DNA of 42,299 bases, taken from a bacterium. GTDB lineage: Bacteria > Bacillota > Clostridia > Lachnospirales > Lachnospiraceae. A model generated the notes under the pieces. It made no database searches. It saw only the letters and a program-made list of their open reading frames with translations, and was not told the DNA's origin. A program made the translations under genes and the position numbers. Numbering within the stretch: position 1 is the first letter of the stretch; each line of letters starts with the position of its first letter. Where the stretch lies: NCBI GenBank assembly GCA_023664305.1, contig JAMPFT010000001.1, forward strand, positions 1 to 42,299. The letters are read 5' to 3'. Below, piece by piece: positions 1 through 42,299 of the stretch.

Positions 1-235
1 TAAGCTCGAAAGGACCTCGCCAAGCGCCGATGTGCCTTTACGGTCCGCAGAGGAACTGATGCCTGCCCGAAACTGATATTTTAATACGGTGCGCGGTAAT
101 TTGTCCGGAGCGTCACTGCATAATCAGCTTCAGGCAGATGACGATTCTTATGCGTGCCGCCCGAGTGCAAATATGTCCGCAGAGAAACCGGCATCCGTCC
201 AAAGTGTCGCCTTCCGTATGCGGGCAGCACCCGTG
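1..235. other. left edge, no recognisable gene
   Basis: This stretch lies downstream of dprA on the minus strand. In many Firmicutes topA follows dprA, but none of the minus-strand frames shows the conserved start of topoisomerase I. The minus strand holds only short open stretches broken by stops, the longest with an ATG being about 37 codons without a clear ribosome binding site. No terminator with a T-run was seen. It is treated as intergenic or as flank of a gene beyond the window. Confidence 0.5.
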
Positions 236-1153
236 TCACCCGTCCATGGCCCGGCAGAACCGCCCCGGACTGACCTGTACCGCCAGCCCCTCCACACAGA
301 GTCTGACCAACAGCATGGCCGCCTCTTTTTCGCCGCAGTCCGGCAGCCCCTCCCGAATCTGCCCTACGGTTCTGGGAGTGACATCCAGCGCGTCGTACAC
401 CGTCCGAAGCCTCTCTTTGCCTGCGCCAAGCCTCTCCATCCCTGTATCTCTCGTCTCCGGCTCCTCTTTTCCTTTCCCCCGCCCGCCGAACAGAAGATAT
501 CTTTTCCCGGCAATTTCCCGCAATTCCTCCAAAAATTCCTCTTCGTCCGCCAAAACGCCCGCTCCTGTCTTCAACAGTCTGTTGCAGCCTGCGCTGAGAC
601 TGTCCGTCATCCTGCCGGGTACGGCAAAAACCTCCCTTCCCTGTTCCAGCGCCATATCTACCGTGATCAGCGTCCCGCTTTTCTGCCTGGCTTCTACCAC
701 AACCACCGCGTCCGCCAGTCCGCTGACAATCCGGTTTCTGGGCGGAAAATGTCCCGGTCTGGCGGGAGTGCCGGGCGGATATTCCGACAAAATTCCGCCC
801 GCCTGCTTCAGCCTTTCAAACAGTTCCCTGTTCTGCGCCGGATAACAGACGTCCACACCGCTTCCCAAAACGGCAAAAGAGCTGCCTCCTGCTTCCAGCG
901 CCGCAGACTGCGCAATTCCGTCGATCCCCCGGGCCATACCGCTGATGACCTGTACGCCGTTTCTGCCCATCAGTCCTCCCAGTCTTGCCGCCACATGTTT
1001 TCCGTACTCCGAGCATTCCCTGGCGCCGATAATGGCCACCGATACCTTGTCCTCTCCCGGCAGTTCTCCTTCGTAATACAGAATTTTTGGGGGATCCGGA
1101 ATCTCCCGTAATCTATCCGGATAACCCGGATCCTCCCTGCACACACTCTTCAT
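236..1153 (-). CDS. dprA: DNA-processing protein DprA/Smf, short form
   Basis: DprA binds single-stranded DNA entering the cell and loads RecA during natural transformation. The 305-aa product carries the Rossmann-like core: VAIIGAREC near residue 39, SGMARGIDG near 71, a LGSGVDVCYP segment, FPPRNRIVSGLADAVVVVEA and the SGTLITVDMALEQGREVFAVPG block. A C-terminal winged-helix-like segment follows at about 240-300. The ATG is preceded by AAGGAG at good spacing. The protein starts right at the equivalent of the linker after the SAM-like N-terminal domain that longer DprA proteins have, and an in-frame stop lies about 20 codons upstream, so that domain is absent. The gene follows comM in the same direction, but 342 bp of tandem repeats separate them. 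Confidence 0.93.
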   Translation of the reverse strand: MKSVCREDPGYPDRLREIPDPPKILYYEGELPGEDKVSVAIIGARECSEYGKHVAARLGGLMGRNGVQVISGMARGIDGIAQSAALEAGGSSFAVLGSGVDVCYPAQNRELFERLKQAGGILSEYPPGTPARPGHFPPRNRIVSGLADAVVVVEARQKSGTLITVDMALEQGREVFAVPGRMTDSLSAGCNRLLKTGAGVLADEEEFLEELREIAGKRYLLFGGRGKGKEEPETRDTGMERLGAGKERLRTVYDALDVTPRTVGQIREGLPDCGEKEAAMLLVRLCVEGLAVQVSPGRFCRAMDG

Positions 1154-1215
1154 TCTTTCTCCTTGTATCCTCCTTTTTTCTGCGCCTCTGTTTTCTTCTC
1201 TGCACCCCCGTTATT

Positions 1216-1490
1216 TCTCAGCCTCTTCCCGCCGTTTCAGACCCGCTCCTTTTCCTTCCCTCTGCTCTTCCTGCGCCCTCCCGTTATCTCTCAGCCTCTT
1301 TCTGCCGTTTCAGACCCGCTCTTTTTTCTTCCCTCTGCTCTTTTTCTGCCCCCCTTTATCTCTCAGCCTCTTTCCGCCGTTTCAGACCCACTCTTTTCCC
1401 TCCGCCTGCTCTTTTTCTGCCCCCCTTTTTCTCTCAGCCTCTTTCCGTCGTTTCAGACCCGCTCTTTTTCTTCCGCCTGCCTCATTATCC
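1216..1490. repeat. four imperfect tandem repeats, about 72 bp each
   Basis: Copies begin at 1216, 1289, 1361 and 1432 (periods 73, 72, 71), each starting with tctcagcctctt and continuing through a gtttcagaccc block and a long C/T-rich run. The last copy stops just before the comM stop codon. On the minus strand, the transcribed strand for comM and dprA, the array is almost pure purine. Minus-strand frames contain repeated stops, so it does not encode protein. The array fills the comM-dprA gap. A minisatellite produced by slippage is the simplest explanation; any role in mRNA processing or termination is unknown. Confidence 0.9.
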
Positions 1491-1495
1491 CGGCT

Positions 1496-3043
1496 TCAAA
1501 TCCAGTACTCCAGAGACGGCCTGTAAAAGGACGCCTCCAACAGATGCTCTGCTTCCAGCTTCTCCGCTCCTTCCAGATCCGCAACCGTTCTGGCAACCTT
1601 CAGAATCCTGTGATAAGCCCTGGCGCTGAGCTTCAAAGAATGATACAGCTGCTCCATAAGCTCCTGCTCCGCTTTCCCGAGAACGCAGTACCTGTCTATG
1701 TTTGCCGCGTCAATATCCGCGTTGAAGCGGCAGACGGTTCCCTGAAACCTTTCTTTCTGACGCTCTCTCGCCCGAAGCACGCGTTCCCTGACGGCGGCGC
1801 TGTTCTCCGGTCTTTTCTCTTTCTTAAGACCCGCGATATCCACCGGCTGCAGCTCCACGCAAAGATCGATCCGATCCAGAATAGGCCCGGACACCTTCCT
1901 CATATAATTTTTGATCTGGGGCTCGGTGCAGCGACAGCGGTTTCTGTCAGGATAATAGCCGCAGGGACAGGGATTCATGGCGCAGACCAGCATGAAATCG
2001 CTGGGATAAGTCACGTTCCCGCCGGATCTGGAAATATGGATTTTCCGCTCTTCCAGCGGCTGCCGCAGGGAATCCAGGGCCATGCGCTGAAACTCCGGCA
2101 GCTCGTCCAGAAACAGGACGCCCCTGTGCGCCAGAGAAATCATACCTGGCCGCGGAATGACGCTTCCTCCGGTGAGCGCCGCCTGGGATATGGTATGATG
2201 AGGACTGTGGAAGGGTCTGTGGCGCACCAGCGCCTCACCCTCCTGCATCATTCCCGCCACACTGACAACGGAGGATACCTCCAGACTTTCTTCCAGCGTA
2301 AGCGGCGGTAAAATCCCAGGAATCCTTCTTGCAATCATGGATTTACCCGCCCCCGGCGGTCCCACCATCAGCAAATTGTGAAAGCCTGCCGCCGCGATTT
2401 CCGCGGCTCTCTTTGCGGTCTCCTGTCCGTTTACTTCCGCAAAGTCCGGCAAAGCGTCCCTCTCCGTCTCCCGGAAAAGTTCTTCCGTGTCCACCGACTC
2501 CCGCGGCAGAATCTCTTCCCGCCTCTCTTTCTCACTCTCCGACAGAAAAGCAAAAACATCCCGGATGTGAGCCGCGCCCCGCACACAAATTCCCGGTATG
2601 ACGGCTCCTTCTCTGGCGTTTACGGCCGGGACAATACACTCCCTGATCCCCCTTGCGGCCGCCTCCCGCACTACGGGCAGCACGCCCCTCACCTTTTTGA
2701 TCTCTCCGTCAAGACCCAGTTCTCCCAGGAACAAGATCCCGTCCGTCGCTTTGGCCCGAAAATAATCCATCGCCTCCAGCACCCCTACCGCGACAGGCAG
2801 ATCAAAGGCGCTGCCTTCCTTTCTCTTGTCCGCAGGCGACAGATTTACCGTCACCTTTCTGGGCGGAAGACGGATCCCCGCATTCTTCAGGGCTACGGTA
2901 ACCCTCTCCCTGGACTCCCGCACCTCGCCGCCGAGAGAACCCACCATGGAAAAACAGGGAAGTCCCGGCCCAGCGTCCACTTCAACCGACACAAGATAGG
3001 CTGCCACTCCCTGCAGCGCGCCGGAAAAAACCGTGCTATACAT
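1496..3043 (-). CDS. comM: YifB/ComM family Mg-chelatase-like AAA+ ATPase
   Basis: ComM is a hexameric AAA+ helicase that promotes branch migration when incoming DNA is integrated during transformation. The 515-aa product has the ChlI-like N-terminal domain (about 1-170, with PCFSMVGSLGGEVRESRERV), Walker A GPPGAGKSMIARRIPGILP near 215, Walker B GVLFLDELPEF near 290, and the zinc-binding-like MNPCPCGYYPD plus CRC segment. A C-terminal Mg-chelatase domain ends the protein. The start was set at the ATG preceded by GGAGGAGG seven bases upstream; a longer in-frame extension exists but lacks family similarity. It is transcribed toward dprA, with which it is often co-transcribed. Confidence 0.95.
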   Translation of the reverse strand: MYSTVFSGALQGVAAYLVSVEVDAGPGLPCFSMVGSLGGEVRESRERVTVALKNAGIRLPPRKVTVNLSPADKRKEGSAFDLPVAVGVLEAMDYFRAKATDGILFLGELGLDGEIKKVRGVLPVVREAAARGIRECIVPAVNAREGAVIPGICVRGAAHIRDVFAFLSESEKERREEILPRESVDTEELFRETERDALPDFAEVNGQETAKRAAEIAAAGFHNLLMVGPPGAGKSMIARRIPGILPPLTLEESLEVSSVVSVAGMMQEGEALVRHRPFHSPHHTISQAALTGGSVIPRPGMISLAHRGVLFLDELPEFQRMALDSLRQPLEERKIHISRSGGNVTYPSDFMLVCAMNPCPCGYYPDRNRCRCTEPQIKNYMRKVSGPILDRIDLCVELQPVDIAGLKKEKRPENSAAVRERVLRARERQKERFQGTVCRFNADIDAANIDRYCVLGKAEQELMEQLYHSLKLSARAYHRILKVARTVADLEGAEKLEAEHLLEASFYRPSLEYWI

Positions 3044-3260
3044 AAATAAGCCTCCTCCTTTTTTGCCTCCGTCCTTTGTCCGACGAAAAGCACCGTAAAT
3101 CTGTTGAAAACGGCTGCACTTCCTTTTCAACGCTTTTGTTGTCTGTTTTAAAAGAATACTTTGGGAAATCAATCTTGATAATCCGGGATTTTTAAACTCA
3201 CAAACCCCATGCGCCGTGGCAGAATGCCTTGAACCGGCTGTTTAAAGACAGTTTTTCTGC

Positions 3261-3299
3261 GGCGAAGGCGCACCGGCTATCCGGCGGCTGCCTTCGCCT
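3261..3299 (-). terminator. hairpin downstream of pilT, possible terminator
   Basis: A GC-rich stem GGCGAAGGC/GCCTTCGCC, with additional CCGG pairing inside, lies about 25 bp beyond the pilT stop. There is no strong T-run on the minus strand after the stem, so intrinsic termination is uncertain. It may act as an mRNA 3' stabiliser instead. Confidence 0.4.
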
Positions 3300-3322
3300 T
3301 CGTATGTAATATTGCTGCAAAA

Positions 3323-4378
3323 TCAGCGGAGCTTCATCTCCATGTTGTCGGGATCCTGGGCGAACCGCACAGCGTTCTCCCTGTCAATCTTCCCCTCCTG
3401 ATAAAGCTGTTGAATCGCCTCGTCCATGGTAATCATCCCCAGCTTTCTGTTCGTCTGCATGACGCTGGTAAGCTGATGCGATTTTCCCTCCCGGATCAGA
3501 TTCCGCACGGCATGATTTGCGTGCATCACTTCAAAAGCCGCAACTCTTCCCCGTCCGTCGGCTCTGGGAATCAGCTGCTGGGATACCACCGCCTCGAGTA
3601 CGTTGGCAAGCTGTACGCGAATCTGCTGCTGCTGATGCGGGGGAAACACATCGATAACACGGTCTACCGTGCTGGCGGCGCCGATCGTATGAAGTGAAGA
3701 CAAAACCAAATGTCCCGTTTCAGCCGCCGTGATGGCTACGCTGATCGTCTCAAAGTCTCTCATCTCCCCCACCAGAATGACGTTAGGATCCTCCCGAAGC
3801 GCCGCACGGAGAGCGCTGGCATAATTGTCGCTGTCGAGTCCGATCTCCCTCTGGTTTACCATAGACATCCTGTGCTGATGCAGATACTCGATGGGATCCT
3901 CCAGGGTGATGACATGGGCGTCTCTGTTATTGTTGATTTTGTCAATGATAGCCGCCAGCGTCGTAGACTTTCCGCTTCCCGTAGGCCCCGTGACAAGCAC
4001 AAGCCCCCTTTTTCTCTCGTACAGCTCCACCACCGATTCCGGGACTCCCAGTTCCTCCGGCGTGGGTATCCTTGTACCTACAATACGGAAGGCAATCGCC
4101 ACACTGCCCCTCTGTTTGTAAGCATTCACCCGATACCGTCCGCAGTTGGGAATGGAGAACGAAAAATCGTACTCTCCTCTCTCCTCGAACCGTTCCCGCT
4201 GGATCTCCGACATGACGCTGAGCAGGATATCCATTGTATCCGCCGGCAGCAGTCTGGCATAATCCATCGTAATCAGATCTCCGTTCACTCTCATCTTCGG
4301 CGGAATCCCCACAGTCAGATGTACATCACTGGCTCCGGCATCCTTCGCCTGGCGCAAAATTTCTTCAATCGTAGGCAT
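3323..4378 (-). CDS. pilT: type IV pilus retraction ATPase PilT
   Basis: PilT is the hexameric ATPase that depolymerises type IV pili, driving retraction and DNA uptake. The 351-aa product matches the usual family length. It shows the N-terminal PAS-like part (DAGASDVHLTVGIPPKMRVNG), Walker A GPTGSGKSTT near residue 132, the Asp box EDPIEYLH, Walker B ILVGEMRDFET, the His box HLVLSSLHT, and the PilT-specific NLIREGKSHQ motif. The ATG is preceded by GAGGAG; upstream in-frame extensions lack similarity. It has its own consensus promoter and lies downstream of a terminator, so it is likely monocistronic. No pilin, pilB or pilC gene is in the window, so its partners must be elsewhere. Confidence 0.95.
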   Translation of the reverse strand: MPTIEEILRQAKDAGASDVHLTVGIPPKMRVNGDLITMDYARLLPADTMDILLSVMSEIQRERFEERGEYDFSFSIPNCGRYRVNAYKQRGSVAIAFRIVGTRIPTPEELGVPESVVELYERKRGLVLVTGPTGSGKSTTLAAIIDKINNNRDAHVITLEDPIEYLHQHRMSMVNQREIGLDSDNYASALRAALREDPNVILVGEMRDFETISVAITAAETGHLVLSSLHTIGAASTVDRVIDVFPPHQQQQIRVQLANVLEAVVSQQLIPRADGRGRVAAFEVMHANHAVRNLIREGKSHQLTSVMQTNRKLGMITMDEAIQQLYQEGKIDRENAVRFAQDPDNMEMKLR

Positions 4379-4501
4379 TTTTCTCCTCTTTTCCTGGTAC
4401 TGTTTTTTATTGCCGGGAATAAACCTTCCTCTGCTTTCCATTATATACAGTATTGTCCCAAATGACAAATGGAAAATGAACAAATACCGAAAAGTGTGTT
4501 T

Positions 4502-4530
4502 ATTATAGTATACATTCTTCTTTCTGTCAA
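4502..4530 (-). promoter_or_regulatory. consensus sigma-A promoter for pilT
   Basis: On the minus strand TTGACA (4530-4525) and TATAAT (4507-4502) are separated by exactly 17 bp, a perfect match to the housekeeping consensus. The predicted start lies about 120 bp upstream of the pilT ATG. Confidence 0.85.
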
Positions 4531-4650
4531 GGATTTTTGAAAGATATTTCCCGACAGGAAAATTCTCGATATTTCGCAAATACGCTTTGCGACGGCAGCA
4601 GCAGATTTTCTCAGAAGGAAATACCGTGTACCGAAGCACACCGACAAAAA

Positions 4651-4685
4651 CATGGCAGATGCTCTGAAAACCTGCATCCGCCATG
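4651..4685 (-). terminator. intrinsic terminator after sigK
   Basis: The 12-bp stem CATGGCGGATGC/GCATCTGCCATG, with one mismatch and an 11-nt loop, is followed by TTTTTGT on the minus strand, 13 bp beyond the sigK stop. It separates sigK from pilT. Confidence 0.85.
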
Positions 4686-4697
4686 AACAAACACTTC

Positions 4698-5333
4698 CTA
4701 CTCCTGCTCGAACCTCTGCCGCAGCTTTTGAAGCGCCTTCTTCTCGATCCGGCTCACATAGCTGCGGGATATTCCCAAAGCGGCGCCGGTCTCGTTCTGC
4801 GTGGCCTCCTTCTTTCCGTTTAAGCCATATCGCATCACAAGAATTTCCCTCTCTCTGGGCGTCAGACATTCCTCCATCAGCCCGAAAAGCCGCCTGATAT
4901 TTCCCGACAGCTCCATGCTTTCCAGAATGTCAGGCTGCTGCTGTTCGATCACGTCCACCAAATGGATCTCGTTCCCCTCTTTGTCCTGTCCGATGGGTTC
5001 AAAAAGAGAAACCTCCCTGGAAATCTTGCGTTTACCGCGAAGCAGCATCAGAAGCTCGTTGTCGATACACCGGCACGCATAGGTTGCCAGCCGCCCCCTG
5101 CGGTCGTCAAAGGTATCCACTGCCTTGATCAGCCCGATACAGCCGATGGAGATCAGATCCTCCATATCCTCGTCTGCGTTTTGATACTTTTTTGCAATGT
5201 GCGCCACCAGACGCATATTGCGCTCTATCAAAATATCCTTCGCCTGCTTCGCCTCTTCCGGCGTCCCCCGCCTCAGCATCCGGATATATTCCGTCTCTTC
5301 CCCCTGGGTCAGTGGTTTTTGAAAAGTTTTCAA
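4698..5333 (-). CDS. sigK: sporulation sigma factor sigma-K, pro-less form
   Basis: Sigma-K directs late mother-cell transcription during sporulation (coat, cortex, mother-cell lysis). The 211-aa product shows the sigma-70 regions: NMRLVAHIAKKYQ and EDLISIGCIGLIKAVDTFD (region 2), the sigma-K/E-type IGQDKEGNEIHLVDV segment, and GISRSYVSRIEKKALQKLR (region 4). It starts with TTG; a TAG lies in frame 13 codons upstream with no ATG, GTG or TTG between. It therefore has no room for the roughly 20-residue pro-sequence known from Bacillus subtilis, and no skin-type insertion splits it. The minus-strand CATAGACT just upstream resembles a sigma-E -10 box, but no matching -35 was seen. A terminator follows. 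Confidence 0.9.
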   Translation of the reverse strand: MKTFQKPLTQGEETEYIRMLRRGTPEEAKQAKDILIERNMRLVAHIAKKYQNADEDMEDLISIGCIGLIKAVDTFDDRRGRLATYACRCIDNELLMLLRGKRKISREVSLFEPIGQDKEGNEIHLVDVIEQQQPDILESMELSGNIRRLFGLMEECLTPREREILVMRYGLNGKKEATQNETGAALGISRSYVSRIEKKALQKLRQRFEQE

Positions 5334-5342
5334 AACGTTCCC

Positions 5343-5389
5343 CCGCGGATTACTCTTAACAATAGTCTATGTGTCAGTTTCATCCGCGG
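5343..5389. repeat. 8-bp inverted repeat in the hemW-sigK gap
   Basis: CCGCGGAT (5343-5350) and ATCCGCGG (5382-5389) are perfect inverted arms separated by 31 bp. They enclose the leader directly upstream of the sigK TTG start. This could be an operator or a leader hairpin; there is no T-run to support a terminator. Confidence 0.6.
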
Positions 5390-5395
5390 TGCCTG

Positions 5396-6577
5396 TCATG
5401 TCAGCAAAAACTGTGCCATCACATAGTTGGCCAGATCCAGTCCCTTTTCCGTCAACGCCAGTCTCTCTTTCGGTCCTGTCTCTTTCAACAGTCCGTCCCG
5501 TTTGTTTTTTTCGACAATCTTCCCGTAAATCTCCCAAAGAGTACAGCCAAACTTCTTCGCAAACTCTCCGTAAGCTATGCCCTCCGTAAGCCTCAGTCCC
5601 AGAAACAGAAATTCCTCCATCTGCTCCTCCCTGCTCAGCCGTTGTATCTCTTCCCGGCATCCGAGAGGATCCTGCAGGTAGGCCTTCAGGCTGTCCCCGT
5701 TCCGAAACCGCGTCTCCCCCATCAGGGACGCCGCCCCGACGCCGAAGCCCATGTACTCCCTCCGCGTCCAGTATCCGCAGTTATGTCGGCATTCAAAGCC
5801 GGGCTTCGCATAATTGGAAATCTCATACCGCCTGTAGCCTGCCCTGCTTAAGACTGCAGCTGTCTCGTGATACATCAACCTGTCCGTCTCCTCCTCCGGC
5901 AGCTTTAGCTCTCCCCGTCCGGCCATCTCAAAAAAGGGAGTCCCTTCCTCCAGAATCAGGCTGTAAGCCGAAATGTGAGTCGGCTGAGGCGCAAGTCCCA
6001 GCACGGCGTCCAGCGTCCGCCGCCAGCTCTCCGGCGTCTGTCCCGGCAGCCCGCTCATCACGTCCACATTGATATTGTCAAAACCTGCCGCTACGGCAGC
6101 CCGGTAAGTCTCCCGAAATTCCTCCGCCGTATGAATCCTTCCCAACCGCTTCAGTTCTTCTTCCTCCGCGCTCTGCAGGCCGATGCTGAGACGGTTGACC
6201 CCGGCTTGCCGATACGTTTTAAGCTTCCTCCCATCCGCCGTGCCGGGATTTACCTCTATCGTGATCTCCGCATCCTGCTCTAACCGATAGCATTTCCTTA
6301 CGGTTTCCAAAAGCGCCGTCAACTGCTCCGGAGCCACGACGGAAGGCGTCCCCCCTCCGATAAAGACGGAGACCACCCTGTGGTCTCCGCATTCTCCTGC
6401 CCTCTCTTCCGTCTCCTGCCGCAGCGCCCGCAGATAAGCGCTTTTTGTCTCCTCATCCCCCGGCCCGGACAGGAAATCGCAATAAAGGCATTTCCTCGCG
6501 CAGAAAGGAATATGAAAATATAATTCCAGCGGAGGACGCTTTTCCAACGCCGCTCTGCTCACCCGTAAATCCTCCAT
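5396..6577 (-). CDS. hemW: radical SAM heme chaperone HemW
   Basis: HemW is a radical SAM protein related to coproporphyrinogen III dehydrogenase HemN; members of this branch bind heme and are thought to deliver it rather than to oxidise coproporphyrinogen. The 393-aa product has FHIPFCARKCLYCDF (the CxxxCxxC cluster motif) near residue 21, the GGGTPS SAM-binding motif, EVNPGT, RLSIGLQSAEEEELKRLGR and DVMSGLPGQT, followed by a C-terminal winged-helix HemN_C domain. The length fits HemW. GGAAGG precedes the ATG, which lies 18 bp after the lepA stop, so the two are co-transcribed as in other Firmicutes. Confidence 0.93.
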   Translation of the reverse strand: MEDLRVSRAALEKRPPLELYFHIPFCARKCLYCDFLSGPGDEETKSAYLRALRQETEERAGECGDHRVVSVFIGGGTPSVVAPEQLTALLETVRKCYRLEQDAEITIEVNPGTADGRKLKTYRQAGVNRLSIGLQSAEEEELKRLGRIHTAEEFRETYRAAVAAGFDNINVDVMSGLPGQTPESWRRTLDAVLGLAPQPTHISAYSLILEEGTPFFEMAGRGELKLPEEETDRLMYHETAAVLSRAGYRRYEISNYAKPGFECRHNCGYWTRREYMGFGVGAASLMGETRFRNGDSLKAYLQDPLGCREEIQRLSREEQMEEFLFLGLRLTEGIAYGEFAKKFGCTLWEIYGKIVEKNKRDGLLKETGPKERLALTEKGLDLANYVMAQFLLT

Positions 6578-6595
6578 TTCCGACTTTCCTTCCCG

Positions 6596-8410
6596 TCAGC
6601 GGTCGTCCAGCTTCAACACGCTCATAAAAGCCTTCTGCGGAATCTCCACGTTCCCGATCTGCCGCATCCGCTTCTTTCCTTCCTTCTGCTTTTCCAGAAG
6701 CTTCTTCTTACGGGTGATGTCGCCGCCGTAACACTTTGCCAACACGTCCTTGCGCATGGCCTTCACCGTCTCCCGGGCGATGATTTTTCCGCCCACCGCC
6801 GCCTGGATCGGGATTTCAAACAAGTGCCTTGGAATCTCATCTTTCAGCTTCTCGCACATCCTCCTGCCCCGCTCATAGGCGGAATCCCCGTGTACGATAA
6901 AGGACAGGGCGTCCACCTCCTCCCGATTGATCAGAATATCCAGCTTGACCAGCTTGGACGGCTCATAGCCCTTCAGGTCGTAGTCGAAGGAAGCGTATCC
7001 TCTGGAACGGGACTTCAACGCGTCAAAAAAGTCGTAAATAATCTCATTCAACGGCAGCTCATATTTTAACAGCGCCCTGGAGCTCTCGATATACTCCATC
7101 CCCAGATACCGGCCCCGCCGCTCCTGACAGAGCTCCATGATCGGGCCGATAAACTCCGTCGTCACCATGATTTCCGCGCTGACGATCGGCTCCTCCATAT
7201 GCTCGATCGTCGAAGGATCCGGCAAATTCGTCGGATTGGTCAGCTCAGTAACCTCCCCGTTGGTCTGATACACCTTATAGACCACCCCCGGCGCGGTCGT
7301 CACCAGGTCCAGATTGTATTCCCGCTCCAGACGCTCCTGGATAATCTCCAGATGCAGCAGCCCCAGGAAACCGCAGCGGAAACCGAAGCCCAAAGCCACG
7401 GAGGTCTCCGGCTCATAGTTCAGGGAGGCGTCGTTAAGCTGCAGCTTCTCCAGCGCGTCCCGCAGATCCGGATACTTTGCTCCGTCCGCCGGGTACATGC
7501 CGCAGTACACCATGGACTGCACCTTCTTATAACCCGGCAGCGGCTCCGCGCAGGGATGATTCGCATCCGTCACCGTATCGCCCACCGCCGTATCCCTCAC
7601 GTTCTTGATGGACGCGGTAATGTAGCCCACCATGCCCGCGGAAAGCTCTTCGCATGGAATAAACTGTCCCGCGCCGAAATATCCTACCTCTACGACCTCT
7701 TCCTTCGCCCCCGTGGCCATCATGCGGATCACGGTGCCCTTCTTCACGGTTCCCTCCATGATCCGGCAGAAAATAATAACCCCCTTGTAGGAATCATACA
7801 GAGAATCAAAGATCAGCGCCCGCAGCGGCGCTTCCGGATCCCCCTTCGGCGACGGAATCTTCTTCACCACCTGCTCCAGCACTTCCTCGATACCGATTCC
7901 GTTCTTCGCCGAGATTAACGGCGCATCCTGCGCCTCGATCCCGATCACATCCTCGATCTCCTCGATCACCCTCTGCGGCTCCGCACTGGGCAGATCAATC
8001 TTGTTAATCACAGGGAAAACATCCAGATTGTGATCCAGCGCCAGATAGACGTTGGCAAGCGTCTGGGCCTCGATCCCCTGGGCGGCGTCCACCACCAGGA
8101 TCGCCCCGTCGCAGGCCGCCAGAGACCGGCTGACCTCATAATTAAAGTCCACATGTCCCGGCGTATCGATCAGGTTAAAAATATACTCTTCCCCGTCCCG
8201 GGCCTTATAGACCGTGCGGACAGCCTGAGCCTTGATCGTAATTCCCCGCTCCCTCTCCAGCTCCATGTTATCCAAAACCTGATTCTGCATCTCCCTGCTG
8301 GTCAGAAGACCGGTGTGCTCTATAATGCGGTCCGCCAGGGTGGATTTCCCGTGATCGATATGCGCTACAATACAAAAGTTGCGGATTTTGCTCTGCTCTT
8401 TCAATGTCAT
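6596..8410 (-). CDS. lepA: elongation factor 4, LepA
   Basis: LepA (EF-4) is a ribosome-bound translational GTPase that affects initiation and back-translocation. The 604-aa product has G1 [13 protein letters not shown], the G2 segment [13 protein letters not shown]3 [17 protein letters not shown]4 NKIDLPSA and G5 SAKNGIG, then domains II and III, the domain V-like part, and the LepA-specific C-terminal domain including [20 protein letters not shown]. The ATG at 8410 was preferred over the one five codons upstream because GAGGAAA lies at good spacing before it and the length matches the family. It normally follows spoIIP directly, but here the helicase cassette intervenes and lepA has its own promoter. 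Confidence 0.97.
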
Positions 8411-8554
8411 GAACCGTTTCCTCATTCCTGCGTTATTCCGACGTTTTGGGCAGCCTGTCTGCGCCTCCCTTCAAAAGCGCATAATCCGAATATAATCCCT
8501 GATTTTGCGCAAATACGGGGTACAGGCTTTATCCAGCCGCCTTTTGCAGCTATC

Positions 8555-8583
8555 ATTGTAGCAGAAATTTACAGTCTTGTCTA
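8555..8583 (-). promoter_or_regulatory. sigma-A promoter for lepA-hemW
   Basis: Minus-strand TAGACA (8583-8578), 17 bp, then TACAAT (8560-8555). The box lies in the 270-bp gap between the winged-helix gene and lepA and gives lepA independent transcription. The rest of the gap shows no gene. Confidence 0.7.
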
Positions 8584-8682
8584 TATCCGCGGAAAGCAGG
8601 AAATCTATTATCCTTCAAAATCCATTTGTCACCTCGCCAATCCTTTCCAATTGTGGCAAAGATGGCAGGAATCCGTTGTTTT

Positions 8683-8937
8683 TCATTCTCTGAAATATAC
8701 TTTCTTTTTTGTTTTTCCAGCACTTTTCAGAAAATTCAATTTTTCTGCCCTTGCCAACAATCGACTTGCCGTTTTTACTTCAACTTCCAATAATTTTGCC
8801 GCCGTAGGACTATTTATTTCTTTGTTCGCATCCAAATAACGCAAAACAATCTGCATCCTCGCCTTCTCCAATTCGGACATTGATTCGGACATTTCAATGT
8901 TTAAAGCGCCATTTATAGCCTCATTTGAAGCCATCAT
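8683..8937 (-). CDS. small winged-helix protein coupled to the DUF4011 helicase
   Basis: The 84-aa product is not assigned to a named family. Residues about 25-80 form a winged-helix pattern, with SPTAAKLLEVEVKTASRLLA as the likely recognition-helix segment and a basic strand near KTKKKVY. Similar small modules occur at the C-terminus of some bacterial ATPase-associated proteins. Its ATG overlaps the helicase stop codon as ATGA, which implies translational coupling and a related job: a DNA-binding accessory subunit or an autoregulator are both possible. Like the helicase, it is AT-richer than lepA and spoIIP. Confidence 0.8.
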   Translation of the reverse strand: MMASNEAINGALNIEMSESMSELEKARMQIVLRYLDANKEINSPTAAKLLEVEVKTASRLLARAEKLNFLKSAGKTKKKVYFRE

Positions 8938-11900
8938 TTCAAATATATCGTTTCGTCCTCAACAACCACCGAATCAGCCAGCAGCTGCAGCGCAATATCA
9001 AGGTATTCACTGCTTGTTTTTGTAAGGCGTAATACTCCGCATTGAAGCGCAAGGGATCGGTACAAGCCATTCTTATTCGCCTTCACATTTTGTCTGAGTA
9101 TTTCCAGCATCCCGGCAGCCAACTCTTCCGGAGCAATCTGCCTGATATCGCGGACAATATCTCCCGGGCCCCGAAAAACAATTTCTCTCGGTTCTTTTAA
9201 ATACAGGAATCCGTTCCGCCGGATGATTCCACACAGCTGATACCCGTACATCTGCTGTTCATACTCCTGCTGAACGAAGCTTGTGACCTTTTCCCGTCCA
9301 AAATACCCGACAATCCGCTTTAAAAGCAGTTCTTCCGAAAGCGGAGCCTCGATTTCCAGAATTGCCTTGACCATTCCCTTTAAATCCTGAAAATACTGCC
9401 AGTTCAGTTGAACAATATTCGCCGCTTTATAGCGTGGAAATTCAAAATGCTTCTCTTCCGCCGCAATTTCAAAAGGTTCCGCCTCCACGATTTCGCTCGT
9501 CTCCGTTTTTTCCTTTACCGGATTTTGCACTGCTTTTGCTGCCGCTTCCAAAAGACGACGCTGCTCGACAGCCTTACTGCGAAACCAGTCGGTGGACCAG
9601 ATACGGTAAAACCTCCACCCCATGCGTTCCAATACTTCCTGCCGCAAACGATCCCGGTCGCGGGCGTTCTTAGAGGAATGATAGGTAGCGCCGTCACATT
9701 CGATAGCAAGCACATAGTCTGAACTGTTGGGAATTTTCAGTCCAAGATCAATTCTGAACCCGGAACAACCGATCTGCGTATCGACCGAAAATCCTTTTGA
9801 TCGCAAAAACTCGCAGACCTCCAATTCAAAATCCGAGTCAAACTGCTCGTAAGGACTGACTGACATCGCGCGTTCCAGCGCAATATTGCCGTTCTCTGCA
9901 AAATCAAGATACTCGCGCAAAAGCGTAACTCCCAGCGCTGACGTTCGCTTCAAATCAATATCCGTACAATGCATGGAGGATACAAGCTGTATATTATATT
10001 TTGCCCGGGTAACTGCGACATTCAGCCGTCTCTCGCCTCCAACTCGGTTCAGCGGGCCAAAGTTATGCAGCAGACGACCCTGCGCGTCTTTCCCGTATGC
10101 AACGCTGAAAATAATCGTATCCCGTTCGTCTCCCTGAACGGTTTCCAGATTTTTAATAAAAAACGGCTCCTCTCCCTGTCGTTTAAAGAAATATTCTGTT
10201 TCAGGCATACTTTGACGGCGCTTTGACAGCAATTTATCGATCAGATCCTGCTGCGCGACACTGAACGCAACCACCCCAAGACTACGGTTTGGATAATTCT
10301 TAATATGTTGATAAATCAAATCAACGATATATTCCGCTTCTTTTCGATTCGTATGTGATTTTCGGTCAAAAATACCTTCCACATGATAGTAATCCACGCC
10401 AATCCCGACCGAGTCAGCTCTGGAAGAAGGGAATGTAACAAGATCGTTATCGTAAAAATTCTTATTTGAGAAAACAATCAACTGCTCATAGCGGCTGCGG
10501 TAATGCCAGCGCAGGCGGAGCTGCTGCATGGAGGTAGAGCACAGATCCAAAATAGATTCAAAATCCGTTATATCTCCGGTTTCCTCATCGTTGTCTTCCG
10601 CTTCAACCGTTGCGTTAAAGAAATTGCTGGGCGGCATTTGCCTGGAATCTCCTACCACAATCAACTGCTTAGCGCGATAAATTGCACCGATGGCGTCCTG
10701 CGGAAAAATCTGCGATGCCTCATCAAATACAACAACATCAAAACGAATGGAACCGGATGTAAGAAAGGTACTGACACTGAGCGGCGACATTAAAAAACAG
10801 GGCTTTATGCGCTGCACGAGTTCGCCGGTTTCCGCTAAAAGGGAGCGAATGCTTTTCTGTTTCCTCTTTTTTTCGCCCTCGCGAAGCAAAACAGCCAAAG
10901 CGCTGCCGGAAGCGATCATGTCAAGAGACGGCCGTTCAGCGGAAAGTACAGCTTTGATTTTTGCCTTATTGATTTCAAATTGCTCCATATCCTTCTCGGC
11001 AAATATACGGACTACTTTGTCCTGAGCAATTCGATTATACTTCGAGAGCGCGGGCGTGACAGACAAAATCGATTCAATCCACTGATTATAAAACTGCTTT
11101 TTGAAAGCGCCCGGAATATATTTTGCTTCAACGCAACGTTGAATAACCGTGTTGACAAAAGGCATCATCTGATAATCATTCAACCCGGAAAGGAGACTGC
11201 TGAAATATTGCCAATGCTCCAGCTGGTCGAATCCGTTTAAGCACTTTTTGCACCGCGTCAATGTCAACAGCAGACCGCTTCTCTTTATATTCCATATCGT
11301 ACTGTCAAAACAATCCGTAAGATGATCTATCGTCTCGCCGGTACATTTCTCCAGACACTCGTCCAACCGAGCCGCATAGTCCTCAAACATTGTCTTTTCG
11401 CCTGCAAGATCGTGACCCTCCGCCAATCTGCCAAAAGAATTTCCCTCTGCAAAAACAGCACGGATGATTTCCATCTGCCTGGATACATAAGACCAGTCCG
11501 TTTGAAGCCCCCGATAAGCCGAGCCAAATATTTCCCGAAAAGAGACTTCCTCTTCCTGATATTGAATCATTCTCTGCTGACAGTCCGAAAGCTGCTTCGT
11601 CAACTCAACGGCTTTCGCGTAAGAAGGCTTTTTCCCGTCTTTCCTGCACAATTGCAGAGAGCGGATCATCTGCCGATACTCCGAACTGAAAATCCTGGAA
11701 AATGCGCCGTTAAATACTTTTGTCAGCCTTTTGTAACAGTCTGCGCCGTCAAGCTTATAGACATCCTCGTCAAACACATCCGCAAGGGAAAGCTGCCGGG
11801 ACAAAATATCAGAGCTTTGATCCCGTAGCCTTTCCCACAAAGAATCCGCCCTTTCAAAAGGTTCTCTCTGAAGCAGGGACGGCGTAACCGCCCGATCTGC

Positions 11901-13550
11901 ATCTGCGGCTTGAAAGAAATTCCGCCATGCGCACGCTCCTACAATACTGTCGCAGGAAATGCCGTATCGTTCCGCAATTTCTTTTAAAGTCGGAATCAAT
12001 TCCTGCAGGAGCTGCACAACAGAGGCAAGCCCGCTTTTTACCGTCATTCTTTCCTGATAAGATTTATCCGGATTGATGTATCCGTACCATAAATTTTTCC
12101 TGTAGTCATAACCAATGGAGGGAATATAATCCACATACTGCTCCAAAAGAGAAACGACTTCTGTCAAAAAGGTCTCTCCCTTACTATCCAGCTGAGGCAC
12201 TGTCCATTCCACATCCGGGACATTTCGCAGCGCGGCAAATTCCTCATATAGCTGATACAGGCTTTTCTCGATCACCGGCCGATGTTTATGAAGTTCTGAC
12301 GCATAAGCGTCCAACTGCTTTTGCGCCTTTTCTTTAATACTGATTTCGCGATCCGCTTTTGCGGATACGGCGCTTCCCGGATTTCTCAGCGTATGACAAA
12401 TATCTGCGATAACTGCTTTTTTGTTTGCCTTGTGACTGTGCAATTCCAGGCAAAATTCAGATAGCCCCGCCTGTTTCAGCTTATCATAAACAACATTCAA
12501 AGCCGCCAGCTTTTCTGATACGAACAGCACCTTTTTCCCGTCGCTTAGGCATTCCGCGATAATATTTGTAATCGTCTGGCTTTTTCCTGTTCCCGGAGGT
12601 CCCTGGAGGACAAAGCTTTTTCCCTGCTTTGCCATCTCAATCGCCTCAATCTGACTGGAATCCGCATCCACAACGCTGTGCAGCTCAATTAACGGATTCG
12701 TGACGGTAGTACCGTTGTCATCGGCCTCACATCCTGTCTGATGAATCGGTTCCCCCAAAAGCATACGGACATTTTGATTCGCAAGAATTGCTGCCGCATT
12801 ATCCTTCAGATCACGGTACATATTGATTTTCAGGAACGAAAAAATACCAAGCTTACATTCAGACGTTACATCCCACTGTAATTTCCTGACAATTCCTCTT
12901 ATTTTTTCCAGATAAGCGCTCAGCCCCTCCTCATTGTAATCCGGAAATTTTATTCCGTATTCTGCATCCAGCTTATAAGCAAACGTAGGATTGACTATGA
13001 TATCGTCTCCGGTTGATGTAATATAATACGGCGAAACAGACGACTCCTGCTCCAGATGAACCGGCGCAAGTAAAACAGGCGCTCGAAATACCTGTTTCGA
13101 GGAATCGCTTTCCTTCCAATGAATAAAGCCAAATGCCATATACGCGACATTAACACCTGTTTCCTCGATATATTCCCTGGCCTTCTTGTCTATATTTTTC
13201 ACTGCTGTCAGAGGATTCGCGGCAGAACTGTACAGCAAAATCTGATTTTGCCGCTTTATCCTGGAAGAATACTGTGCGAAGAAAACATCTCTTCCTTCAG
13301 AGGATTCCACAGGTTCATTTCCTTCCTGTTCACCGCCGATAACCGCCTCTACATCCTCTTCCTCATCCGCGATTTTCGGATCAAAAACCTCAAAAGCTGC
13401 AGCGCTGTCAACTTTATCAAATAAGACATCCGCCTCAGGCAATAAAACCTCAGCCGTTGTCGCTTTCGTATCCCGGAAGTTGATCAGATTATTTCTTTTC
13501 CCCATATCAAGGAGTAATTCTGCCCATTTATCCAGCTTTCTTTTATCCAT
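8934..13550 (-). CDS. DUF4011-type SF1 helicase with PD-(D/E)XK/Vsr-like nuclease domain
   Basis: This 1538-aa protein resembles the large DUF4011/DUF3320 helicases of bacterial accessory regions, some of which have been catalogued as candidate anti-phage genes. The DUF4011-like N-terminus has WAELLLDMGKRNNLINFRD near residue 8. Walker A GPPGTGKSQT is at 317-326, Walker B VVVFDEASQ near 939-947 and the SF1 motif VI VTRAK at 1180-1184, preceded by QGDERDTI. A nuclease-like domain follows with RID at 1266-1268, IECDG at 1283-1287 and RMGWRFYRIWSTDWF, typical of Vsr/MTES_1575-like folds. The last 150 residues resemble DUF3320. The long insert between Walker A and B is mostly helical. AGAGGA precedes the ATG. 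Its AT-rich bases contrast with both neighbours, suggesting acquisition. Antiviral function is inferred, not shown. Confidence 0.9.
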   Translation of the reverse strand: MDKRKLDKWAELLLDMGKRNNLINFRDTKATTAEVLLPEADVLFDKVDSAAAFEVFDPKIADEEEDVEAVIGGEQEGNEPVESSEGRDVFFAQYSSRIKRQNQILLYSSAANPLTAVKNIDKKAREYIEETGVNVAYMAFGFIHWKESDSSKQVFRAPVLLAPVHLEQESSVSPYYITSTGDDIIVNPTFAYKLDAEYGIKFPDYNEEGLSAYLEKIRGIVRKLQWDVTSECKLGIFSFLKINMYRDLKDNAAAILANQNVRMLLGEPIHQTGCEADDNGTTVTNPLIELHSVVDADSSQIEAIEMAKQGKSFVLQGPPGTGKSQTITNIIAECLSDGKKVLFVSEKLAALNVVYDKLKQAGLSEFCLELHSHKANKKAVIADICHTLRNPGSAVSAKADREISIKEKAQKQLDAYASELHKHRPVIEKSLYQLYEEFAALRNVPDVEWTVPQLDSKGETFLTEVVSLLEQYVDYIPSIGYDYRKNLWYGYINPDKSYQERMTVKSGLASVVQLLQELIPTLKEIAERYGISCDSIVGACAWRNFFQAADADRAVTPSLLQREPFERADSLWERLRDQSSDILSRQLSLADVFDEDVYKLDGADCYKRLTKVFNGAFSRIFSSEYRQMIRSLQLCRKDGKKPSYAKAVELTKQLSDCQQRMIQYQEEEVSFREIFGSAYRGLQTDWSYVSRQMEIIRAVFAEGNSFGRLAEGHDLAGEKTMFEDYAARLDECLEKCTGETIDHLTDCFDSTIWNIKRSGLLLTLTRCKKCLNGFDQLEHWQYFSSLLSGLNDYQMMPFVNTVIQRCVEAKYIPGAFKKQFYNQWIESILSVTPALSKYNRIAQDKVVRIFAEKDMEQFEINKAKIKAVLSAERPSLDMIASGSALAVLLREGEKKRKQKSIRSLLAETGELVQRIKPCFLMSPLSVSTFLTSGSIRFDVVVFDEASQIFPQDAIGAIYRAKQLIVVGDSRQMPPSNFFNATVEAEDNDEETGDITDFESILDLCSTSMQQLRLRWHYRSRYEQLIVFSNKNFYDNDLVTFPSSRADSVGIGVDYYHVEGIFDRKSHTNRKEAEYIVDLIYQHIKNYPNRSLGVVAFSVAQQDLIDKLLSKRRQSMPETEYFFKRQGEEPFFIKNLETVQGDERDTIIFSVAYGKDAQGRLLHNFGPLNRVGGERRLNVAVTRAKYNIQLVSSMHCTDIDLKRTSALGVTLLREYLDFAENGNIALERAMSVSPYEQFDSDFELEVCEFLRSKGFSVDTQIGCSGFRIDLGLKIPNSSDYVLAIECDGATYHSSKNARDRDRLRQEVLERMGWRFYRIWSTDWFRSKAVEQRRLLEAAAKAVQNPVKEKTETSEIVEAEPFEIAAEEKHFEFPRYKAANIVQLNWQYFQDLKGMVKAILEIEAPLSEELLLKRIVGYFGREKVTSFVQQEYEQQMYGYQLCGIIRRNGFLYLKEPREIVFRGPGDIVRDIRQIAPEELAAGMLEILRQNVKANKNGLYRSLALQCGVLRLTKTSSEYLDIALQLLADSVVVEDETIYLK

Positions 13551-13604
13551 AATCCGGTTCCTCTCTATATATTTAGCATTAGTAATAATATCAATATCAA
13601 ATAC

Positions 13605-13633
13605 AGTATATCATCCTCTCACCCCGGACGCAA
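13605..13633 (-). promoter_or_regulatory. candidate promoter for the helicase cassette
   Basis: Minus-strand TTGCGT (13633-13628), 17 bp, then TATACT (13610-13605), about 55 bp before the helicase ATG. The 109-bp gap after spoIIP is strikingly AT-rich and contains a direct TTGATAT repeat nearer the gene. Confidence 0.6.
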
Positions 13634-13659
13634 TACGATAATAATCAGTCGAAAATATT

Positions 13660-14946
13660 CTACTCCCCGCTCAGCACCAGATCCAGAATGTGAGCCAGCG
13701 GCTCGCAGGCGTTCATTGCCTCCTCCACCGTATTATTCTGCGCCCCCAGCTCGATCAGCAGATATTTATCCTTCAAATGCATATTATACCGGTATCCCTT
13801 CAGATATATTTTTCTGGTCAGTCCCGGATAGTATTCCGCCGCTTTCAGCTGCATCTGGAAGGAAAAAGCAAGATTGTTTTCCAGATTCTCATTGTACAGA
13901 TAGGCGATATTTCCTGTCTTTTTCGTTCTGGAGAGACCGTTGAAGAACATAAATCTGGCGGTAGGACGCCCGTCCAGATCCATGACAAGTCTGGTGTCCT
14001 CCGGCATCTCGTCTCTGTGCAGATCGATGACCACCTGGATAGAGGGATTTTCTTCCAGCACCCGGCTCACCCCCGGAAGGGCCCGGGAATAGGCGTCGTT
14101 CCGCGTCTGCGCGTCATATTCCGCCGTATGGTGCAATACGGTATAACCGTAGGTTTCCGTCAGGATCTGCGTCAGCCTGTCTCCAACCCCTACGATGGAA
14201 TCCGCCGGTTCCCCCTGCCGCGAATCGGCAAAGCTCTCCTGCGAATGAGTGTGAAAAATCAGGATCTGCGGCCCCGTCCCGTCCTTTTGCACCGTCATAT
14301 CCTTTTCCAGGAAGCTCTCCACATTCAGCTGATCGCTTCCCGCCATCGTGTTACTGTCTACTATGTAAAACTGTTTCAGCAGCGTCTCGTAATCCTGCAG
14401 CGCAGCGATATCTACCTCTTCCGTTTTTCCACGGGGCACAAAGGGCATCTGCCCTTCCTGTATCCGCAGCGCTTCGTTTTCCGCCTCAAACAGCTGGGTG
14501 AGCGTTTTTTCCCCTTCCGCCTGCGGATTTTCCCGTTCTTCTTCGGAATAATCCTGATCCGGGGAAGGACCCTCCTGCGCCTCCGCGAGAAGGATTTCCC
14601 GGAAAGAAATCTCCGTGTTTTGATCCTCTTCCCGCTTCTCCTTCGCCGCATATCCATAAAGCGGGAGCAGACTGTCTATCTGCTCCTGTATGATCCAGTA
14701 TGTGTCCTGCCGTTTTCCCTCCGTATAAGGAATACAAAGCATGTAGGAATCATAGATTCTGTCCGTCAGCACATCCGCCAGCTCCCGCAGCATAAAGCTT
14801 CGCAGACTTCTTTCCCCGGCTTCCTCCGCGGCGTCCGTGCTCCCGGTCCGCGGTCTGCCGATTATGCCCTGCAGCAGCAGAAGCAGCAGCACGGCGGCTC
14901 CCGCCGTCACGGCAAGCCTTCTTGCAGTGCGATTTAATTTTATCAC
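13660..14946 (-). CDS. spoIIP: stage II sporulation protein P
   Basis: SpoIIP is a membrane-anchored peptidoglycan amidase/endopeptidase that, with SpoIID and SpoIIM, thins septal peptidoglycan during engulfment of the forespore. The 428-aa product begins with a basic stretch and one membrane segment (LAVTAGAAVLLLLLLQG, about 11-27). A low-complexity acidic linker follows, then the catalytic SpoIIP domain from about 220 with ILIFHTHSQESF, VIDLHRDEMP and the C-terminal LIELGAQNNTVEEA zinc-site region. The start is GTG, preceded by GAGGAAG. It follows gpr by 48 bp in the usual gpr-spoIIP order; downstream, lepA is displaced by the helicase cassette. Confidence 0.95.
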   Translation of the reverse strand: MIKLNRTARRLAVTAGAAVLLLLLLQGIIGRPRTGSTDAAEEAGERSLRSFMLRELADVLTDRIYDSYMLCIPYTEGKRQDTYWIIQEQIDSLLPLYGYAAKEKREEDQNTEISFREILLAEAQEGPSPDQDYSEEERENPQAEGEKTLTQLFEAENEALRIQEGQMPFVPRGKTEEVDIAALQDYETLLKQFYIVDSNTMAGSDQLNVESFLEKDMTVQKDGTGPQILIFHTHSQESFADSRQGEPADSIVGVGDRLTQILTETYGYTVLHHTAEYDAQTRNDAYSRALPGVSRVLEENPSIQVVIDLHRDEMPEDTRLVMDLDGRPTARFMFFNGLSRTKKTGNIAYLYNENLENNLAFSFQMQLKAAEYYPGLTRKIYLKGYRYNMHLKDKYLLIELGAQNNTVEEAMNACEPLAHILDLVLSGE

Positions 14947-14994
14947 CGGCTACTTCCTCTCGCCGTCCTTCGTACCAATATATGTCTGTCCCGT

Positions 14995-15915
14995 CTATTC
15001 CATGCGCATTTCCATGGCGATGTTGATCCCCTCGGACACGGTAAAGCTGATTCTCTTGATCACCGCGTCGATATCCTTTCCCGTCATATACATATTGTTC
15101 AATTCAGGAAAAGGCGGCGTCTGTCTGCTCATCCATTTTACGGCGTCCAGACTCTCATCCTCTTCCAAAAGCTTCTCCATGGCGTCCATCACGATGGTCG
15201 CGGAATCCACTACCGTAGGAATCCCGATGGCAATCACGGGGATTCCCAGACTCTGTTTTGTCAGCGCGTCCCGGTGATTGCCCACGCCGGAGCCGGGCTG
15301 AATCCCGGTGTTGGTGATCTGGATCGTGCGGTTTAAGCGTCTGGTACTCCGGGCCGCCAGCGCGTCCACCACAATCAGCACATCCGGCGTCGTCTCCCGC
15401 ACTACGCCCTTCACGATCTCCGCCGTCTCCATCCCCGTCCTTGCCATCACCCCCGGCTCCAGGGCGCTCAATAAATTCATCTTGCTGCAATTATAGGCCG
15501 CCTTCCCGTACTCCTTTACGATATGGCGCGTAATAAACAGATTATCCACCGTCTGCGGCCCCAGGGCGTCCGCCGTAACCTCCCGGTTCCCCAGCCCCAC
15601 CACCAGAATATTCTGTTCCCGATCCTCCTGCGGCATGAGCTTCAGCAGTTCCTCCGCCAGGCACTTTGAGATTTCCCGATGATAATCCTCATCCGCGTCC
15701 ACCATGGCAGGCGCTTCCATGGTGACGTAAATCCCCATAGGCTTTCCCATGGCCTTCGCCGCATTTTTGGTATCTATTGTGACCTTTGTCACACGGACGT
15801 CTTCCTTTTCCCGGTAATATTCTTCCACTTGCACTCCCCGCAGCTCGCTGTCCGCATCGCTGATGCTCTCCCGCGCCTCCAGGGCCAAATCGGTTCTCAC
15901 CTGAAAACTACTCAT
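14995..15915 (-). CDS. gpr: germination protease GPR
   Basis: GPR is the A25-family protease that degrades small acid-soluble spore proteins at germination, freeing DNA and supplying amino acids. The 306-aa product shows VRTDLALEARE near the N-terminus, where family zymogens are processed, then VVGLGNREVTADALGPQTV near residue 127 and TPDVLIVVDALAARST near 185, the region carrying the proposed catalytic aspartates. GNHRDALT and the C-terminal SEGINIAMEMR complete the match. GGAGGCGG precedes the ATG. It is divergent from rpsT across a 190-bp gap and is expected to be forespore-specific (sigma-F/G); no convincing box was identified. Confidence 0.95.
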   Translation of the reverse strand: MSSFQVRTDLALEARESISDADSELRGVQVEEYYREKEDVRVTKVTIDTKNAAKAMGKPMGIYVTMEAPAMVDADEDYHREISKCLAEELLKLMPQEDREQNILVVGLGNREVTADALGPQTVDNLFITRHIVKEYGKAAYNCSKMNLLSALEPGVMARTGMETAEIVKGVVRETTPDVLIVVDALAARSTRRLNRTIQITNTGIQPGSGVGNHRDALTKQSLGIPVIAIGIPTVVDSATIVMDAMEKLLEEDESLDAVKWMSRQTPPFPELNNMYMTGKDIDAVIKRISFTVSEGINIAMEMRME

Positions 15916-15986
15916 CTTCCGCCTCCACGTTTCTCTCCTGTTCTGAATTTTTTTCTATTTTTTGCGGAAAAGCATGGAATTATGTA

Positions 15987-16015
15987 TTGACAAAGCGTCT
16001 TTTATTTACTAAACT
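15987..16015 (+). promoter_or_regulatory. promoter for rpsT
   Basis: A perfect TTGACA at 15987-15992 is followed after 17 bp by TAAACT at 16010-16015; a better-looking TACAAT at 16015-16020 is too far by itself. The leader to the rpsT start is about 85 nt. Confidence 0.65.
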
Positions 16016-16106
16016 ACAATAGTGTGTTTGCATTAGTCTCCCGTGTCTGGCTAAAGCGAAACCGATCAAAAAACAATAGATTGTATACAAATTGGAGGTG
16101 TACGAC

Positions 16107-16370
16107 TTGGCTAACATTAAATCCGCGAAAAAAAGAATCCTGGTAAATCGCACAAAGGCTGAAAGGAACAAGGCAATCAGATCCGGCGTGAAGACCGCAA
16201 TCAAGAAGGTGTTCGCCGCGATAGAATCCGGCGATAAGGCTGCCGCTCAGGCTGAGCTTGCCGCTGCTACCAAAGTCATCGAGATGGCCGGAAGCAAGGG
16301 CGTTTATCATAAGAACAATGTGTCCCGCAAGGTTTCCCGTATCAGCAAGGCAGTAAACGAGATGGCCTGA
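16107..16370 (+). CDS. rpsT: 30S ribosomal protein S20
   Basis: S20 binds 16S rRNA early in 30S subunit assembly. The 87-aa product begins ANIKSAKKRILVNRTKAERN after the initiator and is lysine/arginine- and alanine-rich, as is standard, with RSGVKTAIKKVF and KNNVSRKVSRISKAV further on. The start is TTG, seven bases after GGAGGTG; a nearby ATG at 16092 would lie before this ribosome binding site and give an atypical N-terminus. Length equals the usual 87 residues. It is the only plus-strand gene before 22 kb, divergent from gpr as in other Firmicutes. Confidence 0.96.
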   Translation: MANIKSAKKRILVNRTKAERNKAIRSGVKTAIKKVFAAIESGDKAAAQAELAAATKVIEMAGSKGVYHKNNVSRKVSRISKAVNEMA

Positions 16371-16448
16371 ACCGACGTGCGGAAAGCTTTCACACTTAAG
16401 GTGTGCGTTGCGGCTTTTCCGGGAATGCATGGTTTTTGAAAGCAATAA

Positions 16449-16490
16449 AATCCGAACATCTATACCGTCATGTAGATGTTCGGATTTTTT
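16449..16490 (+). terminator. intrinsic terminator of rpsT
   Basis: A long stem AATCCGAACATCTA/TAGATGTTCGGATT is followed by seven T residues. A second hairpin, with CACAC/GTGTG inside a CGGAAAGC/GCTTTTCCG pair, lies between the stop codon and this terminator. Confidence 0.93.
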
Positions 16491-16538
16491 TGTGTCCGCG
16501 CCTGCTTTTGCGCTCTCCTGCTTTCTTTCTGCTTTACT

Positions 16539-16634
16539 CTTTACCCGCAGCCACAGGGATTAATGTGCTCCTGGAGCTGCTGCAAATCATTACCGTCAGC
16601 TTTACCCGCAGCCACAGCCACAGGGATTAATGTC
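16539..16634. repeat. direct repeat carrying the TPM gene stop region
   Basis: Two copies of ctttacccgcagccacag...ggattaatgt lie at 16539-16567 and 16600-16633, offset 61 bp; the second has an extra ccacag. The second copy contains the TAA stop and last codon of the minus-strand TPM-domain gene, so the first is a duplicate of that gene's 3' end placed downstream. The remaining 16371-16538 holds only the rpsT terminator. Confidence 0.8.
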
Positions 16635-17532
16635 TGCGGCCTCCGCCGCCGTGGCTTGCGCCGCCGCTGCTGGTATGGTGTCCGCCTCCGCCGCCGTGGG
16701 AGCCTCCTCCCCCCGAGGAAGAGGCTTCAATATGGCGTTTTACCACATTTTTTCTGATCAGCTCGTCGCCCTGTCCCAGCATCTGCGCCTTGCCGCCGGG
16801 TACATAGGCGTTGACGGCCACCGTATTCTTCGCTCTGTTCTTTCCGAGATGAACGGACGCATAGAGAAACGCTGCCAGTGTTGCGCTCAAAAATGCAATC
16901 AGGTAATAACCGGCCCCCACCCGGACACCGCCTCCCAAAAAGCCGCACACACTGTCGATATAGGCTATGTACGCCCTGTAAGGATCCCTGTCATACCAGG
17001 CGTCCACCGCATCCAGCACCTTCCCCACGTCATAACTGCTCAGCGCGTTTTCCACACGCCCACTGGTAGAAAGCCATTCTCCGCGCTGGCCGGGATAACG
17101 GTTGTCGATGAGGATGGAGCCGTCTCCCTCAAATCCCCTGTTGAAACCGTATCGGTTGGTGTCCCAGAAGTCATCCGCCAGATCCGTCATATTCTGTTCC
17201 CAGTTCGTGGAACGGTAATGATACTGCTCCTTCGCTTCTTCTCCCTCCACCGGCCTGGCAAAGGTCAGGATCACAAAATCCACCCCGTACTCCGCCTCTT
17301 TCCCGGCAATGTATCGGCGGAGCTTTTCCTCCTCTTCGTCTGTCAGAATGTCCGCATAATCATAGACACGCTCGGCGGGAGCCTCGCCGTTGGTTCTTCC
17401 CTTTCCTCCGCCTGCCGCCCGCAGGAGACTGACACAGACCGCCGCAGCCCCCAAAACCGCCACCGCTGCGAACCAGAACCGAAAATAATGAAAATACTGC
17501 TTTCGCGCTTCTTTTTTTGTTTCCTTATCCAC
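16627..17532 (-). CDS. TPM-domain membrane protein with Gly/His-rich tail
   Basis: The 301-aa product has a membrane segment at about 17-38 (FWFAAVAVLGAAAVCVSLL), then a TPM (YgcG-like) domain at about 55-190 with VYDYADILTDEEEEKLRRYI and a DGSILIDNRY segment. A second membrane segment follows at about 205-230 (YYLIAFLSATLAAFLYASV). The tail is very rich in Gly, Ser and His, ending GGGGRRH, a feature of several TPM proteins. TPM domains are widespread and were once linked to phosphatase activity and to membrane-protein or photosystem maintenance; the role here is not known. It lies 33 bp after the zinc-ribbon gene, so the pair is likely one operon. Confidence 0.85.
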   Translation of the reverse strand: MDKETKKEARKQYFHYFRFWFAAVAVLGAAAVCVSLLRAAGGGKGRTNGEAPAERVYDYADILTDEEEEKLRRYIAGKEAEYGVDFVILTFARPVEGEEAKEQYHYRSTNWEQNMTDLADDFWDTNRYGFNRGFEGDGSILIDNRYPGQRGEWLSTSGRVENALSSYDVGKVLDAVDAWYDRDPYRAYIAYIDSVCGFLGGGVRVGAGYYLIAFLSATLAAFLYASVHLGKNRAKNTVAVNAYVPGGKAQMLGQGDELIRKNVVKRHIEASSSGGGGSHGGGGGHHTSSGGASHGGGGRRH

Positions 17533-17565
17533 TATTCTTCCCCTTTATACGCTTCTACACACTTA

Positions 17566-18549
17566 TCATGAGAGCAAAAGCGGCGCCATGAGCAGTATCG
17601 CCATCAGACATCCCCACAGCGTCCCCGTATAGGCGAGCATTTTTTTGACCGACAGCGGTGCCTCCCCTACAATTTTTCCCGTCTGGCCGTTGACATAAAA
17701 GGGATAATCCTGGCCCTTGTAGGTATATTCATACTTCCAGACCGGCAAAAGACCGTAGACCGCGCTGCCTTCCTGAACCGCGATCTGTTGGTCTGTCACC
17801 CGAACCGAACCGTAGCCCGCGTAGCTTTCCCGCAGCATGGCGGCGGCGCTTTCCTTCATCTTTTCCAAAGCCCTGTTCTCCAGCGCCTCCGAGGACATGT
17901 TGTATTTTTCCGCATAAAATCCGGACAAATACTCCGGTACAAAATCAATCAGCTGTCCGTATTGATAAGGCTCCATCAGATCCATGACCTGATCCGGCAT
18001 GGCAGCCGACGCGTCCGCCGGGATTTTGTCGTATTGAATATTCATATCCCGGTTGACCGCATAGACGGATGTCTCCGTATATTCGGTATTGCCGCTTCTC
18101 CAGACCCTGACCTTTGTGGCCTCTCCCCGCATGGTGCAGCGGGTCCTGTAGTTATAGAGCCAGTACGGCACATAAACGCCCCGTATCCCGTTTAAGCGGA
18201 CCTCCGACAGGAAATCCCCCGGCGCGAACAGATTCTTTCGAAAACGCTCCCGCAGAGACTTCTTACAGCTCTCCTTTCCCAGCTGAAAGGGCAGGATCAG
18301 CCGGGGCGCATAACTGCCCTCCACTCTTTCGTTCAGGATCAGATAACTGTCGCAATAAGGGCACTGCGTCGCCGAGGTATGCTCTTCTACCGGCACTTCG
18401 CCGCCGCAGTTCGGACATACGCTCATCTCCGGGGACGTGCCGTTGGAAAGCTCCCCGCTCTTTTCGCTTTCGCAGAACGGACAGAACATCTCATGCCTCT
18501 CCGGGCTGTAAATCACGTTCCCTCCGCAATTTTTGCACTTAAAATACAT
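17566..18549 (-). CDS. zinc-ribbon protein with C-terminal membrane anchor
   Basis: The 327-aa product has two N-terminal zinc ribbons: CKNCGGN...CPFC (about 4-27) and CPNCGGE...CPYC (about 46-71). A mixed domain at about 85-290 contains YVPYWLYNYRTRC and, near the end, VWKYEYTYKGQDYPFYVNGQ. The last 25 residues form one membrane segment (GTLWGCLMAILLMAPLLL). The start was set at the ATG preceded by GGAGG six bases upstream; an upstream in-frame extension lacks similarity. I recognise the architecture from conserved uncharacterised Firmicutes proteins, not a specific function. It is the first gene of a likely operon with the TPM protein, suggesting a joint envelope role. Confidence 0.8.
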   Translation of the reverse strand: MYFKCKNCGGNVIYSPERHEMFCPFCESEKSGELSNGTSPEMSVCPNCGGEVPVEEHTSATQCPYCDSYLILNERVEGSYAPRLILPFQLGKESCKKSLRERFRKNLFAPGDFLSEVRLNGIRGVYVPYWLYNYRTRCTMRGEATKVRVWRSGNTEYTETSVYAVNRDMNIQYDKIPADASAAMPDQVMDLMEPYQYGQLIDFVPEYLSGFYAEKYNMSSEALENRALEKMKESAAAMLRESYAGYGSVRVTDQQIAVQEGSAVYGLLPVWKYEYTYKGQDYPFYVNGQTGKIVGEAPLSVKKMLAYTGTLWGCLMAILLMAPLLLS

Positions 18550-18562
18550 CCTTACCCTCCCT

Positions 18563-18734
18563 GTTGCTTCGCAGCCGCTTGATTTTCCTACGCGTTCATT
18601 ATACATCTCAACTCGCAAACCCGCGCTTTCAGCGCTTTATTGCCTGCTTCGCAGGCTGTTTGCTCGTTAATGCCGCAGGAAAATCAAATGCCGCTTCGCG
18701 TCGCTTGATTTTCCTATGCGGCTATTATATCTTA
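18563..18734. repeat. intergenic direct and inverted repeats
   Basis: Two related copies containing cgcttgattttccta/t and attata lie at about 18563-18609 and 18689-18734. Between them an inverted copy makes the perfect arms AGGAAAATCAA (18678-18688) and TTGATTTTCCT (18706-18716). A small hairpin GCCTGC-ttc-GCAGGC is also present. A TATAAT on the minus strand at 18603-18598 could be the -10 of the zinc-ribbon gene. No gene was seen in 18550-18842. Confidence 0.7.
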
Positions 18735-18776
18735 CAATATCCGGCGCGATATTTCAAGGTACGGAAAAACCACTTC

Positions 18777-18820
18777 AAAAGGGATGTCAAAGAAATCTTT
18801 GTTTCTTCGGCATCCCTTTT
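18777..18820 (-). terminator. intrinsic terminator of tpiA
   Basis: Minus-strand stem AAAAGGGATG...CATCCCTTTT with inner AAGAAA/TTTCTT pairing, 22 bp beyond the tpiA stop, followed by a T-containing stretch. Confidence 0.85.
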
Positions 18821-18842
18821 CATTCCTTTGCGCTTTTCGCAA

Positions 18843-19592
18843 TTACTTATAGTTGACAATCTTTCCAAAGTCAGCCTTCAGGGACGCGCCGCCCACCAGG
18901 CCGCCGTCGATGTCAGGCTGTGCGAACAGCTCCGCCGCATTTCCGGCGTTTACGGAACCGCCGTATTGGATGCGTACCGCCGCCGCCGTCGCATCATCGT
19001 ACATTTCGGCAATACAGTCGCGGATACCCTTGCAAACCTCCTGCGCCTGCTCCGTGGTCGCGGTCTTTCCGGTGCCGATCGCCCAGATCGGCTCGTAAGC
19101 GATCACCATCTCCTTTACCTGATCTGCGGCTACGCCTACCAGGTCGGATTTGATCTGCAGCCGAATCCAGTCCATCGTCACGCCCGTCTCCCTCTGCTCC
19201 AAGGACTCGCCGCAGCAAAGAATAGGAGTCAGACCGGCCTCGATAGCCTTTTTCACCTTCTTGTTGAGCAGGGCGTCATCCTCCTTGAAATAGTCCCTTC
19301 TCTCAGAATGACCGATGATGACATACTTCACGCCTGCGTCCTTCAGCATAGCCGCGGAAATTTCCCCTGTATAAGCGCCTTTTTCCTCAAAGTACATATT
19401 CTCCGCGCCAACCTCCACGTTCGTTCCCTTTACCGCCTCTACGACAGGAACGATGTCGATTGCGGGAACGCAGTATACTACGTCTGCCTCTTCTGTCTTT
19501 ACCAGATCCTTCAGTTCAGCACACAGCTTTACGGCTTCACCGGGAGTCATATTCATCTTCCAGTTGCCCGCTATGATCTTTCTTCTTGCCAT
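18843..19592 (-). CDS. tpiA: triosephosphate isomerase
   Basis: This cytosolic glycolytic enzyme interconverts dihydroxyacetone phosphate and glyceraldehyde 3-phosphate. The 249-aa product, standard in length, starts with [15 protein letters not shown] (catalytic Lys in NWKMN), has [11 protein letters not shown] with the catalytic His, [17 protein letters not shown] with the catalytic Glu and flexible loop 6, and the phosphate-binding IQYGGSVN and [11 protein letters not shown] purine-rich stretch with GAAGGAAG precedes the ATG. It is the last gene of gap-pgk-tpiA; a 53-bp tandem repeat array separates it from pgk. Confidence 0.98.
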
Positions 19593-19628
19593 TTTTTTCT
19601 TCCTTCTTTCTAAATTTCAATCCGATTC

Positions 19629-19787
19629 CACGCACGGCCCGGCGGAACCCGCTCTTTTCCTTATTTGTCGTCCGCTGCCGCCACGCACGGCCTGGCGGGA
19701 CCTGCTTTTCTCCTTATTTGTCGTCTGCCGCCGCCACGCACGGCCCGGCGGGACCTGTTTTTCTCCTTATTTGTCGTCTGCTGCCGC
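19629..19787. repeat. three 53-bp tandem repeats duplicating the pgk 3' end
   Basis: Units start at 19629, 19682 and 19735, each beginning cacgcacgg or close to it. The unit nearest pgk contains its last codons (AAADDK) and TAA stop; the same TTATTTGTCGTC...GCCGC segment recurs in the two units downstream. Each unit also has a near-palindromic GGCCCGGCGGGACC block. The array occupies the pgk-tpiA intergenic region and has no coding potential of its own. Confidence 0.92.
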
Positions 19788-20990
19788 CACGCCGGGAAGC
19801 TCCTTGCCCTCCAAAAACTCAAGGGAAGCGCCGCCGCCGGTGGAAATATGGCTCATCTTGTCGCCAAAGCCCAGCTGGTTCACAGCCGCCGCGGAATCGC
19901 CGCCGCCGATGATGGTCGTCGCGTCCGTATCTGCCAAAGCCTTCGCCACGGCGATGGTTCCCTCCGCCAGAATCGGGTTCTCGAACACACCCATAGGCCC
20001 GTTCCAGACAACGGTCTTTGCGCTCTTTACCGCATCCGCGTACATCTGAGCCGTCTTCGGTCCGATATCGCAGCCCTCTCTGTCCGCAGGCATTTCCTCC
20101 ACACCGTAAACCTTTACCTCAACGGGAGCGTCGATGGGGTTGGGGAACGCTTCCACCGTTACGGAGTCAACGGGAAGCAGCAGCTTCTTTCCGAGCTTCT
20201 GCGCCTTCTCCATCATCTCCTTGCAGTAGTCAATCTTCTCGTTATCTACCAGAGATCTTCCGATCTCGTATCCCTGCGCCTTCAGGAAGGTGTATGCCAT
20301 ACCGCCGCCGATGATCAGAGTATCGCACTTCTCCAGCAGGTTGGAGATCACGTTCAGCTTGTCGGCCACCTTCGCGCCGCCCAGGATCGCCACAAAAGGT
20401 CTCACCGGATTCTCCACGGCGTTACCCAGGAAATTAATCTCCTTCTGCATCAGGTATCCTACCACGTTCTCGCCGCCCTTTGCGGTGATAAACTTTGTCA
20501 CGCCTTCCACGGAAGCGTGCGCCCTGTGGGAAGAACCGAAAGCGTCGCACACATACAGATCGGCCAGGTCAGCCAGCTCTTTCGAAAATTCCTCGCCGTT
20601 TTTGGTCTCTTCCTTGCCGCGGAAACGGGTATTCTGGAGCAGAACGACGTCTCCCTCCTGCATCGCCTCCACAGCTTTGGTCGCAGCTTCGCCGGTCACG
20701 TTGTAATCCGACACAAATACGACCTCCTTGCCCAGCTTCTCGGACAGTCTCTTTGCCACAGGTGCCAGAGACTCCTTCTCGTTGGGGCCTTCCTTTACCT
20801 TGCCCAGATGAGAGCAGAGGATCACCTTCCCGCCGTCCCCGATCAGCTTCTGAATCGTAGGCAGGGCCGCCACGATTCTCGTCTCGTCGGTGATCTCTCC
20901 GTTTTTCAAAGGTACATTAAAATCGCATCTGACTAATACTCTTTTGCCCTTCGCGTTGATGTCGTCAACGGATTTCTTATTCAGTCCCAT
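19767..20990 (-). CDS. pgk: phosphoglycerate kinase
   Basis: Phosphoglycerate kinase makes ATP from 1,3-bisphosphoglycerate and ADP in glycolysis. The 407-aa product has [19 protein letters not shown] near residue 17, [11 protein letters not shown], the [10 protein letters not shown] loop, [12 protein letters not shown], the nucleotide-binding [10 protein letters not shown] and the C-terminal [13 protein letters not shown] with [16 protein letters not shown]. The tail GVAAADDK is slightly longer than usual and its codons are part of the downstream 53-bp repeat. It lies between gap and tpiA in the same direction; a terminator lies between gap and pgk, so partial read-through or a separate promoter is expected. 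Confidence 0.98.
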
Positions 20991-21094
20991 ATCTTTTTAC
21001 CATGCCTTTCCCATCCTCCGCCGCCTCCGCCGCAGAGTCGAATTATTTAATAAAAAAACAGAATTTACGCCTCGCAAAAAATCTGTTGTCGTGA

Positions 21095-21127
21095 AAAAGG
21101 GGCCCGGTCCATAAGACCGGACCCTCA
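21095..21127 (-). terminator. intrinsic terminator between gap and pgk
   Basis: Minus-strand stem GGGTCCGGTC-loop-GACCGGGCCC (one G-T pair) followed by CTTTTTC, 20 bp after the gap stop. It would make gap transcripts more abundant than pgk-tpiA. Confidence 0.88.
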
Positions 21128-21146
21128 CGTCCTGCAATGCCGCGGC

Positions 21147-22160
21147 TTACTGAAGCTCGCTGAAATACTTGATGGTACGAACCATCTGAGAAGTATAGCT
21201 GTTCTCGTTATCATACCAGGAAACAACCTGAACCTGCGTATTGCCGTCCTCCATGGGAGCTACCATGGTCTGCGTAGCGTCGAAGATGGAGCCTGCGGTG
21301 CTTCCGATCACGTCAGAGGAAACGATCTCGTCGGTGTTGTAAGCAAAGGACTCTGTGGAAGCAGCCTTCATAGCCTCGTTGATCTCATCCTTTGTCACTG
21401 CGCCCTTTACAACCGCTACCAGGATCGTGGTGGAGCCGGTAGGGGTAGGAACACGCTGTGCGGAGCCGATCAGCTTGCCGTTCAGCTCGGGGATAACCAG
21501 GCCGATTGCCTTTGCAGCGCCGGTGGAGTTGGGAACGATATTGCATGCGCCCGCGCGGCTTCTTCTCAGGTCTCCCTTTCTCTGAGGGCCGTCCAGAATC
21601 ATCTGATCGCCGGTGTAAGCGTGAACGGTGGTCATGATACCGCTCATGATAGGTCTGCAGTCATTCAGAGCCTTAGCCATGGGCGCAAGGCAGTTTGTGG
21701 TACAGGAAGCCGCGGAAATTACGGTATCCTCGGGCTTTAATGTCGTATGGTTTACGTTGTATACGATGGTAGGAAGATCGTTTCCTGCAGGAGCAGAAAT
21801 AACAACCTTACGCGCACCGGCCGTAATATGAGCGGAAGCCTTCTCCTTGGAGGTATAGAAACCGGTACACTCCAGAACAACGTCAACCTTCAGCTCTCCC
21901 CAGGGAAGCTTGGAAGCATCTGCTTCCTTATAGATGGTGATGGTCTTGCCGTTCACGGTAATGCTGTCCTCGCCTGCCACTACGGAATCAGCGTATTTGT
22001 ACTTGCCCTGTGAAGAATCGTACTTCAACAGATGCGCCAGCATCTTGGGGCTGGTCAGATCGTTGATCGCCACCACGTCGTATCCTTCCGCATCAAACAT
22101 CTGTCTGAATGCCAGACGGCCAATACGTCCGAAACCATTAATTGCTACTCTTACTGCCAT
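21147..22160 (-). CDS. gap: glyceraldehyde-3-phosphate dehydrogenase, type I
   Basis: This enzyme oxidises glyceraldehyde 3-phosphate to 1,3-bisphosphoglycerate with NAD+. The 337-aa product shows the NAD-binding [17 protein letters not shown] at the N-terminus, the catalytic [17 protein letters not shown] with the active cysteine near residue 155, the substrate-binding [26 protein letters not shown] and the C-terminal [20 protein letters not shown]. The start was placed at the ATG preceded by AGGAGGA. It begins the gap-pgk-tpiA cluster and its leader contains a nested inverted repeat that could be an operator. Confidence 0.98.
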
Positions 22161-22193
22161 TTTAGATTCCTCCTGAAATATTATTTTATAGCA

Positions 22194-22268
22194 TTTTGAC
22201 ATCTGCGGACATTCCCGCCTGAGCATGTCCCATTGTCAAAATTTTATCAGCAAGAATATTTTACCTAA
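22194..22268 (-). promoter_or_regulatory. gap promoter candidate with nested inverted repeat
   Basis: Outer arms TTTTGACA (22194-22201) and TGTCAAAA (22234-22241) are perfect complements, and inner arms GGACAT (22207-22212) and ATGTCC (22225-22230) are also perfect. Just upstream on the minus strand, TTAGGT (22268-22263), 16 bp, and TGATAAAAT (an extended -10) could place the start at the edge of this element. It could be a repressor operator or a 5' UTR hairpin. Confidence 0.6.
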
Positions 22269-22344
22269 TTTCCCCTGATAATTCAAGATGTAAATGAAAA
22301 ATAATTGCCAATCCTTTGGAAATTCCCCGCAAACGGAAAACCGA

Positions 22345-22373
22345 TTGCCATTTTTGCCCTCTGCGGGTATACT
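22345..22373 (+). promoter_or_regulatory. promoter for the PHP phosphatase gene
   Basis: TTGCCA at 22345-22350, 17 bp, TATACT at 22368-22373; the start codon lies 38 bp further on after AGGAGG. Confidence 0.75.
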
Positions 22374-22410
22374 GAAAGGGCAGACTCAGAAACCCAAAAG
22401 GAGGCTTACC

Positions 22411-23229
22411 GTGATCCGCTCAGACTGTCATCTTCACTCATCCCACTCCGGCGATTCCGACGCCCCCATGGAGGACATGATCCGGCAGGGCATCTCCTTG
22501 GGGCTTTCCGCCATGTGCTTTACGGAGCATCAGGACATCGCCTATCCCGACGCCCCCGGCGAGCCGGGCAGCATTTTTCTTCTGGATACCGATTCCTATC
22601 TGCGCGAGCTGACAAGGCTGCGGGAAAAATACCGCGGCCGCATCCGCCTGCTCTTCGGCGTGGAGCTCGGCCTGCAGCCGGGGATTGTCCCGGAAAATAC
22701 CGCCTGTACACGCTCCCATGCTTTCGATTTTATCATCGGCTCCACCCACATCTGCCGGGGAAGGGATCCCTATCTGCCCTCCTTTTTCGAGGGCCGCGCC
22801 GAGGAAGAGGCCTATCTGGAATATTTTGAGGAGGTGCTGGAAAACATCCGGCTCTTCTCCGACTTCGACGTACTGGGACATCTGGACTATGTAGTGCGCT
22901 ACGGTCCGAACAGAGACGCCCGCTACTCCTACGCCGGCTACCGGGAAATTCTGGACGCCATCCTTAAAATGCTTCTAAAAAAGGGAAAGGGGCTGGAGCT
23001 GAACACCGGCGGCATCAAAAAAGGGATGAAAGATTTTCATCCCTGTCAGGACATTTTGAAACGATACCGGGAGCTGGGCGGCGAAATCGTCACCGTGGGA
23101 AGCGACTCCCACGACACACTCCACATCGCCGACTCCTTTGACCGCGCCGCCGGGGTTCTGCGGGAATGCGGCTTCCGCTATTATACCGTCTTTGAAAAGC
23201 GCGTTCCCGCCTTCCTCCCCCTGACCTGA
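22411..23229 (+). CDS. PHP-domain phosphatase, histidinol-phosphatase (HisK/HisJ) type
   Basis: PHP phosphatases of this type hydrolyse L-histidinol phosphate in histidine synthesis using a metal cluster. The 272-aa product has the first PHP motif CHLHSSHSGDSDAPMEDM at the N-terminus, CFTEHQD near residue 36, GVELGLQPG, FIIGSTHIC, a FDVLGHLDYVVRYG motif and the last motif TVGSDSHDTLHIAD near 232. These supply the expected His, Asp and Glu metal ligands. The start is GTG six bases after GGAGG; an upstream extension is not supported. It is the only plus-strand gene in this part, divergent from gap. No other his gene is nearby, so substrate assignment is by family only. Confidence 0.88.
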   Translation: MIRSDCHLHSSHSGDSDAPMEDMIRQGISLGLSAMCFTEHQDIAYPDAPGEPGSIFLLDTDSYLRELTRLREKYRGRIRLLFGVELGLQPGIVPENTACTRSHAFDFIIGSTHICRGRDPYLPSFFEGRAEEEAYLEYFEEVLENIRLFSDFDVLGHLDYVVRYGPNRDARYSYAGYREILDAILKMLLKKGKGLELNTGGIKKGMKDFHPCQDILKRYRELGGEIVTVGSDSHDTLHIADSFDRAAGVLRECGFRYYTVFEKRVPAFLPLT

Positions 23230-23341
23230 AATCCGCGCAGGAATCCCGGACGACTGCTCCCGAGCCGGACTTGCAGCCACCCTGCTTTTTGCAGGCATCC
23301 TGTTCCCCGCGCCTGAAGGCAACTCCCCGAAATCCGACGCG

Positions 23342-23866
23342 TCAGCACAGCACAACGATCCGCTTCGGCGTCGTCTGGGCGGGTATGCTCCGGGTGGAGC
23401 TGTCGTAGATTACCAACAGATTGTGTCTGGCGGGGCTTCCCTGAAAATACTGGTTGTTGGCGGTTCTCACCTCCACGGAGCCGTCCAGGTTCAGCTGCAG
23501 CGTCTGGTTCTCGTTCACCATGGCTGCATTGTAATAATCCACGTCGATCATCCTGCCGTTTTTCTCCCTGGCCGCCGCCACGGCACTATACTGGGGCGGA
23601 TAAATCAGCGGCACGGGCGCGTCCATGGAGTACCAGAAGGTACAGAGCATCCCCACCGACAGGGTTTCAAAATCGACCGCATAAGTGGACGGCGTTATGA
23701 GGAAATTCACCGTGTTTCCGTCCGAATCCTCCAGCATCACATAAACCGTGCATCCGTCTGCCCTGTTATTTCCGACTCTGGCAGGCACCATCTCCACAAT
23801 CGTTCCCGTCACCGAGCCGAAGCGGCTTCTCCGCACAGGCCCTCTCCCGTTAAATTGAAAATCCAT
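23342..23866 (-). CDS. conserved protein of unknown function
   Basis: I do not recognise a named domain in this 174-aa product. It has a basic N-terminus (GRGPVRRSRFGSVTGTIVEM), a beta-rich middle with VYVMLEDSDGNTVNFLITPS and FWYSMDAPVPLIYPPQYSAV, and a C-terminal stretch with DVDYYNAAMVNENQTLQLN ending in IVVLC. There is no signal peptide or membrane segment. The spacing pattern suggests small beta-barrels of the nucleic-acid-binding kind, but that is a guess. The start was set at the ATG preceded by GGGAG. It follows mnmA by 88 bp in the same direction and converges on the PHP gene. Confidence 0.75.
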   Translation of the reverse strand: MDFQFNGRGPVRRSRFGSVTGTIVEMVPARVGNNRADGCTVYVMLEDSDGNTVNFLITPSTYAVDFETLSVGMLCTFWYSMDAPVPLIYPPQYSAVAAAREKNGRMIDVDYYNAAMVNENQTLQLNLDGSVEVRTANNQYFQGSPARHNLLVIYDSSTRSIPAQTTPKRIVVLC

Positions 23867-23954
23867 CTTTTCTCTCCCGCTTTTTATCATTTTCTCTGAA
23901 ATGATGCTCACCCCAGTTTATGCGGCGGCCGCGCCTTTGTGTCTGTCCCGGTCC

Positions 23955-25037
23955 TTACCCGCTTACGATCGTACCGCCTCCCAGCACGCATTCCCCATCG
24001 TAAAACACCGCGGCCTGTCCCGGTGCGGCGGCCCTCACCGGCTTTTCAAAGGTGCATCTGACCCGCCCGTCCGGCTCTTTCTCAATCCTGCAGTACTCTC
24101 CCGCGTGATTATAGCGGATCTTTGCCCTGACACGCACAGGCCCGTCGATATCCTCCACCGCCATAAAGCTGACCCTGTCGCAGAGCACCTCCGTCACAAA
24201 CAGGTCCTCGTTTTTTCCAATAACCACCTCGTTGCTTTCCGGCCTGATCTGCGTCACATAGACCCGCTCTCCCATGGGGAGCTCCAGTCCTCTGCGCTGG
24301 CCTACCGTATAATGAGTGATCCCCTTATGGCTCCCCAGCACCTGACCGTCCGCCGTCACAAAGCTGCCGCACCCCGGCGTCCGCTCCTTCGCCATACGGT
24401 CGATAAATCCCGCATAATCGTGATCCGGCACAAAGCAGATCTCCTGACTGTCCGGCTTGTGGGCAACGGGAAGCCCTGCCCTCAGGGCAATCCCACGGAT
24501 CTCCTCCTTCGTGTACTCTCCCACGGGCATCAGCGTGTGCCGCAGCTGTTCCTGGGTCAGACTGTACAGCGCGTAAGTCTGATCCTTTGCCGCCGTGGCG
24601 CTGCTGCAGACACAGTATCTGCCGTTTTGCAGTCTCCTGATTCTGGCGTAATGCCCCGTAGCGATATAGTCTGCGCCAAGCTGAAGGCTCCGCTGCAAAA
24701 GCGCCTCCCATTTCACATAACGGTTGCAGGCGATACAGGGATTCGGCGTCTGTCCCTTCAGATATTCCTCCACAAAATAGTCCACCACGCAATGCCGGAA
24801 TACTTCCCGGAAGTTCATGACGTAATAGGGGATCTCCAGTTTTTCCGCCACCGCCCTGGCGTCGTCCGCGGCGGAGAGCCCGCAGCAGCCGCCCTCCGAA
24901 AGCTCCGTCTCCCCGCCTTCCCCGTCCCAGGTCCTCATGGTAACGCCTGTCACCTCATATCCCTGCTCTTTCAGCAGATATGCCGCCACGGAAGAATCCA
25001 CTCCTCCCGACATTCCCACAACCACTCTCTTACGCAA
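23955..25037 (-). CDS. mnmA: tRNA-specific 2-thiouridylase MnmA
   Basis: MnmA thiolates U34 in tRNAs for Lys, Glu and Gln, using sulfur passed from a cysteine desulfurase. The 360-aa product has the PP-loop GMSGGVDSSVAAYLLKEQGY, the catalytic cysteine in PNPCIACNRYVKWEAL near residue 105, ATGHYARI, the second cysteine in SQEICFVPD, and the C-terminal barrel with VGQRRGLELP and PGQAAVFYDGE. The start is TTG after a GGAGGGCGGAG stretch. A nifS/nifU pair lies 5 kb away and could supply sulfur. The 260 bp upstream contain three large hairpins. Confidence 0.96.
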   Translation of the reverse strand: MRKRVVVGMSGGVDSSVAAYLLKEQGYEVTGVTMRTWDGEGGETELSEGGCCGLSAADDARAVAEKLEIPYYVMNFREVFRHCVVDYFVEEYLKGQTPNPCIACNRYVKWEALLQRSLQLGADYIATGHYARIRRLQNGRYCVCSSATAAKDQTYALYSLTQEQLRHTLMPVGEYTKEEIRGIALRAGLPVAHKPDSQEICFVPDHDYAGFIDRMAKERTPGCGSFVTADGQVLGSHKGITHYTVGQRRGLELPMGERVYVTQIRPESNEVVIGKNEDLFVTEVLCDRVSFMAVEDIDGPVRVRAKIRYNHAGEYCRIEKEPDGRVRCTFEKPVRAAAPGQAAVFYDGECVLGGGTIVSG

Positions 25038-25105
25038 GCTCCGCCCTCCCGACTCAATTCATACCATCAGCGATACCGGTCAATCTCACATTATCTGACT
25101 CTATC

Positions 25106-25253
25106 GAAAGAATCGCTATCCCTGCGATTCTTTCCGGAATGATCTAAATTTTCTTGGGCAGTGTACTTTACTGCCTTAGAAAATTTTCATTCCGTGAGGT
25201 TTAGAAAATCTTCGCGAAGCGGCCTCTGCCGCAAGCGTTAGATTTTCTCCTCA
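25106..25253. repeat. cluster of three long inverted repeats
   Basis: Stem 1: GAAAGAATCGC (25106-25116) and GCGATTCTTTC (25124-25134), perfect. Stem 2: GGAAT, AAATTTTC and GGCAG (25136-25161) pair with CTGCC, GAAAATTT and ATTCC (25171-25193). Stem 3: TGAGG, AGAAAATC and GCGGC (25195-25223) pair with GCCGC, GATTTTCT and CCTCA (25228-25253). They lie between the permease 3' end and mnmA. They could end the upstream operon, fold in the mnmA leader, or be a dispersed palindromic repeat. No gene is present in 25038-25299. Confidence 0.85.
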
Positions 25254-25299
25254 CATTAGTATAAAGGATTTTCCGTCAGATTACAATTCAAACAAAATC

Positions 25300-27284
25300 C
25301 TATCCCATCTTTTTCACGATTCTGTAGTAAGTCAGCGACGTGCGCTTATAGCAGACGCCGTACAGTACGGAAAAGCCGGCGCAGACCAAAAGGCAGCAGT
25401 TCCTCAAAAGCGCCACGTTCACACATCGGATCGCCGCCAGAAGCGCAATGACCAGCTTCATGCCAACAACCGTATGAAGAACCGCACCCGCCAAAGGTAA
25501 TGCGAATACTAATAGTACCTGCTTTTTGATCGTCCTCCTGATTTCCTCATCACTCATCCCCACCTTCTGCATGATTTCAAAATTTTTCTGATCCTCGAAG
25601 CCCTCCGTGACCTGCTTATAATACAAAATGACCAGCAGACAGATCAAAAAGATCAGGCCGAAGAAAATCCCGACGAACAGCAGTCCGCCGTACAGGCTTC
25701 TCTCCTCTGTCCGCTCCGAACGGTAATCCTTCAGACCGGCAAAGCCCTCCCGTCCCGCAAACGCCTCGGCCGCCTGCCGGAAAACGCATCCGCCGCTTCC
25801 TCTCCGCCCCGGGGATTTGCCGCTATGTGGAACACCCGGTTCGCCGTCCCGTCCATGCCGAACGACGCGGCAATCCTGATCACATCCTCCTCATCCGGCA
25901 GTACGACCAGATACCGCGTATAGTAAATATCACCCTCGGCCTTCGGCCGGATGCTGCAGCGTTCCAGTTCCTCCTTCACCGTGTATTCCGTACCGTCCAG
26001 CAGGATTTTCCCGAAACCGAAATCGGCGCCCGAGGAATAGACCAGCACCTCGTCCGGCGCCAGCTGTACACGGGCGTTCTCCATCAGGTTATACGAATCC
26101 AGATCGCAAAACTCCACATCATGAACATTGTAATAGGCAAGCACGTCGTCCTCCCTTTCTTCCCGCAGCACGTTTCCGTCCTGAAAGGCCACCGTCGGGA
26201 CGGTGCCGTAGCTTAGGTAATCCGCAAGCTCCACCCCCGTCCTCCGGGCAATGTCCTGAAATTCGCCGCAAAGCGCCTCCTCGTTCTGCGGCCCCAGAAA
26301 GGTAACCGAACACTCTCTGGGATACATAAGATCGGTGATAAAATCCATACTCAGTCCCACCCCTACGGTACAGATCACGGTAATAATCACCATAGTGGAA
26401 AAGACGCAGATATTGGAAAGGCTCGCGGCGCTCTTTTTCATCCGGTACAGCATGCCGGACACCGTCACAAAGTTCTCTGCCCTGTAATAATACCTTTTCC
26501 GCCTCTTTAAGAAGCGCAGGAAGGCGATGCTCCCCGCGGTAAACAAAAAGTAGGTTCCCGCCACCACCAGAAAAACCGCGAGGAAAAATTTTGTGAAAAT
26601 ATCTCCGTTTAAGCTTGAGGTCAGGGCAATATAATATCCTCTTCCCAAAAGCAGGACCCCCGCCAGAGACAACACCCCGATGTGCTTCGGCTCCTTCTCG
26701 CCCTTTTTGGATTCGCTCATCAGTTCCACCGGCCTTGCCTTCCCCACCTGGATCAGATTGACAAACAGATTCAGCCCGGTCACAATCCCGTAAAAGGAAA
26801 ACAGATCCAAAAACGCCGCCGGGCTTAACCGAAGCGCCGAGTCCACAGGCAGCTCCACAAGGTTAAGCAGCAGCAGGAAAATCAGCTTGGAGAAGAGAAG
26901 CCCCAGCAGAACGGCCCCCACGGTCACAATGCCGTACACAATCAGGCTCTCCCAGAACATCATGATGCCGATATGCTTCTTTTCCATGCCCAGGATACTG
27001 TAAAGCCCCAGCTCCCGCTTCCTGCGCTTGATGAGAAAGCTGTTGGTATAGTATAAAAACGGCACCATGATGATTCCCAGAAGGTAGAACCCCACCATGA
27101 CCAGCGCACTGGCATATGCTGCCTTGGGCACCTTCAGCATGACGTCGCTCTTTAAGATCAAATCGAATACAAAGTAGGTAAACATGGCAAAAATGCTGAC
27201 CCCGATATAAGGGAAATAAGCTCTCCCGTTCTTTCGGATATTGTTCACTGCCATTCCCGGCAGAATCGAAACTCTGCTTTTCAT
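25300..27284 (-). pseudogene. BceB-type ABC permease, broken by a frameshift
   Basis: FtsX-like permeases of the BceB/VraG family work with a BceA ATPase to sense and relieve peptide-antibiotic stress. Frame 1 encodes 517 residues from 27284 to 25731 with several membrane segments and a large extracellular domain, then ends in an unrelated tail. The other frame continues the family sequence from about 25776 (AAEAFAGREGFAGLKDYRSE), through the last membrane helices and YYKQVTEGFEDQKNFEIMQK, to 25300. One missing base, most simply in the TTTT run near 25779-25784, restores a full-length protein of about 660 residues. It may be a true mutation or a sequencing error. Its ATG lies 1 bp after the ATPase stop. 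Confidence 0.88.
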
Positions 27285-27285
27285 C

Positions 27286-28080
27286 TCAAGCCTCCTCCCT
27301 CTCGTCCGCTTCCGTCGCTCTCCCAGCGTTTTCCGTGTGCAGAACCGTCAGCGTATCCGATATTTTGCGGTACATCTCGTCGTCGCTTAAATTGCCGCGG
27401 TAAATCTGGTTAAACACACAGCCGTCCTTGATAAACATGACGCGCCCCGCGCGGCTGGCCGCCTGTATGCTGTGGGTCACCATCAGGATCGTCTGGCCGT
27501 CCTCGTTGACCTCGGCGAAGATCCGCAGAAGCCGGTCCGACGCCTTGGAGTCCAGTGCGCCGGTGGGCTCGTCCGCCAAAAGGATCTGCGGTCTTGTGAT
27601 CAGCGCCCGGGCCACCGCCGTGCGCTGCTTCTGCCCGCCCGACACCTCGTAGGGATATTTTTCCAGAAGCTCCGCGATGCCCAGCTTTTTTGCAAGCGGG
27701 TCCAGCCTCTCCTGCATGACGCGGCTGTCGCACCCCGCCAGCACCAGCGGCAGAAAAATATTGTCCCTTAAAGACAGCGAGTCCAGCAGATTAAAATCCT
27801 GAAAGACGAACCCCAGATTGTCCCTGCGGAAAGCGCAGAGCTCCTTTGCCCTGATATCCGCCATGTTCTTTCCCGCCAGTATAACCGCTCCTCCCGTAGG
27901 GCGGTCCAGGGAAGCCATGATATTTAACAGCGTCGTCTTGCCGGAACCCGACTCCCCCATGATCGCCACATACTCTCCCTGCTCCACCGAAAAATTCACG
28001 TCGTTCAACGCCTGTACCCGATTACCGCCCATCCGGGTGGTATATACCTTTCTCAGGTTTTTCACTTCCAAAAGCGACAT
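27286..28080 (-). CDS. BceA-type ABC transporter ATP-binding protein
   Basis: This 264-aa ATPase would power the adjacent FtsX-like permease in peptide-antibiotic detoxification. It shows the MacB-type start LEVKNLRKVYTTRMGGNRVQ, Walker A GESGSGKTTLLNIMASLDRP, the Q-loop FVFQDFNLLDSL, the signature VSGGQKQRTAVARAL, Walker B ILLADEPTGALDS and the H-loop MVTHSIQAA. The ATG is preceded by GGAGGAAAG; an upstream in-frame extension is not supported. It follows the kinase gene after a hairpin and an inverted repeat, so ATPase and permease are likely separately controlled by the upstream two-component pair. Confidence 0.93.
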   Translation of the reverse strand: MSLLEVKNLRKVYTTRMGGNRVQALNDVNFSVEQGEYVAIMGESGSGKTTLLNIMASLDRPTGGAVILAGKNMADIRAKELCAFRRDNLGFVFQDFNLLDSLSLRDNIFLPLVLAGCDSRVMQERLDPLAKKLGIAELLEKYPYEVSGGQKQRTAVARALITRPQILLADEPTGALDSKASDRLLRIFAEVNEDGQTILMVTHSIQAASRAGRVMFIKDGCVFNQIYRGNLSDDEMYRKISDTLTVLHTENAGRATEADEREEA

Positions 28081-28097
28081 TTTTCTTTCCTCCAATC

Positions 28098-28137
28098 TTT
28101 GTATGACTGTACTGCATTTACAACACAATCATACAAA
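28098..28137 (-). promoter_or_regulatory. inverted repeat, candidate operator of the Bce-type transporter
   Basis: Perfect 9-bp arms TTTGTATGA (28098-28106) and TCATACAAA (28129-28137) with a 22-bp centre lie just upstream of the ATPase ribosome binding site. BceR-type regulators are known to bind inverted repeats in front of their transporter genes; that this is such a site is inference. Confidence 0.55.
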
Positions 28138-28184
28138 AGAGGAAAATGTCCGGCAATCGAATTGCCTTACATTTTCCTCCTTTT
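28135..28184 (-). terminator. strong hairpin between kinase and ATPase genes
   Basis: Minus-strand stem AAAAGGAGGAAAATGT.../ACATTTTCCTCTTTT with inner GGCAAT/ATTGCC pairing, ending in a short T-run and overlapping the kinase stop codon. It would terminate or attenuate transcription coming from the nifS/nifU/regulator side. Confidence 0.75.
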
Positions 28185-29244
28185 AGCTTACACTTTTGTA
28201 AGGTTTCGGCAGGGTCAGCGTCATCCGGGTTCCCTTTCCCACGGTGCTCTGAGCCAGAACGCCGATCCCCAGCCGGTCAAACACCTGTTTACACAGATAC
28301 AGCCCGATACCGGTGGAGCGCTTATCCAGCCTGCCGTTGTAACCGGTAAAGCCCTTTTCAAAAATCCGCGGCAGATCCTCCGGCCGGATCCCGATCCCCG
28401 TGTCCTCCAAAATCACCTGGACATCCTGCTCCCGCTCTCGGACGGAAAAACTGATTTTTCCGGCGGGGGTATATTTGATGCTGTTGGAAAGCAGCTGCTC
28501 CAGACAAAAGGAAAACCACTTTTCGTCCGTAACCGCCCATGCCTTCTCCGTCGGCACCTCGGCACAGAGCCCCTTATTGATAAACAGCACCGAATATTTT
28601 CTCACCGCCTGCTTAAGCAGGGCCGTCAGTTCGCAGCTCTCTAACGACAGATCGGTGGAGATACTCTCCAGCCGCTGAAAGGTCAGCACCATCTCCGCGT
28701 ACTGCTCGATCTTAAACAACTCCTCCTGCATCAAAAATCCGTTCCTGCAGTCCTGATTTTCCTCCAGAAGAAGCTTCAGGGCGGAGATCGGCGTCTTAAC
28801 CTGATGCGTCCACATCATGTAATAATCCTTCCGGTCGGACTCCTTTTCCTCCCAGCGGTTCTTCTCCTTCTGCCGGGCTTCCTCCGCCGCCAAGGCCAGC
28901 GCCGCCAGCTGCCCTTCGGGGGAGCCGTCCTCCGAAAGCTCCTCCGGTTCACCGATTTTCTTCGTCAGCAGCTCCCCTGTCTCTTCATAATGCGAAACCA
29001 CATTCTCCAGCCGGATACACCTGTCTACATATCTTTTCCCGCAGACGATTCCCGTCAGGCCGCAGACCGCAAGCGTCAGCAGCGCGCCATAGAGCATCTT
29101 TCCGATATTTTCAAGGCGGTAAAGAGAACCGGTGATCAGAAAGAGCGACACCGTGGCGAAATACCCAAAAATGACGGCCTTTCTTTCCCGCAGATAACAA
29201 ATCCAATATTTCAGCGTCGGTCCTCTTTTCTTTTTTCCAGACAA
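28183..29244 (-). CDS. BceS-type intramembrane-sensing histidine kinase
   Basis: The 353-aa product has two closely spaced membrane segments at about 25-65 with almost no extracellular loop, as in kinases that sense their partner ABC transporter rather than a ligand. The dimerisation/phosphoacceptor motif is WTHQVKTPISALKLLLEEN near residue 150; the ATPase part has LLSNSIKYTPAG (N box), DTGIGIRPEDLPRIFEKGF (G1/F) and STGIGLYLCKQ (G2). The TTG at 29244, with AAGGGG upstream, overlaps the regulator gene by 34 bp; a CTG at 29214 overlapping the regulator's TGA is an alternative start. It pairs with the adjacent regulator. Confidence 0.92.
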   Translation of the reverse strand: MSGKKKRGPTLKYWICYLRERKAVIFGYFATVSLFLITGSLYRLENIGKMLYGALLTLAVCGLTGIVCGKRYVDRCIRLENVVSHYEETGELLTKKIGEPEELSEDGSPEGQLAALALAAEEARQKEKNRWEEKESDRKDYYMMWTHQVKTPISALKLLLEENQDCRNGFLMQEELFKIEQYAEMVLTFQRLESISTDLSLESCELTALLKQAVRKYSVLFINKGLCAEVPTEKAWAVTDEKWFSFCLEQLLSNSIKYTPAGKISFSVREREQDVQVILEDTGIGIRPEDLPRIFEKGFTGYNGRLDKRSTGIGLYLCKQVFDRLGIGVLAQSTVGKGTRMTLTLPKPYKSVS

Positions 29245-29909
29245 TATCCCAGCCCCTTTCTGGTCTGTATCATATCCCCCGCGCCCATCGCCTCCAGCTT
29301 TTTCCGCAGTCTCGTCATGTTTACGGTCAGCGTGTTGTCGTCCACAAAGCAGTCGTTGTCCCAGAGCCGCTTCATGATCGCCTCCCGGCTCACCGTCTGC
29401 TCCGGATTTTCCATGAAAAGCTGCAGGATCCGAAATTCGTTTTTGGTCAGCTCCTGCTTCTGCCCGCCGACCAATACGGACGCGTCCGTCCGATCCAGAC
29501 AGATTCCCCCGTATTCCAGCAGATCGGTCTGCCCTCTGAAGGAATAAGTCCTGCGCAGCATGGCCTGCACCTTTGCCGCCAGCACGTCCGGCTCAAAGGG
29601 CTTCGTGACAAAATCGTCCCCGCCCATATTCACCGCCATCACAATATTCATATTGTCTCCTGCCGAGGACACGAAAATCACGGGCACCTGGGACACCTGC
29701 CGGATCTGCGTACACCAATAATATCCGTTGAAAAAGGGCAGGCCGATATCCATCAAAATTAGATGGGGCTGCATCCCGGAAAATTCCTTCAGAACGTTTT
29801 CAAAATCCGTGACGCAGCACAGCTCATATCCCCACCGCTCCAGGTAGTTCTTCATCTGCCTTGCAATCACCGCGTCGTCCTCCACGATCAGGATCCTGTA
29901 TTTCTCCAT
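29211..29909 (-). CDS. OmpR/PhoB-type response regulator, BceR-like
   Basis: The 232-aa product has a receiver domain (EKYRILIVEDDAVIARQ at the start, phosphoacceptor Asp in PHLILMDIGLP near 52, Lys in DDFVTKPFEPD) and a C-terminal winged-helix OmpR domain with LTKNEFRILQLFMENPEQTV and VNMTRLRKKLEAMG. It should activate the downstream ABC genes on signal from the BceS-type kinase. The start at 29909 follows GAGGAG ten bases upstream; it lies only 4 bp after the nifU stop, so it can be read from the nifS promoter. Confidence 0.94.
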   Translation of the reverse strand: MEKYRILIVEDDAVIARQMKNYLERWGYELCCVTDFENVLKEFSGMQPHLILMDIGLPFFNGYYWCTQIRQVSQVPVIFVSSAGDNMNIVMAVNMGGDDFVTKPFEPDVLAAKVQAMLRRTYSFRGQTDLLEYGGICLDRTDASVLVGGQKQELTKNEFRILQLFMENPEQTVSREAIMKRLWDNDCFVDDNTLTVNMTRLRKKLEAMGAGDMIQTRKGLGYCLEKRKEDRR

Positions 29910-29913
29910 AGGG

Positions 29914-30351
29914 TCAGTACTCCTCTTCCTCCTCGCCCTCATGGATATCCGTCTTCGGCCTTTTAAGACCCTCGATCACAATATGATTCTTTTCCGCGTA
30001 ATCCCAGAGAGCTGCATGGATGGCTTCCTCTGCCAGCAAAGAACAGTGTACCTTAACGGGAGGCAGTCCGTCAAGGGCTTCCATCACCGCCTTGTTTGTC
30101 ACCTGCATCGCCTCCTGAACCGTCTTTCCCTTCACCAGCTCCGTAGCCATGGAGCTGGTAGCCACTGCGGCCCCGCATCCGAAGGTCTTAAATTTTACGT
30201 CCCGGATGACGCCCTCGTCGTCAATATCCAGAAAAATCCGCATGATATCGCCGCACTTGGCGTTCCCCACGGTCCCCACGCCGCTCGCGTCCTCTATCTC
30301 TCCCACATTCCTGGGATTCTGAAAATGATCCATCACCTTTTCGCTGTACAT
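29914..30351 (-). CDS. nifU: NifU/IscU-type iron-sulfur scaffold protein
   Basis: IscU-type scaffolds assemble Fe-S clusters from sulfur supplied by a cysteine desulfurase. The 145-aa product has the three ligand cysteines in GNAKCGDIMRIF (near 33), KFKTFGCGAAVATSSM (near 59) and VKVHCSLLAEEA (near 103), each followed by family-typical residues. The C-terminus is unusual: a basic-to-acidic extension ending in six acidic residues before Tyr. AAGGAGC-like bases precede the ATG. It follows nifS by 61 bp. Confidence 0.95.
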   Translation of the reverse strand: MYSEKVMDHFQNPRNVGEIEDASGVGTVGNAKCGDIMRIFLDIDDEGVIRDVKFKTFGCGAAVATSSMATELVKGKTVQEAMQVTNKAVMEALDGLPPVKVHCSLLAEEAIHAALWDYAEKNHIVIEGLKRPKTDIHEGEEEEEY

Positions 30352-30412
30352 TCTTTTTGCTCCTTTCCCGTCTGCTGCCGCATGTTCTGTGTTTTTTTGC
30401 TTCCGCCTGCTT

Positions 30413-31630
30413 TTACATGCCCTCTTTATCCTGCGGCAGCTTCCCCTGCCCCTCTTCTTTCTTTGCCGCTTTCAGGAAATCCTCGTAGAGCGGCGACATC
30501 GCCCTCAGCCTTTCTATAATCTGCTTTAAGGCTTCCACCGTCCGATCCATCTCCTCCACGGTATTTTCCTCGGACAACGTCATTCTGACGGAGCCGTGAG
30601 CCTCCTCATGGGCTGCTCCTATGGCCAAAAGCACATGGGACGGATCCAGGGAACCGGAGGTACAGGCCGATCCGCTGGAGGCGCAGATCCCCTGCATATC
30701 CAGCATGATCAGCACGGACTCTCCCTCCACAAAGGAAAAGGAAAAATTCACATTCCCCGGAAGACGCTTCATCCTGTGGCCGTTTAATCGGCAGTACGGA
30801 ATCTCCCGCTCGATCCGCCCGATCAGATAGTCTCTCAGCTCAGTTTCCTTCGCCGCCTTCTCTTCCATGATGCGGCAGGCTCTTTTTACAGCGGCCTCCA
30901 TCCCCACGATGCCGGGCACATTTTCCGTTCCCGCCCGGCGGTTCCTCTCCTGTGCGCCGCCGTGCAGAAGAGAACGCAGCTTCAGTCCCGAACGGATATA
31001 GAGGAATCCCACCCCTTTCGGCCCGTTCAGCTTATGGGCGCTGGCGCTGAGCAGATCGATCTTCATCTCATCCACCTGCAGGGGAATCTGTCCGAAGGCC
31101 TGTACCGCATCCGTGTGGAACAAGACGCCGTGCTCCCTTGCCACCGCGCCGATTTGGGCAATCGGTTCCAGGGTGCCGATCTCGTTGTTGGCAGTCATGA
31201 CGCTGATCAAAACCGTATCCGGCCGGATTGCCGCCCGGACAGCCTCCGGATCCACAAGCCCGTCCTCATCCACCTCCAGATAAGTGACCTCAAACCCCTG
31301 CTTTTCCAGATACTCGCAGGTGTGCAGGACGGCGTGGTGCTCGATCTTCGTGGTAATGATGTGCTTTCCCTTTCCCCGGTAAGCCTCCGCCGCACACTTG
31401 ATCGCCCAATTGTCCGCCTCCGTTCCCCCCGCCGTAAAATAAATCTCCTCCGGCTTTGCGCCGATGGACGCCGCAATCGTCCTTTTTGCGCCGTTTACCG
31501 CTTTCTTTGCCGCGGAACCCGCCGAATAAATCGCGCTGGGATTCCCGTAGTTTTCCGTGTAAAACGGAAGCATCGCCTCCACTACCTCGGGCGCTGTCCT
31601 GGTAGTAGCCGCATTATCCAGATAAATCAT
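30413..31630 (-). CDS. nifS: cysteine desulfurase NifS/IscS
   Basis: NifS removes sulfur from cysteine using pyridoxal phosphate and passes it to the scaffold protein and thiolation enzymes. The 405-aa product starts IYLDNAATTRTAPEVVEAM, has TAGGTEADNWAIK, IEHHAVLHT, the PLP-lysine motif SASAHKLNGPKGVGFLY near residue 205, and the catalytic cysteine in CASSGSACTSGS near 328. The ATG is preceded by GGAGGAAG. A consensus promoter lies about 90 bp upstream. It forms an operon with nifU and probably reads into the Bce-type regulator genes. Confidence 0.96.
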   Translation of the reverse strand: MIYLDNAATTRTAPEVVEAMLPFYTENYGNPSAIYSAGSAAKKAVNGAKRTIAASIGAKPEEIYFTAGGTEADNWAIKCAAEAYRGKGKHIITTKIEHHAVLHTCEYLEKQGFEVTYLEVDEDGLVDPEAVRAAIRPDTVLISVMTANNEIGTLEPIAQIGAVAREHGVLFHTDAVQAFGQIPLQVDEMKIDLLSASAHKLNGPKGVGFLYIRSGLKLRSLLHGGAQERNRRAGTENVPGIVGMEAAVKRACRIMEEKAAKETELRDYLIGRIEREIPYCRLNGHRMKRLPGNVNFSFSFVEGESVLIMLDMQGICASSGSACTSGSLDPSHVLLAIGAAHEEAHGSVRMTLSEENTVEEMDRTVEALKQIIERLRAMSPLYEDFLKAAKKEEGQGKLPQDKEGM

Positions 31631-31719
31631 GGTTTTTCTTCCTCCTTCCGGACGCAGTAACGCGTCAAACCATATTTTCGGAAATGTATTCATACTTTGT
31701 TACTGGGAATTATACGGTT

Positions 31720-31748
31720 ACTATAACACTGCCGACGCTTTCTGTCAA
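31720..31748 (-). promoter_or_regulatory. sigma-A promoter for nifS-nifU
   Basis: Minus-strand TTGACA (31748-31743), 17 bp, TATAGT (31725-31720). Direct GTAAC repeats lie immediately downstream. The box is inside the 176-bp gap shared with the divergent flippase gene. Confidence 0.8.
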
Positions 31749-31806
31749 GATTTCACCCCGGGAAAGACTCATTTGCCTGTTCTGTCCGTCTTTTCGAAAG
31801 AATATA

Positions 31807-33180
31807 ATGGGAAAAACAGGGCGTTCGGTAAAGCTTATGAAATCCGCAAAAAATCATCCTCTGCTTATCGGTACGGTAATCCTTACGCTCACCGGTCTCT
31901 TGAGCCGCATCATCGGTTTTTTTTACCGCATCTATCTGTCCCGCCTGTTCGGCGAGGAAGGCATGGGACTCTATCAGCTTTTAAATCCCGTGCTGTCCGT
32001 CTCCTTTTCCCTGACGGCGGCGGGATACCAGACTGCCATCTCGAAGCTGGTGGCGGAACAGTCCGCCATCCGGAAGGGCGCCTCCCTGCGCCCGATGGCC
32101 GCAGGTCTCAGCATCAGTCTGCCGCTGTCGCTTCTCTGCAACGCCGCAATCTACCTGTTCTCCGACACCATTGCCGCCGTGTTGCTGCAGGAGCCCCGCA
32201 CGGCCTATATGCTGCGCATCCTCTCCTTCTCCGTTCCCTTAAGCGCGGTACACGCCTGCGTTAACGGTTATTTTTACGGTATCAAAAAAGCCGGAATCCC
32301 CGCGGCCTCCCAGCTTTTGGAACAGATAACGCGGGTCGGCTGCGTCTATCTGGTTTCCGCGGGTTATTTTTCGTCGGGGAGCACTCCCCCGATCAGCGTG
32401 GCCGTTCTGGGCCTGACCGTAGGAGAATTTTTCTCCATGCTCTATTCCGCGGCGGTTGTATGGAAACAGGGACTCAGCATAAAACACTTTCCGGAGAGCC
32501 CGATCCGTCCTTCCTCCGGTTCAGGGCTTTACAGGGGACTTTTGGCCATGGCCGTTCCCCTGACCGCAAACCGCATCGTCCTCAATCTGCTGCAAAGCGT
32601 GGAATCCGTCTCCATCCCTTCCATGCTGCGGCTTCACGGCTATGACACCGTAACCTCCCTAAGCGTCTACGGCGTCCTCACCGGTATGGCTATGCCGTTT
32701 ATCTTCTTTCCTAACGCCCTGACCAGCTCCGTCGCCGTTCTTCTGCTGCCCGTCATCTCGGAAAACTATGCTCTGGGCAACTATAAGGCCGTCAGACAGG
32801 CCACCGTCAAAACCGTAAAATACTGCGGCCTTCTGGGGATCGGCTGTATGACCGGCTTCGTCGCTTTCGGGAACTGGGCGGGCACTGCTCTTTTCCACAG
32901 CCCTCTGGCCGGCTACTTTATCACTACTCTGGGCTTTATCTGTCCCTTCCTCTACCTGGACACCACCCTCTCCAGCATCCTCCAGGGACTGGGCCGGGCG
33001 GGCCGGATTTTTGCCATGAACGTGGTCTGCCTTTTGATCCGCCTGGGGTTTGTCTTTCTGGCCGTCCCGCGCTTTGGCATCGCCGGATACCTCTGGGGGC
33101 TCTTAGCCAGCCAGCTGACACTGGGCGTCCTCTACCTGATCTGTCTGGGCAGACTCCTGAAAAAAATGCCGGCTGCGTAA
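31807..33180 (+). CDS. SpoVB-like lipid/polysaccharide flippase (MATE/MOP superfamily)
   Basis: The 457-aa membrane protein has about 12-14 hydrophobic segments and the SpoVB-type N-terminus GTVILTLTGLLSRIIGFFYRIY with SRLFGEEGMGLYQLLNPVLS. SpoVB proteins are needed for spore cortex synthesis and belong to the same exporter group as MurJ and Wzx, which flip lipid-linked wall or polysaccharide precursors. Given the nearby sporulation genes, SpoVB is the best guess, but paralogous flippases look similar. The ATG at 31807 was chosen over the one ten codons later because GAAAG lies before it; the ribosome binding site is weak either way. Its stop lies inside a bidirectional terminator. Confidence 0.82.
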   Translation: MGKTGRSVKLMKSAKNHPLLIGTVILTLTGLLSRIIGFFYRIYLSRLFGEEGMGLYQLLNPVLSVSFSLTAAGYQTAISKLVAEQSAIRKGASLRPMAAGLSISLPLSLLCNAAIYLFSDTIAAVLLQEPRTAYMLRILSFSVPLSAVHACVNGYFYGIKKAGIPAASQLLEQITRVGCVYLVSAGYFSSGSTPPISVAVLGLTVGEFFSMLYSAAVVWKQGLSIKHFPESPIRPSSGSGLYRGLLAMAVPLTANRIVLNLLQSVESVSIPSMLRLHGYDTVTSLSVYGVLTGMAMPFIFFPNALTSSVAVLLLPVISENYALGNYKAVRQATVKTVKYCGLLGIGCMTGFVAFGNWAGTALFHSPLAGYFITTLGFICPFLYLDTTLSSILQGLGRAGRIFAMNVVCLLIRLGFVFLAVPRFGIAGYLWGLLASQLTLGVLYLICLGRLLKKMPAA

Positions 33181-33196
33181 GCAACCGACATTTTTT
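33161..33196. terminator. bidirectional intrinsic terminator
   Basis: AAAAAATG.CGG.TGC pairs with GCA.CCG.CATTTTTT around a GTAA loop, giving A-runs and T-runs on both sides. It ends the flippase gene (whose stop is inside the loop region) and the convergent nrdR. Confidence 0.9.
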
Positions 33197-33201
33197 AACC
33201 G

Positions 33202-33651
33202 CTATTTTAACATTTTTTTCAATTCGTCCATAAAAGTATTTACATCCTTGAACTCCCGGTAGACGGAGGCAAAACGGACATAGGCCACCGCGTCAAGATC
33301 CTTCAGCTTATTCATCAGCAGCTCTCCGATCACCTGGCTGGAGATTTCCTTCTCCTCCCTGTTTGTGATCTCGTTTTCCACCTCATCCACCAGTCCCGTG
33401 ATCTGCTGGGCGCTGACAGGCCGTTTATGGCACGCGCGCAGCACTCCCGCCTCGATCTTCGTCCGGTCGTACGCTTCCCTGTTGTTATCCTTTTTGATGA
33501 TAATCAGCGGAATCGTCTCCACCTTTTCGTAAGTGGTAAACCGCTTGCCGCACTCGTCGCACATCCGCCTGCGCCGGATGGAATTATTGTCTTCCGCCGG
33601 CCTGGAATCGATTACCCTCGTGTTTTCATGATTGCAGAAAGGACATTTCAT
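33202..33651 (-). CDS. nrdR: transcriptional repressor NrdR
   Basis: NrdR is the ATP/dATP-sensing repressor of ribonucleotide reductase genes. The 149-aa product has the zinc ribbon KCPFCNHENTRVIDSRP...CDECGKRF with CPFC and CDEC pairs, FTTYEKVETIPLIIIKKD, and the ATP-cone domain at about 48-138 with REAYDRTKIEAGVLRAC and VAYVRFASVYREFKDVNTF. Length is standard. GGAG precedes the ATG seven bases upstream. It converges on the flippase gene. Confidence 0.96.
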   Translation of the reverse strand: MKCPFCNHENTRVIDSRPAEDNNSIRRRRMCDECGKRFTTYEKVETIPLIIIKKDNNREAYDRTKIEAGVLRACHKRPVSAQQITGLVDEVENEITNREEKEISSQVIGELLMNKLKDLDAVAYVRFASVYREFKDVNTFMDELKKMLK

Positions 33652-33718
33652 AAGCATTCTCCTTTTTTAAGCAATTTTACTCAAAAAGTATTCATATTCA
33701 CCACTAAATTTAACATAT

Positions 33719-33952
33719 CTAACAATGAATGTCAACTAAAATGATATCCGGGCCAATCTGCTTGATATCCTTGAACGGGATGACAATATTCGGTTCGCAG
33801 TTTAAGAAGCTCAGCACCTTATTGCATCCCGGAACCATAATCTTACAGATGCATCCGCTGCAGGGATCAAACTCCAGGTCGCACACCCTGCCCAGCTTTT
33901 TGCAATCCTTCACATTGATGACATCCTTGCACTTCAGTTCCGAAAACAGCAC
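33719..33952 (-). CDS. ylmC: YlmC/YmxH family small PRC-barrel sporulation protein
   Basis: The 77-aa product matches the YlmC/YmxH family: SELKCKDVINVKDCKKLGRV at the N-terminus, then DLEFDPCSGCICKIMVPG and IVIPFKDIKQIGPDIILVD. These PRC-barrel-like proteins are widespread in spore formers and often lie beside sigma factor or cell-division genes; their biochemical role is unknown. This one is cysteine-rich (six). The start is GTG. It is divergent from sigG across 146 bp. Confidence 0.88.
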   Translation of the reverse strand: MLFSELKCKDVINVKDCKKLGRVCDLEFDPCSGCICKIMVPGCNKVLSFLNCEPNIVIPFKDIKQIGPDIILVDIHC

Positions 33953-34098
33953 AATAACACCCCGATTCTTTTTTTATATAGAATATGTCGCCCTGCGTTT
34001 TTGGAGAACATCCCGGAATAAATTTCTTTGTCAGGTACATACTACCACTATCGAATCAGGAAAGCAAAACGCGCGAACGCGCAGAAACGAGGGACGAC

Positions 34099-34878
34099 AT
34101 GGCACAGGGCAAAGTTGAAATCTGCGGGGTAAACACGTCCAGACTCCCGCTGCTCAAATCCGAGGAAAAGGAAACCTTATTCCGCAAAATCGAAGCCGGG
34201 GACGCCAAGGCCAGAGAGACTTATATCGAGGGAAATCTGCGGCTTGTCCTAAGCGTCATCAAACGCTTCTCTTCCAGCAGCGAAAATGTAGACGACCTGT
34301 TCCAGATCGGCTGCATCGGACTCATCAAGGCAATCGACAATTTTGATTCCTCTTTAAACGTAAAATTTTCCACCTACGCGGTTCCTATGATCATCGGCGA
34401 AATCCGCCGGTTCTTAAGAGACAACAGTCAGCTGCGGGTATCCCGTTCCCTGAAGGATACCGCCTACAAGGCCATCTATGCCCGGGAATCGCTGACAAGA
34501 AAAAATATGAAGGAACCCTCCATAGAGGAGATTGCCACGGAGATCGGCATCGCCAAAGAGGACATCGCCTACGCCTTGGACGCGATCCAGAATCCCATGA
34601 GCCTCTACGAGCCCATCTTCACCGACGGCGGAGACGCCCTCTACGTCATGGATCAGATCAGCGACAAGAAAAACCGGGAGGAGACCTGGGTCGAGCATCT
34701 CTCCTTAAGCGAGGCCATGAAAAAACTGAACCCCAGGGAGCACGAGATCATCTCCCTGCGGTTCTTCGAGGGGAAAACTCAGATGGAGGTCGCAGAGTCG
34801 ATCGGGATCTCCCAGGCCCAGGTTTCCCGGCTGGAGAAAAATGCCCTGCGGACAATGCGGACCTATCTGTCGGCGTGA
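34099..34878 (+). CDS. sigG: forespore sigma factor sigma-G
   Basis: Sigma-G directs late forespore transcription, including gpr and the small acid-soluble proteins. The 259-aa product carries the sigma-G hallmark N-terminus KVEICGVNTSRLPLL, region 2 NLRLVLSVIKRF and DDLFQIGCIGLIKAIDNFD, KFSTYAVPMIIGEIRRFLRD, region 3 segment FALD-like YALDAIQNPMSLYEPIF with DGGDALYVMDQISD, and region 4 EGKTQMEVAESIGISQAQVS. The ATG at 34099 follows GAGGG five bases upstream; the longer in-frame extension is unsupported. A forespore-type promoter was not convincingly identified in the leader. Confidence 0.96.
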   Translation: MAQGKVEICGVNTSRLPLLKSEEKETLFRKIEAGDAKARETYIEGNLRLVLSVIKRFSSSSENVDDLFQIGCIGLIKAIDNFDSSLNVKFSTYAVPMIIGEIRRFLRDNSQLRVSRSLKDTAYKAIYARESLTRKNMKEPSIEEIATEIGIAKEDIAYALDAIQNPMSLYEPIFTDGGDALYVMDQISDKKNREETWVEHLSLSEAMKKLNPREHEIISLRFFEGKTQMEVAESIGISQAQVSRLEKNALRTMRTYLSA

Positions 34879-34887
34879 AGTATTCTT

Positions 34888-35322
34888 TCAAGGCATACCG
34901 GCTGATGCCGCATCGTTCAGACATCCCCTGCCGGAATCCTTCCCGCTTCCTGCCGCTTTCTCTTCCCCGGCAGCATCCTGCCAAAAGTCCGGCTCCAGAA
35001 ACTCCTCCAGATCGCTGCAGATATAGGCCCGCAGCTCCTCATAGAGGCGATCTTCTCTCGCAAGGCAGTCCGCTCTCGCCAGCCACTCCTGATAAAGGGA
35101 TTTCAGAATCCCAAACTGGAAGCTTAACAGCCTGCGCAGGACCTCCTCCTGCAGGCTGTCAAGCCGCGCCGCAAGAACCTCGTACAGGTTCAGATAAACC
35201 TCTATTTCATAGGACGATTGATAAATTTCTTCCTTCTCCTGCCTGAGCTTGGAATCCTTAAAAAGCTGCAGTTCAAGGTACAGCCGCCTGGAAAGAAGCT
35301 TTTTCAGCTCCGTCGTTTGCAT
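34888..35322 (-). CDS. conserved hypothetical helical protein
   Basis: I do not recognise a function for this 144-aa product. It is almost wholly helical and charged, with a LELQLFKDSKLRQEKEEIYQ segment, then YEIEVYLNLYEVLAARLDSL, and a C-terminal polar tail rich in Gly, Ala and Lys. There is no membrane segment. A GGGGG stretch lies seven bases before the ATG. It converges on sigG with a 9-bp gap and sits next to the first 70-bp repeat array. The pattern fits uncharacterised clostridial proteins found near sporulation genes, but this is a weak association. Confidence 0.75.
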   Translation of the reverse strand: MQTTELKKLLSRRLYLELQLFKDSKLRQEKEEIYQSSYEIEVYLNLYEVLAARLDSLQEEVLRRLLSFQFGILKSLYQEWLARADCLAREDRLYEELRAYICSDLEEFLEPDFWQDAAGEEKAAGSGKDSGRGCLNDAASAGMP

Positions 35323-35346
35323 AATGTTACCCCCTTATGTCCTTTT

Positions 35347-35520
35347 GCTTCAAAATGTCCTGTACCATGATTGCGTTGCAATCACGGTACGGATGGCCAT
35401 TCGGCCGTTTCCTGCCCTGAATAAGGACATTATACTATGATTGCGTTGCAATCACGGTACGGATGGCCATTCGGCCGTTTCCTGCCAGAATAAGGTTATT
35501 TTGCCATGACTGCGCAGGAT
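35347..35520. repeat. 70-bp tandem repeat array, right of the unknown gene
   Basis: Units at 35347-35416 and 35417-35486, plus a partial third to about 35520. Each contains tgattgcgttgcaatca (a 7-bp-arm palindrome), cggatggccattcggccg and tttcctgcc. The same family recurs at 39251-39490 on the far side of the two exporter genes. The spacer 35323-35548 holds nothing else recognisable. Confidence 0.9.
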
Positions 35521-35548
35521 TTCGCTGCCAAATACACAAACGACACTT

Positions 35549-37426
35549 TTAAGTATAATACTGCGCCTGCGCCTCCCACATTCTGTAATAAACGCCCGCC
35601 GTATCCGCCACAAGCTCCTCGTGGGTTCCGTTCTGGACGATCCGCCCCTGGTCAAACACGGCAATCTCATCGCAAAAACGGCAGCTGCTCATGCGGTGTG
35701 AGATAAACACCGCTGTCTTTTCCTCCACCATCTCATTGAAGCGCATATAAATATCCTGCTCGGCGATCGGGTCCAGGGCGCTTGTGGGCTCGTCGAGGAT
35801 CACCATCGGCGCATCCCGGTACAGCGCCCTGGCAAGGGCGATCTTCTGCTTTTCGCCTCCCGAAATTTCAATCCCCTCCTCGTCGCCGTCCTGCTGATCC
35901 TTTAAAAGACGGGAATCGATTCCGTTCTTCATCTCCTGAACCCTCTCGTAAATACCGGCGTCCCGGAGGCTTTTTATCACCCTCTCCCGGTCAAATTCCG
36001 GCCCTGCCGCCACATTCTCCGCCACAGAGAAGGAAAATATTCTGTAATCCTGAAACACGATGGAAAAGAGCCGGATGTACTCGTCATAATCGTATTTCCG
36101 GATGTCGATGCCGTTTAACAGAATCTCCCCCTCCGTGGGGTCGTAAAGCCTGCAGAGAAGCTTGATAAAGGTAGTCTTTCCTGCTCCGTTTGCCCCTACG
36201 ATCGCCAGCTTCCTCCCCGTCTTCAGCCGGAAGGAAACATTTTCCAAAACCATCCTGTCGCTGTTGGGATAGTGAAAGCTGACATTCCGAAACTCCAGCT
36301 CATACTCGTTATCCTGGCGCTTTTCCACAGGAAGCGTCCCGTCGTACTTTTCGTTTTTCACCGCCATCAGCTCATGATAGCTCTCCAGATAAAGGTTCTG
36401 GGTGTTAGTCTGGATCATCAGGGAAAATACCACTCTGATCTGGGACTGGAGCAGGGTGATGGCGCTGATGTATTTTGTCACCTCGCCGACGGTGATCATG
36501 CCGTAGATCGCCTTGATCCCCACATACGCGTAAACAGCCACCGTAAAAAAATTCTGTACAAACAGCGACAGCGCCTCCACCTTCATACCGTCCCGGATGG
36601 CCTGCTTCTGCGCTCCCTCGATCTCCTCTCTGGCCTGTGTACCCTTCCGCAGGATCAGATCGGACATCTTAAAGATGCGAATGTCCTTGCCCATGGAATA
36701 ATTGTTGATCAGATGGAAGAAGAACCAGTAAATTCTTCCGTTCCTCACCTCAATCTGGTCGCAGTTGTAGCGGATCCGCTCCTGCATGGCCTCGCATTTA
36801 CTGCTCACAAAAATACTGAAGACCAGCAGCCCGAGAAGCAAAGCATAGCTCACCGGCGACGCGAAAAATCCGTACAGCGCGCCTTCCCCGTGATAAGGCG
36901 CAGCCACAAAGAGTCCGAACATCGCGGCCACCGCGCCGACACAGGAAATCACGGCGCCGATCAAATCCAGAGTTCTCGTCAGATATTCTCCCATCCCCCT
37001 CAGCTTATCCGTATTGCTGTCCGCCTGTGCAATCAGCTCCTGTATACGGTTCCTCTCCAAAATATCATAATCCATGGTCATGGCTTTATAGCTGATCTCC
37101 CGGTTCTTGCGGTGGGACACCAGCTGCCAGTGAACCTGATGGAACCGGATCATGGCGGAGCGGATCAGCTCCAGCGCCAGCCTGCTCGCCACCAAAACCG
37201 CCGCGACCTGAAGGATTTCCCTCCGATCCCTCCGGCTTATCAGCATATCCACAATTTCCGCGCTCAGAATCATGGACACAAACGGCTCGGCGCGTTCCGC
37301 AAGCGTTCTCAGGACAGCCACGGGAACATAGGAAGGACAGAGCCTGTAGACGGTTCCCAGATTCTTCTTAAGACACCGGAAAAAGGGAAGCTTTTCGTTC
37401 CTGGCATTCTCATTGTTTTTCTTCAT
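35549..37426 (-). CDS. ABC half-exporter, second subunit (membrane plus ATPase domains)
   Basis: The 625-aa protein joins a six-helix exporter membrane domain (about 20-340) to a nucleotide-binding domain (about 370-620). It shows Walker A GANGAGKTTFIKLLCRLYDP, Q-loop FQDYRIFSFSVAENV, signature ISGGEKQKIALARAL, Walker B MVILDEPTSALDP and H-loop ISHRMSS. Its ATG overlaps the stop of the first half-exporter as ATGA, so the two are translationally coupled and probably form a heterodimer. Such exporters carry peptides, lipids or drugs; the substrate here is unknown. GAGGAG precedes the ATG. Confidence 0.93.
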   Translation of the reverse strand: MKKNNENARNEKLPFFRCLKKNLGTVYRLCPSYVPVAVLRTLAERAEPFVSMILSAEIVDMLISRRDRREILQVAAVLVASRLALELIRSAMIRFHQVHWQLVSHRKNREISYKAMTMDYDILERNRIQELIAQADSNTDKLRGMGEYLTRTLDLIGAVISCVGAVAAMFGLFVAAPYHGEGALYGFFASPVSYALLLGLLVFSIFVSSKCEAMQERIRYNCDQIEVRNGRIYWFFFHLINNYSMGKDIRIFKMSDLILRKGTQAREEIEGAQKQAIRDGMKVEALSLFVQNFFTVAVYAYVGIKAIYGMITVGEVTKYISAITLLQSQIRVVFSLMIQTNTQNLYLESYHELMAVKNEKYDGTLPVEKRQDNEYELEFRNVSFHYPNSDRMVLENVSFRLKTGRKLAIVGANGAGKTTFIKLLCRLYDPTEGEILLNGIDIRKYDYDEYIRLFSIVFQDYRIFSFSVAENVAAGPEFDRERVIKSLRDAGIYERVQEMKNGIDSRLLKDQQDGDEEGIEISGGEKQKIALARALYRDAPMVILDEPTSALDPIAEQDIYMRFNEMVEEKTAVFISHRMSSCRFCDEIAVFDQGRIVQNGTHEELVADTAGVYYRMWEAQAQYYT

Positions 37427-39243
37427 GACTCCTCCGCTCCCCCTTCCTTGTAATATTGGCTCTGCACCTCAAAGACCTCCGCATACTTTCCCTTCTTTTG
37501 CAGGAGCTCGTCATGGGTTCCCGACTCCAGGATTCTGCCGTTCTCCAGGTAAAGCACCCTGTCGCAGAACTTCGTGCTGGCAAGCCTGTGGGAGATAAAA
37601 AGCGCTGATTTTCCCCGGGCTGCCGTCTGATATTCCTCATACAGATTACTCTCCGCAATGGGATCCAGCGCCGCAGTGGGTTCGTCCAGCACCAAAAGCG
37701 GCGCGTCCTTATACAGGCATCTGGCCAGCATCAGCTTCTGCATCATCCCTCCCGACAGCTGGATGCCGTCCGGGTCAAAGCTCTGGGTCAGACTGGTCAG
37801 CTCTCTGCGCTCCAGCGCCTCCACATCCTTCCACAGCCCGGCCCTTCGCAGGCATTCGCGGACCCTTTCCAAATCCGTCTCTTCCTCCGCCCGTCCCGAC
37901 ACGTTGCCGGCGATGGAAACCGGGATCGTATTGACGTCCTGGAAAATAGCCGCCAGCAGCTCGTGATACTGATCCAGATTCAGACTCTCCAGAGGATATC
38001 CGCCGATCAGAATCTCTCCCTCCGCAGGGTGATAAAAGCCGCAGAGCAGCTTTACCAGCGTTGTCTTTCCCGCCCCGTTGTGCCCTACAAGGGCAATCTT
38101 TTCTCCCGCCTGAATCGTAAAGGAAAGATTTTTCAGGGTATCCTCTTCCGCACCCTCATACCGGAAGGATACGTTCCGAAATTCGATCTCCGGAAACTGC
38201 CTGCGCCATGCGGTGGGGATACTCATGCCGTTCTCCCGCGGAAAACGGTCGGGATAATCCATCATTTTCCGATACTCGCAGATCATCTGATTTCCTTCCA
38301 GCAGATAGCTGACATGAAAACGCATGATCCCAAACCACGCGGCAAGTCCGCTCACCACGCCCAGCCCAAGGGTAAACTCCGCGATGCTGAAAGATCCGTC
38401 CAACACTCCGGCCACCAGAATCCCGTACGCCAAAAGATCTCTGGCCGCCACAAAGAGAGCGTCCGAAGCGTCCACCGCATACTTTCGCCGCCCCTGCCCG
38501 ATCCACAGAGCTTTGTTTTTGCCCTCCAGCCTGTCAAAGCCCGAGCGGAACCACTTTTGCATATTGTAGATGCGGATATCCTTACCGTTCTCCACAGAGG
38601 TCGGCTGCTGCTTCAGATAATAGAATCTGCCCCAGATCCGATACTGCTCGTCCATGGTTTTTGCCCTGAATTTGCGGACATTTCCCTCCAGCAGGGAGCT
38701 CACGACGGACATGACCACAATGATCGCCAGAATCCGCCAGTCGAAAAAAGAGATCGTCAGGGAATAAAGCAGGATTCCCAGAACCGTGGAAAGAATCAGC
38801 GGATAATTGATGTACATGAGGTTGACTCCCTCCCGATACAGGTTGACCGCATGGGTAGCGCGGGTCAAAAGCCGCTGCTGCGCGGGAGACTCGATGTTGT
38901 CATAATCCGCATGAAGGCTCTTTTTCACCAGCCGCATCAGAAACTCCCTGTTTTGGGCAGTCTCGTAATAATAATCGCTCCACTTCCCGACATACCGGCT
39001 CCCGATCTGACAGAACAGATAGACTGCCAGCATCACCGCCATAACCGCAAGATAATGACCTGTGCTTCCCCGTTCCGTGATGCTCGCGACAGCCGCGGTA
39101 AGGGTGACCGTGCCTACCACCTCTCCCGCCAGATTGAAAAACACCGTGCCGTACACGCCAAGCCTCATGGCGGGCTTCATCTCATACAGAACCTGATAGA
39201 TATACCGTATGTTGCCAAATAACGTATACTTTTTTTCTTTCAT
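37423..39243 (-). CDS. ABC half-exporter, first subunit (membrane plus ATPase domains)
   Basis: The 606-aa protein has an exporter membrane domain (about 15-330) and an ATPase domain with Walker A GHNGAGKTTLVKLLCGFYHP, Q-loop FQDVNTIPVSIAGNV, signature LSGGMMQKLMLARCL, Walker B LLVLDEPTAALDP and H-loop ISHRLAS. The signature has Met-Met where LSGGQ is usual; the catalytic Glu after Walker B is present. The ATG at 39243 was chosen because GGAG lies seven bases upstream; the open frame further upstream runs into the 70-bp repeats and encodes only repeat-derived residues. It starts the exporter pair, downstream of the GHKL kinase. Confidence 0.93.
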   Translation of the reverse strand: MKEKKYTLFGNIRYIYQVLYEMKPAMRLGVYGTVFFNLAGEVVGTVTLTAAVASITERGSTGHYLAVMAVMLAVYLFCQIGSRYVGKWSDYYYETAQNREFLMRLVKKSLHADYDNIESPAQQRLLTRATHAVNLYREGVNLMYINYPLILSTVLGILLYSLTISFFDWRILAIIVVMSVVSSLLEGNVRKFRAKTMDEQYRIWGRFYYLKQQPTSVENGKDIRIYNMQKWFRSGFDRLEGKNKALWIGQGRRKYAVDASDALFVAARDLLAYGILVAGVLDGSFSIAEFTLGLGVVSGLAAWFGIMRFHVSYLLEGNQMICEYRKMMDYPDRFPRENGMSIPTAWRRQFPEIEFRNVSFRYEGAEEDTLKNLSFTIQAGEKIALVGHNGAGKTTLVKLLCGFYHPAEGEILIGGYPLESLNLDQYHELLAAIFQDVNTIPVSIAGNVSGRAEEETDLERVRECLRRAGLWKDVEALERRELTSLTQSFDPDGIQLSGGMMQKLMLARCLYKDAPLLVLDEPTAALDPIAESNLYEEYQTAARGKSALFISHRLASTKFCDRVLYLENGRILESGTHDELLQKKGKYAEVFEVQSQYYKEGGAEES

Positions 39244-39250
39244 GTGATAA

Positions 39251-39490
39251 CTCCGTTTCCTGCCTTGAATAAGGTTATCCTGCCATGCTTGCTCCGCAAT
39301 CACGGCATGGATGGCCATCCGGCCGTTTCCTGCCTCGAATAAGGTTATCCTGCCATGCTTGCTCCGCAATCACGGCATGGATGGCCATCTGGCCGTTCCC
39401 TGCCTCGAATAAGGTTATCCTGCCATGTTTGCTCCGCAATCACGGCATGGATGGCCATCCGGCCGTTTCCTGCCTCGAATAAGGTTATCC
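39251..39490. repeat. 70-bp tandem repeat array upstream of the exporter genes
   Basis: Three full units (39261-39330, 39331-39400, 39401-39470) plus partial flanks. Each reads tgcc-tcgaataaggttatcc-tgccatg-(c/t)ttgctccgcaatcacggcatggatggccatc.ggccgtt.cc. The units are nearly identical to one another and related to those at 35347-35520. The array lies just upstream of the first exporter's ribosome binding site. It has no coding potential of its own. Confidence 0.93.
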
Positions 39491-39491
39491 T

Positions 39492-39550
39492 ATCATATTT
39501 CCCGTGAAAACAGAAAAAATCGTGCACGAACTGTTGATTTTCGTACACGA
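39492..39550 (-). promoter_or_regulatory. paired palindromic boxes and -10, candidate LytTR operator/promoter
   Basis: TCGTGCACGA (39520-39529, perfect palindrome) and TCGTACACGA (39541-39550, one mismatch) have centres 21 bp apart, two helical turns. On the minus strand TATGAT (39497-39492) lies downstream with no good -35, as expected for an activator-dependent promoter. LytTR regulators bind paired half-sites with about 21-22 bp spacing; the link to the neighbouring LytTR protein is inference. The rest of 39551-39660 shows nothing. Confidence 0.5.
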
Positions 39551-39660
39551 CCAGGATTCGGCTGCTTTCAGGAGAGATAAGACGGGAATCGGGAAGAAAA
39601 GACAAAAAGACTGCAAGAAAATACTCCCGCAAAATCAGACCGCAGCATCTTAGTCTCATG

Positions 39661-40311
39661 TCACAGCGGCAGCATAATCTCCGTGGAAAACACGCCCGGC
39701 TCGTTGGCCCGCCTGATATATCCGTTGTACTTGTCTACAATCAGATCGACGCGCTTCAGGCCATGACCATGGTCGCCCCTCTTATTTGAGATATACTCCG
39801 CGTCCAGCTTCCGAATGACGTCCCCGGTGGAGTTAGTCACGGCAATATAAAGCTGCTGCTTGCGGATACAGACATAAATCCGCAGAAACCGCTCCACGTC
39901 CTCCGGCATTTTCCGGCAGGATTCCACCGCGTTATCGATCAGGTTTCCCAGAATCACGCAAAGGTCTATATCCCCGATAGTCAGATTCTCTCCGATTTCC
40001 GCCTTACAGTTAATTCCGATTTTCTCTTTTTCGGCAATGCTCAGCTTGCTGTTCAGGATCGCATCCAGACTGACGTTGCCCGTGTTGTATTTCACTCGGA
40101 TCCCGTCGAGCTCTCCCTCCAGCTCGTTCAGATACCGCTCTGCCTCCTCGATCTGCCCCATGGCAAGGTGCCCTTTCAGCTTTTGAAGATGATTGTGATA
40201 ATCATGCCGCCAGCCGCGCATGGTCATATAAATTTCATTTACTTCCTTCACCTGTCTGGACATGACCTCGACCTGATAGTCCAGGTATCTTTTATCGCCA
40301 AATCGAAACAT
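39661..40311 (-). CDS. GHKL histidine kinase without membrane domain
   Basis: The 216-aa product is an AgrC-type kinase core: phosphoacceptor region MRGWRHDYHNHLQKLKGHL near residue 35, N box CVILGNLIDNAVESC near 120, and the C-terminal G box KRGDHGHGLKRVDLIVDKYNG. Typical partners of LytTR regulators carry five to seven N-terminal membrane helices; here none are present and upstream in-frame codons reach a stop after about 30 residues without hydrophobic character. GGGAGG precedes the ATG, so the short form looks like a real start. It may sense an intracellular cue or a membrane partner such as the exporter, or it may be an N-terminally truncated remnant. Confidence 0.88.
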   Translation of the reverse strand: MFRFGDKRYLDYQVEVMSRQVKEVNEIYMTMRGWRHDYHNHLQKLKGHLAMGQIEEAERYLNELEGELDGIRVKYNTGNVSLDAILNSKLSIAEKEKIGINCKAEIGENLTIGDIDLCVILGNLIDNAVESCRKMPEDVERFLRIYVCIRKQQLYIAVTNSTGDVIRKLDAEYISNKRGDHGHGLKRVDLIVDKYNGYIRRANEPGVFSTEIMLPL

Positions 40312-40409
40312 CCTTCCCTCCCGAAGCCGATGGGGTTTCGCCGCCTCCCATACAAAACGATGTTCTTCAACTACGCCGGACTTTTTATCGAACTTTTTAT
40401 GTCAACTGA

Positions 40410-40454
40410 AGAAGAATGCATTACATTCTTCTAAGTGCCGCAACGCAGCACTTA
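40410..40454. repeat. two adjacent hairpins in the regulator-kinase gap
   Basis: AGAAGAATG (40410-40418) pairs with CATTCTTCT (40424-40432), directly followed by AAGTGC (40433-40438) pairing with GCACTT (40448-40453). They sit in the 189-bp gap between the LytTR gene and the kinase gene. No T-run follows, so attenuation or mRNA processing is more likely than simple termination. Confidence 0.7.
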
Positions 40455-40500
40455 TTACAGTTCCCTGCGCAAAGAGGATATCCTGATCGGCCGCATCGGA

Positions 40501-41298
40501 TTATTCTTTGCAGACGTCACCGAAAAAATAATTTGCAAACGCCTCGTTCAACGCCCCATACGCGCCGCGGCTGACCGGTATTGACTCCCCGTTTTCCAGA
40601 ATGCATTCCTCGCGGGTAATCTTACTGACAAACTCCAGATTCACCACAACCGAACGGTTCGCCATGACAAATCTGGCGGCTGTATTGTCATAAGGCAAAC
40701 TACTTTCGTCCGGCAAATTTTGGTTCGCCTTATGACCTATCAGGCCGGGATCCAGTTTCGCCAGCATCTCCTTCAGGCTGGCCTTCCACTCATAAATCCC
40801 GTTTACCGTCTGCATCTGCAGATAATGTCCCTCTACCTTTACATACAGGATATCGCTCCTAAGAATCCGCAGATTCTCCCCGTGATACATCAGCGGGAAA
40901 TAATCCTCTCTGCTGTTCTCCAGCTTTTCCATACAGGCATCCATCGCCTTTGCCAGTTCGCTTTCCCCGACGGGCTTGATCAGATATCTGACCGCGCCGA
41001 TCTCATACCCTTCAAACACATACTCCTTATTCCCGGTGAGGAACACAATCTGCACCTTCCGATCCGACTTTCTGATCTCACGCGCCAGCTCCATACCGTT
41101 CTTATCCTTCAGGCAGACATCCAGAAAAACAATGTCAAACAGCTTCCGCCCGTCATAATGAAACAGGTATTCCTCCGCGCTTGCGGCAAACGTCGTGCTG
41201 ACCCGAATCTGCCTGGCCTTTCCCCACGCTTTTAGCAGCTTTCCGTAATAATCGTAAAGCTCTGTCTCATCCTCTACAACCGCCACTCTTATCAACAT
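40501..41298 (-). CDS. LytTR-family response regulator
   Basis: The 265-aa product has a receiver domain with IRVAVVEDETELYDYYGKLL, phosphoacceptor Asp in FDIVFLDVCLKDKNGMELA near residue 61 and Lys in GAVRYLIKPVGESEL. The C-terminal LytTR DNA-binding domain runs from about 140 to 250, with DILYVKVEGHYLQMQTVNG and MANRSVVVNLEFVSKI...LENGESIPVSR. Compared with typical LytTR proteins there is an extra loop of about 15-20 residues (with NQNLPDESSLPYDN) just before the NRSVVVNL strand. AAGGAA precedes the ATG. It likely pairs with the adjacent GHKL kinase to control the exporter pair. Confidence 0.92.
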   Translation of the reverse strand: MLIRVAVVEDETELYDYYGKLLKAWGKARQIRVSTTFAASAEEYLFHYDGRKLFDIVFLDVCLKDKNGMELAREIRKSDRKVQIVFLTGNKEYVFEGYEIGAVRYLIKPVGESELAKAMDACMEKLENSREDYFPLMYHGENLRILRSDILYVKVEGHYLQMQTVNGIYEWKASLKEMLAKLDPGLIGHKANQNLPDESSLPYDNTAARFVMANRSVVVNLEFVSKITREECILENGESIPVSRGAYGALNEAFANYFFGDVCKE

Positions 41299-41392
41299 AC
41301 TACGTTCCTTTTCCGGCCGCGCTCTATACGCAAGACAATATCTTACCTTTTCACTTCAGTACTTTTTCAAACAAGATAAGTTTAGGCGTCCC

Positions 41393-41971
41393 TTATTCTC
41401 TTTTCAATTTGTCATACAGTATTTCTTCTTCTCCCGTCGAAAGAGTTACCTTCTTCTTATACAGTAAGACCCAGGACGCCTGATTCCTTGTATAATCCAT
41501 TTTATCCTGCGGGAAAAATGAGCGGCAGAAATACCTTCCTTCCTTTCCGCTCCCTGCCAGAAACAAAAATATATTTTTCCCTTCTGTGTGGTTTTTCATA
41601 ATATAATCCGCTTTTATGACCGAATAAGCATTCTGTTTCCGGTTGTATTTAAAGATTGTATCATTGCTGTCAATCACGCTTTCCAAAAGCGGGAGCGTGT
41701 CTATCCTGTCTGCAATCTTGTAATACAGATCCGACGACTGGAGATGCTCTGCCGTTATCCGACGTTCTCTTATTGCATCAAATATTTTTCCCCTGTCATG
41801 TACCAGCTCCGGTCTGTCAGTCAGGTACTGAAGCCCCATTAAATGGAAACATTCTTTCCTGTCAAAATTTATCTGTAATGGGATAGATATATTTTTTCTT
41901 CCCAGTATCAAATGGTATTCCTTATCCAACAGTTTTGCGAAAGCCTCCACACAGTCATACACATTACGCAT
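41393..41971 (-). CDS. PBECR4-domain (barnase/EndoU/colicin/RelE-like) protein
   Basis: The 192-aa product resembles the PBECR4 family, grouped with small metal-independent nuclease-like domains found in phages and mobile elements. Matching features are EAFAKLLDKEYHLILGRK at the N-terminus, HLMGLQYLTDRPEL near 43, a FDAIRERRITAEHL segment, LPLLESVIDSNDTIFKYNRK near 95, IKADYIMKN and the family-typical CRSFFPQDKMDYTRNQ...VLLYKKKVTL near 150-180. Catalytic residues are not assigned and activity is unproven. GAGGT precedes the ATG. The gene is AT-richer than its neighbours. It lies 94 bp upstream of the LytTR regulator in the same direction and its start overlaps a small upstream ORF. Confidence 0.78.
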   Translation of the reverse strand: MRNVYDCVEAFAKLLDKEYHLILGRKNISIPLQINFDRKECFHLMGLQYLTDRPELVHDRGKIFDAIRERRITAEHLQSSDLYYKIADRIDTLPLLESVIDSNDTIFKYNRKQNAYSVIKADYIMKNHTEGKNIFLFLAGSGKEGRYFCRSFFPQDKMDYTRNQASWVLLYKKKVTLSTGEEEILYDKLKRE

Positions 41972-42116
41972 CAGACTTACCTCTTTCCCTCTTGAAACAG
42001 GAAAAGCCCTGCTTTCGCAGAGCTTTTCTGACGTTTTCTTTCAACTGCGAAGCAGTTTCTGCAGAGCAGTTCCTGCATACGCAGCCTAGCCAGAATGCGG
42101 TAAACGCCGAACCCAT
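41964..42116 (-). CDS. possible 50-aa protein overlapping the PBECR4 start
   Basis: An ATG at 42116 opens a 50-codon frame (start MGSAFTAFWLG, then CVCRNCS, then a basic SQLKENVRKALRKQ segment, ending GKSDA). It closes with TAA inside the first codons of the PBECR4 gene (overlap ATGCGTAA), which would allow translational coupling. The ribosome binding site is weak. A second overlapping frame is also open here, so coding is uncertain; the region also folds into hairpins (AACTGC-ttc-GCAGTT; GAAAAGC...GCTTTTC) and could instead be a structured leader. Confidence 0.35.
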   Translation of the reverse strand: MGSAFTAFWLGCVCRNCSAETASQLKENVRKALRKQGFSCFKRERGKSDA

Positions 42117-42200
42117 TCAAAGCTCGTAAGGCACTGCCCTCTGGCACAACACCTTATATCAACGCTTTGACTGACACTCAAGTTGCCCGTCTCTATTATT

Positions 42201-42229
42201 ATATTACAACCGACATAAAAATATGTCAA
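42201..42229 (-). promoter_or_regulatory. sigma-A promoter upstream of the PBECR4 gene
   Basis: Minus-strand TTGACA (42229-42224), exactly 17 bp, TAATAT (42206-42201). The predicted leader to the PBECR4 ATG is about 220 nt. Nothing recognisable lies in 42230-42299. Confidence 0.8.
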
Positions 42230-42299
42230 TCAGAACTTCCAAAAGCAGCTCTGAAAGGTAAATTCCATCGTAGCCTGCCCGGATATCTCAAATTTTCCG

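Follow-up and report, generated by a model that had tools for sequence, protein, structure and literature searches.

Between spoIIP and lepA, the window (the whole stretch of 42,299 nucleotides that was analysed) carries a large helicase-nuclease gene followed by a small winged-helix gene. A preliminary description of this DNA had taken the pair for an acquired two-gene module with a role in defence or DNA processing. The locus thus raises the question whether the two genes belong together, and what the large protein does. According to the analysis reported here, the cassette probably consists of one horizontally acquired, solo candidate-defence helicase-nuclease and a gene fragment.

Genes and base composition of the cassette

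Both reading frames were re-read from the sequence and were found as first described in position, size and location between spoIIP and lepA (Table 1). The stop of the helicase gene and the start of the 84-aa frame share the letters ATGA. In a check of the flanks by family models, the scores of GPR, LepA and HemW exceeded the NCBIfam cut-offs, and SpoIIP was above its Pfam cut-off and reached 120.8 against an NCBIfam cut-off of 123.15. The direct flanks of the helicase gene are core genes, and no known defence gene adjoins it.

Table 1 Features of the spoIIP-lepA region (nucleotide positions in the window) and of the helicase-nuclease protein (residues)
Feature	Position	Strand	Basis
lepA, downstream flank	6596-8425	-	TIGR01393 and Pfam
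Native lepA promoter (TAGACA-17-TACAAT, extended -10)	8555-8583	-	Promoter scan; same motif in relatives' gaps
Insertion, approximate extent	8590-13656	.	After spoIIP stop to before lepA promoter
Winged-helix ORF, 84 aa	8683-8937	-	ORF listing
Helicase-nuclease ORF, 1538 aa	8934-13550	-	ORF listing
spoIIP, upstream flank	13660-14946	-	PF07454
DUF4011	residues 13-194 of helicase		Pfam
UPF1-like SF1 helicase (AAA_11/AAA_12)	Walker A 317-324, Walker B 943-947		Pfam and motifs
Vsr-like REase MTES_1575	residues 1241-1336		Pfam, 122.9 bits (cut-off 38.2)
DUF3320 match	residues 1386-1427		Pfam, 24.1 bits, below the cut-off of 25

The GC content of the cassette was 0.435-0.476 (1-kb intervals starting at 8501 to 12501), whereas towards lepA (5501-8500) it was 0.556-0.578 and towards spoIIP (14001-16000) 0.547-0.558. 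GC3 values of 0.487 for the helicase gene and 0.369 for the 84-aa frame, against 0.609-0.757 for six nearby genes, agreed with this result. The cassette is thus AT-richer than either flank, as had been noticed before; further AT-rich patches of the window are located at 33001-34500 and 41001-42000. A promoter belonging to the cassette, which had also been proposed, could not be substantiated. A site before the helicase gene, ATGATA-18-TATTAT (9/12), is weak, and nine promoter-like sites were counted in the cassette versus a mean of 8.4 (sd 3.2) in shuffled sequences. The scans of the cassette for promoter-like and for terminator-like sites were both at chance level and were discarded as evidence.

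Insertion at the spoIIP-lepA junction

The comparison of the junction comprised 32 lepA loci in 31 same-genus genomes, the window's own among them; lepA fragments in six genomes (G001, G007, G021, G024, G027 and G033) were left out of this sample. In 19 of the 32 loci spoIIP is situated directly upstream of lepA, with 57-266 bp between the alignment ends. An insert between both genes was detected in three loci: the window, G019 and G014. For seven loci no spoIIP was found in the fetched upstream DNA (about 4.5-18 kb), and for the remaining three the contig ends less than 1.3 kb upstream, with no spoIIP match in that part. The junction is therefore tight in 19 of the 22 same-genus loci with both genes on one contig, and the earlier statement that spoIIP and lepA are normally adjacent is confirmed.

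The lepA promoter of the window, TAGACAAGACTGTAAATTTCTGCTACAAT, lies downstream of the 84-aa frame and is absent from the gap between spoIIP and the helicase gene; hence, the cassette was inserted after the stop of spoIIP and before the promoter of lepA. Using a pattern that was composed after the sequences had been seen, this promoter was recovered in 15 of the 19 tight gaps; two further gaps contain the -10 part alone, and two contain neither part. The ends of the insertion are inexact, as the gaps of the relatives could not be aligned at single-base level. No direct repeats were detected at these ends (longest shared word 7, in shuffled sequences 6-12), and no tRNA genes were found in the window. 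The insertion is real, and it left both core genes intact.

The other two inserts differ in content. That of G019 (2.27 kb) encodes an ABC-type ATPase of 572 aa with two ABC domains (L110:1783-3501). The insert of G014 (about 9 kb, L111:2016-10801) encodes Nmad2 and Nmad3 nucleotide-modification domains, furthermore a NUDIX/Sel1 protein, a GNAT protein, a streptomycin-adenylyltransferase-type gene and a GH20 glycosidase. In four loci without spoIIP beside lepA (L114, L115, L116 and L117), a similar ORF of about 416 aa, whose start is MLATLIPLFDEN-like or close to it, was seen upstream of lepA, directly so in three of the four. In this genus, the junction may serve accessory genes as a landing site, and the fact that the cassette sits cleanly between spoIIP and the promoter of lepA points to a site at which such genes are tolerated.

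Distribution of the helicase

Across 37 same-genus genomes, no close full-length copy of the helicase was found apart from the window's own. G002 has a relative with 32% identity and G025 has pieces with 36-40%; the remaining matches cover the motor only. With two candidates scored per genome, 385 order-level genomes, some of which also contribute to the 45 loci described below, yielded only three full-length matches with at least 50% identity, one of them with a stop. A scan of genome contigs identified 45 related helicase loci with 45-76% identity, mostly from Clostridia. Exceptions are Desulfovibrionaceae, one Spirochaetaceae MAG and two isolates of Sutterellaceae type, Mesosutterella and Dakarella. 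An open frame of at least 1480 aa is present in 36 of the 45 loci; in the remaining nine the frame is interrupted or shorter, or runs into a contig end. Interrupted helicase frames were seen in L089, L102, L107 and L108, as expected of an accessory gene that is gained and lost.

No matches to spoIIP, lepA or gpr were obtained in any of the 45 loci; thus, none of them shares the site of the window. In a quick helicase tree, constructed without a species-tree comparison, families and phyla are mixed, and Desulfovibrionaceae are nested among Clostridia. The acquired, accessory origin assumed in the preliminary description is therefore supported by the compositional shift, the empty sites in relatives and the scrambled tree.

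Relatives were also searched in mobile elements. The helicase is matched by 499 plasmid records; 26 of these cover at least 80% of the query, all with less than 60% identity. No viral carrier was found: six pattern matches in viral contigs included no confirmed relative, and two weak matches were obtained in phage records, one with 31% identity over 88% of the query.

Domains and model of the helicase-nuclease

The catalytic motifs were examined in an alignment of 37 full-length proteins, comprising those of the 36 loci with the long open frame and that of the window. Walker A (GPPGTGKS) and Walker B (DEASQ) are identical in all 37 proteins. The same was observed for the nuclease residues D (FRIDL) and E, C, D and G (IECDG), and the H of YHSS is conserved in 36 of 37. 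Hence, the catalytic motifs of the helicase are intact.

A model of residues 1205-1538, built from 32 sequences, had a mean pLDDT of 82.2 and a pTM of 0.53. Its sole PDB match at E <= 0.001 was the catalytic domain of the Vsr-like homing endonuclease I-Bth0305I (3r3p, E 8.9e-4), located in the nuclease part; a second match of this part was the Vsr-like 3hrl (E 0.02). By its secondary structure, the C-terminal stretch of ~165 residues in the model consists of two helix-helix-helix-strand-strand units, that is, winged helices, for which Foldseek returned weak matches to winged helices of cullin and cohesin (E 0.17 and above). The protein is thus predicted to carry its own DNA-binding tail, with the Vsr-like nuclease followed by two winged helices. 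In the Mesosutterella and Dakarella loci (L106 and L107) the match ends at residue 1343, and the winged-helix tail seems to be missing or replaced. For a model of the N-terminal DUF4011 part (pLDDT 75.2) no PDB match at E <= 0.001 was found.

Genes near related helicases and possible targets

The neighbours of the related helicases were compared with a control set. The neighbour set contained 137 ORFs of 120-1200 aa, at most two per side, from 43 of the 45 loci, with near-duplicate loci kept; the control set contained 139 ORFs from 20 stretches chosen by us. At E <= 1e-20, 83 PADLOC families had matches in the neighbour set versus 50 in the control set. Within the top 25 of each list, the neighbours' names include Gabija, type IV restriction, AriA and a type II methyltransferase, and those of the control are PD-T4-6, mad3, mad6, PDC-S02 and MkoA. 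The models mad3 and PD-T4-6 are housekeeping-like, and mad3 has four matches in either set. The Pfam domains Mrr_cat, ResIII, OLD-like TOPRIM and RE_NgoFVII occur in the neighbours' top 25, and none of them in the top 25 of the control. Ten hand-picked neighbours were additionally scanned one by one. L067 and L104 each have a Gabija pair, L097 has a type II methyltransferase and L077 a weak PDC-M30A match; four of the ten neighbours had no PADLOC match. The enrichment of defence genes is modest and not counted by locus, and should be read as suggestive and not as a statistic.

The helicase is probably antiviral. The anti-phage role suggested in the preliminary description gains support from the match to the PADLOC family PDC-S37 and remains a prediction. 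A Vsr-like nuclease with a motor would cut any foreign DNA, and the plasmid-borne relatives fit a competition between elements. It is therefore conceivable that plasmids or other mobile DNA are targeted and not phages; we consider this unlikely, and the NCBIfam names of the related Hhe and ProA models speak of antiphage proteins. Still less probable is that a housekeeping or DNA-repair type enzyme was moved into the junction by chance. The motor is of the UPF1/IGHMBP2 type, and extracts of a study on Pseudomonas aeruginosa describe a defence hotspot flanked by a conserved DUF4011 core gene (PMC10250203); both points would suit such an enzyme. Against it stand the patchy occurrence even within the genus, the mixing of phyla in the tree, the PADLOC candidate status and the restriction and Gabija genes near the relatives.

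Origin of the 84-aa reading frame

Positions 8893-8685 of the 84-aa frame align with the last 209 nt of a gene of another genus (L127 in G378) at 81.8% nucleotide identity. The matched stretch begins 41 bp past the helicase stop and reaches the end of the gene. The gene in G378 is intact and encodes 476 aa with SLFN_AlbA_2 and HATPase_c_4 domains (Pfam). Compared with such proteins, about 390 residues before the winged-helix tail are missing in the window; the AlbA_2 and ATPase domains are absent, and the C-terminal 60-84 residues alone remain.

Matches to the 84-aa frame were found in 13 of 392 order-level genomes, the window included. AlbA_2-type proteins ending in the winged-helix domain occur in G378 and G358, a more distant one in G425 and a broken one in G367. 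Fic-type proteins with this ending occur in G046, G267, G251 and G230 (one with a stop), and G131 has a Fic-like tail. Small or broken pieces were detected in G013 and G286, and a further match in G220. The assignment is backed by Pfam for G378 (SLFN_AlbA_2, HATPase_c_4) and G046 (Fic) and was made by resemblance for the other genomes. Since the AlbA_2 gene of G367 has lost its middle, decay of AlbA_2 genes recurs. Upstream of this broken gene, with one ORF between, an SF1 helicase ORF of 1077 aa with a motor-only match was seen (L167:4144-8984); this arrangement is a weak hint that AlbA_2 genes and SF1 helicases may share islands. The distant AlbA_2-type protein of G425 (L169:5921-7513) lies among ORFs that resemble type I restriction genes by eye.

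By tblastn, the 84-aa frame was matched in none of the 45 helicase loci, 39 of which have at least 300 bp downstream; the best hit had an E of 1.3 and lay on the opposite strand. The same settings recover relatives with 37-69% identity at E 2e-8 to 2e-31. The downstream neighbours of the helicase vary among the 45 loci, and by eye no shared partner was found among their downstream ORFs, in agreement with single-gene encoding. Most likely, judged by its homologues, the 84-aa frame is what remains of an SLFN_AlbA_2/HATPase_c_4 (or Fic-type) gene after truncation to its 3' end.

The module of the preliminary description, in which the winged-helix protein acts as a dedicated, translationally coupled DNA-binding or regulatory subunit, has to be judged against these results. 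The ATGA overlap, the open frame and the low dN/dS speak for it. For the comparison with G378, dN was 0.15 and dS 0.73 over 57 codons, and dN/dS was about 0.2 against three homologues over the same number of codons. Such a value points to past purifying selection, mostly before the truncation; it is uninformative on the time thereafter and leaves room for a present use. Neither the 84-aa frame nor AlbA_2 is matched in any helicase locus, the downstream genes change from locus to locus, and in most other genomes having it the sequence forms the C-terminus of an AlbA_2 or Fic-type protein. The helicase itself, according to the model, already has winged helices. A two-gene system of helicase and winged-helix protein is thus very unlikely and was rejected: the frame is most likely the end of an unrelated gene. 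The preliminary description had itself named a winged-helix gene that does not accompany the helicase as grounds to discard the pair, and this is what the 45 loci show. That the AlbA_2 tail was captured as a coupled regulator of the solo nuclease, a two-gene system forming by truncation at a recurrent landing site, is equally improbable.

Proposed mode of action

For a solo helicase-nuclease the following course is suggested. Foreign DNA or a replication intermediate would be bound by the winged helices and DUF4011; driven by ATP, the SF1 motor would travel along the bound DNA, and the Vsr-like domain would nick or cut it. With DNA binding, motor and nuclease combined in one chain, no separate DNA-binding partner would be needed. 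The helicase gene would have entered downstream of the spoIIP stop and ahead of the lepA promoter, and the ATGA overlap may be a by-product of its junction with a left-over SLFN_AlbA_2/HATPase_c_4 3' end. A gene fragment at an insertion junction can mimic a neat operon, with ATGA overlap and DNA-binding partner, and is a trap for the partner-based discovery of defence systems. The helicase represents a well conserved PDC-S37 candidate in a gut-type Clostridia lineage, and single-gene defences are easily tested in laboratory strains.

Comparison with known systems

In the literature search, PDC-S37 was not found by name, nor were DUF4011, helicase and Vsr found together; the source of the name ProA was not found either. 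Two NCBIfam models gave strong matches that stayed below their cut-offs. The ProA antiphage protein (NCBIfam NF058533) is matched at profile positions 357-1902 of 1903 by residues 3-1507 of the window helicase. The score of 1238.6 bits is below the cut-off of 1500, and the first ~356 positions of the model are absent in the window helicase. With Hhe (NCBIfam NF042953, PADLOC PDLC02194) it has the DUF4011, helicase and nuclease stretches in common. This match is piecewise, with 893.5 bits versus an NCBIfam cut-off of 2000, and the window helicase is about 250-370 residues shorter than the models.

A closer likeness was found to PDC-S37, whose status in phage defence is that of a candidate by name. 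Residues 3-1533 match positions 7-1542 of 1550 of the profile, and thus its full length, with 1451.6 bits and E 0, given without a PADLOC cut-off. PDC-S37 is a single-gene family, as is the window helicase, and no difference was seen. The extracts of a 2013 survey of HEPN proteins describe an arrangement in which an SF-I helicase is followed by a Vsr REase (MTES_1575) and then by two wHTH that overlap DUF3320, and propose that the wHTH tail serves to recognize invading DNA, with no modification enzyme involved (PMC3710099). Compared with the systems in these extracts, the window helicase has the same order of SF1 helicase, MTES_1575 Vsr REase and C-terminal wHTH/DUF3320; HEPN and transglutaminase domains were not matched in it by Pfam, so that it corresponds to a smaller core version. 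The window helicase is a further member of an already known candidate family, PDC-S37, with an architecture that was described in 2013.
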